DNA of 8,676 nucleotides from Actinomycetes bacterium (GTDB lineage: Bacteria > Actinomycetota > Actinomycetes > Propionibacteriales > Propionibacteriaceae): positions 1 through 8,676 of the forward strand of contig JAKOQD010000018.1 of the NCBI GenBank assembly GCA_029778515.1, read 5' to 3'. Shown piece after piece: positions 1-8,676 of this stretch (positions are counted from its first letter, which is position 1; each line of letters opens with the position of its first letter). Below the pieces are notes generated by a model. That model made no database searches, was not told where the DNA came from, and was given only the letters and a program-made list of their open reading frames with translations. The position numbers and the translations under genes were made by a program.

Positions 1-178
1 CCGGAATTCCCCACTCCGGATTGGCGACTGGCGATACGACGGGTAGCGTCCGATCGGGTCCGATGAGACCGATCCTGCGCGCAACCCGCAGGCGGGCGTC
101 GAGTCGTCCGCCGAAGACCCGGCGATCGCCGCCGACGAACTCAGCATCACCGCCGCCGAACTGGCCGCTCTGGGCTGA
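1..178 (+). pseudogene. 3' end of an unidentified + strand gene, frame unclear or broken
   Basis: No family is recognised. The frame ending at the TGA at 176-178 reads as an acidic, alanine-rich tail ending ITAAELAALG. Of its 37 codons from 65 to 175, 31 end in G or C, which fits a real C-terminus in this genome. That frame is blocked upstream by TAG at 44-46, and no start codon lies between the two stops. The +1 frame enters from the window edge (PEFPTPDWRLAIRRVASD...) and stops at TGA 64-66. An imperfect 10-bp duplication (TCCGAT at 49-54 and again at 59-64) sits where a 10-base removal would join the two frames into one protein tail. The gene may therefore be frameshifted, or the upstream gene may simply end at 66 with noncoding sequence after it. 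Upstream sequence is needed to decide. Confidence 0.3.
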
Positions 179-197
179 GTTGCGACCAGCACCGGCG

Positions 198-220
198 CTG
201 CTCGGTCTTAACCCGAGCAG
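198..220 (+). terminator. Hairpin between upstream gene and namA
   Basis: An 8-bp perfect stem, CTGCTCGG (198-205) with CCGAGCAG (213-220), closes a 7-base loop about 20 bases after the stop at 178. It is followed by GGACGCCCG rather than a T run. It would be a U-less intrinsic terminator for the upstream gene. Because it also lies near the -35 position of the proposed namA promoter, a regulatory role is possible. Confidence 0.45.
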
Positions 221-240
221 GGACGCCCGTCCGACAGCCA

Positions 241-246
241 TAGGCT
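241..246 (+). promoter_or_regulatory. Possible -10 box for leaderless namA transcript
   Basis: TAGGCT fits the actinobacterial TANNNT -10 pattern and ends exactly 6 bases before the ATG at 253, so transcription would start at or next to the start codon. No clear -35 is seen. The alternative is a leadered transcript using the weak AGG at 242-244 as ribosome binding site. Confidence 0.35.
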
Positions 247-252
247 GAGGCC

Positions 253-1341
253 ATGTCGTCCCTGTTCAATGCGCTGCAACTGCGCGATGTGACCATCCCG
301 AACCGCATCTTCCTGGCGCCGATGTGCCAGTACCAGGCCGTCGATGGGGTGCCCAACGACTGGCATGTCGTGCACTACGGCGCCCGGGCGGCCGGGGGGT
401 TCGGGCTGATCATCGCCGAGGCCACCGGCGTCTCGCCTGAGGGCCGGATCACGCCCTACTGCTGCGGCTTGTGGAACGAGGAGCAGACCAATGCTTGGCG
501 CCGCATCGTCGAGTTCGGGCATTCCCAAGGCGCCAAGATGGCGATCCAGTTGCAGCATGCCGGCCGCAAGGCGTCCGTGTACCGCGAGTTCGAGCCAGGC
601 AAGTCCGGCTCGGTGCCGGTCGAGGAAGGCGGCTGGGAGACCATCGGGCCCTCCGCGATTCCGTTCCCCGGGCTGGCCACGCCGCGCGAGGCGACCGGTT
701 CCGATCTACGGAAGGTGGTGGCCGACTTCGCAGCTGCGGCTCAGCGCGCGGACGCGGCGGGCTTCGACGCGGTCGAGATCCATGCTGCGCACGGCTACCT
801 GATCTTCCAGTTCCTTTCGCCGCTGTCGAATCATCGGACCGACGAATACGGCGGCGATCTTGCCGGTCGTTCGCGGCTGCTGCTGGAGGTCGCGGACGCG
901 ATCCGCGCGGTCTGGCCTGCCGGTAAGCCGCTGTTGGTGCGGATCTCGGCGACCGAATGGGTCGAGGGCGGGTTCACTGTCGAGGAGGCCACCGAGGTAG
1001 CCCGGATGCTGGCCGACCACGGGGTCGACCTGGTGGACGTGTCCAGCGGCGGGAACGTGCTGGCGAAGATCAACGCGCTGCCCGGGTATCAGGTGCCGCT
1101 CGCGGCGGCCGTCCGCGGAGCGGGGCTGCCGGTGAGCGCGGTGGGGTGGATCACCGAGCCGGCGCAGGCGCAGGCGATCCTCGACGATGGTCTCGCCGAC
1201 GTGATCTCGCTCGGACGGGTGGCGCTCCGCGAGCCGTCCTGGCCGCTGCGGGCCGCCGCCGAGCTGGACGCCGACCACATGGCGCGGTACCCGGATTCCT
1301 ACCTGCGCGGACGCTGGCCCGCGGTGGAACCCGTCCGCTGA
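253..1341 (+). CDS. namA: Old Yellow Enzyme family NADPH dehydrogenase (NamA/YqjM-like)
   Basis: This is a soluble FMN-dependent TIM-barrel oxidoreductase. The family uses NAD(P)H to reduce activated C=C bonds of enals, enones, maleimides and some nitro compounds. The 362-aa length is typical. The N-terminal PMCQY (Cys25, Tyr27) is the signature of the YqjM or thermophilic-like OYE class, where the cysteine tunes the flavin and the tyrosine contacts substrate. QLQHAGRKA (99-107) is the conserved second block. HAAHGY (177-182) supplies the paired substrate-binding histidines and the following tyrosine. SPLSNHRTDEYGG (189-201) is the strongly conserved family block, and VRIS (Arg230) and LGR (Arg322) fit the FMN-phosphate side. 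No iron-sulphur or C-terminal dinucleotide domain is present, so it is not a dienoyl-CoA reductase fusion. The start at ATG 253 places the N-terminus where the family begins. A LacI-type regulator follows 98 bases downstream on the same strand. The physiological substrate is not visible from sequence. Confidence 0.92.
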   Translation: MSSLFNALQLRDVTIPNRIFLAPMCQYQAVDGVPNDWHVVHYGARAAGGFGLIIAEATGVSPEGRITPYCCGLWNEEQTNAWRRIVEFGHSQGAKMAIQLQHAGRKASVYREFEPGKSGSVPVEEGGWETIGPSAIPFPGLATPREATGSDLRKVVADFAAAAQRADAAGFDAVEIHAAHGYLIFQFLSPLSNHRTDEYGGDLAGRSRLLLEVADAIRAVWPAGKPLLVRISATEWVEGGFTVEEATEVARMLADHGVDLVDVSSGGNVLAKINALPGYQVPLAAAVRGAGLPVSAVGWITEPAQAQAILDDGLADVISLGRVALREPSWPLRAAAELDADHMARYPDSYLRGRWPAVEPVR

Positions 1342-1401
1342 CGCACTGCGTCCGATCCAGGCAGCCGAGACCACCCTCGGTGTAATCGGATGCGGCCCCA
1401 C

Positions 1402-1413
1402 GGTAAAGTTTCC
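1402..1413. promoter_or_regulatory. Candidate LacI-type operator overlapping a -10-like box
   Basis: GGTAAAGTTTCC is an imperfect palindrome (GGxAA..TTxCC, four of six pairs) ending 26 bases before the repressor ATG. It overlaps TAAAGT (1404-1409), which resembles a -10 box. LacI-family repressors often bind such sites near their own promoters. The site lacks the usual central CG, so the assignment is weak. Confidence 0.22.
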
Positions 1414-1429
1414 TCACCAGAAGACCGGC

Positions 1430-1434
1430 GGAGG
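1430..1434 (+). promoter_or_regulatory. Shine-Dalgarno site that fixes the LacI-type repressor start
   Basis: GGAGG lies 5 bases before ATG 1440 and covers the alternative GTG at 1434, so it supports the ATG as the true start. Confidence 0.7.
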
Positions 1435-1439
1435 TGCTG

Positions 1440-2453
1440 ATGGCTAAGCGAGCCACCCTGGCCGATGTGGCCCGGCTTGCCGGATTGTCCCCGACCACGG
1501 TCAGCATGGTGCTGAACAACCGCCCCAACACCCGGCTGTCCGAAGAGGCGGCGGAGCGCGTCCGGGCCGCCGCCGCCCGGCTCAACTACCGTCCGAACCC
1601 GGCAGCGCGCGGGCTGCGACTAGGGAAGACGCGGACGGTGGGCTTCATCTCCGACGAGGTGACGATCACGCGCTACGCGTCCGCGCTCATCCGGGGGCTG
1701 CTGGAAGAAGCGGAGAAGCGCGAGCACACCGTCCTGATCTCAGAATCGGGACGCAAGATCTCGCGGATGGCCGAGGCACTGGACGCGATGCTCGACCGGC
1801 AGACTGACGGCATCGTGTTCGGGTTGCAGGCGGCCAAGCAGATCCAGGTGCCGAAGCTTTCGGTCGAAGTGCCGGTGGTGATGGCGAACGCGACCAGCAC
1901 GCTCGGCCACCCGTGCGTCCTGCCCGATGAATTCCAAGCTGGCTATGACGCGGTTCGCTACTTGACCGATCGCGGGCATCGCCGGCTGGCGCTGATCGGA
2001 CGATCGCAGGTGCTGATGGCGGCGGCCAACTCGGCGACCGTCGCCCAGCGATACGCCGGAATGGACGCCGCGCTGGCCGAGGATGGCATCGAGTTCCTCC
2101 ACGAAGTTACCGCTGGCAAGGACTGGGAGCCCGAGCTCGGCTACCGCGGCGCCCACGAGATCCTGGGCAAGGTGTCGGTGACCGCGATGGTGGCTGCCAA
2201 CGACCGGGTAGCGTTCGGCGTCTACCAGGCGGTGCAGGAGCGCGGGCTGCGGGTGCCCGACGACATCTCGGTCATCTCCTTCGATGATGAATACTTGGCT
2301 TCGTATCTGCGGCCCGGGCTGACCACGATGCACATCCCCTACCTGGAGATGGGCCAGACGGCGATGCGGCTGGTGCTCGACGGTGACGCTCCCGCGCAGA
2401 CGCTGATCCCGATGCCCGTGCGCGAGCGCGGCTCGGTGCGGACGCTCGGCTGA
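1440..2453 (+). CDS. LacI-family transcriptional repressor
   Basis: This is a one-component sugar-type regulator of 337 aa. The N-terminal helix-turn-helix TLADVARLAGLSPTTVSMVLN (residues 6-26) is canonical. The hinge block LNYRPNPAARGLRLGKT (48-64) follows and leads into a periplasmic-binding-protein-like effector domain starting VGFISDE (67-73). The C-terminal half carries the conserved VAANDRVAFGVYQAV (251-265) and VPDDISVISFDD (272-283) blocks and the TTMHIPYLEMG segment (295-305). The start was chosen at ATG 1440, because GGAGG at 1430-1434 lies 5 bases upstream. An in-frame GTG at 1434 would overlap that ribosome binding site and add only two residues. The effector cannot be read from sequence. 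Proximity to namA suggests, but does not show, that it controls that gene or a locus elsewhere. Confidence 0.93.
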   Translation: MAKRATLADVARLAGLSPTTVSMVLNNRPNTRLSEEAAERVRAAAARLNYRPNPAARGLRLGKTRTVGFISDEVTITRYASALIRGLLEEAEKREHTVLISESGRKISRMAEALDAMLDRQTDGIVFGLQAAKQIQVPKLSVEVPVVMANATSTLGHPCVLPDEFQAGYDAVRYLTDRGHRRLALIGRSQVLMAAANSATVAQRYAGMDAALAEDGIEFLHEVTAGKDWEPELGYRGAHEILGKVSVTAMVAANDRVAFGVYQAVQERGLRVPDDISVISFDDEYLASYLRPGLTTMHIPYLEMGQTAMRLVLDGDAPAQTLIPMPVRERGSVRTLG

Positions 2454-2468
2454 GTTCGTCGCCGGCCC

Positions 2469-2630
2469 GCTGAGAGATCCCGGCCAACGCCCGGATGACG
2501 TGGGCAGAAACGAGATCCCGGCCAACGCCCGGATGACGTGAGGGTTGGTCATCCCGGCGTCCCACCCCATTACGTCATCCCGGCGTCCCACCCCATTACG
2601 TCATCCGGGCGTTGGCCGGGATCTCTCAGC
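2469..2630. repeat. REP/BIME-like repeat mosaic with perfect 33-bp inverted repeat
   Basis: Five related units fill the gap between the convergent lacI-type gene and pckG. Two direct copies of a 29-bp unit lie at 2474-2502 and 2512-2540 (GAGATCCCGGCC... ending GGATGACGTG). Two tandem 26-bp units lie at 2548-2573 and 2574-2599 (GTCATCCCGGCGT...CATTAC). An inverted copy of the first unit closes the array, making 2469-2501 and 2598-2630 perfect 33-bp inverted repeats. Each long unit contains a near-hairpin, ATCCCGGC..GCCCGGAT with one mismatch. All share the head GTCATCC[C/G]GGCGT in one orientation or the other. This is the architecture of extragenic palindromic elements. It can fold as a large cruciform or RNA stem and probably also blocks read-through from lacI. 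Confidence 0.85.
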
Positions 2631-2647
2631 CACAAGCGAACCAAAGA

Positions 2648-2672
2648 TGGCCCGGGCACCAAGCCCGGGCCA
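2648..2672 (-). terminator. Intrinsic terminator of pckG
   Basis: A perfect 10-bp stem, TGGCCCGGGC (2648-2657) with GCCCGGGCCA (2663-2672), closes a 5-base loop 15 bases beyond the pckG stop. Read on the minus strand, the stem is followed by TCTTTGG, a short T-rich tail. This makes it the best intrinsic terminator in the window. Confidence 0.8.
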
Positions 2673-2687
2673 CCGTCTGGTGGTCAA

Positions 2688-4526
2688 CTACTTAGCCGCG
2701 GCGATCCGCTCGCGTAGGCCGGCCAACTGGCTGGTCAGCTCGGCGGGGAGCTTGTCGCCGAACTGGGCGAAGTACTCCTCGGTGAGGTCGGCTTCCTTGG
2801 CCCAGGCGTCCGGGTCGAGCTCGAACAGGGCGGTCAGTTCGGCGTCCGTGATGTCCAGACCGGAGACGTTCAGGTCACCGGGCGCGGGGATGCGTCCGCT
2901 GATCGCGTCCACTGCCCCGACCTCGCCGTTCACGCGTCGCAACGCCCATTCGATCGGACGGGAGTTGTCGCCGAAGCCGGGCCACAGCCACTTGCCGTCG
3001 GCGTCCTTGCGGAACCAGTTGACCTGGAAGATCCGCGGGGCCTTGTCGCCGAGGACCTCGCCGATCTCGAGCCAGTGCGCCCAGTAATCGGCCATGTTAT
3101 AGCCGCAGAAGGGAAGCATGGCGAAGGGGTCGCGACGCAGCGAGCCGACGGCGCCTTCGGCGGCGGCCGTCTGCTCGGATGAGACGGTGGCGCCGACGAA
3201 GACGCCGTGGTTCCAGTCGTAGGACTCGCTGATCAGCGGGACGTTGGTGGCGCGCCGTCCGCCGAAGAGGATGACGTCGATCGGCACGCCAGCGGGGTCC
3301 TCCCAATCAGGCGAGATGGACTCGGCCTGGGAGGCGTGGACGGTGAAGCGGCTGTTGGGGTGGGCGGCGGGACGGCCGGAGTCGGGCGTCCAGTCGTTGC
3401 CCTGCCAGTCGATGAGGTGGGCCGGAGGCTGCTTGGTGAGTCCCTCCCACCAGATGTCGCCGTCGTCGGTGAGCGCGACGTTGGTGAAGATCACGTCGTG
3501 GTCGAGGGCGTTGAGGCAGGTCGGGTTGGTGTCGAGTGAGGTGCCGGGGGCGACGCCGAAGAAGCCGGCCTCAGGATTGATGGCGTAGAGGCGTCCATCC
3601 TTGCCGGGGCGCATCCAGGCGATGTCGTCGCCGACGGTCTCGACCTTCCAGCCGGGAATGGTCGGACGCAGCATCGCCAGGTTGGTCTTGCCGCAGGCGG
3701 ACGGGAAGGCTGCGGTGAGGTGGTACTCGCGTCCGTCCGGGCCGGTGATCTTGAGGATGAGCATGTGCTCGGCGAGCCAGCCCTGCTCGCGGGCGAGGAC
3801 GGAGGCGATGCGCAGGGCGTAGCACTTCTTGCCGAGGAGGGCGTTGCCGCCGTAGCCGGAGCCGTAGGACCAGATCTCGTGGGTCTCGGGGAAGTGGGTG
3901 ATGTATTTGTCGTCGTTGCAGGGCCAGGCGACGTCGTCGCGCGGGTTGCCGTCCGCGTCGACCAGCGGGTAGCCGACCGAGTGGACGGCGGGAACCCAGG
4001 GCTCACCGGCGGCGATGTGGTCGAGGGCCGGGGTGCCGATGCGGGTCATGATGCGCATGTTGACGACGACGTAGGGGGAATCGGTCACCTCGATGCCGAG
4101 CTTGCTGATGTCTCCGCCGAGGGGTCCCATGGAGAACGGGATGACGTACATGGTGCGGCCGCGCATGGAGCCGGCGAACTTCGTGGCGAGGATCTGCTTC
4201 ATCTCGACGGGGTCGGCCCAGTTGTTGGTGGGGCCGGCGTCTTCTTCGCGCTCGGAGCAGATGAAGGTGCGGGACTCGACCCGGGCGACGTCGGACGGGG
4301 TGGAGCGCGCTAGATAGCAGCCCGGACGGAGTTCCTGGTTGAGTTTGGTGAAGGTGCCGGCGGCGACCATTTCGGCGTACAGGCGATCGCGCTCGTCGAC
4401 CGAGCCGTCGCACCAGTACACGGCGTCCGGTTGAGTGAGGTCAGCAACACCGTTGACCCAGGTGACGAGCGCCTCGGGCGCGTTCTCGGGGACGTTGGTG
4501 GTGATTGTGCTGGTATCCACGGGCAT
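2688..4526 (-). CDS. pckG: Phosphoenolpyruvate carboxykinase (GTP)
   Basis: This cytosolic enzyme converts oxaloacetate and GTP to PEP, GDP and CO2, the committed step from TCA-cycle acids into gluconeogenesis, and it can also run in reverse. The 612-aa length is typical of the monomeric GTP-dependent family. Visible blocks are ARVESRT (81-87) for substrate binding, DAGPTNNW (96-103), [16 protein letters not shown] (226-241) with metal-ligand Lys233, and AEHM (252-255) with metal-ligand His254. FPSACGKTN (274-282) is the P-loop kinase motif with the family's reactive Cys278. GDDIAWM (299-305) carries the metal-binding aspartate, and FGGRR (421-425) and [19 protein letters not shown] (505-523) follow. 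The start was chosen at ATG 4526, because GGAGGAG (4531-4537) sits just upstream; an ATG at 4550 would place this site inside the coding region. It is monocistronic, convergent with the LacI-type gene, and has its own terminator. Confidence 0.97.
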
Positions 4527-4530
4527 GGGT

Positions 4531-4537
4531 CTCCTCC
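4531..4537 (-). promoter_or_regulatory. Strong Shine-Dalgarno site of pckG
   Basis: The minus strand reads GGAGGAG-ACCC-ATG, a near-perfect anti-16S match whose GGAGG core lies 6 bases from ATG 4526. It excludes the upstream ATG at 4550 as the main start. Confidence 0.8.
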
Positions 4538-4742
4538 GCGTTCGCTGCATTGCGTGCTCGGTAGGTTCAATCGTGCCTCAATGGGGGTCTCCCGGTGTGA
4601 GGTTCGACTAATCCAGTTTCATTATCACCACCTGCTGATTGAGATTGTGGGGGTGTCTGCGGCTTGTCTCATGCTGCATCGATTCCGCGATCCGCTGCAT
4701 CGTTTTGGCTTCTCACAGCCTAGTTGGGGCGTTCCCGCCGAG

Positions 4743-4823
4743 GGTGGTCGAGCCCGCCAAGACCTCGTGCCGGCTGAGCTTGACGAAGCCCTTCCTCCAA
4801 CGCTGGCGGAGCCTGACGAAGCC
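4743..4823. repeat. Decayed dispersed repeats of the GAGC-TG-CGA family
   Basis: Three related segments are visible. One is GGTGGTCGAGCCCGCCAAGACC in diverged form (4743-4764). The other two are GAGCTTGACGAAGCC (4776-4790) and GAGCCTGACGAAGCC (4809-4823), which match at 14 of 15 bases. They resemble the better-preserved copies at 6896-6939 and 8532-8610, so they probably belong to one genome-wide short repeat family. Confidence 0.5.
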
Positions 4824-4863
4824 GCACTTGGTCTCGGATGCCCAGGGTGCGTTGACCACCCAG

Positions 4864-4894
4864 TTGGACGCTTTGCAGCAGCGTCGAGTAAGGT
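4864..4894 (+). promoter_or_regulatory. Likely promoter of tRNA-Arg
   Basis: TTGGAC (4864-4869) and TAAGGT (4889-4894) are separated by 19 bases. The -10 ends 15 bases before the mature tRNA 5' end, which fits a short precursor leader. The spacer is slightly long, and TTGACC at 4852-4857 is too far away to be its partner. Confidence 0.45.
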
Positions 4895-4909
4895 GGACAA
4901 CGCTTTCCA

Positions 4910-4982
4910 GCGCTCGTGGCTCAATGGATAGAGCATCTGACTACGGATCAGAAGGTTGGGGGTTCGAGTCCCTCCGAGCGCG
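4910..4982 (+). tRNA. tRNA-Arg (anticodon ACG)
   Basis: The 73-base gene folds as a complete cloverleaf. The acceptor stem pairs GCGCTCG (4910-4916) with CGAGCGC (4975-4981), and G4982 is the discriminator. The D stem pairs GCTC (4919-4922) with GAGC (4931-4934). The anticodon stem pairs TCTGA (4936-4940) with TCAGA (4948-4952) around loop CTACGGA, giving anticodon ACG at 4943-4945. It would decode CGU, CGC and CGA once A34 is deaminated to inosine. The T stem GGGGG/CCCTC with one G-U pair encloses TTCGAGT. CCA is not encoded and must be added post-transcriptionally. Its anticodon arm is duplicated exactly at 6314-6330. Confidence 0.97.
4936..4952 (+). repeat. Putative attL core in the tRNA-Arg anticodon arm
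   Basis: The 17 bases TCTGACTACGGATCAGA form the anticodon stem and loop and recur exactly 1,378 bases downstream (6314-6330) in the same orientation. tRNA anticodon arms are common crossover sites for tyrosine recombinases, so this copy is read as the island end that keeps the intact tRNA. Confidence 0.6.
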
Positions 4983-4990
4983 CAGATTCA

Positions 4991-5015
4991 AGGGCCCGGC
5001 TAGTCCGGGCCTTCT
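4991..5015 (+). terminator. Intrinsic terminator of tRNA-Arg
   Basis: The perfect core stem GGCCCGG (4993-4999) with CCGGGCC (5005-5011) is extended by G-U and A-T pairs to AGGGCCCGG/CCGGGCCTT. It has a 5-base loop and then TTCTGTGG. It lies 8 bases beyond the tRNA. Confidence 0.75.
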
Positions 5016-5050
5016 GTGGTTCCGCGGGTAAACGATCGGATCCCGAACCG

Positions 5051-5082
5051 TTACGACACTTTGTTTCCGTAAAGTGTCGTAA
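5051..5082. promoter_or_regulatory. Perfect 12-bp inverted repeat: candidate operator of the Fic gene
   Basis: TTACGACACTTT (5051-5062) and AAAGTGTCGTAA (5071-5082) are exact reverse complements with an 8-base spacer. The site is A/T-rich against a GC-rich background. It ends 9 bases before the GTG start and overlaps the proposed -10 box. This is the expected place for a dimeric repressor site, and the Fic protein's own C-terminal winged helix is the obvious candidate ligand. Confidence 0.65.
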
Positions 5083-5085
5083 GCT
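5080..5085 (+). promoter_or_regulatory. Possible -10 box for leaderless Fic transcript
   Basis: TAAGCT fits TANNNT and ends 6 bases before GTG 5092, placing the transcription start on the start codon. No Shine-Dalgarno sequence is present in the 20 bases upstream. The first three bases of the box lie inside the right arm of the inverted repeat. Confidence 0.4.
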
Positions 5086-5091
5086 GCCATC

Positions 5092-6318
5092 GTGGCGCAT
5101 GAAGTAAGCGGCTACGCAGAGGCCGCAAAGCGATTCGGCCCTGTGGGCTGGGAGCCCCATCCGTGGATGCCCGGCCACGACGTCTCGTTGCTTTCTCGCC
5201 GCCAGCAGGCCGCGATGCCCAGCACCTACCAAGCTGCCGTGCCCGTCGACATCGCGCCCCTTGATTTCGCAGTGAATGGGGCAGTGGCTGCCGATGCCGA
5301 GGATGCTGCGGCGGCGATCGTCCGGCTTGATACCTACGTCAGCTCGGTCTTCGGCGAGGACGATATCGCTCCGATGCGGTCGGTGTTGTTGCGCTCTGAA
5401 TCGGCGGCGTCCAGCCAGATCGAAAACCTCACCGTGGGTGCGCGCCAGTTGGCTCTGGCCGAACTTGGTGCGACTGCGAGCCACAATGCGAAGTTGGTTG
5501 CGCAGAACGTCGCGGCTATGGACGCCGCCGTCCGGCTGTCCGAACGCTTGGATGCCGAAGCGATTCTCTCCATGCACAAGGTGTTGCTGCGAGACCGCCC
5601 CGACCAGGCTGGCCGCTGGCGCGAACAGCAGGTCTGGATCGGCGCCTCCGGCGTTAGTCCTGCGGGTGCTGCATTCGTGCCGCCGCACCATGACCGAGTG
5701 CCAGCGGCGATCGCCGATTTGGTGCAGTTCCTGGCCCGCAACGATCTGCCGGTTCTTGTGCATGCAGCGATCGCCCACGCCCAGTTCGAGACCATCCACC
5801 CCTTCGTCGACGGCAACGGACGAACCGGGCGGGCGCTGCTGCATGCGCACCTGCGCAACAAGCAGTTGGTTCGCCGGGTCACGATCCCGGTATCGGCCGG
5901 ACTGCTTGCCGACACCAACGCCTACTTCAAGGCGCTGACGGCCTACCGGCAAGGTGACATCGAACCGATTGTGAGCCAGCTCGCTGCAGCGTCGATTCGC
6001 GCCGCCGGGCTCGGACGCTGGTTGGTGGACCAGTTGGCCGACGTCCGCGACGGGTGGCTGAAGAGACTGCCCTCGCGAACTGGTTCAGCGGGTCGGCGTC
6101 TCGCCTCAATCCTGGTTGGGCAGCCCGCGGTCAACGTGACCTTTGTCGTCGAACGTTTGGGGGTTTCAGCCACCGCCGCCCGCCGGGCCATCGACCAAGC
6201 CACCGCTGCGGGTCTTCTGGTCGAGACCAGCGATCGAAAACGTAATCGCGTATGGATCGCGCGCGAGGCGCTCGCCGTCTTCGACGAGTTCTCGGATCGG
6301 GCGGGTCGGCGCGTCTGA
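5092..6318 (+). CDS. Fic-domain protein (class II, self-inhibited) with C-terminal winged helix
   Basis: Fic enzymes transfer AMP or another nucleotide moiety to target hydroxyls, and many also remove it. The 408-aa protein has a Fic_N-type region (about residues 10-125) holding the inhibitory [S/T]xxxE[G/N] motif as S107-SQI-E111-N112, which marks class II with the inhibitory helix before the Fic core. The catalytic motif HPFVDGNGRTGR is complete at 236-247: His236 is the base, Asp240 binds metal, and Asn242, Arg244 and Arg247 hold the nucleotide. The segment GVSPAGAAFVPP (187-198) fits the target-binding flap. Residues about 330-392 look like a winged helix (VNVTFVVERLGVSATAARRAIDQA... then LVETSDRKRNRVW). 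GTG 5092 is the start; the ATG at 5099 is out of frame. Stop codon and last residue lie inside the duplicated tRNA segment. No antitoxin gene is adjacent. The target is unknown. Confidence 0.92.
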   Translation: MAHEVSGYAEAAKRFGPVGWEPHPWMPGHDVSLLSRRQQAAMPSTYQAAVPVDIAPLDFAVNGAVAADAEDAAAAIVRLDTYVSSVFGEDDIAPMRSVLLRSESAASSQIENLTVGARQLALAELGATASHNAKLVAQNVAAMDAAVRLSERLDAEAILSMHKVLLRDRPDQAGRWREQQVWIGASGVSPAGAAFVPPHHDRVPAAIADLVQFLARNDLPVLVHAAIAHAQFETIHPFVDGNGRTGRALLHAHLRNKQLVRRVTIPVSAGLLADTNAYFKALTAYRQGDIEPIVSQLAAASIRAAGLGRWLVDQLADVRDGWLKRLPSRTGSAGRRLASILVGQPAVNVTFVVERLGVSATAARRAIDQATAAGLLVETSDRKRNRVWIAREALAVFDEFSDRAGRRV

Positions 6319-6330
6319 CTACGGATCAGA
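6314..6330 (+). repeat. Putative attR: exact copy of tRNA-Arg anticodon arm
   Basis: The 17-base copy of 4936-4952 overlaps the Fic gene end, whose TGA is 6316-6318. Similarity continues in decayed form to about 6348 (GGT, GGG and TCG.G segments aligning with the variable and T arms). It therefore looks like a tRNA 3' fragment rather than a chance hairpin. No acceptor 3' strand is recognisable. Confidence 0.6.
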
Positions 6331-6367
6331 TGGTCGGGTGTCGGGCTCGGACCTTGCCCACCCATCC

Positions 6368-6395
6368 TGGGACATCGCGGGCGAGATCCGTCCCA
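6368..6395 (-). terminator. Weak hairpin after the 109-aa gene
   Basis: TGGGAC (6368-6373) pairs with GTCCCA (6390-6395), with a short inner ATC/GAT pairing. It lies just beyond the minus-strand stop at 6399. There is no T run, so a terminator role is only possible. Confidence 0.25.
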
Positions 6396-6398
6396 CAA

Positions 6399-6728
6399 TC
6401 AGGTCTGGCGAGAGGTGCACGCTCGCCACTGGCTTTCGTCACGACAGGGGTAGACGCAGCCGACACCGACCAGAGTCAACAGTCCGTGGGGCAGCAGGTA
6501 CGCGACTGTGTCCAGCTTCCACGCCTCAACGAGCCTGGTGATCTGCCTGCCGTCGTGAAAACGCCACCGCTCGAGGTGGTCCTCCAGCCAGACGTCCACT
6601 TCGCAGCCATCGCGCCACATGAAAGTGGCGCGAAGCGGTGGCTCGTCGTACAGGTGCCGTGAGGCAAGTCCACGCTGGATCCAGTGCACGTTGTGCCCGG
6701 GTCCAAAGCGGTCGCAGGAATCGGTCAT
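6399..6728 (-). CDS. Hypothetical protein, 109 aa, tryptophan-rich
   Basis: No family is recognised. The protein is a small soluble-looking chain with six tryptophans (16, 38, 47, 55, 70, 101) and five cysteines, two of them as CVYPC (91-95). A central acidic stretch reads DGCEVDVWLEDHLERWRFHDGR (40-61). A hydrophobic run around residues 76-93 is interrupted by proline and histidine, so a membrane segment is doubtful. Most codons end in G or C, as expected of a real gene here. The start was chosen at ATG 6728, because GGAG (6735-6738) lies 6 bases upstream; another in-frame ATG at 6734 touches that site directly. Extending the frame to 6938 would run into a dispersed repeat and gives less plausible codon use. 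The ATG overlaps the TGA of an upstream small frame as ATGA, suggesting translational coupling. The gene lies just outside the putative attR. Confidence 0.6.
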   Translation of the reverse strand: MTDSCDRFGPGHNVHWIQRGLASRHLYDEPPLRATFMWRDGCEVDVWLEDHLERWRFHDGRQITRLVEAWKLDTVAYLLPHGLLTLVGVGCVYPCRDESQWRACTSRQT

Positions 6729-6862
6729 GAACATCTCCGAGGTCGCAGCTTCCCCGACAGCTCCTGCCGGGGCTGATCTTCCTCCGGGGGCACCGTGTGC
6801 GGGACGCGGTTGCCAGGCGGCCAGCCGGAGGGTTTGGGGCCGCGCTTCTCGATCGCGCCCAA
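6725..6862 (-). CDS. Possible small coupled reading frame, 45 aa or 5'-truncated gene
   Basis: The frame reads GAIEKRGPKPSGWPPGNR and continues through a proline- and charge-rich segment to a TGA at 6725-6727, which overlaps the next gene's ATG as ATGA. In the first two-thirds nearly all codons end in G or C, better than the alternative frame through the same bases. The start is uncertain: TTG 6862 is used here without a ribosome binding site. The frame stays open upstream to ATG 6922, but that ATG lies in a dispersed repeat. It may therefore be the remnant of a longer gene whose 5' end was replaced by the repeat. No function is assigned. Confidence 0.33.
   Translation of the reverse strand: MGAIEKRGPKPSGWPPGNRVPHTVPPEEDQPRQELSGKLRPRRCS
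6735..6738 (-). promoter_or_regulatory. Shine-Dalgarno site selecting ATG 6728
   Basis: The minus strand reads GGAG-ATGTTC-ATG. The 6-base spacing favours the second ATG over the one that abuts the site. Confidence 0.5.
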
Positions 6863-6895
6863 CTGTACTGCGGCGCTCAGACAAGGTGTTACGTC

Positions 6896-6939
6896 GCGGG
6901 TAATCTCTACAGGCTCGATCATCGACAGGTTGAGCCATG
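6896..6939 (-). repeat. Dispersed repeat copy between ligB and the small genes
   Basis: Read on the minus strand it contains GATGATCGAGCCTGTAGAG followed by ATTACCCGC. It aligns with GATGGTCGAGCATGTCGAG followed by ATCACACCGC at 8532-8560, with a few mismatches and a one-base gap. It also carries CTCAACCTGTCGA, a related half-unit. Confidence 0.55.
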
Positions 6940-6979
6940 GGCTAGGACCATCGAAAGGTGAACCAGTCGGGTCTGCGAG

Positions 6980-8485
6980 TCAGCGCGGTTCGCGTGTTGC
7001 CAAGTCCCGAATGACGTCCACCGTGTCGGCATCGTCGGCAGCCTTATCGTCCCGGTAACGCACCACCCTTGCGAAGCGGAGAGCCATGCCTCCGGGGTAG
7101 CGGGTCGAACGCTGCACCCCATCGAAGGCGACCTCGACCACCTGCTCGGGACGCACGAACACCACGTGGCCCTCGCGATGGGTCTCAAGCGCCAGGAAGC
7201 GCTCCGTCTGCCACGCCAGCATCTCGTCCGTCATGCCCTTGAACGTCTTGCCCAACATCACGAACCCCGCGGACGCGGGATCGCGCGCCCCGAGATGGAT
7301 GTTCGACAGCAGTCCGCGCCGCCGTCCGCTGCCCCACTCGACCGCCAGCACCACCAGGTCGAGCGTGTGCACCGGTTTCACCTTCACCCAGGCCGCGCCG
7401 CGCCGTCCGGCTTGGTAGCCGGCGTCCAGCGCTTTGATCACCACCCCTTCGTGTCCGGCCGCCAGCACCTGGCGCGAGAAGTCCTCAGCAGTGCCCGGAT
7501 CGGTCGTCACCAAACGCGCGACTTGCAGCTCCGCAGGCAGCAATGCCGCCAAATGCGCTTGTCGTACCGACATTGGCAGGTCGACCAGATCGACCTCGTC
7601 CACATGCAGCAGGTCGAAGAAGAATGGCACCAACTCCGCCTGCGCTGATGCCGTGTCCTGGAACAGCATCGGACGCCCGTCCGGACGCAACGCCAGCGCC
7701 TCCCCGTCCAGCACCAATCGCGACGCAGGCAGCCGAGCCACCGCGACCACCACCGCGGGCAGCCGCGCAGTGATGTCGTCCAGGCTGCGGCTGTAGACGC
7801 CGACGGCATCACCCTCCCGATGCACCTGGATGCGAATCCCGTCCAGCTTCGCCTCCACGGCCACCGGCGTCCCCGCCCCGAACCGTCCCAGCGCCTCCTC
7901 GATCGACCCTGCACTGGACGCCAGCATCGGCAGCACCGGACGTCCCACCTGCAGCGTGATCTCCGCCAATCCCGCCTCGCCGGCTGCCTGTGCGGTCACC
8001 GCCACTACCGGGATCGAACCTGCGAACATCGCCGCCCGCCGCACCGTCTCCACCGGCACCTCGAACGCGGACGCGATCGCCGGCAGCAGCAATCCGACCA
8101 ACGCCCCCTGGCGCGTCTCCCCGGTGATCAGCCCGCTCAGGAAGGCCTGTTCAGCCGGCGTCGCCCGCCCGAACAGCTGAGCCAGCGAAGCCTGTCGTGC
8201 CCCCTGTGAACCCGCTCCGCCCAACCCAGCCAACTCGCCGAACGCCGCGTCCACCTCCGTCAACGTCAGCGTCGGCGCATCCGCAGCCTCTGGACGCGAC
8301 AGCAGGGACCGCCAGCCCACCCCTGTCCGCCGCTGACGCAGCGAGCCCGACAAGTAGTGCGCCACGATCTCCAGTTCGTCAGCGGAAGCCGCTGCCAGGC
8401 TCTCCGCGAGCGCGGCTACCTTGGCCGTCCGCGAACTCGTCGCGGCCACCCGTGCCGACGTCTGCACCACCTGAACCAGCAGCAT
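6980..8485 (-). CDS. ligB: ATP-dependent DNA ligase LigB
   Basis: The enzyme seals nicks using ATP through a ligase-AMP intermediate. It belongs to the accessory LigB type of mycobacteria and relatives, which also rely on NAD-dependent LigA for replication. The 501-aa protein has the expected order. An N-terminal DNA-binding domain (about 1-175) starts [19 protein letters not shown], which closely resembles the mycobacterial LigB start. The adenylation domain carries motif I EAKLDG with nucleophile Lys213. SRSLDDIT (232-239), FFFDLLH (288-294), EGVVIKA (346-352) and WVKVKP (366-371, motif V) follow. The C-terminal OB-fold begins near [12 protein letters not shown] (380-391) and keeps [17 protein letters not shown] (462-478). 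ATG 8485 was chosen because family similarity begins there; upstream in-frame codons lie in a repeat. There is no Shine-Dalgarno site. No terminator is obvious after the stop. Confidence 0.95.
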
Positions 8486-8491
8486 GGGACA

Positions 8492-8497
8492 ACTATC
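8492..8497 (-). promoter_or_regulatory. Possible -10 box for leaderless ligB transcript
   Basis: The minus strand reads GATAGT-TGTCCC-ATG, a -10-like hexamer ending 6 bases before the start codon, with no ribosome binding site. TTGTCA at 8509-8514 resembles a -35 but is only 11 bases away, so the promoter assignment is tentative. Confidence 0.3.
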
Positions 8498-8531
8498 AGT
8501 GCTGCCTCTGACAATCGCCAGGGGTGTCGAA

Positions 8532-8610
8532 GCGGTGTGATCTCGACATGCTCGACCATCCCAAGGCTCGTGGGCGGAGGTCATCGGGGTCTCGACCAGC
8601 TCGATCAACC
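8532..8610 (-). repeat. Dispersed repeat cluster upstream of ligB
   Basis: Two units lie on the minus strand: TTGATCGAGCTGGTCGAGAC (within 8586-8610) and GATGGTCGAGCATGTCGAG (within 8532-8560), separated by about 25 bases. Both match the family seen at 6896-6939. The frame open through this block would give ligB a false N-terminal extension of 41 residues. Confidence 0.6.
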
Positions 8611-8642
8611 GAACACATCGCGCCGACCGATTGCGCGCGAGG

Positions 8643-8648
8643 TAACTT
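8643..8648 (+). promoter_or_regulatory. Possible -10 box of the divergent gene at the right edge
   Basis: TAACTT fits TANNNT and is followed by 6 bases and then GTG 8655. This is the same spacing as at namA and the Fic gene. No -35 is evident. Confidence 0.3.
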
Positions 8649-8654
8649 CTCCCA

Positions 8655-8676
8655 GTGACCGAACCCCTCCACCGCA
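8655..8676 (+). CDS. Probable start of a + strand gene, cut by the window end
   Basis: GTG at 8655 opens a frame reading MTEPLHR to the window edge. It is divergent from ligB, has no Shine-Dalgarno site, and has a -10-like box at leaderless distance. Seven codons cannot identify a product. Confidence 0.35.

Follow-up and report, generated by a model that had tools for sequence, protein, structure and literature searches.

Phage satellites (PICI, P4-like and others) have an integrase of their own and carry packaging or regulatory genes. CIMEs are described as elements that keep attL and attR, are devoid of integration and transfer genes, and can stand in tandem with other elements (PMC5704250). 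In integron cassettes and CALINs, as described, a gene is joined to a recombination site on which an integrase acts in trans (PMC11389934). The Fic protein family itself is linked to phage defence. Sofic is reported to act through abortive infection, and in E. coli a 47-aa partner, AS1, lies downstream of it (PMC12249575). CccR of Yersinia pseudotuberculosis, described as a T6SS effector, combines Fic with a C-terminal HTH and represses its own promoter via palindromes near -35 and -10 (PMC9755527).

In the 8,676-nt stretch of actinobacterial DNA analysed here (the window), a Fic gene lies between an intact tRNA-Arg(ACG), which is the target gene and contains the proximal attachment site (attL), and a second copy of part of that tRNA:

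4910..4983, + strand: tRNA-Arg(ACG), intact (ARAGORN; Rfam RF00005 at 4910-4982, 69.6 bits)
4936..4952, + strand: 17-bp core repeat TCTGACTACGGATCAGA in tRNA-Arg(ACG), anticodon arm, tRNA nt 27-43
4993..5011, + strand: terminator-like stem-loop after tRNA-Arg, from direct reading of the sequence
5051..5082, no strand assigned: perfect palindrome with 12-bp arms around an 8-bp centre, putative operator for the winged helix of Fic
5080..5085, + strand: TAAGCT, putative -10 box of a predicted leaderless promoter, 6 nt ahead of the Fic start codon
5092..6318, + strand: Fic protein, 408 aa (Pfam Fic, E 1.6e-21; PADLOC SoFic, E 3e-69)
6314..6330, + strand: distal copy of the 17-bp core, read as attR, including the Fic stop codon
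6331..6341, + strand: decayed continuation of the tRNA 3' half past the distal core

The original prediction placed TCTGACTACGGATCAGA at 4936-4952 and 6314-6330 on one strand. This is borne out, and no third copy with up to 3 mismatches occurs in the window. The 17-mer is, as claimed, the anticodon stem-loop of the tRNA, and a chance match is indeed very unlikely, the shuffle expectation for matches with up to 3 mismatches being 0.01. The decayed similarity beyond the core was likewise recovered, extending the repeat to 31 nt at 87% (4933-4963 vs 6311-6341). In the distal copy, exact identity is confined to 17 bp, compared with 43-47 nt retained in other cases.

Like a CIME, the window unit is bounded by attL/attR repeats and has neither integrase nor transfer genes between them. 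The repeats are 1378 bp apart from start to start and, since the Fic stop codon (TGA, 6316-6318) sits within the distal copy, this interval contains one gene and no integrase. The Fic ORF, which begins 109 bp after the tRNA-Arg, is the sole family-matched gene between the repeats. CIMEs, however, are described as decayed ICEs or IMEs, whereas Fic units recur as one gene, and most close Fic pairs share the gene region alone between contexts. Consisting of a single gene, the window unit also differs from phage satellites. Integron cassettes and CALINs differ in turn: the Fic units have the 3' ends of tRNAs and genes as their sites, and an array platform was not observed.

The catalytic motif of the Fic protein, HPFVDGNGRTGR at residues 236-247, fits HxFx(D/E)GNGRxxR, and its residues H, P, F, D, G, N, G, R, G and R are invariant across 42 aligned sequences. 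The inhibitory motif of class II Fic proteins is defined as (S/T)xxxE(G/N); here an N-terminal inhibitory motif, SSQIEN, is found at residues 107-112. The C-terminal domain (residues about 326-408) has, in the structural model, helices at 333-343, 349-356 and 360-372 with short strands following, which we read as a winged helix. Some homologues carry HTH-type Pfam domains, according to precomputed assignments. The nearest structure found by Foldseek is 7cb8, a Fic protein of Mycobacterium marinum (TM 0.82/0.85, 401 columns), and 3eqx (Shewanella SO_4266) aligns with TM 0.69/0.76 over 343-363 columns. The fold, the catalytic motif, the N-terminal inhibitory motif and the C-terminal domain are all shared with SoFic (PADLOC SoFic, 3eqx, E. 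coli Sofic). The score of 60.7 bits against the NCBIfam SoFic equivalog cut-off of 550 makes the window Fic a relative of SoFic and not an equivalog. It is best read as a putative self-inhibited AMP-transferase of SoFic type, and its PADLOC similarity indicates that it is probably an abortive-infection (phage) defence gene. In contrast to E. coli Sofic with its AS1 partner, the window cassette leaves no room for a downstream gene, because the stop codon of Fic already lies in the distal repeat. The GC3 of the Fic gene is 0.75, compared with 0.80-0.91 in the four neighbour genes measured.

The palindrome at 5051-5082 overlaps the putative leaderless promoter of the Fic gene. Across the actinobacterial Fic loci surveyed, perfect arms of at least 10 were found in 51/159 Fic upstream regions compared with 40/1436 neighbour genes, and TANNNT stands exactly 6 nt ahead of the start codon in 79 of the 159 Fic genes; the most upstream start codon was used for the control genes, which lowers the control rates for both palindrome and -10 box. 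As in CccR, a palindrome extends across the gene's own putative promoter; the difference is that this promoter is predicted to be leaderless. This arrangement suggests that the C-terminal winged helix of Fic most likely represses its own putative promoter via the palindrome. The arms and spacer are similar to those of loxP; the palindrome was set aside as a recombination site because the right arm extends into the -10 box, whose position is fixed.

The window unit is one of six small units (with L038, L039, L053, L306 and L331) that measure 1.38-1.65 kb, sizes whose similarity is partly built in by the 600-bp flanks used in the imperfect-repeat search. In all six, Fic is no more than about 300 bp from either repeat. 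Similar small repeat-bounded units of the Fic family are found at tRNA-Ala and, by eye, at a tRNA-like 3' end in L331. Protein genes whose 3' ends carry such units are glnA, an rskA-like gene and a glycosyltransferase-like gene, the last of them identified by eye. Such recurrence at tRNA and gene ends suggests a very small mobile element that borrows an integrase.

The survey covered 159 distinct actinobacterial Fic loci. At 17 of them, at least one of the following lies no more than about 300 bp away: a tRNA, a tRNA 3' fragment that has been displaced, or a duplicate of the 3' end of a tRNA or gene; an att signature near the gene is absent in the other 142. Within 300 bp of Fic there are 8 displaced tRNA fragments (85/Mb), compared with 9 (4.6/Mb) in the 1968 kb of sequence more than 1 kb away, a density about 19 times higher near Fic (P=2e-8). 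All 8 tRNAs within 1 kb have their 3' end facing Fic; within 2 kb, 14 face it and 1 faces away (sign test, p=4.9e-4), and the facing excess is present at 4-8 kb too (10 vs 1). Imperfect flanking repeats with a score of at least 60 occur at 7/154 Fic genes vs 1/926 neighbour genes (p=7.5e-6; p=0.0018 when restricted to the 4 judged att-like by eye), a cut-off under which the window unit itself falls with a score of 42. At a score of at least 30 the comparison is not significant (17/154 vs 68/926, p=0.08). Exact repeats of at least 14 nt, counting att-like loci alone, gave 5/156 vs 12/1118 neighbour genes (p=0.047), with att-likeness judged by eye and the repeats of the control genes not inspected likewise. 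The Fic loci are partly related, so these tests are not fully independent.

Four candidates with exact or imperfect flanking repeats were discarded by eye as not att-like: the repeats are starts of paralogous small genes in L075, short local repeats in L312, REP-like in L072, and a G+C-rich 16-mer in L324. A fragment in L032 was withdrawn as an integrase remnant after Pfam identified MazE-like and DUF1275 domains.

When Fic pairs alone were compared, 65 of the 91 pairs with protein identity of at least 80% had only the gene region in common, the shared flank reaching no further than 142 bp upstream and 95 bp downstream. No collinear flank block was present within 3 kb in 51 of these 65 pairs. 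At DNA identity of at least 88%, 6 of 11 gene-only pairs do have a collinear block within 3 kb, and those may therefore be the same site.

An invariant pairing of tRNA-Arg(ACG) with Fic among relatives, which would have spoken against the original prediction, was not observed: Fic was found beside this tRNA in none of 15 relatives, 13 of which were covered for more than 5 kb past the tRNA (106 and 945 bp were examined in G154 and G155). PEPCK followed by tRNA-Arg(ACG) is found in 13 of the 15. In seven relatives the same piece also includes the ligase, separated from the tRNA by 1.6-8.7 kb of other sequence. Different cargo is present at this tRNA in relatives, and includes a tyrosine-integrase element in G146 (L169) that occupies tRNA-Arg with a copy of nt 30-74 and an integrase (PF00589, E 2e-13). 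The exact empty site of the window was not found among relatives carrying tRNA-Arg(ACG), because no counterpart of the sequence after 6331 was found beside this tRNA in them; a small ORF in the right flank gave weak matches only, in 2 of 198 family genomes. Among 39 viral tRNA-Arg(ACG) loci, in the stretches examined, a relative of the L169 integrase is present at 2 and Fic at none. Matches to Fic in the phage collection were only distant (19 records, none spanning 80% of the query), and the 844 Fic records from plasmids are all below 60% identity, 21 of them spanning 80% of the query. For L287 (tRNA-Leu) and L317 (tRNA-Ile), the Fic block was present in 0 of 29 other loci listed in each case (78 and 37 genomes matched, respectively), some aligned loci being without the tRNA in the piece examined. 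The exact junctions of these two were not obtained, as the tRNA-distal flank did not align.

With moderate confidence, we read 4936-6330 as an integrated defence cassette that consists of one gene, lacks an integrase of its own and is mobilised in trans by integrases. The 1.4-kb, Fic-only element without integrase that was originally proposed at this tRNA is supported by the repeats, the gene content, the relatives and the sister cases. The cassette would comprise the operator palindrome, the Fic gene and an attachment core at the stop codon, and would have entered tRNA-Arg(ACG) by site-specific recombination within the anticodon arm. After insertion, the tRNA would be intact at one end of the cassette, while a displaced part of the old tRNA would be decaying at the opposite end. 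Since the cassette codes for no recombinase, it was most likely mobilised in trans by the tyrosine integrase of another element using tRNA-Arg. Counted against this is that no integrase is tied to any cassette and no circular form was seen.

Decay from larger islands is a strong rival, and a real possibility. Here Fic would have been next to attR in a larger phage or conjugative island, the rest of which was deleted while Fic was kept by selection, much as CIMEs are described as decayed elements retaining attL and attR (PMC5704250). An integrase-bearing element does occupy the same tRNA in G146, and larger repeat-bounded spans occur: a search for exact repeats with 3-kb flanks gave candidate spans of 2.5-4.2 kb at six loci (L021, L065, L096, L297, L322, L328). 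L001, a 17-kb viral contig, terminates at its Fic gene. L091 is larger, at 3.7 kb, and between its tRNA-Thr and Fic there is a weak remnant of an integrase (PF00589, E 0.0015, below the cut-off); its size and this remnant are compatible with decay of a bigger island. On the other hand, the six separate small units all fall within 1.38-1.65 kb, though the search favoured small units, and close Fic pairs share short ends across different contexts. Even so, one deletion per case would be enough.

Fic could also be an att-proximal accessory gene that ordinary recombination swaps among different phages and islands, in which case the small units would not be mobile themselves. The 3' ends of tRNAs and genes are hotspots in general, and in L077 and L284 neighbouring islands have displaced tRNA fragments with Fic next to them or just outside. 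This explanation is improbable in view of L053 (Agrococcus, rskA-like site), where the 1.57-kb insert, flanked by two imperfect repeats, is Fic alone, and where the flanks adjoin without Fic in 15 of the 17 other congeners having that flank. That the tRNA sequence was copied by chance or gene conversion beside an ordinary resident Fic gene is hardly credible, for although just 17 bp are exact and the window's own lineage offers no empty site, both the expectation of 0.01 and the family-wide link of Fic to tRNA 3' ends oppose it.

A bolder form of the cassette reading, put forward tentatively and rather doubtful as yet, is that genes of this Fic family constitute minimal mobile elements of a new kind in Actinobacteria. 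Each would be a one-gene defence cassette, its attachment core at the stop codon or close to it, which would circularise and insert at the 3' ends of tRNA and protein genes via any fitting resident integrase. Fic may then act as a directionality factor; placed on the palindrome within about 100 bp of the att site, it may couple release of autorepression, defence and movement. A literature search, largely at the level of search results, turned up no paper describing Fic cassettes of a single gene at tRNAs.

The independent spread of single defence genes is poorly explained, most of them being regarded as passengers of larger phages or islands. If the cassette reading is true, a unit that recurs at about 1.4-1.7 kb and has one self-contained gene but no recombinase would amount to a gene-carrying integrative element of very small size, and the palindrome on the putative leaderless promoter would offer a testable switch for a Fic protein with no partner gene in its cassette. 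Such a unit would also explain the gene-only sharing between genomes.

The window bears the signature of an insertion beside tRNA-Arg(ACG), similar signatures recur at related Fic loci, many pairs of loci share the Fic gene region alone, and one site was found both occupied and empty. The window contains genes for an FMN oxidoreductase, a LacI regulator, PEPCK (GTP), tRNA-Arg(ACG) and the Fic protein, a small ORF with a SAM-IV riboswitch, and an ATP-dependent DNA ligase gene. According to the original prediction, the Fic gene is bounded by an exact 17-bp repeat of the anticodon arm of the tRNA. Both points were borne out: the 17-mer corresponds to tRNA nt 27-43, and it has no third place in the window even when as many as 3 mismatches are allowed (expected 0.01).

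Exact 17-mer, two copies, from a repeat search of the window
4936-4952, copy within tRNA-Arg(ACG)
6314-6330, distal copy, same strand as the first

When extended, the repeat reaches 31 nt at 87%, and its distal 17-mer copy contains the Fic stop codon. GC3 of the Fic gene (0.75) is below that of the four measured neighbour genes (0.80-0.91). The closest Fic protein (99% identity, 94% of the query covered) is named Propionicimonas sp. Elsewhere in the window, the riboswitch (6741-6854, minus strand; 57.4 bits against a gathering value of 38) lies ahead of the small ORF (about 6402-6728, minus strand), which is without a Pfam family and, among the 198 genomes of the family, is matched in only 2, weakly. 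Between the LacI and PEPCK genes, 2469-2630 holds a cluster of long direct and inverted repeats, among them a perfect inverted pair of 33 bp and a tandem pair of 26 bp, and looks like a REP-type element.

The tRNA-Arg(ACG) loci of relatives were reached via the closest ligase homologues among the 198 genomes of the family. PEPCK precedes this tRNA in 13 of 15 relatives, the exceptions being G151, whose contig begins near the tRNA, and G001, in which PEPCK adjoins an inverted partial tRNA copy. A tblastn search (E 1e-5) detected Fic beside the tRNA in none of the 15, the sequence covered after it being 5.4-15 kb in 13 relatives, 106 bp in G154 and 945 bp in G155. Seven relatives have the tRNA and the ligase gene on the same piece, 1.6-8.7 kb apart, with other sequence in between. 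The tRNA is a used site, since an element sits there in genome G146 (locus L169) with a displaced copy of tRNA nt 30-74 (93%) at 14965-15009, 14.9 kb off the tRNA, and an adjoining tyrosine integrase (PF00589, E 2e-13); its remaining genes are phage-like by eye. This integrase element is a candidate helper for the window's site. At 25-15009 of L169 it forms a prophage-like element of about 15 kb (genes by eye) with an intact-looking integrase. In G001 (locus L180, flipped) the inverted 45-nt copy lies at 5900-5944 and the intact tRNA 5.6 kb off at 11527-11600; a LacI gene and genes that look by eye like transport genes lie in between, and this tRNA may have been the site of an inversion.

For a wider comparison 162 Fic loci were assembled: the best 80 of at least 586 from a genome collection, one viral locus (L001), 80 from two further lists (34 of 48 listed places in one, 46 of 49 in the other), and the window. 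Removal of three with identical proteins left 159. Within 1 kb of Fic, 8 tRNAs have their 3' end towards the gene and 0 away; the facing/away counts are 6/1 at 1-2 kb, 3/6 at 2-4 kb and 10/1 at 4-8 kb. The facing excess extends beyond the nearest kilobases, yet facing tRNAs are densest there, at 26 and 20 per Mb in the two nearer bins vs 5 and 9 per Mb in the two farther ones. Five loci have an intact tRNA within 200 bp (Ser, Ile, Leu, Arg in the window, and Leu). Searching with 123 tRNAs drawn from all loci gave 8 displaced fragments in the 94 kb that lie 300 bp or less from Fic and 9 in the 1968 kb more than 1 kb away (P=2e-8). All 8 come from the 3' part of a tRNA (Pro, Phe, Met, Ala, Pro, Arg, Ala and Arg), and the window's 17-mer, being under threshold, is not among them. 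Altogether, a tRNA, a displaced tRNA fragment, or a second copy of the 3' end of a tRNA or gene lies no more than about 300 bp from Fic at 17 of 159 loci. At a tRNA-Met locus in three related genomes (L298-L300), Fic genes 95-97% identical to one another have differing neighbours, some toxin-antitoxin-like and lysozyme-like by eye.

Repeats on both sides of the gene were counted as well. Exact repeats of at least 14 nt in 300-bp flanks occur at 8/156 Fic loci vs 12/1118 neighbour genes (Fisher p=0.0015) and in none of 20 shuffled pairings; at 17 nt or more the counts are 6/156 and 3/1118 (p=1.9e-4). Three of the 8 (L312, L072, L324) were judged not att-like, and comparing the remaining 5 with the 12 uninspected controls gives p=0.047. 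Imperfect repeats in 600-bp flanks number 7/154 vs 1/926 at score 60 or more (p=7.5e-6), 8/154 vs 7/926 at 40 (p=3.8e-4) and 17/154 vs 68/926 at 30 (p=0.08). L075, L312 and L072 among the 7 were likewise judged not att-like; the four that remain give p=0.0018 by themselves.

Loci with att-like repeats on both sides of Fic
Window: tRNA-Arg
L032 and L038: tRNA-Ala
L091: tRNA-Thr
L331: tRNA-like 3' end with terminator, by eye
L039: 3' end of a glycosyltransferase-like gene, named by eye
L306: glnA 3' end
L053: rskA-like 3' end

Six units span 1378 (window), 1409, 1568, 1576, 1628 and 1649 bp, in a 600-bp flank search biased towards small spans; L032 (about 2.1 kb) and L091 (3.7 kb) are larger. 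Exact repeats with 3-kb flanks gave six further candidate spans of 2.5-4.2 kb.

Pairs of loci whose Fic proteins are 80% identical or more were compared, 91 in number after 4 had been left out for short flanks. In 65 of them the gene region alone is in common, with no more than 142 bp upstream and 95 bp downstream; in the other 26 the likeness goes further. Of these 65, 51 are without a collinear flank block within 3 kb. Eleven gene-only pairs reach DNA identity of at least 88%: 5 without a block, including L034/L260 (94.5%) and L327/L331 (91.6%), and 6, including L311/L322, L299/L300 and L032/L038, that may be the same site because they have one. The L032/L038 block starts at the tRNA-Ala fragment.

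Occupied and empty forms, whose comparison the original prediction called for, were found in a sister case, the Fic-only insert L053 of Agrococcus; the window's own exact empty site was not seen among the 15 relatives' tRNA-Arg(ACG) loci. Within the genus, 18 of 24 genomes, the L053 genome among them, have the left flank of the insert, and the flanks adjoin without Fic in 15 of 17 other congeners, 8 with aligned flanks overlapping in one repeat-region copy and 7 with 26-141 bp unaligned. Of the remaining two, L377 shows a gap of some 670 bp and L385 is arranged differently. The repeat copies are 85% identical over 98 nt (19 nt exact) and share with two aligned empty sites the core GGATGCGTCAGGTCT.

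We lean, with only modest confidence, towards an integrase-less one-gene Fic cassette moved by integrases in trans; a tyrosine integrase so supplied would recombine the unit into its site. A strong though less probable rival is that each case is a larger island shortened to Fic: one deletion per case suffices, L091 has a weak integrase remnant and longer repeat-bounded spans exist, while the short shared ends between Fic loci argue against it. Exchange of Fic as an att-proximal accessory gene by ordinary recombination appears improbable. Because the search window accounts in part for how alike the small units are in size, the cassette is rated somewhat lower, and both alternatives higher.

A perfect inverted repeat with arms of at least 10 lies upstream of 51/159 Fic genes vs 40/1436 neighbour genes and 0.0% of 795 shuffles, starting mostly about 40 nt ahead of the start codon. 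The window's palindrome, TTACGACACTTT-N8-AAAGTGTCGTAA, is similar to those of L077, L071 and L099. By eye, the first Fic codons of L029, L036, L265 and L041 repeat the half-site of the palindrome ahead of them, as though the operator had a third half-site lying across the start. The Fic relative (51%) of L001 (4866-6107), the last gene of a 17-kb viral contig, has its own palindrome upstream. TANNNT stands exactly 6 nt ahead of the start in 79/159 Fic genes, and 5-8 nt ahead in 83/159 vs 108/1443 neighbour genes (p=1.7e-41), the control rates being lowered by use of the most upstream starts; 20/159 Fic genes have a Shine-Dalgarno-like motif. We take TANNNT at such spacing to be a mark of leaderless transcription. 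A structural model of the Fic protein (mean pLDDT 84.9) aligns with one Fic protein from Mycobacterium marinum over 401 columns and with SoFic over 343-396 columns. As described in PMC9755527, the Fic protein CccR, which has a C-terminal HTH, represses its own promoter through palindromes, to which the palindrome upstream of the Fic genes here can be likened. By this likeness the window's Fic gene would be autorepressed. Its product may serve in defence via AMP transfer.
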